34,082 nt of DNA from a virus. Positions 1-34,082 of the stretch are shown here, piece by piece. Below the pieces are notes generated by a model, which saw only the letters and a program-made list of their open reading frames with translations, did no database searches and was not told the DNA's origin. The stretch is taken from positions 1 through 34,082 of IMG/VR virus record IMGVR_UViG_3300048121_001500. The stretch is one strand, 5' to 3'. Position 1 is the stretch's first letter. The number at the start of each line of letters is the position of its first letter. The position numbers and the translations under genes are program-made.

Positions 1-69
1 AATATTAGTCAATGAAATTCCTAGTGCAAAAGTATTCATCATATATAATTTCATGTCTGTATATCCCAT
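1..69 (-). CDS. N-terminal part of a small membrane protein, cut by the window edge
   Basis: The reading frame opens with ATG at 69, one base after the stop codon of the upstream tail completion gene. It reads 23 codons to the window edge, including MMNTFALGISLTNI, which looks like the first part of a short hydrophobic protein. Small one- or two-helix membrane proteins are common at this place, between tail completion and lysis genes, in marine flavophages (family knowledge from memory). The right edge of the window (34082-34025) holds a hydrophobic C-terminal tail with no start, which I infer is the other half. An internal ATG at 54 is an alternative start. Function unknown. Confidence 0.5.
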   Translation of the reverse strand, partial: MGYTDMKLYMMNTFALGISLTNI

Positions 70-70
70 T

Positions 71-508
71 TTAATTTAATTGTTCAACTCTGTTAGATAA
101 TTCTATAACTCCCTTAAAATATGTGCCGCCATCTGTATCTTCTTGGCTATAATTAACGCTCTCTACATTACACCCATATACTTTAAAATTATTGCTAGAC
201 AAATCAAAATATCCGGATGATCTAGTTCTCAGCAAAGTTAAGCAAGTATTTACTAACGTATTGGCCACCAAATCGCCACCAGAATCGCCTTGATATTTAG
301 TTACAATTTCTAATCTTGTTATAACCTCAGTTGTAAATGATTGCTGGTTATTATCAATTTCATTTGTTGCAACACTATATACCCAAATATAGGGAGGATT
401 AAAACTCTTACTAACTCTATTAGTTACCTGTACTGGTTGACCACTTATTGACTGGCTACCTATTGCAGAGATAATGGCTTGTCTAATATATTGCATTGGC
501 TCTCTCAT
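71..508 (-). CDS. Tail completion / tail terminator-like protein (DUF3168 type)
   Basis: This 145-residue protein has the length, position and N-terminal style (an initial helix followed by a short Gly/Ser-rich loop and beta strands) of the DUF3168 / HK97 gp10-adjacent tail completion family. That family caps the tail tube and joins it to the head. It is the last gene of the connector block, after an HK97-gp10-like protein whose start it precedes by one or two bases. Assignment rests mainly on gene order; no catalytic motif is expected. ATG at 508 is well placed. The alternative is a generic minor tail protein. Confidence 0.6.
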   Translation of the reverse strand: MREPMQYIRQAIISAIGSQSISGQPVQVTNRVSKSFNPPYIWVYSVATNEIDNNQQSFTTEVITRLEIVTKYQGDSGGDLVANTLVNTCLTLLRTRSSGYFDLSSNNFKVYGCNVESVNYSQEDTDGGTYFKGVIELSNRVEQLN

Positions 509-509
509 A

Positions 510-875
510 CTAACTGCTTTTTTTAATTTCTTTATTAACCTTTCGCCTTAAATCGTCGACAAATTTTCTAAATGTTTTTCTTATTGGATTAAAAAAATAG
601 GGTTGAGGTTTTTGTTTTGTTGTGCCAAACTCAACAAAGCTTGCGTATTTCATTGGCGCCTCAATAAAAACACCTTTATCCATTTTCTCGTAGTACATTG
701 TTTTTTTTAAGTCCCCGCTTTTAACTGGGGCCTTTAATTTTGCTTCTTTAACAGATTGAGCGGCAAACCTATTTAAATCTCCGCTTTCCGCTTGCTTTAC
801 AGCCACTTTAAGGTTTGATAAAATTTTTTCCACCTTATTTAAATCACGTTTATTAAATTTTAAATTTGGTTTCAT
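510..875 (-). CDS. HK97 gp10-like head-tail connector / tail-joining protein
   Basis: This 121-residue basic protein contains LKAPVKSGDLKKTMYYE followed by YASFVEFGTTKQKPQPYF. The pattern APVdTG-L...S and Y-ahfVEfGT...qPFl...a is the signature of the HK97 gp10 family, which acts at the head-tail junction or tail terminator. Its ATG overlaps the last base of the preceding connector gene (TAATG-type overlap at 875), suggesting translational coupling. The C-terminus is rich in Lys and Arg. The family call is strong; the exact structural place (tail terminator or adaptor) is inferred from order. Confidence 0.8.
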   Translation of the reverse strand: MKPNLKFNKRDLNKVEKILSNLKVAVKQAESGDLNRFAAQSVKEAKLKAPVKSGDLKKTMYYEKMDKGVFIEAPMKYASFVEFGTTKQKPQPYFFNPIRKTFRKFVDDLRRKVNKEIKKSS

Positions 876-1207
876 TACGAAAATGTTACTGCTTCAATTG
901 TTGTGTAAAAATCTGGCGTGCTTTCAAACATATTTACAATCCTATATTTATAGGCACCACCAGAAAATTGTAAATAATATTCAAAATAGTTATTTGGGTT
1001 AACAAGTGCATAATTTCTAAATATTAATTTTATTTTTTGAGCTTGTTTTCGACTACCATTTTCTGTTTTCATTTCGCCACTTAAATAAGTAACATTTGCC
1101 CATAATGTTGTTAATAAAGTAGGCGAATCACTAAACCCACCATAACCATCAGTTGTTTGATTTAATCTATATACACCAACCCTAGTATCTAATTTTCCGG
1201 CATCCAT
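875..1207 (-). CDS. Head closure / head-tail joining protein (SPP1 gp16-like)
   Basis: This 110-residue protein begins MDAGKLDTRVGVYR and contains DGYGGFSDSPTLLTTLWANV. The layout LdkRVtiy....tD.yGg...........WA.V is the hallmark of phage head-tail joining (head closure) proteins, which plug the connector after packaging. It lies between the gp6-like connector and the gp10-like protein, the usual HK97-type order. It overlaps both neighbours by a single base, so the block is translated as a coupled set. Confidence 0.8.
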   Translation of the reverse strand: MDAGKLDTRVGVYRLNQTTDGYGGFSDSPTLLTTLWANVTYLSGEMKTENGSRKQAQKIKLIFRNYALVNPNNYFEYYLQFSGGAYKYRIVNMFESTPDFYTTIEAVTFS

Positions 1208-1722
1208 TATAAATACATTGCTTTATATGAGTTTAAAATATCTCTAACATTTGTTGGTATTAATTCAAAATTACTTTTTTGATCAGAGTTAAAATCAGCT
1301 CTATTGTCATAATATGTTGAAACTAATTGCATGATTGCCGACTGCAATAATGAGTCGCTTAGGCCACTTGTTACGTACGTTACCTTTACCTTATCAGCAC
1401 CCCCGCCGTCAAGCTCTATACTTTCATTATCAAGTCCTAAAATTGTGTAAGAAATTGCTGTGCCGTCGCTTGTAACACTTGAAATGCTACTAACCGGTCC
1501 AAAAGGCAAGTCAAATATTCCATTTGTTTCCGGCATGTAGTATGTTCTATTTTTAGATACAATATCCCTTGATATATAATTTTCGCACCATATTCTAGCT
1601 TGAGTTATCATTCTTGTAATTATATTATCGTCCACGCTTGTATTAACTCTCATATAGTCCTTAGCAGTTGTAACTAATACAATTTCAGATCCCTCAGTTG
1701 AATTAATTTTTATTTGTCTCAT
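1207..1722 (-). CDS. gp6-like head-tail connector (adaptor)
   Basis: The protein is 171 residues from ATG at 1722. A longer reading from TTG at 1743 is possible, but the ATG starts directly at the conserved part. It contains VTTAKDYMRVNTSVDDNIIT, then an aromatic helix with WCENYI and a C-terminal stretch LLQSAIMQLVSTYYDNRAD. This is the HK97 gp6 / SPP1 gp15 adaptor layout, an alpha-helical ring that docks under the portal. The chosen start overlaps the end of the upstream 73-residue gene by 20 bases. Confidence 0.8.
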   Translation of the reverse strand: MRQIKINSTEGSEIVLVTTAKDYMRVNTSVDDNIITRMITQARIWCENYISRDIVSKNRTYYMPETNGIFDLPFGPVSSISSVTSDGTAISYTILGLDNESIELDGGGADKVKVTYVTSGLSDSLLQSAIMQLVSTYYDNRADFNSDQKSNFELIPTNVRDILNSYKAMYL

Positions 1723-1924
1723 TTTTAGTTTCTTTTGAATCAAGTTTAAGTTCTTTAGTTTCTTTTTTAATTTTAACTTCTTTTTTCTTAACTATTTTTT
1801 CAATAGATTCACCCCACCCATTTTTTAGCCACTTACCTACGCTAATTTCTGGAATATCTAAAATATCCCCTTCAACGTAATTTTGGCCGTTTCGTTTGAT
1901 TGGTGTTAAAAGTTTAATTTTCAT
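1703..1924 (-). CDS. Small phage protein of unknown function in the connector block
   Basis: The protein is 73 residues, reading from ATG at 1924; a longer frame upstream would run back into the terminator hairpin. The N-terminal half has the compact pattern LTPIKRNGQNYVEGD...VGKWLKNGWGE, common in small proteins between capsid and connector genes of many phages (recognised as a recurring type, no firm function). The C-terminal third is almost only Lys, Glu, Thr and Asn and is probably disordered. It is the first gene after terminator 1948-1985, so it needs readthrough or its own promoter; TATCTTTA overlapping the T-tract is a weak candidate. Confidence 0.6.
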   Translation of the reverse strand: MKIKLLTPIKRNGQNYVEGDILDIPEISVGKWLKNGWGESIEKIVKKKEVKIKKETKELKLDSKETKNETNKN

Positions 1925-1947
1925 AACTATTATTTTTATGTAAAGAT

Positions 1948-1985
1948 AAAAAAAAAGTGCCACTAGGTTTTATCTTAGCGGCACT
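1948..1985 (-). terminator. Strong intrinsic terminator after the nuclease gene
   Basis: On the minus strand AGTGCCGCTA pairs with TAGTGGCACT (10 bp, one G-U wobble), and the hairpin is followed directly by nine T's. The arms are plus positions 1976-1985 and 1956-1965. It starts about a dozen bases after the stop of the nuclease gene (1997) and ends the accessory patch. The plus strand lacks a T-tract after the hairpin, so it is one-directional. Confidence 0.85.
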
Positions 1986-1996
1986 CTTAAACTTAT

Positions 1997-2371
1997 TTAT
2001 GAAATCAGGGCAAAGTTATTAAAATTTTCTTTATACTTATTATGCATTGCAATTCTTATTGATGTTTGCCCCACGTTTTTAATTATAAAAAAACCTAAGT
2101 ACTCCTCGCTCCACATTGCAAAGAAATCTACAAACTTTTTGTCGTAGCTTGGCTCGCCTGATCTTTTAAGCGTTATCTGGGTTGTTCCCCTATGCTTATA
2201 CCTGTTAGCGCCAAGATACTTAATTTGTATTTTAAAAAGTTTACCCTCTTTTTCTAAAATGCAGTCGTAACTGCTAGAGTCAAGAAGTGGCATTGAAACA
2301 TTAAAACCTTTTTTTATGGCGGTTGCTGAAAAGTGGTACTCGGCGTAGCAGCCCTTTTGATTTGCGTTCAT
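1997..2371 (-). CDS. PD-(D/E)XK endonuclease-like protein (PF11645-like)
   Basis: The protein is 124 residues from ATG at 2371; the longer frame starts at a TTG and runs through a terminator hairpin, so I reject it. It shows KGCYAEYHFSATAIKKGFNV, then SSSYDCILEKEGKLFKIQIK. This is the fold pattern of a small PD-(D/E)XK family including group I intron-type endonucleases: E11, D36 and Q49-x-K51 would form the active site, with Gln in place of the usual acidic residue. It sits alone between two terminators in the accessory patch, as expected for a mobile or homing-type gene. DNA cleavage is inferred, not proven. Confidence 0.65.
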   Translation of the reverse strand: MNANQKGCYAEYHFSATAIKKGFNVSMPLLDSSSYDCILEKEGKLFKIQIKYLGANRYKHRGTTQITLKRSGEPSYDKKFVDFFAMWSEEYLGFFIIKNVGQTSIRIAMHNKYKENFNNFALIS

Positions 2372-2382
2372 GCCGATAATAT

Positions 2383-2416
2383 AAAAAAAAACCGGCTGAA
2401 TTAACAACCGGCTTTT
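2383..2416 (-). terminator. Probable intrinsic terminator of the small-gene cassette
   Basis: On the minus strand an A-tract and GCCGGTTG pair with CAGCCGG and a T-tract around loop TTAATT; the stem has two wobble pairs and is followed by TTTTTTTT. It lies between the end of the 52-residue gene (2454) and the start of the nuclease gene (2371). The same arms pair less well on the plus strand (two mismatches). Confidence 0.65.
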
Positions 2417-2453
2417 TAACAATCACATATTAAAACAAAACAAAATTATATAA

Positions 2454-2612
2454 TTACAAAGAATGTGATTGCACAATTTTAACAATTTCTTGTGCGTGGT
2501 AATAAATTCTTAATTTTTTTATTGCCGGTAGTTTATCAAATGCTGTGCGGTCAACGGATCCGCTAACAATCGAGTCAACGTCAAGAACCGAAATATTATT
2601 TTTATTGCTCAT
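2454..2612 (-). CDS. Small soluble protein, 52 residues, unknown function
   Basis: The frame starts MSNKNNISVLDVDSIVSGSV and ends KIVQSHSL, with a mid part DKLPAIKKLRIYYHAQEIVK that is likely helical. It starts 11 bases inside the end of the upstream 49-residue membrane protein gene, so the two are coupled. It has no cysteine, no membrane segment and no motif I recognise. Its support is compact coupling with neighbours on both sides and normal codon use. It is the last gene before the terminator at 2383-2416. Confidence 0.6.
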   Translation of the reverse strand: MSNKNNISVLDVDSIVSGSVDRTAFDKLPAIKKLRIYYHAQEIVKIVQSHSL

Positions 2613-2751
2613 TACTTTTACTTGTTAATACTGAAATAGCTAAAATGCCTAATATTACAGACGTTAATAAATCATTTGATATAAATAGTACCCTAAAAGA
2701 TAGATATAGCAGTAAACAAGCTGTAAAATGCTTTATATAGTGCCTATTCAT
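2602..2751 (-). CDS. Small membrane protein, 49 residues, two hydrophobic segments
   Basis: Two hydrophobic stretches, FTACLLLYLSFRVLFI and LLTSVILGILAISVL, are joined by SND, a short polar turn typical of a hairpin membrane protein. The basic N-terminus (MNRHYIKH) would favour an N-in topology. The ATG overlaps the upstream stop codon (GATGAATAG arrangement), and its own end overlaps the next start. A function in superinfection exclusion or membrane disturbance is possible but not shown by sequence. Confidence 0.6.
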   Translation of the reverse strand: MNRHYIKHFTACLLLYLSFRVLFISNDLLTSVILGILAISVLTSKSNEQ

Positions 2752-2893
2752 CTTTTTTTAAATTTGGGTTACATATATCAACTAATGTTTGAGAGTACCC
2801 GCTAAAAATATTATTTAACATAAATCTCTCGCTTTCGCTTTGTCTTTTGGCTTTTTTTAAGTTATGCTCAAACTTGTTTTTATTATAGCTCAT
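2744..2893 (-). CDS. Small basic soluble protein, 49 residues, unknown function
   Basis: The frame starts MSYNKNKFEHNLKKAKRQSE and ends CNPNLKKDE. The first half is a charged, probably helical segment; the second half has SGYSQTLVDI. It is the first gene after the structured RNA candidate (2910-3000), with a 16-base AT-rich spacer, and overlaps the start of the next membrane protein gene. I recognise no family. If the RNA is regulatory, this gene and the two after it are its likely targets. Confidence 0.6.
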   Translation of the reverse strand: MSYNKNKFEHNLKKAKRQSESERFMLNNIFSGYSQTLVDICNPNLKKDE

Positions 2894-2909
2894 AATTATT
2901 TTTTTAATG

Positions 2910-3000
2910 TGGGGGTCTGTCTTGGCTCTCCTGCCCCGTTGCAGTGGTTAAAGGTTGTACACCCTATAGCTATCCACCTTGATTGTTTTGTCGACCCCCA
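2910..3000 (-). ncRNA. Candidate structured RNA element, about 91 nt
   Basis: A perfect 8-bp inverted repeat, TGGGGGTC at one end and GACCCCCA at the other, closes a 91-base stretch with no open frame. Inside, on the minus strand, I see further pairings: GTGG with CCAC, AGGGT-GTACA-ACCTT, and CTGC-AACGGG-GCAG. By count, 48 of 90 bases are G or C, far above the AT-rich surroundings. It lies between two small genes and ends 16 bases before an ATG. It lacks a tRNA T-arm and anticodon layout, and lacks the T-tract of a terminator. Riboswitch, antitermination element, or phage small RNA are all possible. Confidence 0.5.
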
Positions 3001-3001
3001 G

Positions 3002-3178
3002 TTAAATTAATTTTCTTTTTAAAAAATCTAAAACCGTCATATCCCTAACAGTTTTTTCAACTCCTTTATTTTCTATTTCAATAATTTTTTGTTTTATCTC
3101 ACTTTTAGAAAGATGGCCAAATTTTCTATTGCATAAATTTTCAAAAGGGTCGAGCGGTATTATTATAAAATTATTCAT
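3002..3178 (-). CDS. Small soluble protein, 58 residues, unknown function
   Basis: The longer frame upstream starts at a non-ATG codon and crosses the preceding gene; ATG at 3178 comes three bases after that gene's stop and gives MNNFIIIPLDPFENLC. The middle, LSKSEIKQKIIEIENKGVE, is amphipathic and helical, and the end TVLDFLKRKLI is basic. I do not recognise a family. It is the second gene of the cassette driven by the promoter at 3319-3350, and its stop codon abuts the structured RNA candidate. Confidence 0.55.
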   Translation of the reverse strand: MNNFIIIPLDPFENLCNRKFGHLSKSEIKQKIIEIENKGVEKTVRDMTVLDFLKRKLI

Positions 3179-3180
3179 AA

Positions 3181-3291
3181 TTATATATCTAACATTAATA
3201 TTAATACTACGGAATAAACAACTACATGAATGGCAATAAGCCACTTCCAGTTGTTGGGGTCTTGTTTTAAGAATTTTTTGTACATATTCAT
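3181..3291 (-). CDS. Small membrane peptide, 36 residues
   Basis: The frame reads MNMYKKFLKQDPNNWKW, then LIAIHVVVYSVVLILMLDI: a short basic cytoplasmic head followed by one hydrophobic helix reaching the C-terminus. It is the first gene downstream of a well-formed Bacteroidetes-type promoter, with a leader of about 20 bases, which makes it likely to be real despite its size. Function unknown; single-helix peptides of this kind can act in exclusion or as toxins, but nothing in the sequence decides this. Confidence 0.55.
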   Translation of the reverse strand: MNMYKKFLKQDPNNWKWLIAIHVVVYSVVLILMLDI

Positions 3292-3318
3292 TTTATAATT
3301 TTTTATTGTTTGTTTACA

Positions 3319-3350
3319 CAAATATATAAAAGAATATTTTAAAAAACAAA
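3319..3350 (-). promoter_or_regulatory. Bacteroidetes-type promoter for the accessory cassette
   Basis: On the minus strand the -33 element TTTG (plus 3347-3350) and the -7 element TATATTTG (plus 3319-3326, matching TAnnTTTG) are 20 bases apart. Immediately downstream, TTTGTGTAAACAAACAAT is shared exactly with the promoter at 9935-9965 and contains the short inverted repeat TTTGT-gtaa-ACAAA, a possible operator. Confidence 0.65.
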
Positions 3351-3381
3351 ATATATTTTAATTTATTTAAATTTACCCCAT

Positions 3382-3410
3382 AAAAAAAGGGGCAATAAAT
3401 ACCCCTTTTA
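3382..3410 (-). terminator. Intrinsic terminator after the major capsid gene
   Basis: A perfect 8-bp stem, AAAAGGGG / CCCCTTTT with loop TATTTATTG, is followed by more T's on the minus strand. It lies about 20 bases after the capsid stop codon, a typical place for a terminator that raises capsid message stability and cuts readthrough into the accessory patch. Confidence 0.85.
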
Positions 3411-3428
3411 AAACAATAATATTAATTA

Positions 3429-4628
3429 TTATGGCGTTTCTAAAGCCGCTTTTGCAGTTGAGAAAGATCCATTTACGAATGCATTTGGCAAGTAATTTGT
3501 CAGTGCTATTCTTTCTGAAACTCTTACAGTTACAAAACCGTCTCTTACGTTTGTTCCGTCTTCTCTAAAGAACTCAACATTTACGTTGTCTCTTATCCAA
3601 AGTTGTGAACCAACATTAAAGTTACCACATAAGAACGAACCAGCTGAAATTGCGTTGTTAATAATAACAGGCACTCCCATAAAGTTTGGCTGTAATCCAG
3701 AGTACACTTGATCTTTTAGATAGTTATTTTGACTATCTTTTAATAATAAGATTTTGTGAAAATCTGTTGGGTGTAATAATATATAGCTAGCTTGGTAGTT
3801 AGATAAAGCTAATTGATTTAAAGATGCAACAAGTACATCAAACTCATTAGCCGCTTCAACTGATTGGTAAAACGCGCCACCAGATGAAACATCAAAATCA
3901 GCTGCATCAGTTATAATACCAGATAAATTTGGTGCTGACCCGTTACCAGATAAAATCTGGTTGTCTTCAACATTTAATAATTTTTCTGGCGCTCTTGCTG
4001 AAATATAGCTAGTAAGCTGTGGAGTATCTGCTAACATTTCTTCAGAAATTCTAAAGTATGTTCCAATTTTTCTAACATTGCTGTCAGACGCAGTAAAATC
4101 AAAATCCGACTGAGCTAGCGTTGCGCCTTCAGCTGCAGTTGCAGACCCGTTTGAATATCCAGATTCTTTTACAAATCTAATAACATCAGAACTTGTTGAC
4201 CCTTGTGGGATAAGTTGTCTAATGTGTACTGGTCGAGTAGGATCAAATTTATATCCCGCAACTCTATCAGCAGGTATAACTTCGCCTGTATAATCAGCGC
4301 CGGTTGTCATATCCGCCTTTACGGTAAATGAAGCCGACCTTGAATTACCTTTTACAATATTTTCAATTGCGCCATCATTAATTTGCTTTACTAAGCCACC
4401 TTTAAAAGTTAGATTTTCATTAGATTTTGCTTCAAGATTTTTTTTGTTAGCAACTTCCATTTGATCTAATCTTTCGTTGAATTTGTTTGTTAGGTTAGAA
4501 ATTTCACTTTTTAGTGATTCCTCTGCCTTACCATTAGCACTTTCAAGTGCTTGTCCATGAGCTTTTTCCAATTTAGAATCAATTAGATCCCCAATTTGGT
4601 CAAGCTGTTTTTTTACGTTTTCTTCCAT
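3429..4628 (-). CDS. Major capsid protein, HK97 fold
   Basis: The protein is 399 residues. Residues about 1-75 are a charged coiled coil (delta/scaffold domain), normally removed by the prohead protease. The rest follows the HK97-type capsid pattern: VIRFVKESGYSNGSA..., a segment on IGTYFRISEEMLADTPQLTSY, then LNVEDNQILSGNG, YILLHPTDFHKILLLKDSQN, and a C-terminal VNVEFFREDGTNVRDGFVTVRVSER. Position directly after the protease agrees. The protein forms the icosahedral shell. A strong terminator follows it. Confidence 0.95.
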   Translation of the reverse strand: MEENVKKQLDQIGDLIDSKLEKAHGQALESANGKAEESLKSEISNLTNKFNERLDQMEVANKKNLEAKSNENLTFKGGLVKQINDGAIENIVKGNSRSASFTVKADMTTGADYTGEVIPADRVAGYKFDPTRPVHIRQLIPQGSTSSDVIRFVKESGYSNGSATAAEGATLAQSDFDFTASDSNVRKIGTYFRISEEMLADTPQLTSYISARAPEKLLNVEDNQILSGNGSAPNLSGIITDAADFDVSSGGAFYQSVEAANEFDVLVASLNQLALSNYQASYILLHPTDFHKILLLKDSQNNYLKDQVYSGLQPNFMGVPVIINNAISAGSFLCGNFNVGSQLWIRDNVNVEFFREDGTNVRDGFVTVRVSERIALTNYLPNAFVNGSFSTAKAALETP

Positions 4629-4640
4629 TTTAGTAGAAAT

Positions 4641-5321
4641 TTATTTAAGATTATTTAACAAGTATTTATAAATATCAATCTCATGCTTGACTTCGACTGG
4701 CTCAGTAGTTTCAACAACTGGCTGAGTAGCATTTATGAAATATGTTTTGAGTTTGATTATTTCGGATTCTAAAGCATATCCCATATCGTCTGAGATATTG
4801 CCCTTTCTAAGTAGTTTACAAAGATTATCATATCTTTTATAAACGTGATCAATATTAGAAATTCCTTTAACATCTAATATCTTAGCTTGATCATTTGCCG
4901 CTAAAGTAACGGCACTAATTTCGTATAGTTTTACTTCTTTTATTTCTCTGTAGTCGCCTTTTTGCTCTTTTACTATTGGCATAATGCCAACAGAGTTTTC
5001 TGTAATTACTCCGGCTTTCATAAGCTCAATAACGTCAGAGCCAAGTTGTGTTTTAGGCACTTCGGCAACAAATACAAGCCCCTTGTCGTCTTCGTATAAC
5101 TCTTTCATTTTGCCTATTGGCTGCATCATATCGTGCTGGTATAAATATTTTACTCTAGAACCGTTTTCCTGTATCGTTTTTTGATAAGCGCCTTTTCTTA
5201 TAATATCTTGGTCGCTGTCTTTATTATCAAAGTAAGACCCGTATCCTTTTACAATACTATTTTTTTCGTCATAATCAACGACAACATCTCCAAGTGGCGC
5301 GGCTTTATATATAAATTCCAT
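4641..5321 (-). CDS. Prohead maturation protease, HK97 family (S78-like)
   Basis: The protein is 226 residues with the standard elements: VKGYGSYFDNKDSDQDII near the start, the His of LYQHDMMQPIGK, and the Ser of ITENSVGIM, which with a later acidic residue form the serine protease active site; SAVTLAANDQA closes the core. It cleaves the capsid delta domain during head maturation. The last 50 residues are probably a targeting tail. It lies between MuF protein and capsid, the common order. Confidence 0.92.
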   Translation of the reverse strand: MEFIYKAAPLGDVVVDYDEKNSIVKGYGSYFDNKDSDQDIIRKGAYQKTIQENGSRVKYLYQHDMMQPIGKMKELYEDDKGLVFVAEVPKTQLGSDVIELMKAGVITENSVGIMPIVKEQKGDYREIKEVKLYEISAVTLAANDQAKILDVKGISNIDHVYKRYDNLCKLLRKGNISDDMGYALESEIIKLKTYFINATQPVVETTEPVEVKHEIDIYKYLLNNLK

Positions 5322-5357
5322 ACATTAATATTTTTTGTAAAATTACTAAATTAATTT

Positions 5358-6191
5358 TTAATCTTTTGTTAACTCGTTTATTGCAATTGCGGTACCAAGA
5401 ATATTTAACAAATTATTTGAGCTTTGCTGTTGTGTTGTGCGCTCAGGATAAAAAATTGCTGAGCATCTACAATTAACAACATTTTTTGCAGATCCCTCAC
5501 CGGGTCTCATTATTGGCTCACCGCCAACAATAAATGAGTCACTATTTTTAACTACTTGACCGTTTGCGGCAGCGTGCCATTCTCTTTCTTTACCGTCTAA
5601 TGAGGTTGACCACTCCTTGACAAGGTTCTCACCCGGAAATACGGTCAATGCGCTTTGCTCAACGCCATAATTTGCGGCCCTTGTTGTTTCGGTTCTCACT
5701 AACCTTTGGGCTTGATACGTTGAATATTTTTTAAATTGTTTTTTTAAAATTCTTGCTTTTTCTTGGTATCCAAGGCCCATAAATTCCGGGTCACTAAATA
5801 ATCTTTGTGTAATTTTTATTAATGTTTTTTTTGCTGTTCCGCTAACAAGAACAACATTTGTTGCGGCCACTTGCCTTGCATATAAGCCAAACGCACTCTC
5901 CCATTGTGTTACATATTCTCTGCTTGAAACACCCTTTTTTATAAACTTATCAAATGTTTTTGCGTACCACTTTGCAAAATGCATTGAAGTATCTAAATAG
6001 AGTTCTTTATATAAATTATTAAAAAAATCAACAGTAAATAAATATTGATAGTTAGTATTGCCAGTATTTAAAACATTGTCAACACCTTTATTGTATTCTT
6101 TTTGGTAATACCTTGTAAACCTTATTGTATTGCGCTTTTCGGTTATTTGCCTTTGCCTTTCAAATGCATCTCTCCATTTGCCATTACTCAT
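5358..6191 (-). CDS. Minor head protein, phage Mu gpF / SPP1 gp7-like (MuF)
   Basis: The protein is 277 residues. The C-terminal third has RLVRTETTRAANYGVEQSAL, then KEWSTSLDGKEREWHAAANG, and ends with NVVNCRCSAIFYPE: the R-T-E, D-x-R..H and C-x-C features of the MuF domain. MuF proteins are attached to the portal inside the head and may be injected with DNA. The start overlaps the portal gene end by eight bases, so the two are coupled. No toxin domain is fused to it. Confidence 0.9.
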   Translation of the reverse strand: MSNGKWRDAFERQRQITEKRNTIRFTRYYQKEYNKGVDNVLNTGNTNYQYLFTVDFFNNLYKELYLDTSMHFAKWYAKTFDKFIKKGVSSREYVTQWESAFGLYARQVAATNVVLVSGTAKKTLIKITQRLFSDPEFMGLGYQEKARILKKQFKKYSTYQAQRLVRTETTRAANYGVEQSALTVFPGENLVKEWSTSLDGKEREWHAAANGQVVKNSDSFIVGGEPIMRPGEGSAKNVVNCRCSAIFYPERTTQQQSSNNLLNILGTAIAINELTKD

Positions 6192-7944
6192 TTTCTAATT
6201 GCTTAAGTTTTTTATCAGCATAAGTCAGCATACTTTGACCACCCCACCCTAAGAAAGCAACATATCCTTTGTCTTTCCACGGGGTGTCTCTATAATCAGG
6301 ATTTATTTTATTATACCCTCCGCCCTTTGTTCTTGATAAAAAGCTAAATGTTCTTTTTATTGTCGAAACGCTTAACGACTCCCTTGATATTAATTGGTTC
6401 ATTCTTGCAAGGCCGGTTTCGGTCATTCCGTCAACTTCTTTTCTTCCGTGCTTTTCTATCCAATTCTTTACTCGTTTGGCGTTGTTAGTTGCACTTTGTG
6501 GATAGTCATTGTAAGTTGCTTTAACCTCAATAGTTTCTTTAATTTCTATATTGTCAACTTTATTTTTTTTTTCCTCTTGTTCTTGTAAAGCCGGTTGAGG
6601 ATCTTCTACTTCAATATCGCTCCCAGATGCCGGTATTAAATTTGCTGGTATATAATATTCATTCAATATTTGATTTTCCTCATCTGTACCAAAGCTCATG
6701 GCCGCTCTCTTTTCATTTGGAGTTAGCCACCATGCCTGAGCCATTTGATTTACTACCTTTTCTGTTTCCTCTTGCAATTCTGGTATTACGCTATAATCAA
6801 ACTCAATACATAATTTATCGCCATATTGTGGAGCAAGCCACCTGTTTAGTTCATCTTGTATTTTGTTAAGCTCTGGAATAACACAATTTTGATATAACGC
6901 TTTTTTGGCTTCTTTAACATTATTATAGGTTGAGGCGTTATCGTTATTTAAAAGTACAGATGGTACGTTATAAATATTACAGAGATCTTTTATTGAAGCG
7001 TTGTATTGCTCTATTAAACTTAAGTCACTTGCATTTAAACCAAAGTTTACCCACGATAATTTTTTAGGCGTAATAATTACGTCGCCAGCATTATCGGAAC
7101 CTTGAAAGTTTTTTCTAAATTTATCTTTTAGCTGTTGTGCTTGTACCTCGTTTAAGTCCCCCTCGTCGCTCATTAGCACACCCCTTGCGGTTTGGTTCTG
7201 TAAATATTTAACTCCTGTTTGAATTGCCTCGTTATTTGTTGTCATTGATCTAAGGCCCGCTCTTAACGGTGACTGTCCGTATAAATGTGAACCTGTGCCG
7301 TCAAAGTATGGGTTAAAATCTTTTATATGGCATATTTGGTCAGCTGGAATTTTATATTGGCCGTTGTACTCAACAGCGTATTCTTTTACGGGTTGCATAA
7401 TGCCACCGGATATAATTTCCATGAGTTGGCTTGGCATAACGTATAATTCCTTATACTTGCCGGCACCGTTTCCGGTTTCGGGTGCAATACCATAAATGTA
7501 CCTGTTACCTGTAAGCTTTCCAAACGCTATTAGCTCGGTTATCCATGACGCGTAAGATTGTGCTGGATTTGGGCGCTCTAATAATTTATGTAAATCGGTA
7601 TCGTGCAATTCAACTAACGCTTTCTTTTTTAAATAATTTGCCTTATGCATAACACTAGAATCTAGTGTTCCGTTGTTCATTGCCTTGTACCTTTTATAAT
7701 CGTTATCGTTAACCTTTTCGTAAACTTGAAATGGTATTGAGGAAGCAGCTTTTGCTATAATATTAATTAAAGAATAAACAGTTGCGTTTTTTCTATAGCC
7801 CTCGTTTATATAGGTTGTATCGTTTTCTGGGTTCCAAACAATGCTTTCGCCAAGCCAATTATAAATAGCTTTGTTATACTCGTTGGCTGTTTGTTGTGCA
7901 TTTTTAGTCAGTAGGTTTTTGAATCGGTCAAAGAATGTTGCCAT
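6184..7944 (-). CDS. Portal protein with an extra C-terminal domain
   Basis: The protein is 586 residues. Residues about 1-440 are a typical HK97/SPP1-type portal: KNATVYSLINIIAKAASSIP, PNPAQSYASWITELIAFGKL, TGNRYIYG, and VPSVLLNNDNASTYNNVKEA, which matches the portal motif where a polar N..tysN segment leads to a helix. After a charged linker, about residues 475-586 carry YPQSATNNAKRVKNWIEKHG, RMNQLISRESLS, and DKGYVAFLGWGGQS. I recognise this from other phage head proteins as a separate domain of unknown function. The portal forms the DNA channel and motor docking site. Confidence 0.92.
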   Translation of the reverse strand: MATFFDRFKNLLTKNAQQTANEYNKAIYNWLGESIVWNPENDTTYINEGYRKNATVYSLINIIAKAASSIPFQVYEKVNDNDYKRYKAMNNGTLDSSVMHKANYLKKKALVELHDTDLHKLLERPNPAQSYASWITELIAFGKLTGNRYIYGIAPETGNGAGKYKELYVMPSQLMEIISGGIMQPVKEYAVEYNGQYKIPADQICHIKDFNPYFDGTGSHLYGQSPLRAGLRSMTTNNEAIQTGVKYLQNQTARGVLMSDEGDLNEVQAQQLKDKFRKNFQGSDNAGDVIITPKKLSWVNFGLNASDLSLIEQYNASIKDLCNIYNVPSVLLNNDNASTYNNVKEAKKALYQNCVIPELNKIQDELNRWLAPQYGDKLCIEFDYSVIPELQEETEKVVNQMAQAWWLTPNEKRAAMSFGTDEENQILNEYYIPANLIPASGSDIEVEDPQPALQEQEEKKNKVDNIEIKETIEVKATYNDYPQSATNNAKRVKNWIEKHGRKEVDGMTETGLARMNQLISRESLSVSTIKRTFSFLSRTKGGGYNKINPDYRDTPWKDKGYVAFLGWGGQSMLTYADKKLKQLENE

Positions 7945-7989
7945 TAAAATAAAATTTTATGTAAAAATACAAAATAATAAATTCTTTTA

Positions 7990-9171
7990 TTATACAACAA
8001 AAAAGTCGTTTCTATTTTTCCACCTTGAATATGTCGCATATCTAATTGAGTCCATAAGATGGTCAGTTTGGTTTGCTTTTGGTTTATTTATTATTGTGCC
8101 ATCTTTCAACTCATCATACAAGTACGAAAGCTGCTCCTTTAAAATATTTGTTGACTCCTCACTAACATAAATATCAAACTCTTTTAAAAGCGAAATACCC
8201 GCGTTAATACTGCCTTGACCCTTAACTGCCCCTTTAGCCCAAATTGACATCTGGCGTAGCTCTTCAATTGATTTTGGCTCTGCTGAATCGCAATACATTA
8301 TAAATTCCTCAAGCTTTTGCTCTTTAATAAACTCGGCAATATCTCTGTTTGTCATTCCTTTTTTATAAATAACCTCATGAATATATAAGCTGTCCTTATG
8401 CTTTCCGACCTTTACAATTGCTAAATTGTCTTGAGAAAATCCAAAGTCACACCCAAGTACAACGTCGTCAAGCTGCGGAAAATCTTTTAGGGGAATATAG
8501 CTCCAATTTTTAAAAATTTGCTTTTCACTAAATACAGCCCTTTGGCCCTCGCCATACACTCTCCAATAGTCCGGATCTCTTTCTCTTATCCTTTCTATTT
8601 CGCTTATTAATTCCTCAGGTAAAAATTTATTGTCTTTGTAAGTTGATAAAAAAAGTTCGGCGTCATCTCTTTCCGCTAAGTCGTAAAGGTAATGTATGGG
8701 ATCCGATGGGTTAAAATCAATAAATATTTTTTTTCTTGTTCTCATTACAAGCTGTTGATAATCCTCAAAAAATAATTCATTACCCTCATTAATCCATAAA
8801 ATGTCCCTTGCTGATCCCCTAATTTTTTGTGCGTCATCAGCAGAAAACATTTCAAGAGTATGCCCGTTAAACTCAAACGTATTTTCTGACTTGTTATGTA
8901 CCCCGTTCCAATATATGCCCAGCTCTTTGGATATGTGCAAAAAGTCCCTTAAAACAGATCTTTTAAGAGCGGGTAAGGTTTTCCTAACAATAGAAATTGT
9001 TAAAGGTTTTGCCTCTGTTGTCATTAAATATAAACAGTACTGCATTAAGCTCCAACTTTTACCGCTACGGGTTCCGCCTTGAAATATATTTAATCTTTTT
9101 TCTGACTTAACCGCTTGATAAAATTGTTTGTTGCAATACTCTTTTACTCTTTGTCTTTGGCCGGTGTCCAT
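7990..9171 (-). CDS. terL: Terminase large subunit
   Basis: The protein is 393 residues. The ATPase part has Walker A GGTRSGKS at about 32-39, VRKTLPALKRSVLRDF, and Walker B DILWINEGNE with catalytic Glu129, followed by IDFNPSDPIHYLYD (coupling motif). The nuclease part has LGCDFGFSQ, MYCDSAEPKSIEEL and DHLMDSIRYATY, giving the three acidic clusters of the RNase H-like fold. It packages and cuts the genome. It overlaps the terS-like gene by 28 bases. Confidence 0.96.
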   Translation of the reverse strand: MDTGQRQRVKEYCNKQFYQAVKSEKRLNIFQGGTRSGKSWSLMQYCLYLMTTEAKPLTISIVRKTLPALKRSVLRDFLHISKELGIYWNGVHNKSENTFEFNGHTLEMFSADDAQKIRGSARDILWINEGNELFFEDYQQLVMRTRKKIFIDFNPSDPIHYLYDLAERDDAELFLSTYKDNKFLPEELISEIERIRERDPDYWRVYGEGQRAVFSEKQIFKNWSYIPLKDFPQLDDVVLGCDFGFSQDNLAIVKVGKHKDSLYIHEVIYKKGMTNRDIAEFIKEQKLEEFIMYCDSAEPKSIEELRQMSIWAKGAVKGQGSINAGISLLKEFDIYVSEESTNILKEQLSYLYDELKDGTIINKPKANQTDHLMDSIRYATYSRWKNRNDFFVV

Positions 9172-9503
9172 TCAATTAGTTTGCTTTCAATTGTGCCGTC
9201 GTGTTGTATTTCTTGCCTTTCAACATATCCTCTTTTTTTTCCTTTTGTTTTTAACAGAAATATTGTTGCCGTTGTATTTCCATCTTGTATTTGCTTATGC
9301 AATTGGCTTTCAGCAAAGTCAAGAGCAACGTTTTGTATTTCATCAACTTTTTTCTTAAACTCTTTATCCTTGTTATAATAATCGTAATAAGTGGCCCTAT
9401 TGCATTTAACCTTTTTACAAGCTGTTGTTACAACACCTAAAGATAACTCTAATGCTTCCAGCAGTTTCTTTTTTAGTGTGTTGGTTTTGTTGGGTTTTCT
9501 CAT
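9144..9503 (-). CDS. terS: Terminase small subunit-like HTH protein
   Basis: The protein is 119 residues. It starts with a basic segment and an HTH: KLLEALELSLGVVTTACKKV, then CNRATYYDYYNKDKEFKKKV. The pattern of a helix-turn-helix with a Tyr-rich recognition helix followed by an oligomerisation region (ALDFAESQLHKQIQDGN, IFLLKTKGKKRGYVE) matches Bacteroidetes phage small terminases. These recognise packaging sites. It lies directly upstream of terL and overlaps it. A TAATTTTG box at 9508-9515 lies just before the ATG but has no clear -33 partner. Confidence 0.85.
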   Translation of the reverse strand: MRKPNKTNTLKKKLLEALELSLGVVTTACKKVKCNRATYYDYYNKDKEFKKKVDEIQNVALDFAESQLHKQIQDGNTTATIFLLKTKGKKRGYVERQEIQHDGTIESKLIEWTPAKDKE

Positions 9504-9619
9504 ATAACAAAATTACATAAAAAAAAAGGGAAATTCTAAACTGTTTTAAAAACTGTAGGCGAATAACCCTTTTAATACCTAAATCCATTACAACTGAATG
9601 CTGGTTTTTATATCAGGTT

Positions 9620-9907
9620 TTATGCCGTTAAAGATATTTCGTTTAAAAATTCGTTTGCTTCAATTATTGTATCAAAAAATTCTTCTTCGCCAGTTTCAAA
9701 GTCAGTAACAAGGTATTCAACCTCCTGACCAAAAGAGCTAACAAGAGTTATATTTGTTTCTAAAGCAATGTAAACATTTCCAGAGTTGCTATTAAACCCA
9801 ACTTCAAAAATATCCTCTCTAGGACAATTTTGTGAATATGCCTCCCATAATTTTGATAATGATTTTGCTTCTAAGTATGCTGGATTTTCAAGGTTAATGT
9901 AGTTCAT
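9620..9907 (-). CDS. Small acidic protein of unknown function
   Basis: The protein is 95 residues from ATG at 9907, where the preceding promoter and leader end; a longer frame from a non-ATG codon would run into the promoter. It starts MNYINLENPAYLEAKSLSKL and ends DTIIEANEFLNEISLTA. The composition is acidic, with EYLVTDFETGEEEFFDTI in the second half, recalling small DNA-mimic or anti-host proteins, but there is no motif to decide. It has its own promoter between the modification cassette and the terminase genes. Confidence 0.6.
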   Translation of the reverse strand: MNYINLENPAYLEAKSLSKLWEAYSQNCPREDIFEVGFNSNSGNVYIALETNITLVSSFGQEVEYLVTDFETGEEEFFDTIIEANEFLNEISLTA

Positions 9908-9934
9908 AATTGTAATTTTTATTGTTTGTTTACA

Positions 9935-9965
9935 CAAAAATACAATTTTTTTTTTAATTACAAAA
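9935..9965 (-). promoter_or_regulatory. Bacteroidetes-type promoter before the 95-residue acidic protein
   Basis: On the minus strand TTTG (plus 9961-9964) and TATTTTTG (plus 9935-9942, matching TAnnTTTG) are 18 bases apart. From the last four bases of the -7 element onward it is identical for more than 20 bases to the promoter at 3319, including the imperfect palindrome TTTGTGTAAACAAA. Confidence 0.65.
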
Positions 9966-9976
9966 TATTTTTTTAA

Positions 9977-10636
9977 TTATTTAGGGTTTTTTTCTAATAA
10001 CATAAGAGAATCTGGACGAAATATGTCTTTAACTTCGGTTGAAGGTTCCCAAGTTGACACGTCATTTCTTTGTGGATTCTTTATAATTACATTATTTGCA
10101 ATGTCATTTAAAGCTTTTTTTATTAAATTGACACCCATGTCCATTAGTTCTGACCTCCATAAGTGCCTTGCGGCGTCTTTAACGCTCATACTTAAAAGCT
10201 TTGGCGGTATCCAAATCCAATCTTGATATGCAATATCGCCCCTGTCAATACCGGCATTTAACCAAAAAACAGTACCGCCAGTAATTGGGTCCTTCATTTT
10301 AACGGCCCACTCAATAGAACTTTTACCCCTATGCCTTGGCAATAACGAAGGATGATAACCGATCCAACCTATCTTTGGCATATACCTTGTTTTTTTTCCA
10401 ATATAGTCAAAGCTATGAGCCGTAATTCCTAAGTCAATATTTTTTGGAAAAGTATCTGAGTTTAACATACCCGCAGAAATAATTTTAATATCGTTAATAG
10501 ATGCCAACTTCCCAATATATTTATCACCAAGCGGGCAACAAACTCCGACTACATTGTGTCCCAATTGTAAGCACAAATGCAAAATTTCTTCTCCAAAGTA
10601 TTTTTGACCGCTTATAAAAATATTTAATTTTTTCAT
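9977..10636 (-). CDS. Formyltransferase-family protein (Fmt/GART fold) in the modification cassette
   Basis: The protein is 219 residues. The N-terminus KKLNIFISGQKYFGEEIL starts the folate-binding Rossmann-like domain. The signature is YHPSLLPRHRG (about 94-104), followed by GGTVFWLNAGIDRGDI with Asp131 or Asp134 as the usual catalytic Asp. In the canonical N-x-H triad the Asn is replaced by Gly93, so the chemistry may differ. The C-terminus is not the tRNA-binding domain of Fmt. ATG overlaps the stop of the GNAT frame (ATGA). Known relatives transfer formyl from 10-formyl-tetrahydrofolate to amines of sugars, nucleotides or Met-tRNA; here I infer a modified-base precursor or DNA amino group as substrate. 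Confidence 0.8.
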   Translation of the reverse strand: MKKLNIFISGQKYFGEEILHLCLQLGHNVVGVCCPLGDKYIGKLASINDIKIISAGMLNSDTFPKNIDLGITAHSFDYIGKKTRYMPKIGWIGYHPSLLPRHRGKSSIEWAVKMKDPITGGTVFWLNAGIDRGDIAYQDWIWIPPKLLSMSVKDAARHLWRSELMDMGVNLIKKALNDIANNVIIKNPQRNDVSTWEPSTEVKDIFRPDSLMLLEKNPK

Positions 10637-11166
10637 TTTTTACCTAAGTACTTAAAACCTTGTACAGCCCTAAAATGGCCACCGAATCCGCCCTGTGCTT
10701 TTGCACCTATTGTGCCTTTTCCTTTATTTGCTTTTGCAATTGATTTACCGCTTTTTACTTTATCAGCTCCAAATAATTTTTGAGATTTTAATATCCAAGC
10801 GGGGTTTCTATTTAAGTAACCAATAAGTTGGGGGTGGCTTGTGTGAAAAAACATGGGCAGTTTATGCCCGCATCTCCCGTTGCCTTGCTTATGATATTCC
10901 GCAATATAATTTAAAAATTTTGTTCCAACACCGGCACCCTGCCACTCGGGCATTGTTACCAACCTTGTGCCTCTATAACCTTTGGCTGTAAAAAAAGGGC
11001 AAACAGCAATATGTGAAACAAGCTCCCCGTTAACCGTGCCAATAAAATACTCTGCGGCTGGCGGCATTGGTAAATCTAAATAATAATGCGGTTTAAAATA
11101 CTTCCAGTAAGAGCTGTCGACCTTCCTAACTTCCAAGTTGAATTTTGGCCGTTCTCCAATATCGTT
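10633..11166 (-). CDS. Mom-like GNAT acetyltransferase domain, in the -1 frame of the ABC ATPase gene
   Basis: The frame encodes 177 residues from the A-run at 11165-11174 to the stop at 10633. There is no ATG before the conserved part; the only late start would be a TTG at 11136 with no well-spaced Shine-Dalgarno site. Conserved elements are ERPKFNLEVRKVDSSYW, FKPHYYL, then the acetyl-CoA loop TMPEWQGAGVGTKFLNYI and GGHFRAVQGFKYLG. This resembles the Mom-like GNAT group that modifies adenine in phage DNA (family knowledge). I infer that it is made by -1 slippage as a 378-residue fusion with the ATPase, unless the A-run is a sequencing error. Confidence 0.75.
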   Translation of the reverse strand, partial: NDIGERPKFNLEVRKVDSSYWKYFKPHYYLDLPMPPAAEYFIGTVNGELVSHIAVCPFFTAKGYRGTRLVTMPEWQGAGVGTKFLNYIAEYHKQGNGRCGHKLPMFFHTSHPQLIGYLNRNPAWILKSQKLFGADKVKSGKSIAKANKGKGTIGAKAQGGFGGHFRAVQGFKYLGKK

Positions 11167-11768
11167 TTTTTTTTAACGTCACCAGTTGACGTATCCAATA
11201 CCCAGTCAGGTTGGAGCCATTCCAAAATATCGTAATGACACGATAGCAACACAACCCTTCTGTCCTTTGTTCTTCTAAAAGCTTTGCCGTAAGCTAAAGC
11301 GCCAATTTTTGCAATTTGTCTATCAACAACTGAGGTAAACTCATCAATTATAATTTCTTTATGATTATCTGCTATTGATCTGGCCAGCCCAGCCCTAAAT
11401 TTTTGGCCGTTTGATAGTGCGTGAAAGGGCCTTAGCCATGACGGAACGTCGCCTAAACCAACAGAAGCTAAAAGCCCTGTAACAGCGTTAAAATCTCCAT
11501 CGGGTGCAATATCGTCTACAATTGGAACGTCTTTATTCCAACCGCTATATAAATCTAAAATTTTACCTCCACCAAATAGCTTATTGCCAATTGATGTTTT
11601 ACCCGAGCCACTTGGCCCCACAATAACACCAATCTGCCAATCGCCCTCAACAGGAACGTCTACATCTAAATTAAATTCGTCGCCTCTGTCTGCGTTAAAT
11701 AACGACTTTACTCTTGCGGACCTATAGCTATTAAAGTTTTTTGTTTTATTTCTAACTTTTATTATCAT
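11076..11768 (-). CDS. Soluble ABC-type ATPase of the modification cassette
   Basis: The frame gives 230 residues. Walker A GPSGSGKT is at 51-58, the signature loop LSNGQKFRAGLA at about 118-129, Walker B EIIIDE at 138-143, and the switch His178 lies in LLSCHYD. There is no membrane segment, so it is not a transporter. The last 29 residues after Lys201 (the A-run) are unlike the rest, ending in NRIII; they probably exist only in the unshifted product. It overlaps the ParB-like gene by four bases (ATGA). ABC ATPases of this soluble kind occur beside Mom-like and ParB-like genes in phages; the role may be DNA scanning or gating. Confidence 0.85.
   Translation of the reverse strand: MIIKVRNKTKNFNSYRSARVKSLFNADRGDEFNLDVDVPVEGDWQIGVIVGPSGSGKTSIGNKLFGGGKILDLYSGWNKDVPIVDDIAPDGDFNAVTGLLASVGLGDVPSWLRPFHALSNGQKFRAGLARSIADNHKEIIIDEFTSVVDRQIAKIGALAYGKAFRRTKDRRVVLLSCHYDILEWLQPDWVLDTSTGDVKKKTILENGQNSTWKLGRSTALTGSILNRIII
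11165..11174 (-). promoter_or_regulatory. A10 slippage site joining the ABC and GNAT frames
   Basis: On the minus strand the ABC frame reads GAC GTT AAA AAA AAA ACG. Within the ten A's a perfect heptamer A-AAA-AAA is in phase, so a -1 slip keeps full pairing; the next -1 codon is AAC (plus 11164-11166) and the GNAT frame is open from there. A TAA in the -1 frame covers the first two A's, so the switch must occur inside the run. RNA polymerase slippage adding one A would give the same product. Confidence 0.6.
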
Positions 11769-12283
11769 GTTACAACAACTTTGCAGTCAAAACCCTGACC
11801 GGTTAAATCTTTATATATTTTTTCTTGCTCGGCTTCCGTTTCACATTTAACAATAACGCCGTATTGACTTTTATAGCCAACCCCCTCGTCGTCAAACGCA
11901 TCGTCAAAATTATTTTTATCAAATTCTGGAAGTTCAAGTCCCCAATTGTTTAAGAGTTCGGTGTCCCACTCATTGGCTAACATATCAAAGTCCCACTCAC
12001 CAAATCCAATATTATCTTTTATAATAAATTCTTTTTTTTGATCTTCGGTCCAGTTCTTGGCAACGTCAATATATATGCTTTTTAAACCGGCTTCTTTACA
12101 AGCTTTTAATCTCATATTGCCGCCTAAAACAACCATATTTTCGTCAACAACAATTGGGCGCTTTTCAAACATTTCGGGAAAGCCCTTAATAGATGAAACA
12201 AGTTTTTTAAACTTGTTGTCTCTTATATACCTTGGATTATTTGGGTTCTCTTTTACCTTGTTAATACTAACTTTTTCAACCAT
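11765..12283 (-). CDS. ParB/Srx-like domain protein
   Basis: The protein is 172 residues. It starts with VEKVSINKVKENPNNPRYI and has the phosphate-binding motif VVLGGNMRLKACKEAG (G54, G55, N56, R58), the core of the ParB/Srx nucleotide-binding fold. The middle, IIKDNIGFGEWDFDML, and NNWGLELPEF are typical of phage members. No HTH of partition ParB follows, so a plasmid-partition role is unlikely. It starts with a TAATG overlap on the upstream gene and overlaps the ABC gene. Phage ParB-like proteins can bind CTP or act as nucleases; here I infer a part in DNA modification. Confidence 0.85.
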   Translation of the reverse strand: MVEKVSINKVKENPNNPRYIRDNKFKKLVSSIKGFPEMFEKRPIVVDENMVVLGGNMRLKACKEAGLKSIYIDVAKNWTEDQKKEFIIKDNIGFGEWDFDMLANEWDTELLNNWGLELPEFDKNNFDDAFDDEGVGYKSQYGVIVKCETEAEQEKIYKDLTGQGFDCKVVVT

Positions 12284-12492
12284 TATTTTTCCTTTTGCTT
12301 ATACAAATATAAAAATAAATCCCATATTTTATCGCTTGCAATTTTTTGATTTTTATACTCCAGAGGAGATTTAATTATTTTGCCGTTATTGTTTATTTCA
12401 ATTGTACACTCCTTTTTATTAGCAATTGGAACAATATATATTTTAATATTATTTTTTAGGCACCAAGATTGCGCTTCAAGGTATATATTCAT
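12283..12492 (-). CDS. Small protein of unknown function upstream of the ParB-like gene
   Basis: The protein is 69 residues, beginning MNIYLEAQSWCLKNNIKIYI and ending DLFLYLYKQKEK. The pattern of a first helix, a beta hairpin around KKECTIEINNNGKIIKS, and a final helix suggests a small alpha-beta fold. It overlaps the zinc-ribbon gene by 17 bases at its start and the ParB-like ATG by one base at its end, so it belongs to the same coupled operon. No family recognised. Confidence 0.6.
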   Translation of the reverse strand: MNIYLEAQSWCLKNNIKIYIVPIANKKECTIEINNNGKIIKSPLEYKNQKIASDKIWDLFLYLYKQKEK

Positions 12493-12643
12493 ATTCGTAT
12501 TTATTAATTTCGTTATTACAGCAAAAGCATTTTAAAGCGGACCAGCTAAAATGGTAAACCTTACAGCATGCGCTACACTTTGGACATACAATAATTTTTC
12601 CTTGTCCGGCCCTAGTAAACTTATTTACTTTTTTTAAACACAT
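12476..12643 (-). CDS. Zinc-ribbon peptide, 55 residues
   Basis: The frame starts one base after the primase-helicase stop and reads MCLKKVNKFTRAGQGKIIV, then CPKCSACCKVYHFSWSALKC and FCCNNEINKYEYEYIP. C20-x2-C23 and C39-x2-C42 form a zinc ribbon, with the conserved KFTRAGQGK lead and YHFSWSAL core that recur in small proteins of marine phages (recognised from memory). It probably binds nucleic acid or a replication partner, given its place after the primase-helicase. Confidence 0.75.
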   Translation of the reverse strand: MCLKKVNKFTRAGQGKIIVCPKCSACCKVYHFSWSALKCFCCNNEINKYEYEYIP

Positions 12644-12644
12644 A

Positions 12645-14330
12645 TTAAAATGGTACGTTATCCTTTATAACGTGAATTTTCTTATCGGTTTGGCTAATTT
12701 CTTTATATATACCGCCGTTCATAAAGTCAGGCGCAATTTCAAAGTCACCCAATTGGCCGTTTTCTTTACGCTTAACCTTTTCAACATGCAACCTAACAAC
12801 GTCACTTTTATATTTAGTTTTTTGCCCAATGCATCTATACGCAATTAAACCGTTATACGCCTTATTAAAAAAATCTGCAGAGCCAGAAATATCGTATAGT
12901 GTTGGCTTTTTATATACACCGCCCTCACTTTCAATTTTTCTTGGATGTGCAACTAAAAATAAATGAGTATTTGTTTGCTGACAAAATTGTGTAATTTGGC
13001 TTAATATTTTACCAATATAACTGTGGTCTTTTTGAGCTGAGTGATCTAACATATTCCACGGGTCAATTACACAAACATTAATTCCTTTTTGAAATACCAA
13101 CTCCCTAAATGAGTTTAAAATTCCTTTAAGTGTTAAATTTTCAAGGTCAATTTTTATCCAATAAAAATGATCTTCAATAAAATCTTTTGTATTATTAAGA
13201 TCGTCAACTTCACAATTTTTTTCGTTTAATTTATTTGCAATTCTTTTTATATGTCCCTCGTAAGGAAAACTCTCTGGCGAAAACATTGCGCATCTAAAAT
13301 CGTGTTTTGTTGCAAGGTTGCATAATATTTGGTCTAAGATGTCACTCTTTCCGCTATTAGGTATTCCCGTTAAAACGCTCCACTCCCCAAATGCAAGCTT
13401 AAAATAGTTGTCGGATCCGGGTAAACCTATTGAGTAATTTTTAATTCCATTTTCGCTATAATTTAAAACGTCTTGCCATATATTATCAATATTTAAAACT
13501 CCCTCAAGAGGAAAATTTTTTGCTTCTTTAATAATATTTCTTAATGTTTCAGCGCCTTTACTTATTAAAACTTCGTTTGCATCTTTAAACTCTCCAAACT
13601 CAACGTACTTGCACCGATAGTTTCCAAACCTTCTCGCCAACTCATTTCTTAACTGCAACCCTGCGTCATCGTTATCAGTACATAAAATTATTTCTTTTTT
13701 ATCTTTAAAATATTCGTAACAATTATCTAAGTACTCAAGCTTTTGCGACCCCTTGCTGGCGCCATTTGGAACAGAACACACCGAATATAATCCGGCCTCG
13801 TGTAAGCTAAGGGCGTCCATTTCCCCCTCTACAATATAGCACCTATTTAACTCTTTTATATTATCAATGCCATAAAAAATAAGTTCCGCACCGGAAACAA
13901 GTTTAAAATTTTTTTCTCCGTCTCTATACTTAACATTTACAACCTCATTACTTCTATAATAATTAAAGTTAATGCACCTTCTTTTAGCCCCAACCTGAGG
14001 CATATATTCCAGCGACTCACCAACCTTCCAATGTATTAATGTTGGCTCTGTAATGCCCCTATTTGCAAACCATTTTACAACCCTATCTGCTATGTTTGAA
14101 TTAATTTTTGGTGGCAAAATATATTCGACCTTTTGCTTAAATTTAAAGCCAACGCTTCCGCCCCATCCACAATGGTGGCAATTATATAAACCCTCGTCTA
14201 TATTAACGGAAAGGCAATCATTAGATTTATTTTTTCGGGTGTGAGAACATTGAGGACATTTTGTTTTAATTGTTCCTGTTGACCTTTTTAGTTGTATTCC
14301 TAAACCGGTTAAGCTTTCAAAGTGATTCAT
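12645..14330 (-). CDS. Primase-helicase (T7 gp4 / Twinkle-like)
   Basis: The protein is 561 residues with three parts. A zinc domain has C25-x2-C28 and C51-x2-C54. A Toprim domain has YIVEGEMDALSLHEAG (catalytic E168) and ILCTDNDDAG (D219, D221). A RecA-like hexameric helicase has Walker A GIPNSGKS at 322-329, Walker B VCVIDPWNML, and a motif H4-like LFLVAHPRK. It unwinds the fork and lays primers. It is the centre of the replication block; no phage DNA polymerase is encoded in the window, so host polymerase is presumably used. Confidence 0.95.
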   Translation of the reverse strand: MNHFESLTGLGIQLKRSTGTIKTKCPQCSHTRKNKSNDCLSVNIDEGLYNCHHCGWGGSVGFKFKQKVEYILPPKINSNIADRVVKWFANRGITEPTLIHWKVGESLEYMPQVGAKRRCINFNYYRSNEVVNVKYRDGEKNFKLVSGAELIFYGIDNIKELNRCYIVEGEMDALSLHEAGLYSVCSVPNGASKGSQKLEYLDNCYEYFKDKKEIILCTDNDDAGLQLRNELARRFGNYRCKYVEFGEFKDANEVLISKGAETLRNIIKEAKNFPLEGVLNIDNIWQDVLNYSENGIKNYSIGLPGSDNYFKLAFGEWSVLTGIPNSGKSDILDQILCNLATKHDFRCAMFSPESFPYEGHIKRIANKLNEKNCEVDDLNNTKDFIEDHFYWIKIDLENLTLKGILNSFRELVFQKGINVCVIDPWNMLDHSAQKDHSYIGKILSQITQFCQQTNTHLFLVAHPRKIESEGGVYKKPTLYDISGSADFFNKAYNGLIAYRCIGQKTKYKSDVVRLHVEKVKRKENGQLGDFEIAPDFMNGGIYKEISQTDKKIHVIKDNVPF

Positions 14331-14365
14331 AAATAAAAATATTTTTTAAATATATAATTTTTTTT

Positions 14366-14875
14366 TTAATTATTTAATAAAAAAAGCATTTCCTTCTCTG
14401 TTAACAACAAATTTTTTTCAATAACGTAAGCTTTAACCCTTGTCATTTTTAAATTTTTTTTCTGAAAAATAATTGAGTTTAAGCAATACCCCTCAAAGGT
14501 GTAACTTGGATAATTGCAAGTAAACAGTGCAAATATTTTGCAATCTGTATTTGCATATTCCGGTATCATAAGCGGGTGATCTTTTCTATTGACTTTTACG
14601 TCAACAGATTGGCCTAGCCATGTTGCGTCGTAATTGTCCGTTTTTAATTTTTTGCTAGTGTTATGTATTTTAAAATCTGGATATAAATTTTTTTCTCTGC
14701 AAAATATAAACTCTCCTCCAAAACCAGATATATTTAATTCAATCATTGATTTTTTATTAACTGTTTTAAGGCCATCCCATCCAGTTTTTATTTTATTGTT
14801 ATGCCTTTGCTCAGCAGATAACTTTACAATGGCTTGTTCATATTTGTCAAGTTTGTAAACCTTATTTATTATCAC
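14366..14875 (-). CDS. PD-(D/E)XK-like protein of unknown role
   Basis: The protein is 169 residues. The middle shows GFGGEFIFCREKNLYPDF, then DNYDATWLGQSVDVKVNRKD, then KIFALFTCNYPSYTFEGY. The arrangement E55, D83 and D92-x-K94, each on a predicted strand or helix as in restriction-type folds, suggests a PD-(D/E)XK nuclease. The final YPsYtf.GY part is also seen in phage nuclease-like proteins. It overlaps the upstream gene by 14 bases. DNA cleavage is inferred; a structural role for a degenerate fold cannot be excluded. Confidence 0.5.
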   Translation of the reverse strand: MIINKVYKLDKYEQAIVKLSAEQRHNNKIKTGWDGLKTVNKKSMIELNISGFGGEFIFCREKNLYPDFKIHNTSKKLKTDNYDATWLGQSVDVKVNRKDHPLMIPEYANTDCKIFALFTCNYPSYTFEGYCLNSIIFQKKNLKMTRVKAYVIEKNLLLTEKEMLFLLNN

Positions 14876-15719
14876 CAGATATAATTTTTTTAATTTGATT
14901 TATTTGATATTTATTTAATGTTTGTGATATATTAAATTCATTTAATTGGCCTTTTTTTGTATCGGCTCCAAGTAGCGTTTTACCATTTTCAGTATAAATA
15001 AAATACTTAATTAAACCTTTTACCCTCCACCAAAATTTTGGTTTGTTGGCGTTGTCGTATGTTTCGTAATATTTATACAAATACATTATGCCGTTCTTAT
15101 CTTTATTTCTAAGCTTTAATAAACTTAAAAAATGAACGCCCCAAAATTCGTGTTCCCGTATAAATTTAACTACAAGCCATAATTTATGGAAATCTACTTT
15201 TTCAATTTTTTCTAGTTTTTCCAAGCAGTCGATCCACTTTGCTTTTTGTGGCTCGCTTTTTGGCTGGTACTTAGTTGGAAATAATTGAAGAAAATGAGGA
15301 TAAACTTTTAAAATTAATTTATTGGGCATATTATTACTTTTTATAGTGTTAACATTATATATAATATTACTTTGTGGCGGATTTTCCGATAACGGTTTTT
15401 CTCGATCAGGTGCAACCCGCTTTCTGTTTGTTTTTAAAATATAATTAAAGCCCTTAAACTTTCCCTTTTCAGTAACCCTTACTCTTTCTAAATAACCGAA
15501 ATCAATAAGCTCTTTAATTTTGCTGGCAATGGCGTCCTTGCCCTCTTTAAAATGACCGCAAATAAATTGTATTGTTATTTGTTGCTCAGCTTTGTGAGAA
15601 AATAAATAAGCATACAGGCCAGTAGCACCAGCTGTAATATCCTTGTGCCTAAATATGTAGCTAGGTATAATTGTAAAGTTGTCAAACTTTTTAGGTTTTA
15701 ATATCTTATTGTATTTCAT
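14862..15719 (-). CDS. Winged-helix replication protein (phage replisome organiser-like)
   Basis: The protein is 285 residues. Residues about 12-85 have FTIIPSYIFRHKDITAGATGLYAYLF, then CGHFKEGKDAIASKIKELIDFGYLERV: the winged helix of the HTH_36 / replication initiator group, with K-G-K-D in the recognition region and G-Y-L at the wing. A linker with many Asn, Pro and Arg follows, then a helical C-terminal region (KAKWIDCLEKLEKIEKVDF, FWWRVKGLIKYFIY). This resembles initiators that bind the origin and load the helicase, encoded just downstream. Confidence 0.7.
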   Translation of the reverse strand: MKYNKILKPKKFDNFTIIPSYIFRHKDITAGATGLYAYLFSHKAEQQITIQFICGHFKEGKDAIASKIKELIDFGYLERVRVTEKGKFKGFNYILKTNRKRVAPDREKPLSENPPQSNIIYNVNTIKSNNMPNKLILKVYPHFLQLFPTKYQPKSEPQKAKWIDCLEKLEKIEKVDFHKLWLVVKFIREHEFWGVHFLSLLKLRNKDKNGIMYLYKYYETYDNANKPKFWWRVKGLIKYFIYTENGKTLLGADTKKGQLNEFNISQTLNKYQINQIKKIISGDNK

Positions 15720-15741
15720 AAATAAGTACTAAGTAATAAAA

Positions 15742-15993
15742 TTATTGCTTATCAATCAAGCCCTTAATTCCGTCACAAAATGTTTTTAATTCTTTAAAGG
15801 TGTCAAAAAACTGATTGTAAGATATTTCGTCTTCTTCATACATGAACCAAAGCAGCTCCATTAATAAATCAAACTCAGCTTCACTTGCCACGCCAATAAA
15901 CTTATAATTATATTTAAAGTTATCAGTTGAACTTTGTGTCCACCTTACTCGTTGTTCGACCTCCTCAAAATATATTTTTTTTGATTTAGCCAT
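15742..15993 (-). CDS. Small acidic protein of unknown function in the replication block
   Basis: The protein is 83 residues with a basic start (MAKSKKIYFEEVEQRVRW) and a strongly acidic helical middle (SEAEFDLLMELLWFMYEEDE). It starts with a TAATG overlap on the VRR-NUC stop codon. No family recognised. The aromatic and acidic helix could serve as a partner-binding surface for the nuclease or for the following initiator protein. Confidence 0.6.
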   Translation of the reverse strand: MAKSKKIYFEEVEQRVRWTQSSTDNFKYNYKFIGVASEAEFDLLMELLWFMYEEDEISYNQFFDTFKELKTFCDGIKGLIDKQ

Positions 15994-16364
15994 TATTTGT
16001 TTTTAAAATATTTATCTATAATTTCTATGCATTCGTCTAAATTATTACTCCAAACAGCAACCCAATTCGCATTGTTAAGCTCTTTAAGCCACTTTCTTTG
16101 GTTTGGTGTAGGTTTATTATACCCGGCTTTTAATTCAATAGCCAAACCGCTTTTATATTTATTTGGTTCGAAAATCATTATATCCGGAATTCCTGCCTTT
16201 GTTCCTAAGTATTTCATTTTGTATTGTTCAAAAGGCGTTCTTTTACCCTCGTTAGCAACATGAGTGTAAAGCACACCCGGATATTTTAAACCAATATATC
16301 TCATAACCTGGTTTTGTAAAACGTCTTCTTTACCAAGATATTTAGCGTATGGGTTTCTTCTCAT
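15993..16364 (-). CDS. VRR-NUC nuclease
   Basis: The protein is 123 residues. It has the full VRR-NUC domain: EDVLQNQVMRYI, HVANEGKR, then KAGIPDIMIF (P60-D61) and GLAIELKAGYNKPTPNQRKW (E77-x-K79). Members are PD-(D/E)XK nucleases that cut structured DNA; phage ones are often beside replication or recombination genes, as here. The ATG lies inside the end of the upstream 47-residue gene (23-base overlap). Confidence 0.9.
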   Translation of the reverse strand: MRRNPYAKYLGKEDVLQNQVMRYIGLKYPGVLYTHVANEGKRTPFEQYKMKYLGTKAGIPDIMIFEPNKYKSGLAIELKAGYNKPTPNQRKWLKELNNANWVAVWSNNLDECIEIIDKYFKNK

Positions 16365-16485
16365 ATTTATTTTTTTTGTATACTATGTACCCGTTTTCTT
16401 TTAAAAGGTTAGCAGCTTTAACAATTTTTTTTTCGTTAGTTCTAAAAGCTTCAAAAATTTCACTTTCAAATGCATGATGTTTCAT
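16342..16485 (-). CDS. Small basic protein, 47 residues
   Basis: The frame reads MKHHAFESEIFEAFRTNEKK, then IVKAANLLKENGYIVYKKNK and a basic tail. The pattern of a helix followed by a LLKENGY-I-V turn and strand is common in very small phage proteins beside VRR-NUC genes. Overlap with the nuclease start and its place after the DnaA-like gene support it as real. Function unknown. Confidence 0.6.
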   Translation of the reverse strand: MKHHAFESEIFEAFRTNEKKIVKAANLLKENGYIVYKKNKYEKKPIR

Positions 16486-16513
16486 AAAGTTTTTTTACAA
16501 AATTAAAAATTAT

Positions 16514-16978
16514 TTAATTATTATCTGCCATAATGTAAATAATTTGTTCCATTTCGTTATTTTTTTTTGTAATTTTTTTAATCTTTCTTTCCAATTTTAT
16601 AACATAATTTTCTAGCTCAGCATTTTTTATCATATAATAATTATGGTCACGAACTAACCTATCCAAGCTTTTACTTGTTTGCGTTTCGTAATGGTTAACG
16701 TCAACCTGTCTAACAATATCGTTAAATAATTTATTGCACCTTTCATCGTGCTTTAAAATATAGGGGAGCTCTTTTAATCCGTGCATTACAGTTGCATGAT
16801 TTTTATTTAATGTTTTGCTTATTTTTTGTAAGCTAAGCGGAGTATAAGTTCTGCACAAATAATAATAGCAGCTTCTTGCAAATACGTAATCAAACTTTCT
16901 TGTTGAGTTACAAATTTTTATATTAAAAGCTTTTTCTACAACCTCCCTATAATACTCTAACTTTTTATTATAAAACAT
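16514..16978 (-). CDS. DnaA domain IV-only protein
   Basis: The protein is 154 residues from ATG at 16978; the frame extends upstream but only across the exonuclease gene, so I use this start (11-base overlap). Residues about 28-75 match the DnaA C-terminal DNA-binding domain: FARSCYYYLCRTYTPLSLQK, then ISKTLNKNHATVMHGLKELP, where NHATVMHG corresponds to DHTTVLHA of the DnaA-box signature. No AAA+ ATPase is present. The C-terminus is a long charged coiled coil (YVIKLERKIKKITKKNNEME). It may mark the phage origin or compete for host DnaA boxes. Confidence 0.85.
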   Translation of the reverse strand: MFYNKKLEYYREVVEKAFNIKICNSTRKFDYVFARSCYYYLCRTYTPLSLQKISKTLNKNHATVMHGLKELPYILKHDERCNKLFNDIVRQVDVNHYETQTSKSLDRLVRDHNYYMIKNAELENYVIKLERKIKKITKKNNEMEQIIYIMADNN

Positions 16979-17723
16979 AGGATCCGTCTTTAGAAAATTG
17001 ATACCAGTGATAACTGGGCATAACTCCGGTTTCAAGATATAGCTTCCACTTTGAAAATGCCTGCTTATAAGCGTTGCGCCCAAACTCAACCATTTCATCA
17101 CTAAGTGTATAAACCTCGCAAGTATAAGGATAAGTTGTTGTAACAGCAATAAATTTGAATGTATCTATGCCACACATATCCATATAAAAAGCGGCTTGCA
17201 AATGATATGCCCATTTGTAAATATCCCTTTTAAATGCTTCCGGAGAATTATCTTGACAAGTTTTTACATCGCTTATAAAGTTTGAAATTCTATTTATGCA
17301 ATCTGGTCTTACTCTAACGTCAACTCCCTCATATTGTGTATAATGCGATAACTCAATTTCGCCCTTGCAATAGTTTTTTGCTAACTCGTGTTGCCTAAAA
17401 TTGCCAAGAATAGATTTTATAATTTCGTGTGTGTCCGCCTCGATAACGATTTTTCCCTGTGCCAATCCAATTTGCTTTTCGTATTCTTCTTTTCCCGCCT
17501 TGGTTCTTTTATTAATTTTTTCTATAACGTGGTAAATATCATAAAAATCATCTGGCTCAAGTAGCGCTTGATGAACAGCGGTTCCCAAAGCCATGGCCGG
17601 AGTTTCCTTAAATTTTTGATTAATTAAATGGTATACAGATTTTTTATAAATCGTTTTTAACCCACTGGCACTTATGCTATCGTGTGAGTGATATTGGTCG
17701 TTGCTATCTTTAACTACTTTCAT
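16968..17723 (-). CDS. PD-(D/E)XK exonuclease (RecE / phage exonuclease-like)
   Basis: The protein is 251 residues. It starts YHSHDSISASGLKTIYKKSV, then AMALGTAVHQALLEPDDF (H51), and has the active-site set VRVRPDCI (P140-D141), ISDVKTC (D152-x-K154) and AYHLQAAFYMD. This is the RecE-type 5'-3' exonuclease layout, which resects double-stranded ends for annealing. The likely partner is the annealing protein at 19189-18701. The start overlaps the upstream 67-residue gene by 14 bases. Confidence 0.88.
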   Translation of the reverse strand: MKVVKDSNDQYHSHDSISASGLKTIYKKSVYHLINQKFKETPAMALGTAVHQALLEPDDFYDIYHVIEKINKRTKAGKEEYEKQIGLAQGKIVIEADTHEIIKSILGNFRQHELAKNYCKGEIELSHYTQYEGVDVRVRPDCINRISNFISDVKTCQDNSPEAFKRDIYKWAYHLQAAFYMDMCGIDTFKFIAVTTTYPYTCEVYTLSDEMVEFGRNAYKQAFSKWKLYLETGVMPSYHWYQFSKDGSYVL

Positions 17724-17913
17724 AAACTTTAATTCTTTTAACTATTAATTCTTGTACTTTTTTTAATAACTCTATTTTTTCCCTTTGGGTTTCTGTACCC
17801 TCGGGCAATCTTATCCACCAATGAGTTGATGTTTCAGGTGAAAAAATATCTTTTAATAAGTTTCCAAATCTTCTCATTGGCCGGTAAATCTTTGTGGCTT
17901 TAGTTACTTTCAT
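17710..17913 (-). CDS. Small basic protein of unknown function
   Basis: The protein is 67 residues and strongly basic at the start (MKVTKATKIYRPMRRFGNLL), with an aromatic stretch STHWWIRLPEGTETQREKIE and a helical end QELIVKRIKVYESS. It overlaps both neighbours by 14 bases, which supports coupled translation with the exonuclease. No family recognised; a nucleic acid-binding or nuclease accessory role would fit the charge and place. Confidence 0.6.
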   Translation of the reverse strand: MKVTKATKIYRPMRRFGNLLKDIFSPETSTHWWIRLPEGTETQREKIELLKKVQELIVKRIKVYESS

Positions 17914-18316
17914 TTTTTTTATTTTTATTTAATTCATTAATTTTTTGCTCTAGCTTTCTTTTATCTTCTATTATTTTTTTATAATAATTGTATTTTTTTA
18001 TATATGCTTTTGACTTCCAATGTTTATCTTGTTCCCATATACTTCTATGTAAATATATTTTAACCAACACCGAGTAAATACTATATTTAAATCCCCACTG
18101 ATCTTTTTTATTTTCTACAACCTCACAAGAAATGACCTCGTATCTTTTATGATCAATAAACCCAGCTCCTTTAAATGGGCAATCTAAGTAATGATTTAGT
18201 AATTGCTCATTCTCTGAATAATCGTAATCATGAATTTGATAAAAATAATCCCTTTTTTTAAACTTTAATAATTGTAATAAATGATATAAAAAAGTTTCTT
18301 TAAATTTTGGTTTCAT
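17900..18316 (-). CDS. Protein of unknown function, 138 residues, in the recombination block
   Basis: The protein is rich in Tyr, Lys and His: FYQIHDYDYSENEQLLNHYL, then KDQWGFKYSIYSVLVKIYLH, and a very basic helical end KIIEDKRKLEQKINELNKNK that looks like a short coiled coil. It is the first gene after the terminator at 18379-18407, so it needs readthrough or its own promoter; I see no clear promoter in the 60 AT-rich bases before it. Family not recognised. Confidence 0.6.
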   Translation of the reverse strand: MKPKFKETFLYHLLQLLKFKKRDYFYQIHDYDYSENEQLLNHYLDCPFKGAGFIDHKRYEVISCEVVENKKDQWGFKYSIYSVLVKIYLHRSIWEQDKHWKSKAYIKKYNYYKKIIEDKRKLEQKINELNKNKKNESN

Positions 18317-18378
18317 AAATAAATTTTAAAATTGATTTTAAATTTAAAAAAATATTTTTAATTATTCAAATAAATTAT

Positions 18379-18407
18379 AAAAAAAAAGGCATGAAATTAA
18401 TCACGCC
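18379..18407 (-). terminator. Intrinsic terminator after the SSB-like gene
   Basis: On the minus strand GGCGTGA pairs with TCATGCC (7 bp, one wobble) around loop TTAATT, followed by eight T's. It lies about 30 bases after the stop at 18433 and splits the early block into a short promoter-proximal part (HTH, annealing protein, SSB-like) and the longer remainder. Confidence 0.75.
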
Positions 18408-18432
18408 CTTTGTTTCCCTTTGTTTGCCAGTA

Positions 18433-18696
18433 TTAAAAGGGTAGATCATTCGCCCCCTCATTTGAAGATGGAGCTTGAACATTTTGTTTGGGTTGCCAAG
18501 TATTTATTTCTCCATAATATTTGCCGCTTTGAGATTTTTTTAAATCTATATTTACCCACCCGCCTTTATTATGCTTATCTAAAAAAGGTTTAAATTCTTC
18601 AACCTTAACGCTTAAGTTTCCAATTACAAAATCTGGTGCGTTGTCATTTCTTTTGACAATTAAACCCTCTGTAAAAATTTTTTCATTTGCTTCCAT
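18433..18696 (-). CDS. Single-stranded DNA-binding-like protein
   Basis: The protein is 87 residues. The body has beta-type segments (FVIGNLSVKVEEFKPFLDKH, then GGWVNIDLKKSQSGKYYGEI) and a low-complexity linker ending GANDLPF. The acidic-hydrophobic tip resembles the DDDIPF tail by which bacterial SSB recruits repair proteins. Short length and order of strands suggest a minimal phage SSB or an SSB-like OB fold. It lies four bases after the annealing protein gene, as expected for a recombination pair. The fold is inferred, not seen. Confidence 0.6.
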   Translation of the reverse strand: MEANEKIFTEGLIVKRNDNAPDFVIGNLSVKVEEFKPFLDKHNKGGWVNIDLKKSQSGKYYGEINTWQPKQNVQAPSSNEGANDLPF

Positions 18697-18700
18697 ATTA

Positions 18701-19189
18701 TTATTTTAAATTAAATTGATTATTGATTTTTTCTCTGTACTCTTTTTTCATTTTAAAATTTGCAATTACTTTCTCGGCTTGTTCTTTTGTGCCTTTTAGT
18801 GTTGCAATAAGTTCGGCTTCTTTTAGCCAAGATTTGTTATCTTTTGGTTGGTTATTTACAGCTGTCTGAACCTCGTCGGCTGACGCTATTGCGGTATCAA
18901 TACCAATACCCAAGTACCCCAACGCTCTACCCAGAGCACTAGTAAAACCATTTTCAACAAAAGATGTCTTGTTTATATAGCTTGAATCTCTATACTCTTG
19001 GGCGTGAGCAACTGACATTTGAAACCCCTCAGGATTTATTATTGTTACTTTAAATAACCCCTCTTTTTCATCTAAGGAAACTACATCCTCAGATATTCTC
19101 CAACCTTTGTATTTTGGCTGTGTTGTAAAAAATATCAATCTTTCGTTGACTGTAATATATTCTTTACCCTTAATGTTTACTGATTTCAT
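18701..19189 (-). CDS. Likely single-strand annealing protein (ERF/Rad52-like type)
   Basis: The protein is 162 residues. It has KGKEYITVNERLIFFTTQPK, then VTIINPEGFQMSVAHAQEYR, and the most typical part SFVENGFTSALGRALGYLGI followed by GIDTAIASADEV. The pattern E-n-..TSAlGRALg.LGiGid..IASAdEv is common to phage annealing proteins near exonuclease and SSB genes. It would pair strands after resection by the exonuclease at 17723-16968. The alternative is a related DNA-binding family without annealing activity. Confidence 0.6.
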   Translation of the reverse strand: MKSVNIKGKEYITVNERLIFFTTQPKYKGWRISEDVVSLDEKEGLFKVTIINPEGFQMSVAHAQEYRDSSYINKTSFVENGFTSALGRALGYLGIGIDTAIASADEVQTAVNNQPKDNKSWLKEAELIATLKGTKEQAEKVIANFKMKKEYREKINNQFNLK

Positions 19190-19203
19190 AAATTTTTAAA
19201 GTT

Positions 19204-19389
19204 TTAAATTAAACGACTTACATTAAACCCGTGGTCTTCTAGTTTTTTTATTTCATCAACAGTAAAGCGACCGGGGTTTTCAATTCTGCTTTTTAAAGTT
19301 GGCATTGTACAACCTAAGATTGTACAGATTTGGTAACGCTTAAATTTTAATCTTTTAAGCTCGTTCCTAAAATGCAATTCAAATATCAT
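19204..19389 (-). CDS. Small HTH DNA-binding protein, first early gene
   Basis: The protein is 61 residues: LHFRNELKRLKFKRYQICTI, then LGCTMPTLKSRIENPGRFTV, DEIKKLEDHGFNVSRLI. Helix-turn-helix with recognition helix MPTLKSRIENP followed by FTvDEi.kl is the layout of small Bacteroidetes regulators (HTH_3-like). As the first gene after the early promoter it may control the early block or its own promoter. It is short for a full repressor and has no dimerisation domain. Confidence 0.75.
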   Translation of the reverse strand: MIFELHFRNELKRLKFKRYQICTILGCTMPTLKSRIENPGRFTVDEIKKLEDHGFNVSRLI

Positions 19390-19409
19390 ATTTTATATTA
19401 TTTAGCTTA

Positions 19410-19417
19410 CAAAAATA
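19410..19417 (-). promoter_or_regulatory. Probable early promoter, -7 element
   Basis: TATTTTTG on the minus strand matches TAnnTTTG and lies 20 bases before the ATG of the HTH gene, just after the late terminator. No clear TTG element is seen 18-22 bases upstream, where the sequence is almost pure A and T, so this rests on position and the -7 match. Confidence 0.45.
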
Positions 19418-19463
19418 AAAAAAAATTTTTAAATAAAAGAATTATTTTAATTTATTTGCAAAA

Positions 19464-19499
19464 GAAAACCCCCAAAGTGTAGGAACTAAGAGGGCTTTC
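19464..19499 (-). terminator. Terminator at the end of the late block
   Basis: On the minus strand GAAAGCCCTC pairs with GGGGGTTTTC (10 bp with two wobble pairs) around a 16-base loop, followed by a T-rich tail (TTTTCTTTTG). It lies 25 bases after the stop of the large tail gene and before the early promoter, the natural border between late and early transcription. Confidence 0.7.
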
Positions 19500-19524
19500 A
19501 GAGCAAACAAGGAAAAGAAAAAAG

Positions 19525-21498
19525 TTAAAACCTTATTTTAAAGTCAGACGCTAAATCATCGTTTTGATTTGGAATATGCATTATTATATTATATGTATTT
19601 TTTTTGACGTTATAAGACATTGAATCTATATAACAGCTTACAGGTTCTTGCAAAATGCTTGCACCAAAATTTATCCAAACTTTATTATGTGGCCCAAGCG
19701 GGTTTATATTATTATTATATAAATCTCCCTCATACCTAACTAAAAAATCTCGATAATCATTTATAACTTGTTGGCTTGTTATTTCTTCAATTGATTTTAA
19801 ATAATTTGTTTTGTCTCTTGACCTATAAAAATCTCCGTCAATTTTAGCGTACTCTTGGTTAGTTAAAATTAAATTATCTAGATTTAATAAACCGGAAAAA
19901 TTACCACTTCGCTTTCTTATAAACTGCAATAAATCAAATTTTTCAAAAAATTCAGATCTTTGACCCTCCGCATTTATATAGATTTTATCAAATATTATTG
20001 AGTCCCAATGCGTATCCGTAAATCCAGACGAACTGCCAGTTTGAAATGGGTCGTATAAGTAAAAGTATAACCTCCACGAATTACTTGGCAAAGCCGGTGC
20101 GGTAAAGTCGTAACTTTTCCACCTTCTATTATTAACAATATTAACCTCGTTTATTGTGGCCGTTGTTGTCCATGTGTCTCCGTTCCAATATCTAGTTGCT
20201 ATTGGCGGGTCACCCGGAATTGTAAAAGCAACGGCTTTTACTTGCCACCTAAAACCTCTAACAACGGCGGATGTTGAGTTAAAAAAATTATTTATTTTTA
20301 GTTTGTAGCCAACAAAGTCAGACCCAGCTTCATCAATATAATTTACCAGTGTGGCGGTTACGCCTGTACCACTTGCAGATGTTTTTAAATTTGTAGATTT
20401 TAAAGAGGCGTCACCTTGAAAGCTAAACTCGGTATCAATACTGCTATTTGTCAGCGTCCACCCAGAGGTTCCAAATTCAAAGCCAGAATTACCAATTATA
20501 TTACTGCTAAAAAACCCAGCCATATTAATGCTTTGTGTGTACTCCTTTAATGGGCGCAGGTATTCCTTGCTTAAGTTATTGTCAATAGGTTGTAAATCGC
20601 TTGGTACAACGCTTAAAACGTCAACTGTGCTTGCCGTTTGGAAAACGCCGTCTGAGTTGTAAATATAGAATTTAATATCTTCGTCATTGTTATTTTGTAA
20701 GCTGGTTGTTTCAGCGGCTCTTATGCCTGTTGGAATTGTTCCACCATTGGCTGTTGAGGCGCTGCTATCCTTAACTGATTGCTCACTATAACTTGAGTTG
20801 TTTATTATATACCATCTGCCATAACTTTGAAAAATTCTTGAGTTTGTAAATTTTAATATTTGCTCTAATACTTCTTTAGAATTTTTGGGGTCAACACCAT
20901 CTGAAAAAAAACTAACCGCTCCACATGAAGCTTGATCAAGTATATTGTTTCCGCTATTAGAATCTTTTTTTATATCATTTGAAACATATATATCCAACCC
21001 TAAATTTATATTTTCAAGTATTTCATGTATAAAAACCATAAAAACTCCGGCAAGTTCATTACCACCAGAAGTGGTTAACGGTTGTGTAAAGCCGTCCAAA
21101 CTTCCAAGAGCGTCGTAACCTTTTAGCGTTATTGGGTAAGGCGTTGTGGTAACGGCTTCTTGAAATTGATCTACAAGTAGCCAGCCCTGCCAATAAACTT
21201 GATAATTATTGCTGCTGTCTTTGTAAAAAATTTTTATTTTATACTCTCTTTCGTCTGCAATATAAAAATCGTCGTAGTTTGTTAAGTCCGTAACAAAGAG
21301 ATTTATTTGACAAGTTGAACCTATTATGGGATTATAAAAATTATCGTCTTGGGTCCAGCTAATTTGTACTGGGTCATCTGTGCAAACTAAATCGTACACT
21401 GGTCCAGTATCACTATATCCATCTTTTAAAATTTCAATTTTTTTACCGTTACCGAGTACATCTGAAAACTCCAACTTAAATTTTACCTCGTATGCCAT
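19525..21498 (-). CDS. Distal tail / baseplate protein with a carbohydrate-binding-like region
   Basis: The protein is 657 residues. The first 230 residues are rich in beta strands (VQISWTQDDNFYNPIIGSTC, YQVYWQGWLLVDQFQEA, ITLKGYDALGSLDGFTQPL), a pattern I know from large tail proteins following the tape measure in Bacteroidetes phages. At about 338-500, IIGNSGFEFGTSGWTLTN starts a jelly-roll region like carbohydrate-binding modules (N-x-GFE-x-G...W). It overlaps the tape measure stop by one base. It probably forms the tail tip hub and may touch host glycans. Confidence 0.7.
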   Translation of the reverse strand: MAYEVKFKLEFSDVLGNGKKIEILKDGYSDTGPVYDLVCTDDPVQISWTQDDNFYNPIIGSTCQINLFVTDLTNYDDFYIADEREYKIKIFYKDSSNNYQVYWQGWLLVDQFQEAVTTTPYPITLKGYDALGSLDGFTQPLTTSGGNELAGVFMVFIHEILENINLGLDIYVSNDIKKDSNSGNNILDQASCGAVSFFSDGVDPKNSKEVLEQILKFTNSRIFQSYGRWYIINNSSYSEQSVKDSSASTANGGTIPTGIRAAETTSLQNNNDEDIKFYIYNSDGVFQTASTVDVLSVVPSDLQPIDNNLSKEYLRPLKEYTQSINMAGFFSSNIIGNSGFEFGTSGWTLTNSSIDTEFSFQGDASLKSTNLKTSASGTGVTATLVNYIDEAGSDFVGYKLKINNFFNSTSAVVRGFRWQVKAVAFTIPGDPPIATRYWNGDTWTTTATINEVNIVNNRRWKSYDFTAPALPSNSWRLYFYLYDPFQTGSSSGFTDTHWDSIIFDKIYINAEGQRSEFFEKFDLLQFIRKRSGNFSGLLNLDNLILTNQEYAKIDGDFYRSRDKTNYLKSIEEITSQQVINDYRDFLVRYEGDLYNNNINPLGPHNKVWINFGASILQEPVSCYIDSMSYNVKKNTYNIIMHIPNQNDDLASDFKIRF

Positions 21499-23834
21499 TA
21501 TTTAATTCTGTTTCTGTTTCTGTCTGCCCTTTGTAACGCCACAACTAAATCTTGACCTTTTAAAGCAAATTGTCCGCTTACTTGCACGTTTGATGATCCC
21601 CCCCTATTGCCAATCATTGACTTTAACCTATCAAGTGGGGCAACAACCTCAGGGTTAGATCTCGCACCCGGATATTCGCCCATAAGTCCAAGTGTTGGCG
21701 AGCTTACAATACCGCCCACAGCCATTGGTTTTGGAGAGCCCCCTGCTCCACCGTTGCCACCTAAACCTGTTAAACTACTAAATATTTGTTTAAAACCTTT
21801 GGCGCCTTTTTCAATGCCGCCAATATTTAACCCACCTAAAATAGTTGATAAAACAAAAGCCGCAATAGCAGCTGCGACCAATTTTTTAATAAGTGCGACC
21901 AAACCTTTTATAAGTGACTTAAAAAAATTTTCTCCTTCCATCATTGATGAAAATGCGTTCATAAATGCTCCGCTTATTTCGTCTCCAACCATTTGGGAAG
22001 TCAATCCCAATTTTAAAAAGTTTCCTATTGTTTGCTCTGTTTTTTTATTTAATTTATCAATTGGGTCTTCGTCGCCACCGCCTCCGCTAGAGCTTGAACC
22101 ACCGCCACTATTAGCTCCGCCAGAGCTTGAACCACCGCCGGATCCAAGGCCCATGCTTCCAAGTAGGTTTGTAATTGTACCCTTGGCTTTATCAACTATA
22201 TTTGTTATTCCGGCGTTAAGCTGATCAACCGTCTTATGTTCTAACTTGCTTTTTAATGCGTTCCCAAATCCGTCTACAAATGTTTCTGCAATTTCTTCTC
22301 CGCCTTCATCTGATATTTTTTTATTTTTATCAAATCCGTCTTTAAGTATTTTTGCAAAGTCGCCTTTAAACTTTTTTTCTGAAAACTCTTTTATAAGTTT
22401 CCACATGGTTGCAAAGTTATTTGATAATTTTTTTATTTGTGTTGAGGCGTATATAAAAACGCTTTTAAAAACCGCCTTTAATCCAAAAATAACAACTCTT
22501 AAAATAACAGATTGATTGTAAAGGTCAACAAACATATTATAAAAGTTAACTAAAACAGGCGCAACCTCATTCCAATTTTTATAAATAGCCATTGCTATAG
22601 CAACAAGTGCTGCAGCTACCAAAGCCGCCGGAGATAATAAACCAGCAATAATAGTTGCTAATGAACCAAATAATGTTATTAATGTTGGAAGAGCAACGAC
22701 TAAAAGTCCGGCACCAATTATAAAATTTTGTGTCACTGTGTCTAGGTTTGTAAACGCTTTAAAAACTGTAACAATAATTTTGCTTAAATTTTGAAAAGCT
22801 GGTAAAAGTGATACCAGTAAAACATCCCCAATATCTTTAAAAGCTTCTTTGGCATCATTCATTGCCTTTTTAAGCTTAAATTCTGCTTTGCTTGCTGTTA
22901 TATCAAACGCTTTTTGAGTTTCCCCTTGGGTATTATTCATTCTTTCAAATAGCTTATCAACCTCGCCGGCACTTGCCCCAGTCAAAGCAAGAACGGGTAC
23001 AAGGGCTTTTACATTTCCAAATACTGTAGCTGTTGCGTCAGCGTTGCCAGCAAATCTTTCTGTTAATAATTTTAGTGTTGATAATAGCCCATCGTCTTTA
23101 ATCTTTTGTCTAACCGTGTCTGCGCTCAATCCCAGCCCATTTAAAACGTCTCTGGCTTGAGTTGTTGGGTTTAATAGTGTTGTTAAAATTCCCCTTAAAC
23201 CTGTAGCGGCTATTGAAGCGTTGGAGTTTGTTTTAGAAACTGCTGCAAACGCGGCAGCCAGTTCATTAAACTCAACACCCATTGTAGCGGAAACACTTAC
23301 AACGCTTTCCATTGACTCTGCTAATTGCTCGGCGTCTAATCTACCCTCTTTAACCGCAGAAACTAAAACGTCTGTGGCCTGAGCCGTTGTTAAGTTTTCT
23401 TTGCCGTAAGCTGCCATAGCAGCTGTATTTAACCTCGCTATTGTTTCAGTATTGCCAAGCCCAGCGGCAGCAGCTTTAAGAGATATATTTAAAGTGTCAA
23501 TAGCGTCAGCGCCTCTTAATCCGGCAGATGTTATGTAAAACATAGCGTCGGCAGCTTCTGTGCTGCTTGTTGCCGTTTCCTTTGCAAACTCTTTAACCTT
23601 TACTTTTAGCTCGTCAAAGTCGTCACCAACAACGCCAACTAGTGCTTGAATTTTTGTCATTGACCTATTAAAATCTGCGGCCATTTTAATTGCTGCACCA
23701 CCAGCAATGGCAAGTGGTAAGCTAAATCTTTGCATGCTTGCGCCTACAGATTTCATTTTATTACCAAATTGTTTAAGCTTGCCAGAAGCCCTATCAAATC
23801 CGGTAAGTTGTAAATCTAATCTTAACTTTGCCAT
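21498..23834 (-). CDS. Tail tape measure protein
   Basis: The protein is 778 residues. The N-terminal region has the TP901-type core: FNRSMTKIQALVGVVGDDFD, AADAMFYITSAGLRGADAID, SLKAAAAGLGNTETIARLNT, and VKEGRLDAEQLAESMESVVS. Residues about 380-425 are very hydrophobic (LLVVALPTLITLFGSLATII), as is usual for the segment that inserts in the inner membrane. A Gly/Ser-rich linker near 570-600 precedes a second hydrophobic region and the common tail end VVALQRADRNRNRIK. Length sets tail length, roughly 115-120 nm if the usual 0.15 nm per residue holds. Confidence 0.93.
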   Translation of the reverse strand: MAKLRLDLQLTGFDRASGKLKQFGNKMKSVGASMQRFSLPLAIAGGAAIKMAADFNRSMTKIQALVGVVGDDFDELKVKVKEFAKETATSSTEAADAMFYITSAGLRGADAIDTLNISLKAAAAGLGNTETIARLNTAAMAAYGKENLTTAQATDVLVSAVKEGRLDAEQLAESMESVVSVSATMGVEFNELAAAFAAVSKTNSNASIAATGLRGILTTLLNPTTQARDVLNGLGLSADTVRQKIKDDGLLSTLKLLTERFAGNADATATVFGNVKALVPVLALTGASAGEVDKLFERMNNTQGETQKAFDITASKAEFKLKKAMNDAKEAFKDIGDVLLVSLLPAFQNLSKIIVTVFKAFTNLDTVTQNFIIGAGLLVVALPTLITLFGSLATIIAGLLSPAALVAAALVAIAMAIYKNWNEVAPVLVNFYNMFVDLYNQSVILRVVIFGLKAVFKSVFIYASTQIKKLSNNFATMWKLIKEFSEKKFKGDFAKILKDGFDKNKKISDEGGEEIAETFVDGFGNALKSKLEHKTVDQLNAGITNIVDKAKGTITNLLGSMGLGSGGGSSSGGANSGGGSSSSGGGGDEDPIDKLNKKTEQTIGNFLKLGLTSQMVGDEISGAFMNAFSSMMEGENFFKSLIKGLVALIKKLVAAAIAAFVLSTILGGLNIGGIEKGAKGFKQIFSSLTGLGGNGGAGGSPKPMAVGGIVSSPTLGLMGEYPGARSNPEVVAPLDRLKSMIGNRGGSSNVQVSGQFALKGQDLVVALQRADRNRNRIK

Positions 23835-23863
23835 GAATAATTTTTAATCAAAAATACAAAATT

Positions 23864-24588
23864 CTATCCACTAGTTTTTTTTGCCTCAATATCGTCAAGA
23901 CGTTTTTTAAATTTTAAATATTTATCTTTTGTTGATTTTGGTTTGCCCTTGGATAAATAAATATCTTGTGGCAACGGAAATAATTTATCTGGTGTAATCA
24001 TTTGCGCTTTTTTATCACAATTTACATTGTAAAGCATGGCCGATAAGTATCTTGTTTGTTCCCACTGCAAGTTGGCCTTAATCATATATGACTCGCCGAG
24101 AAGGTGATTTTCCTTCCACGTATGCCTCCAAAAATTATCTGGTGGTATGCCAACCTGACCAATGTAAAAATCTAAAAGAGAGTCCCAATCAAGCTGGCTA
24201 TTTACTTTCCCTCTTTTGTTGGTTTTGTAGTTTTTTTAAGGTTTCTGGCCACGCCCATATTAAGGTCGTTTCCTAAAATTCTAGATTCCATCATTGAGGT
24301 AACAACGTCATTTAGCTTGTCAGAGTCAAAATCTTCAAGCCACATTCCAACCTTGTACTCGTTGTAATCAATTTCGTTGCCTTGCTCTTGATCGTGTGCC
24401 AATAGCCCAGAATAAACAAGCCCTATAATTGCTTTTATTGAAATTCCATCACTAAAAACGTCGCCTATTTTATCTAAAGGAACTTGCAAAAATTCTGTAT
24501 AGTTTGACCAAAAATTCATGGAAAAATGCATAGTTCTCATTTTACCGCCTATTTTTATGGTATAGTAACCCCGCTTCTTGTTTGCCAT
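23864..24588 (-). CDS. Tail assembly chaperone G/GT fusion made by -1 frameshift
   Basis: The G frame (24588-24202, 128 residues) ends KPTKEGK. The T frame in -1 phase is open from 24235 to the stop at 23864 and, after the slip, reads VNSQLDWDSLLDFYIGQVG, NFWRHTWKENHLLGES, then MIKANLQWEQTRYLSAMLYN. The fused product is 241 residues. Any start for T alone would be the ATG at 24085, which discards the most conserved part. G/GT chaperones coat the tape measure protein, encoded next, before tail tube growth; the ratio is set by the slip. Confidence 0.85.
24202..24588 (-). CDS. Tail assembly chaperone, G form
   Basis: The protein is 128 residues from ATG at 24588. It starts MANKKRGYYTIKIGGKMRTM and contains FLQVPLDKIGDVF, IIGLVYSGLLAHDQEQGNEI and VGMWLEDFDSDKLNDVV, the usual pattern of tail chaperone first frames (a short beta start, then helices around VGmWl.d...e.l..v). 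Most product would be this form; a fraction is extended into the T frame. Confidence 0.85.
   Translation of the reverse strand: MANKKRGYYTIKIGGKMRTMHFSMNFWSNYTEFLQVPLDKIGDVFSDGISIKAIIGLVYSGLLAHDQEQGNEIDYNEYKVGMWLEDFDSDKLNDVVTSMMESRILGNDLNMGVARNLKKTTKPTKEGK
24205..24211 (-). promoter_or_regulatory. Slippery heptamer for -1 frameshift (G-GGA-AAG)
   Basis: On the minus strand the G frame reads GAG GGA AAG TAA, so the heptamer GGGAAAG is in the right phase (G-GGA-AAG) and directly followed by the stop codon. It is the same heptamer used by the phage lambda G/GT genes. A run of seven A's at 24231-24237 is a second, less likely slip point. Confidence 0.75.
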
Positions 24589-24603
24589 ATTATATATTTA
24601 TAA

Positions 24604-24629
24604 GGGTATAATTTCCTTAAGTTATACCC
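24604..24629 (-). terminator. Hairpin between tail tube and chaperone genes
   Basis: GGGTATAA and TTATACCC form a perfect 8-bp stem with a 10-base loop. The bases that follow on the minus strand (TTATAAATATATAA) are AT-rich but not a clean T-tract, so this may be a partial terminator or a 3' stabiliser that raises tail tube message over chaperone message. Confidence 0.5.
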
Positions 24630-24656
24630 CGTTGCTAATTTATTTTAAAACTAATT

Positions 24657-25079
24657 TTAGTTAGCTTTTGAAATTGTGCCAGTTGTTGTAATTGAACCGC
24701 TATAAGTCGCCGGTGATTCCATCTCAGCACTCATTTCAATAGAGCTAATAAACCCAGATCCGGAAAATATAGGATCGGCAGCGTCAGCAGTTGCAAAACT
24801 CCAAGTTACTGATCTTCTATTAATTAAAACATCACTTATATCAGCAGCATTAGCATCATCATCATAAGCAACTAACCCCTCAAAGCTAAGCTCACCACTA
24901 ATAACACCAGCGATAACTTCTTGAAAACCGCTTGAATCTTTAGTTGTTGCCTCAGGTAAATCATTTGAAAGTGATAATGTACAAGATGTTGAATGTCCAA
25001 CAGCAGTTGCCGCAGAAATTGATGTCCCATCATGGATTTTTAGAATTAAATCTGTTCCGTTAAATACTCCACTTGTCAT
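24657..25079 (-). CDS. Tail tube protein, second paralogue
   Basis: The protein is 140 residues: FNGTDLILKIHDGTSISAAT, then AVGHSTSCTLSLSNDLPEAT, TKDSSGFQEVIAGVISGELS, FEGLVAYDDDANAADISDVL. The pattern G.S.s.t.s.s...peATtKdS.gf.E.iaG.ksg.is.egl is that of phi13/TP901-type major tail proteins, which form the tail tube by hexamer stacking. It is directly downstream of a related gene (25599-25132) and upstream of the chaperone, the standard place of the major tube protein. Confidence 0.85.
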   Translation of the reverse strand: MTSGVFNGTDLILKIHDGTSISAATAVGHSTSCTLSLSNDLPEATTKDSSGFQEVIAGVISGELSFEGLVAYDDDANAADISDVLINRRSVTWSFATADAADPIFSGSGFISSIEMSAEMESPATYSGSITTTGTISKAN

Positions 25080-25131
25080 ATTTATATTTTTTTTAAATTA
25101 TTAATCTTTAGCAAATATACAAATAAAAAAT

Positions 25132-25599
25132 TTATACATCTTCCCAGTTATCCGCTATATCTTCCCACTTAGCAAAGACATTATCCCAAGTCAAACCTTG
25201 ACTCGGATCCGTAATAGTAAATACGCCGGTTAGGTTTATTTCAAGGTTAAAAGTTGTTGCATTATTAAACTCGGCGGTTTCATCAACGGCGCTAACAAAG
25301 CCCTCTCCCCTTAACAAAAATTTATCGTTTATATTATCTTTAAAATAAAAAACTGCTTTTTCTTTTGTAATAACCATTGACGCCAACTCGCTAAAGTCAA
25401 GAGTTTCCGTGTAGTTTGTTAAACACTCACAGCTTATTGTGCCTGATTTAACGCCGGCAATAACTTCTTTAAAGCCGCCGCTTTCTTTATTTGTTGCGTC
25501 TGGTAAATCTACGTTGACGTTAAAACTTGTGCTTTTTGAATGCCCTATAACTGTTGTATCTTTTAACAACAAAAAGCTAGTGGCATTTATAACAGCCAT
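25132..25599 (-). CDS. Tail tube protein, first paralogue, with extra C-terminus
   Basis: The protein is 155 residues, related to the next gene: FLLLKDTTVIGHSKSTSFNV, then NVDLPDATNKESGGFKEVIA, GVKSGTISCECLTNY. It shares VIGHS.s, LP.AT.K.S.GF.EVIAGV.SG with the downstream protein. It has an additional end DPSQGLTWDNVFAKWEDIAD plus NWEDV not found in the other. One of the two is likely the major tube protein and the other a minor or decorated form; sequence alone does not decide which. Confidence 0.8.
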   Translation of the reverse strand: MAVINATSFLLLKDTTVIGHSKSTSFNVNVDLPDATNKESGGFKEVIAGVKSGTISCECLTNYTETLDFSELASMVITKEKAVFYFKDNINDKFLLRGEGFVSAVDETAEFNNATTFNLEINLTGVFTITDPSQGLTWDNVFAKWEDIADNWEDV

Positions 25600-25602
25600 A
25601 AT

Positions 25603-25857
25603 TTATTCTTGTTCTGGTATAATTTCGTATTCGCCAGAATCTAAATTAACTGAGATTTTTCCGTACTTTTCCTCAAGTTCTTTTTTAAGATCGTTTTGCT
25701 CATCTTCTATTTTTTTTAATTCACCTAGTAAAGATTCTTTTGACTTTTCTAAGTTAATTTTTTGAATAGAAATTGCACCCATATTAGATACAACTTGATT
25801 AATTTTTCCTTGATTTTCTTGTAAAGATTTTAATTCTTTTTCCTCTAGTTTGCTCAT
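25603..25857 (-). CDS. Small coiled-coil protein before the tail tube genes
   Basis: The protein is 84 residues, almost entirely a charged heptad-type helix: LEEKELKSLQENQGKINQVV, then INLEKSKESLLGELKKIEDE and NDLKKELEEKYGKISVNLD, ending in EYEIIPEQE. Proteins of this kind occur before tail genes in Bacteroidetes phages and may be assembly helpers or minor structural parts. It is separated from the tube gene by three bases. Confidence 0.65.
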   Translation of the reverse strand: MSKLEEKELKSLQENQGKINQVVSNMGAISIQKINLEKSKESLLGELKKIEDEQNDLKKELEEKYGKISVNLDSGEYEIIPEQE

Positions 25858-25895
25858 TTTTATTTATTTAATTAAATACAAATTTAGTAATTATT

Positions 25896-26429
25896 TTAAC
25901 AATCATCAACTTCTGAAATACCGCCCTCATTATTTACATATATATATTTACCAGTTGCAACTGGCATATTATCGTTACTATAAATAGCGTAATAACCTTG
26001 TTCTGCTGGAGTTGTACCGCCTACAGTAGTATAAGCATAATAAGTATTAGCGGCATCTGGTACTAAATTATTAACATCTGTATGAAAATATGCTGTACCA
26101 CTTGTCAAACCAGCTTGACAAGCATTTGAGCTAGATGATGAACTATAAATAAATTGAAATGCTGTTCTAGTTACGTTTTGATTATAAGAACTAAACTCAG
26201 CAAAACTTAAAGGGTTTTCCCCATCTGGTCGGTTTTCAATAGGATTTAAAGTGTTCACAGCTGGATAACTTTGACCAGAACCACTAGAATTACCACCAGA
26301 TAATCTTTGTAAATCTGACATATAAATTGGTGTGCTTAAATTATAACTAGAATCGTAACCAGCTCCAGTTCTCTCACGACCAGTTTTAAACATTGTTATT
26401 TCATCATCTGCAATACTCGGACAAGCCAT
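25896..26429 (-). CDS. Tail fibre-associated structural protein
   Basis: The protein is 177 residues. The N-terminal part, TPIYMSDLQRLSGGNSSGSG, then PAVNTLNPIENRPDGENPLS and FAEFSSYNQ, resembles the recurrent phage-adhesin motif (short strands around SLSDL...sGg..., ending iSfsdFyg). The remainder is Ser/Thr/Tyr-rich, beta-like (YFHTDVNNLVPDAANTYYAY), and ends in a Cys. It lies after the giant fibre gene and is likely a small adhesin or fibre tip part. Function inferred from context. Confidence 0.55.
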   Translation of the reverse strand: MACPSIADDEITMFKTGRERTGAGYDSSYNLSTPIYMSDLQRLSGGNSSGSGQSYPAVNTLNPIENRPDGENPLSFAEFSSYNQNVTRTAFQFIYSSSSSSNACQAGLTSGTAYFHTDVNNLVPDAANTYYAYTTVGGTTPAEQGYYAIYSNDNMPVATGKYIYVNNEGGISEVDDC

Positions 26430-26440
26430 AATTTATAAAA

Positions 26441-26800
26441 TTACGGCGTTGGAGTTACTGGCGGATCTGGTAATGGCGGTTCCCAAGGCAAATGAACCTC
26501 TTGATTTGTTGGTTGTATTTTTTCGTTAATTTGTTTTAAAATAACACTATTAGGGTGATCTAAATTATATATAGATTTTACCCATTCAATAACTTCATTT
26601 TCTGTTAAATCAGCTAATGGAATAAAACTGCCAGATTCTGGTTGACCTATTGGTATTGCTCCCATAAATTCAGCTGAAAAGCCAGAATCAGAATCAGTAC
26701 CAGTATATTTAAATCTTACGTTTGTAATAACATCAGTTAAACCATCTAGTGATGGTGCCATTTTTAATTCTTGTATTTTCCAAGTGTATGTTATATTCAT
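26441..26800 (-). CDS. Conserved small protein next to the tail fibre
   Basis: The protein is 119 residues: ITYTWKIQELKMAPSLDGLT, DVITNVRFKYTGTDSDSGFS, then FIPLADLTENEVIEWVKSIY and a proline-rich end (PLPDPPVTPTP). The order W.v..l.....g..nvV..v.w...g.........l.......f......lte.evi.Wv is a family often seen beside fibre genes in marine myo- and siphoviruses; its role is unknown. It may help fibre folding or attach to it. Confidence 0.65.
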   Translation of the reverse strand: MNITYTWKIQELKMAPSLDGLTDVITNVRFKYTGTDSDSGFSAEFMGAIPIGQPESGSFIPLADLTENEVIEWVKSIYNLDHPNSVILKQINEKIQPTNQEVHLPWEPPLPDPPVTPTP

Positions 26801-26816
26801 AATGCAAATATATTAA

Positions 26817-29800
26817 TTATTTATTTAGTTTATCTATTATATTAGTTAACTCATTTATTTGTTTTTGTTGTTCTTTTACTGCTTCAATTAATACACCAAC
26901 TATATTACCATACGCTACCGAGTACATTCCTTTGTCGTCTTGATTAACAACCTCTGGCAATATTTCTAAAACCTCTTGTGCAATTACACCAACTTTAGTT
27001 GATTTATCTTCAATATCTTTTCTAGTATATGTAACCCCTCTTAATTTAGTAACCTTGTCTAAAGCATTGTCAATAGTTTTAATATTTTCTTTTACTCTTT
27101 TATCAGAGAAAGCAATAACATCACTCGATGCCCTTATAGTTCCTAAAACATCCAAATCATAACTTGGATTACCTGAGCCATAGGTACCCCAGTTGCCACC
27201 TATTCCAACCTTTCCACTCTTAATCATTCTCATCATTGTTTTACCTTGATAACCAGAAATCCCAACATGAGGGTTTTTATTACTAGGTTGACCAAAACCA
27301 AAATCTAAAAATTGACAAGTACCACCAGAACCAATCACCCATTGAGCATTAGAATCATAGCCACTAGCAACAAATTGCAAAGTACCACCATGATTAGAGT
27401 TAGTATTAGTGCTACAATTTATAGTAATTACTGGATATTGACTTGACACATAAACTTTACTTCGTGTAGTTGTATCATTATATGTAAATGTAGCGGCTGG
27501 ATCACCAACAGTAAATCCAAAATATTGTGCATGAATACCTCCATTTGAGGTTACACCACCTACTGTTTTACCACTAGTAACAGAATAAAAATGATAATCA
27601 CTTGTTGAAATACCACTATTTGATGAACTACTCGTACTTGTCCTTTTACCCACATACCAATCACCACCACTAGCTCCCATGTATCTAACCATAGATTCAT
27701 AGTTACCAGTAGGATCAATTTCTAAATATTTATGATTCGCACCCTTTAATTTTAAATCATATATTTCAGAACCAGCATTAGGATTAACATAATAACTTGT
27801 ATCATTAGTATCATAAAAAATTGTACCTCTTACATCAGCAGAACCTCTAAAACTAACTTGTGATGTTATTACATCGCCATAAACTCTGAATAAATGATCT
27901 ACACCCCAATGACCCAAACTAATGAAATTATTGTTACTGGCATTAGCTGACCAATAATAACCTACATATCCAGTTTGTCTTGTACTACCAGATTTTCCAA
28001 TACCAAATAAATTTGTTTGCCCACTTGTCATATTGGGTGTAAACACTTCAGCAGTATGTATAAATGCTGAGCTAGATGGGCAATTAATTTCAAATGCTGG
28101 TGAAGCAGCCAAACCAGTACTAGATGTTTGTATTCGACCAGCTACATTTAAAGATATATTAGTTGAGTTTGGATCAAGATAATATCCAGTATCATCAGAA
28201 TCATAAAATATTGGTGATCGCACACTATTATATGATAATAAATAACCGCCACCACCACCAATTCTTACGTTGCCAGTTGGGTAATGTTGTAAATAAATAT
28301 CATTTCCTTGTTTACTATCTATATGTAAATTACCATTTGAATTTCTTATTTTACTTACAGTTGTTGTAGTACTCCAACCGCCAATTTCAAGCTCTGTTCC
28401 AGCACCATAACTAGCATTTGCAACACATACAAAAGCTGGATTGTCACCATTTCCTCCATTTATTCTTGACATTCTTGATGCACTGGCAAAATATCCATAA
28501 TATGCAGTATTATTTGAATCATAAAATACAGGCGATCTAACGTCACCAACAACAATACAACTACCAGCACTATCTAATGCTAATAATGTGTTTGATGCTC
28601 CAGTAGTGTGCGTACCTATGCTAAAATCAGCGCTATCGTTATTATTACTATCAAAATTTATTCTAACTTTTCCGTAAGAATTCATTGTGATATTATCACC
28701 ATATACACCATTGTGGGTAGATGTTATACTGTGATAAAAGTCGGTTCCATAAGTGTCTGAATCCCAAGTAAAGAATATACCACCAAATCTGTATAATTGA
28801 GAGTAAGCGGCATTTACTGATTTACCATACACATCACCGCCAAAAGTAGCGCTTCCAGCTACATTGAGTGATGCACTTGTTGATGCTGGGTCGAGATAAT
28901 AATTAATATCATCATGAGCATAAAATATTGGCGCTCTAACATCTGTATTGTTATATAATGTACCTTTTGTATCTATTGCATAAGCTGGATTTCCTCCGCT
29001 AATACCACCCCAACCACCATTTGAAGCTCCTAAACCAATATTGCCATTTTCTCTAAATCGCATATATGTTTTACCTCTATAACCAGATATACCATTATGA
29101 GGGTTGTAATCATTACCAGTTGCATAATAATCATCGCTTGAAAAACCTATGTCTAAAGAAATTCCATCACCAGTACTACCAATAACCCATTGTCTATCAT
29201 CAGTTACTCCATTATGTGTAAATTGTATTGTAGGTCCATGATTTGTGTTTGTATTAGAAGTATGATTTAAATGTAATACTGGATAATTACCAGTTGCCGC
29301 TAAAACAGGGCGATGGTTTGAATCTTGTAATGTATAGGGTAAATTAACACTTGTTTGACCTACTATAATTTGAGAACCATAATTACCAGAGGTACCAGAC
29401 ACATTGTATGTATATTGCTGTACACTTCCAGTTGCTGGATCATAATAAAAATTTACATTATCTAAATCATAAAATATTTTTGATCTTGATGAGTTTTTAG
29501 CATAATGATCACCAGCTGTGCTATAACCACCGACTGTTGCACCATCTGTTGTGTTGTAAAAAGCAAATGCTGATTTTGCACCTATAAGTTGTAATGAATT
29601 TCTAATCCCAACATACCATGTAGCAGTATCGTTTTTATAATTCCACATGGCTTCACGAGTAGAATCTGAAAATATTTGTGGATATTGATGTTGTGTTGTT
29701 GAATATATTTTTAAATTATCACCTTCTCCACTATCATTACTATTAATTTGTAAGGTGCCAGTCATTGTATCACCAGCTTTAAGCACATTTAAACTTGCCG

Positions 29801-32213
29801 AACCAGTAACATTGCCAGTAACATTGCCAGTTAAGTTTCCACTAAAAGAAGGTGCTGTAACACCACCAACAAAAGTACCTGATCCATCTGTATTATTTAA
29901 ACGAATCATAACACTATTAGTTTCACCACCAACATCAGTTGCTATTGCACCACTTTGTGAACCTGACCTAGTAAAATCAAAAGAGTTAATAGGATTATTG
30001 TGCCATATACCCCAACTTGGTGTATTTTCTTGATAAAGCCAAGGTGATGATTCGCCAGAACTAGGGTTTACCGATCTTAAAAATACTGGATAAGTTGTGC
30101 TAGAATCTGCTTGTAATCTTATACCCTCAGCACTTGAGCCACCATCCATTTCTAAAGCAGTTCCATCTTTTGTACTTATAATAGTTCCAACAAAATTAAC
30201 TGAACCACTAGCATAAACTTTAATCAAATGATCAACACCCCAATGTCCAATAGACACATAGTTGCTATCACTAGCATCAGAATCCCAATTATAACCTATA
30301 TAACCAGAATTTTTTGAACTAGCTGATTCACCAACAACAATTAAATTGGTTTGACCACTTGTAACATTTGCTGCAAATGCCTCAATACTATGAACAAATG
30401 CACTACTAGCGGGGTTATTAATAGCAAGTGTTGGTGAGGCGGCTAAACCAGAGCTTACCATTATAACATCATCTAAAAACTTAGATGTTCCATCAATAAA
30501 TAATTGACTAGCTGTTGAATCCCATCTAATACTAGCATCATTTGATGTGTCGTTACCAAAATATAATTTAAGATTGTCAACAATTAGTGGTGACCTTCCA
30601 TATATAATTCTTTGTTCACCCCCGTCCAACCTCATATATTCAGTCAAACCAGCTGGATCAGAACCATCATCTAATTGAAATTTAATATTACCATCATCAA
30701 CGAATGAATTAAATATTAAATCACCAGTATTTATTCTAAATAACGTATTAGTTTCATTATGATATGCTCTAAAATCTGTTGAACTACCCAATACAAGTTC
30801 ATCATTATCTTGTATAATTAAATCATTTGTTCCAGATGTATTTCCAGCACCTAAAACACTAGATAGCGTTGGTGTGGGTACTGTCTGATCATCAACGTAT
30901 TTTTTTGTGGCAAAGTTTAAATCACTAGTCGGAGCAATACCAGTTACTAAACCAGTAAAATTTCCAGTCGTTCCAGAAATTGTGCCGCCAGTTACATTAC
31001 CAGTTAATGCACCTATAAAATTTGCCGCTTTTATTTTGCCATCTGTTGAAGGTGTTCCAGCTCCACTATACCGTCCATAGTGTAAAGCACCTGATACATC
31101 CATCCATAAAGAAGCTGAATATTTATCTCCCCAGTGAAAATTTAAATTAGGAGCATATTTATCTGCGGTTTCAGTTCCTTGTACATTGCCTCGTTCTAAT
31201 ATACTAATAGGTGAGTTTTGCCAGTCATCATTATTTGTTGTGCCTCCTAAAACAGTTTCAAAAGATGACATACCACCTATAAAAGTACCAGTAGTTCCGC
31301 TTATAGGTTTTGAAAATACTATGTTTTCTGTGCCGCCATCAATTCTCATGTATTCAGTAGTGTAACCTTGACCATCATCTGTTTGGAAACTAATATCGGA
31401 ATCATTAGCATTATTTCTAAAAACTATATTTCCAGTATCATTAAAAAATACAGAATTTACTTGATTATGATAAATTTGCATATCACCATTATCACCTAAA
31501 AGTAGTTTTTGATCATCAATAATTTTTAAATCACTTGCACCAGATGAATTACCAGCACTTAAAACAGAGCTTAATGTTGGCGTTGGAATCGTTTGATCAT
31601 CTACATATTTTTTAGTAGCAAAATTTAAATCTGAGGTTGGTGCAATACCAGATACCAAACCAGTGAACGTACCAGTTGTACCAGATATTGTGCCGCCAGT
31701 TACATTACCCTCTAAATTAGCTACAAGAGTTCCAACTGTATATCCACTAGCAGTTGTATCAACAGTTGTTGTTGGCTCAGTAGATGTGCCTATAAATAGC
31801 TTAAACTTGTCATCGCTAGCATCATTAAATAAACCTTTGTATTTAGTGCCAGTAGCAACGTACTTGCCAAACAAACCAATATCTAGTGTATTTGCTGTAT
31901 TGTCTTTAGCTAGTTTTATTAAAGGGTCTTCGACTTGTAAATCGGTTACATTTAAATATGTTAATGTACCATTTACAGTTAAGTTGCCAGATATTATAAG
32001 ATTGCCACCGATTTTAGCATTACCGCTAGTGTGAAATTGATATGCTGGAGTTATGCCTATTCCAAATCTCGAAGTAGATAAATAGATACTAGAACTATTA
32101 CCAACACCATCACTAAGAATTTTTGCAGTACCGCTAAGGTTGGAATTGTCGCCAATTTTTAAAATTGCATTATAAGTATCTTGAACCCTTAATCCAGTAA
32201 ATGTAGTTGCCAT
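26817..32213 (-). CDS. Giant tail fibre with S74 intramolecular chaperone
   Basis: The protein is 1798 residues, the largest in the window. It is made of beta-rich repeats: two copies of a unit around APTSDLNFATKKYVDDQT with LSSVL.AGN and EYMR.DGG (about 236 residues apart), and five copies of a short IFYD..(N/D)..YY..P element in the second half. At about 1700, SDKRVKENIKTIDNALDKV starts a Peptidase_S74 domain (SDkR.KenI..i...l..v..l.gv.y), which folds the trimer and usually cuts itself off before that Ser. It should form the receptor-binding fibre. Confidence 0.92.
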   Translation of the reverse strand: MATTFTGLRVQDTYNAILKIGDNSNLSGTAKILSDGVGNSSSIYLSTSRFGIGITPAYQFHTSGNAKIGGNLIISGNLTVNGTLTYLNVTDLQVEDPLIKLAKDNTANTLDIGLFGKYVATGTKYKGLFNDASDDKFKLFIGTSTEPTTTVDTTASGYTVGTLVANLEGNVTGGTISGTTGTFTGLVSGIAPTSDLNFATKKYVDDQTIPTPTLSSVLSAGNSSGASDLKIIDDQKLLLGDNGDMQIYHNQVNSVFFNDTGNIVFRNNANDSDISFQTDDGQGYTTEYMRIDGGTENIVFSKPISGTTGTFIGGMSSFETVLGGTTNNDDWQNSPISILERGNVQGTETADKYAPNLNFHWGDKYSASLWMDVSGALHYGRYSGAGTPSTDGKIKAANFIGALTGNVTGGTISGTTGNFTGLVTGIAPTSDLNFATKKYVDDQTVPTPTLSSVLGAGNTSGTNDLIIQDNDELVLGSSTDFRAYHNETNTLFRINTGDLIFNSFVDDGNIKFQLDDGSDPAGLTEYMRLDGGEQRIIYGRSPLIVDNLKLYFGNDTSNDASIRWDSTASQLFIDGTSKFLDDVIMVSSGLAASPTLAINNPASSAFVHSIEAFAANVTSGQTNLIVVGESASSKNSGYIGYNWDSDASDSNYVSIGHWGVDHLIKVYASGSVNFVGTIISTKDGTALEMDGGSSAEGIRLQADSSTTYPVFLRSVNPSSGESSPWLYQENTPSWGIWHNNPINSFDFTRSGSQSGAIATDVGGETNSVMIRLNNTDGSGTFVGGVTAPSFSGNLTGNVTGNVTGSASLNVLKAGDTMTGTLQINSNDSGEGDNLKIYSTTQHQYPQIFSDSTREAMWNYKNDTATWYVGIRNSLQLIGAKSAFAFYNTTDGATVGGYSTAGDHYAKNSSRSKIFYDLDNVNFYYDPATGSVQQYTYNVSGTSGNYGSQIIVGQTSVNLPYTLQDSNHRPVLAATGNYPVLHLNHTSNTNTNHGPTIQFTHNGVTDDRQWVIGSTGDGISLDIGFSSDDYYATGNDYNPHNGISGYRGKTYMRFRENGNIGLGASNGGWGGISGGNPAYAIDTKGTLYNNTDVRAPIFYAHDDINYYLDPASTSASLNVAGSATFGGDVYGKSVNAAYSQLYRFGGIFFTWDSDTYGTDFYHSITSTHNGVYGDNITMNSYGKVRINFDSNNNDSADFSIGTHTTGASNTLLALDSAGSCIVVGDVRSPVFYDSNNTAYYGYFASASRMSRINGGNGDNPAFVCVANASYGAGTELEIGGWSTTTTVSKIRNSNGNLHIDSKQGNDIYLQHYPTGNVRIGGGGGYLLSYNSVRSPIFYDSDDTGYYLDPNSTNISLNVAGRIQTSSTGLAASPAFEINCPSSSAFIHTAEVFTPNMTSGQTNLFGIGKSGSTRQTGYVGYYWSANASNNNFISLGHWGVDHLFRVYGDVITSQVSFRGSADVRGTIFYDTNDTSYYVNPNAGSEIYDLKLKGANHKYLEIDPTGNYESMVRYMGASGGDWYVGKRTSTSSSSNSGISTSDYHFYSVTSGKTVGGVTSNGGIHAQYFGFTVGDPAATFTYNDTTTRSKVYVSSQYPVITINCSTNTNSNHGGTLQFVASGYDSNAQWVIGSGGTCQFLDFGFGQPSNKNPHVGISGYQGKTMMRMIKSGKVGIGGNWGTYGSGNPSYDLDVLGTIRASSDVIAFSDKRVKENIKTIDNALDKVTKLRGVTYTRKDIEDKSTKVGVIAQEVLEILPEVVNQDDKGMYSVAYGNIVGVLIEAVKEQQKQINELTNIIDKLNK
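30590..31003 (-). repeat. Fibre repeat unit, copy 2
   Basis: It encodes NVTGGTISGTTGNFTGLV, APTSDLNFATKKYVDDQT, PTLSSVLGAGNTSG and EYMRLDGG, matching copy 1 at 31310-31710 at protein level. The copies are about 710 bases apart. Confidence 0.75.
31310..31710 (-). repeat. Fibre repeat unit, copy 1
   Basis: It encodes NVTGGTISGTTGTFTGLV, APTSDLNFATKKYVDDQT, PTLSSVLSAGNSSG and EYMRIDGG. The bases have diverged at third positions while the protein is kept, so the duplication is not recent or has been under selection. Confidence 0.75.
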
Positions 32214-32245
32214 ATTGTATTTTTTACAAATTTAAGCAATTTCGT

Positions 32246-32377
32246 TTACCTTTGTTTCCCTTGCCCTTTATACTTTTTTTTAAACCCAGTTTGTCCTTTA
32301 CTAGCATTTTTAGAATGGACACCCTTTCTTTTTTTTCTTGTGTTTGCTCTAAATGTTTGAGTTATGTTTTTTGCCAT
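32246..32377 (-). CDS. Small very basic protein, 43 residues
   Basis: The frame reads MAKNITQTFRANTRKKRKGV, then HSKNASKGQTGFKKKYKGQG and KQR. The layout (T-Q-T-F start, basic middle with R-K-G-V-H-S-K, and an end YkGQGk) is a recurrent small-protein type in marine flavophages and pelagiphages. Its ATG overlaps the holin stop (TAATG). It may be a nucleic acid-associated virion protein; this is inferred from charge only. Confidence 0.75.
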   Translation of the reverse strand: MAKNITQTFRANTRKKRKGVHSKNASKGQTGFKKKYKGQGKQR

Positions 32378-32835
32378 TATTTTTTAAATATGCTACTTGA
32401 TTTTTCAGCTGTTCGGCCACCAAAATAAGCCAATACTACGGCCATCATTACCTTTTCAAATGTATCGTTCCATGTGGCCCCAATGTGAAATGGCACACTT
32501 TCAATACTATCTAATATACCAGCTAAACTAAATACAACAATACACCACACTAAAACCATAGGTCGCACATTTTTGCTTAGCCATGAATCACTAATTGAAT
32601 CGGCTTGCCACCTATTTGTCACAGCTTCAATCTCCTTATTCTGTTGCTCATAAATCATTTGTTGGAGCTTAATTTTATCTTCATTTGATATTTTGGATTT
32701 ACCAATTTCTGCTAGTGCTTCTTGTGGCGAGTTAACACCACTTAATACTTTACCTAACGTTGGATTTATCATTGATGCGGCACCGAATAATAATTTACCA
32801 ACTGTTGTTTCTTTGAATTTCTTTTTATCACTCAT
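32377..32835 (-). CDS. Holin of the 3TM type (PF11351-like)
   Basis: The protein is 152 residues from ATG at 32835 (the longer frame begins at TTG). The soluble N-terminal half has LGKVLSGVNSPQEALAEIGK and KIKLQQMIYEQQNKEIEAVT; then ADSISDSWLSKNVRPMVLVW starts the membrane region with hydrophobic segments VLVWCIVVFSLAGIL and MMAVVLAYFGGRTAEK. The pattern D..S.sw.sk.vRP......g.R..EK is that of the gene-transfer-agent-type 3TM holins. It would permit the M15 peptidase to reach the wall. Confidence 0.85.
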   Translation of the reverse strand: MSDKKKFKETTVGKLLFGAASMINPTLGKVLSGVNSPQEALAEIGKSKISNEDKIKLQQMIYEQQNKEIEAVTNRWQADSISDSWLSKNVRPMVLVWCIVVFSLAGILDSIESVPFHIGATWNDTFEKVMMAVVLAYFGGRTAEKSSSIFKK

Positions 32836-32983
32836 TATTAAAAAATCTAAAATGTAAACCAAATAAAATTAGATATATATTAAGCTCTGCATATTCTGTT
32901 TGCTCATCATCTGGATAATATGAAAAACCTAATAATGGTCCACTACTAATAATATCTAATATGCCAAATTGAAAATTATCCAT
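32828..32983 (-). CDS. Small protein, 51 residues, in the lysis block
   Basis: The frame reads MDNFQFGILDIISSGPLLGF, then SYYPDDEQTEYAELNIYLIL and FGLHFRFFNNE. The pattern LlGF.YYp.de...y.El.iyl......f is common for short proteins next to lysis genes of marine Bacteroidetes phages. It overlaps the M15 gene end by eight bases and the holin start by eight bases. It may be membrane-associated (NIYLILFGLHFRFF). Function unknown. Confidence 0.7.
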   Translation of the reverse strand: MDNFQFGILDIISSGPLLGFSYYPDDEQTEYAELNIYLILFGLHFRFFNNE

Positions 32984-33440
32984 TTGTAATATCAATGTAT
33001 TTTGTTTTTCCCTTATCTCTAACCGCTTTTAATATTCTGTTTCTATTTACAGAATCACTAACATAGCTAACATGAACCCAATCTGGGTTTGTTGAATCCC
33101 CAAATTCCCAAATCATTTGATCAAAGCTTAAATTATCTTTTATGTAATTAAACATTTCAGCATTTGATTTATGACCGTAAATATCATCAATATCCATAGC
33201 TTTACCCTCACAATGTTGGCTTTTAGACGAGCCACCAATTGCTTTATTTAAAGTTTCTGATCTATAAAAGCTATTAATTTTAATAGGACCATTTGCCCAC
33301 TTTCTTAGCGGCTCAAATACATTTTCGGCAACAAGTTTCATATTAGTTAAAATATTGCCATCTGGTGTATTAGCTAATCCAAGTCGCATAGCTGTTATGC
33401 TTTTTGTTGCTTCCTTTTCTGAAATATGTTTACTAATCAT
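32976..33440 (-). CDS. M15-family peptidase, probable endolysin
   Basis: The protein is 154 residues. The M15 zinc site is clear: INSFYRSETLNKAIGGSSKS, then QHCEGKAMDID (H76 and D83) and PDWVHVSYV (H123). These ligands and the SxHxxGxAxDi pattern are those of L,D- or D,D-carboxypeptidases that cut peptidoglycan peptides. No signal peptide is seen, so release depends on the holin. It overlaps the thioredoxin-like gene (ATGA). Confidence 0.92.
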   Translation of the reverse strand: MISKHISEKEATKSITAMRLGLANTPDGNILTNMKLVAENVFEPLRKWANGPIKINSFYRSETLNKAIGGSSKSQHCEGKAMDIDDIYGHKSNAEMFNYIKDNLSFDQMIWEFGDSTNPDWVHVSYVSDSVNRNRILKAVRDKGKTKYIDITNG

Positions 33441-33754
33441 CTAATTTTATTTATAATGTTTTGCATCTCCATTGTTGAAGCTTTAATTTTAAATGATAAA
33501 TCAGCAGTATATTGCATTCTAACTCTGCCAGTTTTATCAATTATAACAATTACTGGAACAGCACTAATGCTTTTTTGTACATCTTTTGGCTGGTCCTTTA
33601 AGTAGCTATACTTAACAACAACACCGTTCAGATTACTTAAATCAAAATTGTTTCTTTCATTCCACTTTGCATTAATCTGCAAAACAGTAATATCTTGAGC
33701 TTTAACACAAACCGCAACTAATACAAATATCACACATAATATATATTTTTTCAT
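33437..33754 (-). CDS. Exported thioredoxin-fold protein without a CxxC
   Basis: The protein is 105 residues. A signal peptide is clear: KKYILCVIFVLVAVCVKAQ, cleaved after about Ala19. The mature part starts DITVLQINAKWNERNNF, has LKDQPKDVQKSISAVPVIVI and IDKTGRVRMQY. The VLQiNa.W start and the cis-Pro loop VPViVi.d..G are thioredoxin-like, but the usual WCGPC is replaced by WNERN, so redox activity is unlikely. Such proteins occur with lysis genes of marine phages; their role is not known. It overlaps both neighbours. Confidence 0.75.
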   Translation of the reverse strand: MKKYILCVIFVLVAVCVKAQDITVLQINAKWNERNNFDLSNLNGVVVKYSYLKDQPKDVQKSISAVPVIVIIDKTGRVRMQYTADLSFKIKASTMEMQNIINKIR

Positions 33755-34032
33755 TTACTTATTATTTCAAATAATTTTTCATCAATATTTTTCAGAGCAT
33801 CGCTATTTTCCTCAACTTTTTTACCAGTATTCATAATTGTTTCCCTAATTAATTGATCTTTTAAATCGTATTCAGTTCGACTAATTTCTGGCTCTGGCAA
33901 CAACTTAGCTTCCTCAATATCGGCTTGTAAAGCAAACCACATTCCAATTAATGACGCCATACCAGCTCCAATAGCTATCAATGTTTTTATACTAATATTT
34001 AAGCTAGTATCTTCATTTAATTCTTTACTCAT
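33751..34032 (-). CDS. Single-helix membrane protein with a coiled-coil tail
   Basis: The protein is 93 residues: a short polar head, a hydrophobic helix at about 16-35 (KTLIAIGAGMASLIGMWFAL), then an acidic stretch and a coiled-coil end (KVEENSDALKNIDEKLFEII). This is the layout of small proteins beside lysis genes in flavophages; it could be a pinholin-like or spanin-like part. The start overlaps the stop of the edge fragment upstream (AATGAGTAA), so they are coupled. Confidence 0.7.
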   Translation of the reverse strand: MSKELNEDTSLNISIKTLIAIGAGMASLIGMWFALQADIEEAKLLPEPEISRTEYDLKDQLIRETIMNTGKKVEENSDALKNIDEKLFEIISK

Positions 34033-34082
34033 TTTTATTCTTTTTTATTTTTTGTATTGTATAAATTATTGTAGCTAGTAGT
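34025..34082 (-). CDS. C-terminal part of a small membrane protein, cut by the window edge
   Basis: The frame CTA CTA GCT ACA ATA ATT encodes LLATIIYTIQKIKKNKNE and stops inside the start of the next gene. A hydrophobic segment with a basic end is the typical end of a one- or two-helix membrane protein. It has no start in the window. I infer that it is the rest of the protein begun at 69-1, with a short missing piece whose length would be 3n+2 bases. Confidence 0.45.
   Translation of the reverse strand, partial: LLATIIYTIQKIKKNKNE

Follow-up and report, generated by a model that had tools for sequence, protein, structure and literature searches.

What does a phage do with a ParB-like protein, an ABC ATPase, a GNAT acyltransferase and a formyltransferase (FT) encoded side by side? 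The four lie head to tail in that order on the minus strand, at positions 9977–12283 of the window, the whole 34,082-nucleotide stretch analyzed here (IMG/VR record IMGVR_UViG_3300048121_001500). The cassette probably attaches a small group, most likely formyl, to the phage's own DNA and so hides it from bacterial defenses.

All four components of the original prediction were recovered by Pfam and PHROG profile matches. The ParB_N-domain protein (11765–12283, 172 aa; PF02195 E = 1.3e-5, just under the cut-off; phrog_620 2e-26) carries a small C-terminal module, YGVIVKCETEAEQEKIYKDLTGQGFDCKVVVT (11768–11884), and residues 134–171 of the protein match phrog_28816. The ABC ATPase (11076–11768, 230 aa in the 0 frame; PF00005 E = 7.9e-7; phrog_11143 2.5e-80) displays a Walker A motif read directly from the ORF (GPSGSGKT, 11595–11618), an LSNGQ signature, an IIIDE Walker B and an SCHYD H-loop. 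Downstream follow the GNAT, called as an ORF at 10633–11136 (PF00583 E = 2e-5, above the cut-off; phrog_11143 2.6e-45), and the 219-aa FT (9977–10636; PF00551 E = 9e-15). The neighbors on the same strand encode the terminase small subunit (9144–9503; phrog_309 2.3e-11) and large subunit (7990–9171; PF04466 8.9e-20), and PADLOC returned no defense-system match of note. Tight packing of the four had also been noted, and there are indeed 4-base overlaps at the ParB/ABC and GNAT/FT junctions; the ABC and GNAT, by contrast, are halves of one gene rather than separate genes. Chance does not account for the gene set or for the frame change: each is found again at a great many loci.

As read from the sequence, a single gene encodes the ABC and the GNAT in two frames, with a conserved −1 slip at a run of ten adenines connecting them; the phage apparently produces its central enzyme through this built-in ribosome slip. 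Both halves in the window are covered by a single 357-position ABC+GNAT family, phrog_11143. The slip site, GTT AAA AAA AAA ACG (11165–11174), contains the heptamer A_AAA_AAA, conserved in frame as A_AAA_AAN, and shifting there would give a GNAT domain of 177 aa (10633–11166) within a predicted fusion of 378 aa, whose junction would read VKKKNDIGERP. The 0-frame stop codon (11076–11078) falls within the codons of the GNAT-frame HYYL motif (11077–11088), and in split representatives generally the stop is located at this motif. An independent start at TTG 11136 was considered and is very probably not a start, because an invariant Arg-Pro lies upstream of it and no start codon occurs at the Arg-Pro or ahead of it in 46 of 51 split representatives.

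The split recurs in the same direction, with 112/113 split loci shifted by −1 (binomial P = 2e-32; 50/51 representatives, P = 5e-14), and arose at least three times. Every FT-bearing split representative (45/45) carries an in-frame A_AAA_AAN heptamer, versus 0/43 FT-bearing fused ones and a background of 11 in 7167 ABC codons. A_AAA_AAG is the slip site of Escherichia coli dnaX, a canonical case of ribosomal frameshifting in which, as proposed here, slipping at A_AAA_AAG or A_AAA_AAA gives two ATPase products of different length (PMC5009743). Unlike in dnaX, the shifted product here would be the extended, GNAT-bearing one, and no conserved stimulatory RNA structure was found 3′ of the slip site (a 4-bp consensus stem at −2.9 kcal/mol, with no compensatory pairs). 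The frame change could instead arise through transcriptional slippage on the A tract, since many sites are A9–A11 and one extra A restores the GNAT frame. We consider this somewhat unlikely. Several sites are only A7 (L108, L149 and L154) or A6G (L190), tracts that are short for polymerase slippage yet canonical for ribosomal shifting, and in some lineages without FT the site is T_TTT_TTT or T_TTT_TTC instead. A broken gene or homopolymer sequencing error is extremely improbable: A10 tracts are the usual place for such errors and Tenacibaculum phage pT24 has a different interruption, but the consistent −1 frame, the 45/45 versus 0/43 heptamer contrast, retention of the heptamer in a locus of 59% G+C (L165), agreement between isolate genomes and many separate metagenomes, and conservation of GNAT residues downstream of the split all argue against it. 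Programmed ribosomal frameshifting is our preferred reading. This recurrent frameshift hides the central enzyme and explains its splitting by gene callers.

Relatives of the cassette place the window in a distinct subfamily. A survey of ABC-GNAT genes yielded 223 homologous loci, the pT24 locus among those recovered with the same profiles. Co-occurrence of the components had been proposed as a check, and FT adjoins ABC-GNAT in 77 of 80 viral FT matches; contig ends truncate the remaining three. FT marks a single deep subfamily of ABC-GNAT, being present in 88/89 of its members and in 0/38 elsewhere, and the GNATs of this subfamily carry the clade-specific residues H51, H107, H163 and Q168. Because one member of this clade, L082, has lost FT, the enzyme may alter rather than enable the reaction. 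Among the 132 representative loci used for the ParB count, 116 have a ParB match upstream of ABC-GNAT (57 full-length, 57 tail only and 2 intermediate), and in 54 of 88 FT-bearing representatives the tail alone is present as a short separate ORF of about 41–58 aa. The "ParB" of the window is a ParB_N domain plus a tail of ~40 aa that is a free-standing small protein in many relatives. ParB-domain proteins are frequent beside phage DNA-modification enzymes (PMC12783734).

The GNAT domain had been assigned to the Mom-like group, and this assignment is not supported. Profile comparison with Mom (hhalign) gave a probability of 0.2% for FT-type GNATs and 14% for their FT-less relatives. The Mom-type core (HYS, ELNRMW and QSFAD, with no usual CoA P-loop) was sought and not found: the GNAT lacks these motifs, shares only an HY motif and, unlike Mom, keeps a canonical acyl-CoA P-loop, QGAGVG (within WQGAGVG, 10924–10944). 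H26, Y28 and L29 of the HYYL motif and Q75, G76, G78 and G80 of the P-loop are present in 47/47 FT-type GNATs, the P-loop residues also in nearly all GNATs of other types. An AlphaFold2 model of the domain (mean pLDDT 88.7) gives generic GNAT fold matches, the best of which include protein and polyamine acetyltransferases, and a sequence search against PDB gave no match.

On its sequence and fold matches, the FT is an FDH-hydrolase-type rather than a GART-type enzyme, nearest to the hydrolase domain of 10-formyl-tetrahydrofolate dehydrogenase (FDH, ALDH1L1; best PDB sequence match 1s3i, 7.5e-15; best fold match 2bw0, E = 1.7e-18). It shares with that domain the active-site motif HPSLLPRHRG (10325–10354, preceded by GY) and the His/Ser/Asp triad, and H95, S97 and D131 are invariant across 47 aligned cassette FTs. 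Both also lack the Asn on which catalysis by FMT, ArnA and GART critically depends (PMC4388273); among the sequences listed, it is absent from every cassette FT (GYHPS/FHPS), with Gly at its position, two residues before the His, where FDH has Ile. GART (PurN), the annotation in several phage records, was accordingly rejected: the Asn two residues before the His is missing, and the PurN model scores 27 bits versus a cut-off of 150. Unlike FDH, the FT is without a carrier or aldehyde dehydrogenase domain. FDH hands formyl to phosphopantetheine, and the N-terminal domain of HypX, an FDH-hydrolase homolog, is a proposed maker of formyl-CoA from 10-formyl-tetrahydrofolate (PMC6802093); HypX, unlike the FT, goes on to make CO for hydrogenase, and it is not among the listed FT sequence or fold matches. 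The missing Asn together with the kept His, Ser and Asp would suit an enzyme that passes formyl to a thiol, for instance CoA, and the FT could also hydrolyze its substrate or formylate something else. Thus the suggestion of a one-carbon donor fits and can be sharpened to a putative supply of formyl-CoA, whereas the FT, first regarded as the less usual part, is a constant partner of its subfamily. Orphan relatives of the FT sit alone in beta-proteobacterial and Bradyrhizobium chromosomes.

Relatives of the cassette occupy the position of mom, the DNA-modification gene of phage Mu. The Mu-like Porphyromonas phages 014a and 007a are collinear: their DNA is 94–96% identical for the greater part of the two genomes and 88.6% identical in the 3.2 kb leading up to the swap. 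There the right ends differ, mom versus a tail-ABC-GNAT-FT set, before a closing 93 bp is shared again at 83%. A looser case is L138 versus Elizabethkingia phage TCUEAP3. This natural replacement shows the cassette standing in for mom. Com, the activator of mom translation (PMC6483171), is encoded ahead of the cassette at 23 loci (PF10122), in 22 of them ~300–400 nt upstream of the ABC domain. It is present in 20 of 43 FT-bearing fused representatives and in 2 more FT-clade members whose contigs end before FT, with none in the FT-less outgroup. Relatives of the window cassette share with Mom/Com the right-end slot in Mu-like prophages, at 23 loci the upstream Com zinc finger, and a GNAT-fold enzyme; the GNAT shows no significant profile similarity to Mom, and Mom is without the P-loop for CoA and has no counterpart of the ABC ATPase, the tail protein or the FT. 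The swap and Com evidence comes from relatives: the window cassette lacks both Com and a Mu-like right-end position, and a zinc-ribbon ORF at 12476–12643 has no match to PF10122. For a candidate second swap in Pseudomonas phages, Komp versus PAN70, only the Com finding is used, because there is no convincing DNA homology outside the shared 280-bp com region. Mu transposase families have significant matches in only some FT-bearing records, so we claim Mu-likeness for annotated phages alone.

Of the readings considered, a DNA-modification cassette, as first proposed, best accounts for the mom swap, Com in relatives and the alternative donor genes described below. Gene linkage, descent from a single gene with its frameshift signal, the type of FT, the mom swap and the Com association are shown by the sequences; for the chemistry, we infer DNA as the substrate, acyl-CoA as the currency, formyl as the group, the base, and the roles of ABC and tail. 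The enzyme core would be the ABC ATPase-GNAT protein. An ABC dimer and the ParB-tail protein probably bind or move on DNA, presenting bases to the GNAT, which would take an acyl group from acyl-CoA. The FT would provide a dedicated donor by taking formyl off 10-formyl-tetrahydrofolate and loading it onto a thiol that is most likely CoA; since this donor would carry formyl, the modified base would end up with an N-formylated exocyclic amine, with adenine N6 as a first-guess target by analogy with Mom. Acylated nucleobases would protect the phage's DNA from restriction, as mom does in phage Mu. In this phage and in mostly Bacteroidota-infecting relatives, the −1 slip at the A-rich site would yield ABC alone plus a portion as ABC-GNAT fusion, setting the dose of the modifying enzyme. 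Taken whole, from formyl donor to frameshift-dosed core, we regard this account as evenly poised between right and wrong.

Two other readings have to be weighed. In a two-step hypermodification of DNA, which we hold to be unlikely, the GNAT would first attach a group of aminoacyl or glycinamide-like type, whose amine the FT would then N-formylate. Amines are the acceptors of most characterized FT-fold members (FMT, ArnA, GART and sugar N-formyltransferases), and Mom has been described with a donor such as glycyl-CoA (PMC7824862). However, the listed cassette FTs all lack the Asn crucial to FMT, ArnA and GART, and the domain they match best, the FDH hydrolase, uses a thiol as acceptor. Less probable still is that the acylated target is protein or RNA, such as a component of the host or of packaging, as might be suspected from the adjoining terminase genes, from the fold matches to protein and polyamine acetyltransferases and from the frequent action of GNATs on proteins, aminoacyl-tRNA and small molecules; replacement of mom at the same site in relatives, with Com before it, and the frequency of ParB-domain proteins in phage DNA-modification loci (PMC12783734) argue instead for DNA.

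DNA acylation builds on an existing idea, for acylation of a DNA base by ABC-GNAT proteins had been predicted before (PMC7824862, citing Iyer 2013). That phage-encoded system, of which pT24 is an example, likewise joins an ABC to a GNAT, with a ParB-like neighbor in many loci; the window's subfamily adds the FT (with one loss), the clade-specific GNAT residues and, mainly in Bacteroidota phages, the −1 ABC/GNAT frameshift. The FT subfamily, the frameshift, the mom/Com equivalence and the swappable donor modules look new, although Iyer 2013 may mention some of them. The old prediction thereby gains a concrete, if conjectural, chemistry and cultured phages in which to test it: Gordonia phages NHagos and BiggityBass, Pseudomonas phage Komp_PAO1_1 and Mu-like Bacteroidota prophages. 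In the two Gordonia phages ABC-GNAT is gene 2 and FT gene 3, and NHagos has ParB as gene 1. The analysis also links donor-making genes to a DNA-modifying enzyme. Acylated bases, if true, would widen the known chemistry of restriction evasion, and the cassettes are a source of enzymes for DNA labeling.

More broadly, and tentatively, phage DNA formylation by FT-made formyl-CoA and ABC-GNAT may be one use of a general DNA-acylation chassis with exchangeable acyl-CoA modules that functionally replaces mom, with FT for formyl and an aspartate decarboxylase plus CoA-transferase perhaps for beta-alanyl. In a separate ABC-GNAT branch (Jace type), an aspartate decarboxylase and a class III CoA-transferase-like gene lie directly downstream, in the place of FT; these genes fit an interchangeable acyl-CoA supply, and the Jace-type aspartate decarboxylase keeps its GS site.

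The cassette, on the minus strand of the 34,082-base contig, is a real, conserved system. A primase/helicase gene lies on one side and the terminase genes on the other, and the rest of the window holds ordinary tailed-phage genes. The original prediction placed and assigned its four genes correctly: a ParB_N-domain protein (11765–12283), an ABC ATPase (11076–11768), a GNAT (10633–11136, as read from a TTG start) and a formyltransferase (FT, 9977–10636), with 4-base overlaps at both the ParB/ABC and GNAT/FT junctions. Judged from sequence, ABC and GNAT are one gene. Both window ORFs match PHROG family 11143, a single ABC+GNAT family, and the conserved GNAT N-terminal residues RP....L are encoded ahead of the TTG, the start that automatic ORF calling would select. 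The frames join at GTT AAA AAA AAA ACG (11165–11174, minus strand).

By every computational test except that for a stimulatory RNA structure, which was sought at the slip site and not found, the ABC/GNAT split is programmed −1 frameshifting. Viral contigs, GenBank phages and GTDB genomes together yielded 223 loci with an ABC-GNAT pair, some of them near-copies. Of these, 110 encode both domains in a single frame, 112 place the GNAT in the −1 frame relative to ABC, and 1 is a +1 split; the corresponding counts for the 132 representatives (<90% identity) are 81, 50 and 1. An in-frame A_AAA_AAN heptamer stands at the junction in 45/45 FT-bearing split representatives and 0/43 FT-bearing fused ones (background in the same ABC genes, 11 per 7167 codons), and one locus (L165) keeps the slip tract despite 59% G+C. 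FT-less split lineages carry A10, T_TTT_TTC or T_TTT_TTT at the junction. Only 5/51 split representatives have any start codon as far upstream as the invariant Arg-Pro. Transcriptional slippage could also join the frames, but A7 and A6G sites exist and T-tracts replace A-tracts in some loci, and for these reasons we prefer ribosomal shifting. Split and fused states require four changes on the tree (FastTree, with many weak forks), which we interpret as three or more independent origins of the split. In Lactococcus phage P335 (L088 5500–5640), ORF24 and ORF25 have unrelated annotations; together they look like a single ABC-GNAT gene whose frame shifts by −1 at GTT TTT, which occupies the equivalent place; no heptamer of the A10, T_TTT_TTC or T_TTT_TTT type is present at that junction. 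An in-frame stop codon within the GNAT interrupts the ABC-GNAT gene of Tenacibaculum phage pT24 (L089 5619–5621), and could represent readthrough, decay or error.

Relatives of the cassette suggest what it does. The genomes of 014a_Kyudai4 and 007a_Bg4, both Mu-like Porphyromonas phages, are collinear: they are 94–96% identical along most of the sequence and 88.6% identical in the final 3.2 kb preceding a swap. There 014a_Kyudai4 has mom, the phage Mu DNA-modification gene, where 007a_Bg4 has tail-ABC-GNAT-FT, and the terminal 93 bases match again (83%). Prophage L138 and the mom-bearing Elizabethkingia phage TCUEAP3 provide a second, looser case. Com, a zinc-finger protein, activates mom mRNA translation (PMC6483171). 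In Pseudomonas phage Komp_PAO1_1, Com (L086 ~4680–4810; PF10122, E = 1.4e-21) immediately precedes the cassette, missing from the annotation, which has a different overlapping frame there; this 280-base Com-bearing stretch is 73% identical to the region upstream of PAN70 mom. A Com profile search placed Com ahead of the cassette in 23 loci, among them 20/43 FT-bearing fused representatives and two members of the FT clade with contigs too short to reach FT, and found none in the 45 FT-bearing split representatives or the FT-less outgroup. Com and the frameshift were never seen together (Fisher p = 3e-8), a pattern that mirrors two clades and carries no independent weight; on one reading they are alternative restraints on one enzyme. 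At L225 (4782–5594) a Com zinc finger runs in one frame into FT, in an apparently rearranged or decayed cassette.

Acylation of a DNA base by ABC-coupled GNATs is an earlier proposal of the Aravind group, according to a passage in PMC7824862 that cites their 2013 paper, and other phage DNA-modification enzymes are accompanied by ParB-domain proteins (PMC12783734). Because of the mom swap, the Com association, this earlier prediction and the ParB-domain company, the cassette very probably modifies DNA in some way, an argument built on relatives, as the window cassette adjoins terminase genes rather than taking the Mu-like right-end place and lacks Com. Upstream of ParB is a 55-aa zinc-ribbon ORF (12476–12643, CPKC-x15-CFCC), similar to Com in size and place and with no match to PF10122, that could be an analogous regulator.

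The window ParB protein consists of ParB_N and a C-terminal module of ~40 residues. This tail stands alone in 54/88 FT-bearing representatives, encoded by a short ORF immediately upstream of ABC, so that the tail, rather than ParB_N, looks like the constant partner. Porphyromonas phage records label the tail 'acr candidate', among them 007a_Bg4 (L085 4876–5004), where an anti-CRISPR role is doubtful because the ORF is the ParB-tail component of a modification cassette.

The GNAT has a predicted GNAT fold with a conserved acyl-CoA P-loop, QGxGxG. Its proposed place in the Mom-like group was not supported: comparison with the Mom profile, a small one of four sequences, gave probabilities of 0.2% for FT-type GNATs and 14% for the others, and a short HY motif is the sole shared feature. 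FT-type GNATs have residues not common to FT-less relatives (H51, H107, H163 and Q168 among others), which would suit a difference in donor or target.

FT is present in 88/89 representatives inside one deep ABC-GNAT clade and 0/38 outside; many of the 89 were retrieved by FT query, with ABC-query loci concordant except L082, a member truly without FT, and five loci truncated by a contig end immediately downstream of the GNAT were excluded. The expected co-occurrence in other phages was borne out by a survey, with ABC-GNAT immediately upstream in 77 of the best 80 viral FT matches and the other three cut by contig ends. Bacterial-genome matches are ABC-GNAT-linked in 64/80, many of the remainder being orphan chromosomal genes. 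By sequence, the top PDB match of FT is 1s3i (7.5e-15), the hydrolase domain of 10-formyltetrahydrofolate dehydrogenase (FDH). The AlphaFold2 model of FT (mean pLDDT 91) likewise best matches the FDH hydrolase domain (2bw0, 1.7e-18), and FT retains His95, Ser97 and Asp131. Unlike FMT, ArnA and GART, in which an Asn two residues before the His is crucial, FT lacks it in every sequence displayed, and in this is like FDH, which has Ile104 there (PMC4388273). FDH hands formyl to a phosphopantetheine thiol, and a homologous HypX domain is proposed to produce formyl-CoA (PMC6802093). From the FDH-type match, the absent Asn and these precedents we infer that FT may pass formyl to CoA or to some CoA-like thiol; the chances that formyl is donated through a thiol seem evenly balanced. 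Asn-less FT-family genes also occur as chromosomal orphans away from ABC-GNAT in beta-proteobacteria and Bradyrhizobium (L195, L198, L205, L207, L244, L247–L249). Gene 3 of Gordonia phages BiggityBass, AnClar, Axumite, Shatter, Fresco and Sisko, labeled 'tRNA-methyltransferase' in GenBank, is FT.

Other ABC-GNAT genes are followed by different enzymes. In Rhodococcus/Gordonia phage Jace (L091 6074–7182) and in L255–L275, an aspartate decarboxylase and a class III CoA-transferase-like gene come directly after ABC-GNAT, and one or both are found in 18/39 related viral loci. The decarboxylase (PF02261, 2e-33) retains its Gly-Ser processing site in 8/8; the CoA-transferase-like protein is short (PF02515, E 3e-4 to 1e-13, some just below cut-off) and has an invariant GDT, which we take to fit the catalytic Asp of formyl-CoA transferase. 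The pair is a candidate second acyl-CoA supply module. A core that acylates DNA and depends on the adjoining gene for its acyl-CoA would be expected to have donor genes in this position. The ABC-GNAT core would thus acylate a DNA base with acyl-CoA provided by the following gene, the group being formyl in the FT branch and perhaps beta-alanyl in the Jace branch; FT would supply formyl via a CoA-type thiol, and the base would become formylated. Formyl as the group, the modified base, and the roles of ABC and the tail protein are all inferred, and we advance the full formylated-base model only tentatively. Several of these findings on the predicted ABC-GNAT kind of system appear new against the literature consulted, and its predicted DNA acylation is now open to clear experimental test. 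At one further locus (L036 7411–8238) an Amidoligase_2 gene, possibly a further accessory enzyme, lies shortly after the ABC-GNAT gene.
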